The position numbers and the translations under genes are program-made. Under the pieces are notes generated by a model that made no database searches, was not told the origin of the DNA, and was given only the letters and a program-made list of their open reading frames with translations. Positions 1-6,486 of a stretch of DNA of 6,486 nt are shown here, in pieces. Position 1 is the stretch's first letter. The number at the start of each line of letters is the position of its first letter. Source of the stretch: Synergistota bacterium (lineage in GTDB: Bacteria; Synergistota; JAGHAJ01); assembly GCA_021161545.1 (NCBI GenBank), contig JAGHAJ010000025.1:1-6486 (forward strand), given 5' to 3'.

Positions 1-2
1 AT

Positions 3-695
3 GGCTCTTTTAAGGATATGCTTAATAGGATAGTTTTGTTCGTTGTCAACGTGATGGGATGGTTTTATACATTGAGTATAGGTTCATGGTTAGGAGTAGG
101 TGTTGGTATACTGTTTGCTGTGTTTATGAAGCCTAAGAAGAGAATGATACTTGCTTTCATTATTGCTGTTGTTGGAATTAGCCTTCTTGCGAGTCCCTCT
201 GCGAATCAGAGATTTCATACTTTTTGGAGGATGTTAAAGGGTGAAATAAACCCTATAGACATGGAGCGGGTGTATGCTTGGCAAAGTATTGTGAGGATGC
301 TGAAAGATAGACCCGTTTTTGGAGTAGGAGTGGAAAACTTTGATATAGCGTATCCGCAATACAAGATGCCGAAAGCTCATCTTTACATGTTGGAGGCACA
401 TAACCTTTATCTTCATTTAGCTGCATGCACAGGCTGGATTGGCTTAGGAATATTTCTGGTATTGTGGGTATGGATATTCAGAGACGGCGTCTTGCTCTTC
501 AATAGAACGCGGGATAGCGATATTAAGCGGTGGACCCTGGGGTTGCTAATGATGTGGGTGGTGATAAATGTGCATGGTATGGTAACATACAGTTTTTATG
601 ACAGGCAGGTTGCAACTCTTATATGGAGCTTCCTTGCACTTTTAGAAGTTCTTGGAGAGGTTGATAGGGGTGATAAAAAGGCACGGATGGGGTAG
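3..695 (+). CDS. O-antigen ligase / polymerase (Wzy_C family), C-terminal part, partial at 5' end
   Basis: Inner-membrane glycosyltransferase-like protein of the WaaL/Wzy type, which joins undecaprenyl-linked O-antigen to lipid A-core or polymerises O units on the periplasmic side. The frame is open to the left edge, so the ATG at 18 is probably internal. Family members are usually around 400 residues or more and only about 230 are seen here. Counting from the ATG at 18, hydrophobic segments lie at about 5-36, 42-58, 138-155, 172-190 and 198-212. Between the second and third is the long periplasmic loop with family motifs: RVYAWQSIVRMLKDRPVFGV (84-103) and EAHNLYLHLAACTGW (126-140), the latter holding the conserved His128. 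The Arg usual in the SRG motif of the upstream helix is Ile21 (LSIGSW). Ligase and polymerase cannot be separated from this fragment. It ends 4 bases before the ATG at 700, so it is likely in one operon with the next gene. Confidence 0.85.
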   Translation, partial: GSFKDMLNRIVLFVVNVMGWFYTLSIGSWLGVGVGILFAVFMKPKKRMILAFIIAVVGISLLASPSANQRFHTFWRMLKGEINPIDMERVYAWQSIVRMLKDRPVFGVGVENFDIAYPQYKMPKAHLYMLEAHNLYLHLAACTGWIGLGIFLVLWVWIFRDGVLLFNRTRDSDIKRWTLGLLMMWVVINVHGMVTYSFYDRQVATLIWSFLALLEVLGEVDRGDKKARMG

Positions 696-699
696 TAAG

Positions 700-841
700 A
701 TGTAGTGTCTTTTGCGGGGTCTTTGTCTGGTTATTCCTGTTTGCAAGAGTATTATGTGCTCAGCCCTCCTCTATAGACCTTGGTTCGTTTTTTCCACCTG
801 TCGGTAGTCAGGGTAACCAAGAAAGTTCTGTTGGATGGGCT
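700..841 (+). other. Signal peptide and N-terminal coding stretch of the papain-like gene, lacking an in-frame start codon
   Basis: Reading the frame of the 842-2962 ORF upstream gives an open stretch from 677 (after TAA at 674-676) with no ATG, GTG or TTG. From 698 it encodes a textbook signal peptide: R, then a hydrophobic core around VFCGVFVWLFLFARV, then a likely cleavage site LCA|QPSS. This runs straight into PPVGSQGNQESSVGWAV, the active-site helix of C1A peptidases. This stretch is therefore real coding sequence. The best start is the ATG at 700, preceded by GGGG at 689-692 with a 7-base spacer. That ATG is followed at once by TAG (703-705), and omitting the single T at 703 would join ATG to AGT GTC TTT in the correct frame, giving about 753 residues. 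Explanations are a sequencing indel, a genuine frameshift mutation, or non-standard initiation. The sequence alone cannot decide. Confidence 0.75.
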
Positions 842-2962
842 GTGGGTTACTATGCTATGGGGTTTTATGAGAAGAAATTATATGGATGGGATAACTCTTT
901 GCCTGAAAGGCAATTTAGTCCTGCATTTATCTACAACCAGCTGAGTGGAGGTGTAATGGACAAAGGTGGGAGAATAGAAGATGCGCTTAAACTTGTGACC
1001 CAAGAAGGATGCGCTGTTATGTCTGTTATGCCATATAAGGAAGACGATTGCTCAGCTTTGCCTTCTATTGAGCAGTATATAAATGCGATGTTTTATAGGG
1101 TGGATCAGTATGTGCAGATTTTTCCTCGAGGTGTGTCTCATCCTCTTAGCGATGCAGTTGTGAATACCATAAAGGGCATACTTGCTGGAGGGGATGTTGT
1201 AATAGTGGAGATACCAGTGTTTAACAGCTTTAGGTATCCCAGTAAGTCAGCATGGGATTACAGAAATGGTAAACCATATTTTTACAATCCCAAAGGTGGT
1301 GGTGCGCTTTCATATCAAGTTATTTGTATAATGGGGTATGATGATGACATTGGGGGCTTTTTGATAAGAAACTCTTGGGGCACAGATTGGGCAACGGATG
1401 GGGATGCTTATATATCCTATGATTTCTTCAAAGAGTATGCGCTTGAGGCTTGGAGAATTGTTGCCTTTTCAAATCACAATGTTGAAGATTATATAACATT
1501 TAGGGTTGATTGCCCTCGCAGGAGAAGTATAAGTGTGTGGTTTGGCAATGAAATTGGTAGAGAAAGGCAGATTTTTGGATATCTATCTGCAGATGCAACC
1601 GATGGTAGAAGTGGTATAGAGATGGCTGTTGATGTTACAGATGACCTGAAGGACTCTCCGAGCACTAAAAGGTGGTACTTGAGAGTTCTTAATAACTCAG
1701 GTGATGGAACAGATGCTACAATAGATCGTTTTTCTTTGCATGTAAATAGTGATGAATATCACTCTCTTGATGTTCCCGCGTCTATTCCAGATGATAGTGA
1801 AAAGAAGGTTTATGTGGAGTTACCGGAAGAGTGGAATATTTACATTGATTCTTCTTGTTATGAGGGAGTAGCTCCTTTAAAGGTTGATTTGGCAGTGTGT
1901 GGTAATTATGATGAGAATGAAGTGTCCAGTTATTTGTGGGATTTTGATGGTGATGGCAAAGTTGATACTGTTACTGAGACACCTTCTGTGACCTGGACAT
2001 ACAGGAATAAGGGTAGGTATTGTCCTTGCGTGATTCTCACTCTATTGTCAGGTGAGACAGAGGAAGCTACTTGTAGAAAGGAGATAGTAGTAGAAGCTGA
2101 GAGTGGTGGGGATGCAAAACCCCATAAGCCGTCAATTGTATATCCACTTTCGGGCACTTTAGTTTCTTGGGACACTGAGGTGAAATCGTCTTGCTTTTCT
2201 TCAGATTGCAATACTACCCATAAGATGTCCCATTGGATATTTGAAGTAAATGGGGTAAGGGTTTTTGACAGGTTAGTGAAATGCAGGGCTTTTCTTGAAT
2301 CCTTACCACTTGTATTTGTGGGAATAAAACCTTTGGATAGATGTGATGTGAGAGTAAGATACCTTGATGATAGGAATAACTGGTCTCATTGGTCTGATGT
2401 AGTGGGTTTTTCGATTGCGGATTTTGAGGATTTTGATAGAGATGGTGTACCTGATTCTTGCGAGTACAGGGGATATGTGGATCTTAATAGAAATGGGGTT
2501 GATGATAGAAGTGAAGGATATAAGATTGTAACCCTGGATGGAGGTCCTGTTGGTATTAGAGCAAAAAGGGGTTGTATTGATGCAGTATATGTTAAAGATG
2601 TAAGTGATGTTTCTCTGCTTTTGATGGTTGTATCTAACATTGAAGGTGATAGGGCAAGTATAACTTTCCTGACTTCTTCTCAAATAGGGATTGTTGACCC
2701 TTTCGAAGAAGTCGTTCAGAGCAAATCTGTCAGGGCAGTGGGTAGTTTTGAAATTCTGGATGGAGGTATGTATGATGTAGATGGAGCAAAAAATGGAAGA
2801 ATTGTAGTATGTCTAAAGACATTAGGAAAGGGGCTTGCTGTTAGCGGAGGAGGTTGCAGTATATGTCCAGCGAATATTGATATTGGTATACCCCTTTTAA
2901 TAGGTGTGGTATTGCTTTCTTATGCTGTAAGAAGATTGTTACGGACTGTTAGAAAGGAGTAG
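842..2962 (+). CDS. Surface-anchored papain-like (C1A) pseudo-peptidase with P-like, PKD, FN3-like and calcium-loop domains and CTERM-type tail
   Basis: Exported multidomain protein. The GTG at 842 is only the first standard start codon in frame; it falls inside the papain active-site helix, so the true N-terminus is upstream (see 700-841). Residues counted from 842: papain-like domain to about 210, with the Asn motif RNSWGTDW at 176-183 (N177) and GYDD at 165-168. A beta-sandwich at about 215-318 ends in SLDVPASIPD and resembles the P/Homo-B-like domain that follows bacterial C1 peptidases. A PKD domain (about 332-418) has YLWDFDGDG at 364-372. An FN3/Ig-like domain (about 427-526) has VRYLDDRNNWSHWSD. 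Two DxDxDG-type loops lie at 530-538 and 547-555, and a further beta-rich region at 556-665. The tail is SGGGC (C672), one membrane helix and a basic end. Expected catalytic residues are changed: Cys to Ser (827-829) and His to Gln (Q159), while the oxyanion Gln (809-811) and Asn are kept. Peptidase activity is therefore unlikely; an adhesive or binding role is inferred. It probably shares the ligase transcript. Confidence 0.85.
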   Translation: MGYYAMGFYEKKLYGWDNSLPERQFSPAFIYNQLSGGVMDKGGRIEDALKLVTQEGCAVMSVMPYKEDDCSALPSIEQYINAMFYRVDQYVQIFPRGVSHPLSDAVVNTIKGILAGGDVVIVEIPVFNSFRYPSKSAWDYRNGKPYFYNPKGGGALSYQVICIMGYDDDIGGFLIRNSWGTDWATDGDAYISYDFFKEYALEAWRIVAFSNHNVEDYITFRVDCPRRRSISVWFGNEIGRERQIFGYLSADATDGRSGIEMAVDVTDDLKDSPSTKRWYLRVLNNSGDGTDATIDRFSLHVNSDEYHSLDVPASIPDDSEKKVYVELPEEWNIYIDSSCYEGVAPLKVDLAVCGNYDENEVSSYLWDFDGDGKVDTVTETPSVTWTYRNKGRYCPCVILTLLSGETEEATCRKEIVVEAESGGDAKPHKPSIVYPLSGTLVSWDTEVKSSCFSSDCNTTHKMSHWIFEVNGVRVFDRLVKCRAFLESLPLVFVGIKPLDRCDVRVRYLDDRNNWSHWSDVVGFSIADFEDFDRDGVPDSCEYRGYVDLNRNGVDDRSEGYKIVTLDGGPVGIRAKRGCIDAVYVKDVSDVSLLLMVVSNIEGDRASITFLTSSQIGIVDPFEEVVQSKSVRAVGSFEILDGGMYDVDGAKNGRIVVCLKTLGKGLAVSGGGCSICPANIDIGIPLLIGVVLLSYAVRRLLRTVRKE
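1835..2095 (+). other. PKD domain within the papain-like surface protein
   Basis: Residues about 332-418 from the GTG at 842. The signature is the SYLWDFDGDGKVD segment followed by TPSVTWTYRNKGRYCPCVIL, matching the WDFGDG...hxYxxxGxYxVxLxV pattern of PKD domains. These are Ig-like extracellular modules associated with surface proteins and with carbohydrate or protein binding. Extra cysteines (C394, C396, C411) could form disulfides, which fits an exported location. Confidence 0.85.
2429..2506 (+). other. Pair of calcium-binding loops (thrombospondin type 3 / EF-hand-like)
   Basis: Two aspartate-rich loops 17 residues apart: DFDRDGVPD (residues 530-538) and DLNRNGVDD (547-555). Both follow the Dx[DN]x[DN]Gxx[D] pattern of TSP3-type and dockerin-like calcium loops. 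They sit between the FN3-like domain and the C-terminal beta-rich region, a usual stalk position in bacterial surface proteins. Calcium binding is inferred from the pattern only. Confidence 0.75.
2843..2962 (+). other. C-terminal Gly-Cys / membrane helix / basic tail sorting signal (CTERM type)
   Basis: The last 39 residues consist of SGGGC (C672 at 2855-2857), a short polar stretch with a second Cys (C675), one hydrophobic helix at about 680-696, and a tail with four Arg and one Lys. This tripartite layout, with an invariant Cys after a Gly run, is that of the MYXO-, JDVT- and Synergist-CTERM tails, which are thought to be processed by dedicated CPBP-type intramembrane proteases. The exact class cannot be assigned by eye. 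At minimum it is a C-terminal membrane anchor. Confidence 0.65.
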
Positions 2963-3025
2963 TTTTGTGCTGTTTCATTTGTTTGAACTTAGCAGATGGG
3001 AGGATGTATATGGGTGCCTCTGTAT

Positions 3026-3049
3026 AACCTCGCTACAACCTCCGCTTAC
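3026..3049 (+). repeat. Imperfect tandem repeat abutting the -35 box
   Basis: AACCTCGCTAC (3026-3036) is directly followed by AACCTCCGCTTAC (3037-3049). The two copies differ by two inserted bases, and the second ends at the base before the -35 hexamer. Repeats of about one helical turn at this position are typical of activator sites such as response-regulator boxes, but no known regulator motif is recognised and the match could be chance. Confidence 0.4.
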
Positions 3050-3077
3050 TTGACTTGGGTTTCTTTTAATGTATAAT
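3050..3077 (+). promoter_or_regulatory. Strong sigma70/SigA-type promoter for the transglutaminase-like gene
   Basis: The -35 TTGACT (3050-3055; consensus TTGACA) and -10 TATAAT (3072-3077; perfect) are separated by 16 bases. Transcription would start near 3084, giving a leader of about 34 bases before the ATG at 3118. This is the best promoter match seen in the window and suggests vigorous expression independent of the upstream genes. Confidence 0.8.
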
Positions 3078-3103
3078 TAAATTGAAATATTCTAACTTAC
3101 CTT

Positions 3104-3111
3104 AAGGGGGG
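3104..3111 (+). promoter_or_regulatory. Ribosome binding site for the transglutaminase-like gene
   Basis: The purine run AAGGGGGG lies six bases before the ATG at 3118. It supports that ATG as the start, which also gives a complete signal peptide. Confidence 0.7.
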
Positions 3112-3117
3112 AAAGTT

Positions 3118-5133
3118 ATGGGTAGGATTCATAGGGTAGGATGGGTAGTTATATTGTTCTTCCTGTTAATGGTGCAACCTGCCTTCTCTGCTCATTCGGC
3201 GTTTTCGCCTTTGTTAGGACAGGAAGTACTAACCGGTATAGGTAATATCAGTGTTATAAGGGTGAGTATCGATGCAAATATTAATGCGGTAGGTACAGTA
3301 CATACGAAGATGGTATTGAAATTTCCGACTACTTCCGTGTATCTACTTGCTAAAAGGATATATCCGAGCCCGTATGTGATGTTAAGGGACCTTTTGATAC
3401 AGAACGCTGATACTATTGTCAAGAATGCTGATGTTAAGTATAGGGATAGTGATAGATCAATAGTAATGGAGGCAGACATTGTTGGACAGGTGGTGAATAA
3501 GCAAGGGGTATGGGAGTTCTATGTTGGTAAAGATGCGGATCTCATATGGCGTAATAATGAAATAGCTATCTTTGCGATGATAAGCTACTCACGGAGTAAT
3601 GCAGTGGTAAGTTATCTTAAGGTTAGGCTTCCAGATAGGGCTTATGATATATCCTATGACGATACGGATAGGGTATTGACCTATAATATGCCCAGGGAAA
3701 AGGTACCTTCTCAGATAGTAACGAGTGTTCGTACCAAGCTAACAGTAAAGCCCAGAGTAATGTCTGCTACCTATAAGATTTATGGGGACCCTGAGTTTCA
3801 TGATGGTTACTATTGGGTAGCTCGATCAGAAGTCGTTAATACTGGTAATAGTAACATATATAATCTAACTATAAGGTATAAAATGGAAGGGTATTGTAAT
3901 TGGTCAGAGCCTCATACTTACCATGTTGTAGTTCCAGGGGAAACTTTGGTAGATCTTTACTATCCAGTAATACCTTCTAAGGTAACCAAACTCATGACAA
4001 GGACACCTACAATGGTGGAGATGAAGTACACATATAAGGATGAAAAGGGGCAGCTACACACAGGTTACAGACACAAGAGATTGCATATACTTGGCATAAA
4101 CCAGTTTGAGTTTTCCAATATCCCTATAGAGGAACGTACGGGAAGTTGGATGGATAGCTTTTCTAATATGCCTCTACTTGCTGCATGGGTCACACACTTA
4201 GACCCTGTGGTGAAGAAGTTTGCCGGTATGGCATCACAGTTGGCTGGAGGAGTAGTTACATCTTCAAGGAACAAGGATGCTATAAAGTTCTGCAATGCGG
4301 TATACGATTTGATGAGGGGGAACAACATGGTGTATCAGACTCCATCTTCTACATTCCTTACGGAATATGTCCCGGAGCAAGACGTAAAATACCCCCGTGA
4401 TACATTGAGAGATAAAGGTGGTACATGTGTGGACCTCTCTATACTATATGCGGCAACATGTGAGACTGAAGGATTAAGAACTTTGTTAATTTCAATTCCT
4501 GGACATGTCTTTCCCGTTATAATACTCCCTGAGGGAGGAATCCTACCGGTTGAAGTTACAGCTATAAGTGGGGCAGCACTGAATAAACCCTCGGTTAAGT
4601 CGTTTTCTTTTGCTGTTGCTGTTAAGGTTGCACAAAAAGAGATCAGGCGTTTAAGACAGGGGCTTTATTATGTAGTTGATGTTGAGAAGATGTGGCGCGA
4701 AGGAGTTGTGAGTCCTGAGCTACCACCACTGGATTCAGACGTATTGCAGAAATGGGGTTATAAACTTGTGTCTCCCAAGAAGGGAAGGGAGATGAAAGAG
4801 AGCAAAACATCTCCTCGCGCAAATGCTGCTGGTATAACAGGGGTATGGCAAGGTGTGGGTAGAAATACCTCTGGTGGCGCTTCAAGAATAACTATGAAAT
4901 TAAGGCAGGTTGGGAACAATGTTACAGGTAGTTGTATCCTCACTCCTGGTGGTAGTGGGACAGTGAAAGGAATTGTGCAAGGTAGTAGGGTTAAATTAGT
5001 TGCATACTTTATGGGAGTAAATGGCAGTTTCCAGATAGTGTTTGAGGGGACTATAAAAGGAAGAACTATAGTTGGCCGGTGGTATTCACCAGGTTCAAGT
5101 GTTAATGGTACCTTTAGTCTTCAAAGGGGATGA
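3118..5133 (+). CDS. Secreted transglutaminase-like cysteine hydrolase with C-terminal beta-barrel-like domain
   Basis: Exported protein of 671 residues. The signal peptide covers residues 1 to about 25: basic start GRIHR, hydrophobic core, cleavage near AFSA|HS. Residues about 35-205 are beta-rich and unrecognised; about 210-330 look like an Ig-like domain. A transglutaminase-like (papain-superfamily) domain covers about 340-550 with a full triad: Cys437 in GGTCVDLSILYAA, His463 in PGHVFPV, and Glu479 in LPVEVT, where Asp is more usual but Glu is common in this bacterial subgroup. The preceding YPRDTLRDKGG matches the family pattern. Such domains may crosslink, hydrolyse amide bonds or cleave peptides; the substrate is unknown. 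A Lys/Ser-rich linker (about 553-568) leads to a C-terminal domain (about 573-670) starting GVWQGVGR, with repeated Gly-turn strands (VTGSC, VKGIV, FEGTIKG, VGRWYS, VNGTFSLQ) like a small lipocalin-type barrel. No membrane anchor is seen, so periplasmic or secreted. It has its own promoter and a terminator overlapping the stop codon, so is probably monocistronic. Confidence 0.85.
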   Translation: MGRIHRVGWVVILFFLLMVQPAFSAHSAFSPLLGQEVLTGIGNISVIRVSIDANINAVGTVHTKMVLKFPTTSVYLLAKRIYPSPYVMLRDLLIQNADTIVKNADVKYRDSDRSIVMEADIVGQVVNKQGVWEFYVGKDADLIWRNNEIAIFAMISYSRSNAVVSYLKVRLPDRAYDISYDDTDRVLTYNMPREKVPSQIVTSVRTKLTVKPRVMSATYKIYGDPEFHDGYYWVARSEVVNTGNSNIYNLTIRYKMEGYCNWSEPHTYHVVVPGETLVDLYYPVIPSKVTKLMTRTPTMVEMKYTYKDEKGQLHTGYRHKRLHILGINQFEFSNIPIEERTGSWMDSFSNMPLLAAWVTHLDPVVKKFAGMASQLAGGVVTSSRNKDAIKFCNAVYDLMRGNNMVYQTPSSTFLTEYVPEQDVKYPRDTLRDKGGTCVDLSILYAATCETEGLRTLLISIPGHVFPVIILPEGGILPVEVTAISGAALNKPSVKSFSFAVAVKVAQKEIRRLRQGLYYVVDVEKMWREGVVSPELPPLDSDVLQKWGYKLVSPKKGREMKESKTSPRANAAGITGVWQGVGRNTSGGASRITMKLRQVGNNVTGSCILTPGGSGTVKGIVQGSRVKLVAYFMGVNGSFQIVFEGTIKGRTIVGRWYSPGSSVNGTFSLQRG

Positions 5134-5160
5134 CCTTTAAGGTCTTCCCTTTTTTCTCTT
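5123..5160 (+). terminator. Rho-independent terminator overlapping the stop codon of the transglutaminase-like gene
   Basis: The 5' arm AAAGGGGATGACC (5123-5135) pairs with GGTCTTCCCTTTT (5141-5153) as a 13-bp stem with one G-U pair and one T-T mismatch. The loop is TTTAA, and the T-rich tract runs on beyond the stem. The TGA stop (5131-5133) lies inside the 5' arm, so terminating ribosomes would cover part of the hairpin. Confidence 0.8.
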
Positions 5161-5187
5161 GTTTTTGCCCCTTTTAGATGGTAAAAT
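5159..5187 (+). promoter_or_regulatory. Probable sigma70/SigA-type promoter of clpB
   Basis: The -35 TTGTTT (5159-5164) and -10 TAAAAT (5182-5187) are 17 bases apart, with a TGG extended -10 element just upstream (5179-5181). The predicted start near 5194 leaves a leader of only about 15 bases. The -35 box lies in the terminator T-tract. No CIRCE inverted repeat (HrcA operator) is visible in 5134-5209, so heat-shock control of the HrcA type is not apparent here. Confidence 0.55.
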
Positions 5188-5195
5188 CCTTCCAC

Positions 5196-5204
5196 GGAGG
5201 TGAT
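5196..5204 (+). promoter_or_regulatory. Strong ribosome binding site of clpB
   Basis: GGAGGTGAT is a near-perfect complement of the 16S rRNA 3' end, with five bases before the ATG at 5210. It fixes the clpB start, which also gives the family N-terminus [14 protein letters not shown]. Confidence 0.85.
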
Positions 5205-5209
5205 ATTGA

Positions 5210-6486
5210 ATGGATCTTAATAAATATACACTTAAAGCACAGGAAGCAGTTTCAGATGCACAAAAGGAAGCAGTTACAAGACAGCATCAAGCAATAGATG
5301 TGTTTCATCTTGCTCTGGCCTTGGTGCATCAGAGAGATGGTATAGTAAGGAGAACCCTTGAGTCCATGGAGGCGGATGTAGCCTCTTTGGAAGGAGAGCT
5401 GGAACGAAAATTGTCTTCTTTACCTGCGGTTTCGGGAGCCCTCGCAGGTAATTATATTACGCCTGCACTTCAGAATGTCCTCATAAAAGCAGAAGAAATT
5501 GCAAAAGGGATGAAGGATGAGTATGTCAGTACCGAGCATCTCTTTATGTCTTTGTTTGAGGACTCTGGTATTCAGCCTTTTTTCAAGAGAGCGGGGGTAA
5601 CAAGGGATGGCTTTATGAAAGCGCTTGCTAAAATAAGGGGGAGTAAGAGGGTAACAGATGATAGCCCGGAAAGTAAGATGCAAGCTCTGGAGAAATATAG
5701 TACGGATTTAACAGATATGGCAAGGAAGGGAAAGCTTGACCCTGTGATAGGTAGGGATGAGGAAATAAGGAGGGTTATACAAGTTCTTTCTCGGAGGACA
5801 AAGAATAATCCTGTCCTTATAGGTCCTGCTGGCGTGGGGAAGACTGCTATAGTGGAAGGGTTGGCGCAGAGGGTAACTGCTGGAGACTGCCCCGACTCGC
5901 TTAAGGATAAACGCATAGTCTCATTGGATATGGGGGCTCTCCTCGCGGGAGCGAAGTTTAGAGGAGAATTTGAAGAAAGACTTAAAGCCGTAGTCAAAGA
6001 GGTGAAAGAATCTGAAGGTGATGTTATCCTTTTTATAGATGAGATTCATACGCTTGTAGGTGCTGGAGCGGCAGAAGGTGCTATTGATGCGGCTAATATA
6101 TTGAAACCAGCGCTTGCTAGGGGAGAAATTAGATGTATAGGTGCAACTACAGTTAATGAGTATAGAAAGCATATAGAGAAGGACCCTGCACTTGAGAGAA
6201 GGTTTACCCCGGTGTGGGTCAGAGAACCTACCGTTGAGGAAACTATATCGATACTGAGAGGTTTAAAGGAGAGATATGAGATACACCATGGTGTCAGAAT
6301 AAGCGATGATGCCCTTGTTGCTGCTGCTGTGCTTTCTAACAGATATTTGACAGAAAGGTTTTTGCCGGACAAGGCAATAGACCTTGTGGATGAAGCTGCT
6401 TCCAGATTGAAGATGGAGCTTGACAGTATGCCTGTCGAACTCGATGAGCTCCAGAGGAAGATAAGACAGTTAAAGATAGAAAACCA
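5210..6486 (+). CDS. clpB: ATP-dependent chaperone ClpB (Hsp100 disaggregase), partial at 3' end
   Basis: Cytoplasmic AAA+ hexameric disaggregase that, with DnaK/DnaJ/GrpE, threads aggregated proteins through its pore. The first 425 codons are present; full-length ClpB is about 860 residues. The N-terminal Clp repeat domain covers about 1-145 (starts [14 protein letters not shown]; second repeat with [10 protein letters not shown] at 107-116). The linker segment [20 protein letters not shown] (159-178) is typical. D1 has Walker A GPAGVGKT (205-212, K211; the usual form is GEPGVGKT), Walker B VILFIDE (272-278, E278), the pore-loop region around [13 protein letters not shown] (247-259), sensor motif CIGATT (309-314), and arginine finger pair R330/R331 in ALERRF. 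The [12 protein letters not shown] motif (387-398) precedes the coiled-coil middle domain, which begins near 405 and is cut by the window edge. Numbering matches E. coli ClpB within one residue at the Walker motifs. The N-terminus and start of a middle domain favour ClpB over ClpA or ClpC. Confidence 0.95.

Follow-up and report, generated by a model that had tools for sequence, protein, structure and literature searches.

A bacterial papain-fold domain with serine and glutamine in place of its catalytic cysteine and histidine

Papain-family pseudopeptidases are documented mostly in eukaryotes. The locus described here raises the question of whether a bacterial member of this family (C1A) that carries neither the catalytic Cys nor the catalytic His is a maintained protein or a decaying gene. 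The window, i.e., the whole stretch of DNA analyzed (6,486 nucleotides), corresponds to contig 250 from end to end. The draft genome to which it belongs, most likely one of the phylum Synergistota, measures 1.58 Mb in 288 contigs and is 82% complete. On this contig, the end of an O-antigen ligase-like gene is followed by the papain-like gene, a gene for a 671-residue secreted protein, and clpB. The ligase-type gene lies directly upstream of the papain-like gene, with its stop codon at 693-695. Coordinates of all features are given in Table 1.

Table 1. Features of the papain-like gene and its upstream neighbor in the window
Feature	Positions	Strand	Basis
Wzy_C C-terminal part, O-antigen ligase-type membrane protein	3..695	+	PF04932, E 7e-22
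Papain-like protein, complete open frame from stop to stop	677..2962	+	Direct reading
Signal peptide VRCSVFCGVFVWLFLFARVLCA	695..760	+	Inspection of translation
Papain-fold (C1A) domain without catalytic Cys/His, almost no pro-region ahead of it	761..1474	+	AlphaFold2, structure match, PF00112
Oxyanion-hole Gln (papain Gln19 equivalent), CAG, kept	809..811	+	Read directly, alignment
Ser, TCT, replacing the catalytic Cys (Cys25 position)	827..829	+	Read directly, alignment, model
Gln, CAA, replacing the catalytic His (His159 position)	1316..1318	+	Read directly, alignment, model
Triad Asn, AAC in NSWG (Asn175), kept	1370..1372	+	Read directly, alignment
Beta-rich domain, P-domain-like by inspection	1487..1819	+	Model strands 243-353 at high pLDDT; aligned in homologues
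PKD-like domain	1880..2065	+	PF18911/PF00801, E 4e-4, below cut-off
Two calcium-binding-type repeats, DFDRDGVPDSCE and DLNRNGVDDRSEG	2420..2518	+	Inspection of translation
Choice-of-anchor U domain, weak match	2744..2806	+	NF041766, 18.6 bits (cut-off 32)
Sorting-tag-like C-terminus: SGGGC, hydrophobic helix, basic tail	2843..2959	+	Sequence; model helix 706-732; aligned GGGC

The motif that runs from Gln19 to Cys25 in papain reads QGNQESSVGWA here, with the Ser six residues past the oxyanion Gln, and the region of the His reads YQVICIMGYDD, with the Gln six residues ahead of the Gly in GYDD. The initial annotation had described a C1A domain with Cys replaced by Ser and His by Gln, and this was borne out by direct reading, translation, alignment, and a structural model; that the oxyanion Gln and the triad Asn are kept was confirmed by reading and alignment. 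In an alignment with 135 other C1A open frames, S and Q lined up precisely with the columns for Cys and His. A further non-consensus residue is the Glu that replaces the usual Gly two places before the nucleophile, and there are only two His among mature residues 1-240, neither of them at the conserved place. The protein falls outside the definition of an active peptidase, although it is a C1A homologue in fold and sequence; C1A homology with the essential catalytic residues missing makes it a candidate C1A non-peptidase homologue.

An AlphaFold2 model built from an alignment of 36 sequences had pLDDT values mostly >90 over the papain domain and the following beta domain and low confidence in the C-terminal half, and structure searches were informative within model residues 1-238 only. 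The best match among solved structures was xylellain 3ois (3ois_B; Z 27.4, rmsd 1.9, 215 residues, 26% identity), with many cathepsins matching at Z >23. Within this papain fold the two replaced residues occupy the canonical places: mature residue 23 (Ser) opens a long helix spanning 23-41, and residue 186 (Gln) lies in the strand 184-194, where the His belongs. Scores against PF00112 lay on both sides of its cut-off of 20.7 bits (22.5 in the genome search and 19.7 for the protein). Xylellain, a C1A peptidase of Xylella fastidiosa (PDB 3OIS), was the best PDB match by sequence as well, but it has the catalytic Cys and His and lacks the architecture of beta domain, PKD domain, and sorting tag found in the window.

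The beta-rich domain that follows the papain fold is common to the intact homologues, one of which (L074) matched the choice-of-anchor model NF041766 at 37.2 bits, above its cut-off of 32. By inspection and in the model, the C-terminus is tripartite, with SGGGC, a helix (706-732), and the basic end RRLLRTVRKE. The GGGC of this tag was aligned in L003 and L004, and L074 also has a GGGC tag. The Synerg-CTERM model TIGR04564 had no match in the protein or elsewhere in its genome, and the Rfam and PADLOC searches returned no match.

How unusual the double replacement is was gauged with two surveys, one of 136 C1A open frames (including the window) from Synergistota and named genomes and the other of 81 C1A domains from viral contigs, both gathered with patterns or profiles that do not demand Cys or His. 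Taking both together, Cys was present in 212 of the 213 readable other rows and His in all 215. Within the first survey, Gln and Asn were found in all readable rows, Cys in 132/133 of the others, and His in 134/134; the domains contributed by the viral-contig scan were all intact apart from one row truncated ahead of the Cys motif. Set against ca. 216 further C1A domains of bacteria and viral contigs, the window is thus alone in having lost both residues, a comparison in which loci picked as best Pfam hits may lean toward intact proteins. A plasmid scan found distant C1 peptidases only. The single row without Cys (L010, G068:C103) is a C1A frame beginning immediately ahead of the Cys motif, with Glu in the Cys column; it looks broken or frame-shifted. 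A single in-frame stop inside the C1A match was seen in three other places (L176 of G267, G021:C4:25256-25972, and G108:C9:206812-207522).

The nearest homologues are L074 (a Desulfurobacteriaceae MAG), L175 of the same phylum, and L003, L004, L047, and L048 of Synergistota, which are 35 to 47% identical and similar in architecture, and all six keep Cys and His. The catalytic domain is 45 to 47% identical to the intact Aquificota homologues, compared with 44% between the intact L003 and L074, while the domain after it reaches only 22 to 26% identity to homologues. No relative >47% identical in the domain was found in ca. 320 whole genomes or in the scan of named genomes; a single-protein scan of the latter gave no relative, and an alignment scan found some. 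The phylogenetic tree grouped the window, L003, L074/L175, and three other homologues with a support of 81/90 and with the inner order unresolved, and the end branch of the window (0.89) is no longer than that of the intact L003 (0.94). L074, L175, and L003 share with the window the papain domain (38 to 47% identity), the beta domain, PKD repeats, and a Cys-containing C-terminal tag, but differ from it in their intact Cys and His and in having a pro-region; L074 and L175 also have two to three PKD repeats, unlike the window. By eye, ca. 35 to 75 residues separate the signal peptide from the domain in intact homologues and only a few do so here, as would be expected if there were no activity needing restraint.

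The in-frame stop that precedes the papain-like gene is at 674-676, and from there up to 842 the frame contains no ATG, GTG, or TTG, although a clear signal peptide is encoded from ca. 695 onward. The initial annotation had placed the catalytic motif inside a 706-codon open reading frame, which does not hold, since that frame opens at GTG 842, downstream of the Gln/Ser motif. We rejected 842 as the start of the protein: it would cut off the signal peptide along with the conserved stretch PPVGSQG and the beginning of the central helix. Homologues of the protein also begin with signal peptides. The lack of a canonical codon before 842 makes a start lesion, an assembly error, or recent decay possible; the simplest reading is that the start region carries a lesion or a minor error, and the missing codon might mark the onset of decay. 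A gene caller run automatically would begin the ORF at 842, so that the altered motif would escape notice.

With the start set aside, the papain fold looks maintained. Of 12 columns conserved at 98% or more, only the two catalytic ones are changed (1 in 66 for a random pick of two), and of 34 positions in the trimmed row of the window at which the six intact homologues all agree, 27 are kept, the seven changed ones including Cys and His. The coding character of the gene is retained, with a synonymous codon score of z +1.5 (codon use based on 20 contigs, 122 kb) and a GC3 of 0.31 versus a GC1,2 of 0.45. In the papain domain, the similarity of the window to intact proteins equals that among the intact ones and exceeds that of the adjacent domain. 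Most of these measures would be normal also if selection had stopped very recently, so the heaviest weight falls on a neutral decay calculation for the frame of 755 codons without a stop. It gave a probability of ca. 1e-3 (1e-4 with indels) that both residues were lost given that the frame is still open, assuming no selection for inactivation, e.g., of a harmful protease. At 35 to 47% identity the nearest homologues are saturated for a dN/dS comparison. The Ser/Gln state is known from one contig of one draft genome and may be a strain-specific lesion, an alternative that the initial annotation had named. Taken together, the measures favor maintenance over decay. The initial annotation had leaned the same way, and its dyad loss in an intact papain fold stands by alignment, survey, and model, but it overlooked that a start codon is lacking, and no other observation speaks as strongly for decay or a sequence error.

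The gene might be a recent pseudogene whose history began with the loss or a frame-shift of the start; selection would then have ceased, and chance would have removed the catalytic residues before a stop codon arose. This is the kind of history that a frame without a canonical start before 842, known from a single genome and with intact homologues, would suggest, and we regard it as unlikely but deserving serious weight: the stop-free 755 codons cap neutral divergence at ca. 3% or less, which makes the loss of precisely Cys and His improbable (ca. 1e-3), and the other near-invariant columns are kept, the coding character is normal, and the branch is not accelerated. Far less credible is an error of sequence or assembly as the source of either the substitutions or the missing start, or of the two together. 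The assembly is a draft metagenome, the start region contains short homopolymers, and the contig end overlaps another contig; but two independent base errors would be needed on exactly the two catalytic codons, and the neighboring genes are intact, with a ClpB 64% identical to that of relatives. An error at the catalytic codons is much less believable than one confined to the start region.

Silicateins carry Ser at the position of the nucleophile and retain the histidine. As proposed for them and for other Ser-type papain-like proteins, the product could still be an enzyme that works through the Ser or another residue with a different chemistry. The oxyanion Gln and the Asn are kept, and Cys-to-Ser papain-like enzymes can retain some activity, with several Ser-type families in existence (PMC10318531). 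In the classification of papain-like families, however, Ser-type members retain both remaining residues of the active site (PMC10318531), and the His of silicatein and its Ser-type counterparts is Gln in the window. No general base is apparent, and we judge continued catalysis improbable. A silicatein-like arrangement in the strict sense, with a Ser nucleophile and a retained His, is ruled out by this Gln.

Our best reading, which we consider more likely than not, is that the gene is maintained and encodes a non-catalytic bacterial member of the C1A (papain) family, a secreted pseudopeptidase with a C-terminal tag that would bind a ligand and leave it uncut. If expressed, the protein would be exported by its signal peptide and held at the cell envelope by its Cys-containing C-terminal tag. 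Myxosortase, a CPBP protease, processes C-terminal tags containing Cys (PMC11980579). The genome encodes one CPBP protease, for which the best models, Mrt_core and MrtS, scored ca. 53 bits, below their cut-offs of 100 and 130, and this single CPBP/Rce1-like protease would probably process the tag. The papain fold would then be displayed with both lobes and the cleft kept. Lacking both the nucleophilic thiol and the histidine that pairs with it, the domain should form no acyl-enzyme, and we propose that the cleft would instead bind and hold a peptide or protein ligand, the protein acting as an adhesin, a receptor, or a substrate or inhibitor decoy. In the flatworm Trichobilharzia, for comparison, cystatin is bound by a cathepsin B paralogue that is inactive (PMC7054455).

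The nearest parallel in terms of residues comes from the scabies mite, whose inactivated cysteine protease paralogues SMIPP-Ca and SMIPP-Cb have Cys replaced by Ser and His by Gln and are thought to be non-catalytic, yet are expressed (PMC5956821). The Ser/Gln pair in the C1A domain is identical, but these are eukaryotic, multicopy gut proteins with no sorting tag and an origin independent of the protein in the window. The kind is thus already known, and the protein described here adds a bacterial member to it, so far a single one. Among bacteria, pseudo-orthocaspases are cysteine-peptidase homologues in which both His and Cys are replaced, by Tyr and Ser (PMC6426788). They resemble our case in the loss of both catalytic residues, but have a caspase fold (another clan) and a different pair and, unlike the window, are conserved across many genomes. 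A broader scenario, which we put forward tentatively, is that a bacterial lineage converted a surface-sorted papain-family peptidase to a surface protein dedicated to ligand binding, that nucleophile, general base, and pro-region were lost together, and that the Ser/Gln pair was reached independently of the scabies-mite pseudoproteases. If true, a bacterial pseudopeptidase borne by a modular, anchored surface protein would make it possible to ask cleanly what a protease fold does when it no longer cuts, and its intact sisters from other phyla would provide natural controls.

The secreted protein encoded downstream (3118-5133) contains a transglutaminase-like stretch (residues 344-472) in which the motifs GGTCVDLS and PGHVFPVI are kept. 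It had no match in Pfam or the PDB, it matched part of the antiphage ProA model at 48 bits (cut-off 1500), and stretches similar to it occur inside proteins of ca. 2000 residues in other Synergistota. Just upstream of its gene is a promoter-like TTGACT-16-TATAAT (3050-3077, 11/12), suggesting that it may be transcribed separately from the papain-like gene. At the other end of the contig, the end of clpB (6362-6484) overlaps a second contig of the same assembly (G000:C177:5084-5206; 41 residues, 100%), which appears to be an assembly break, not a second gene.
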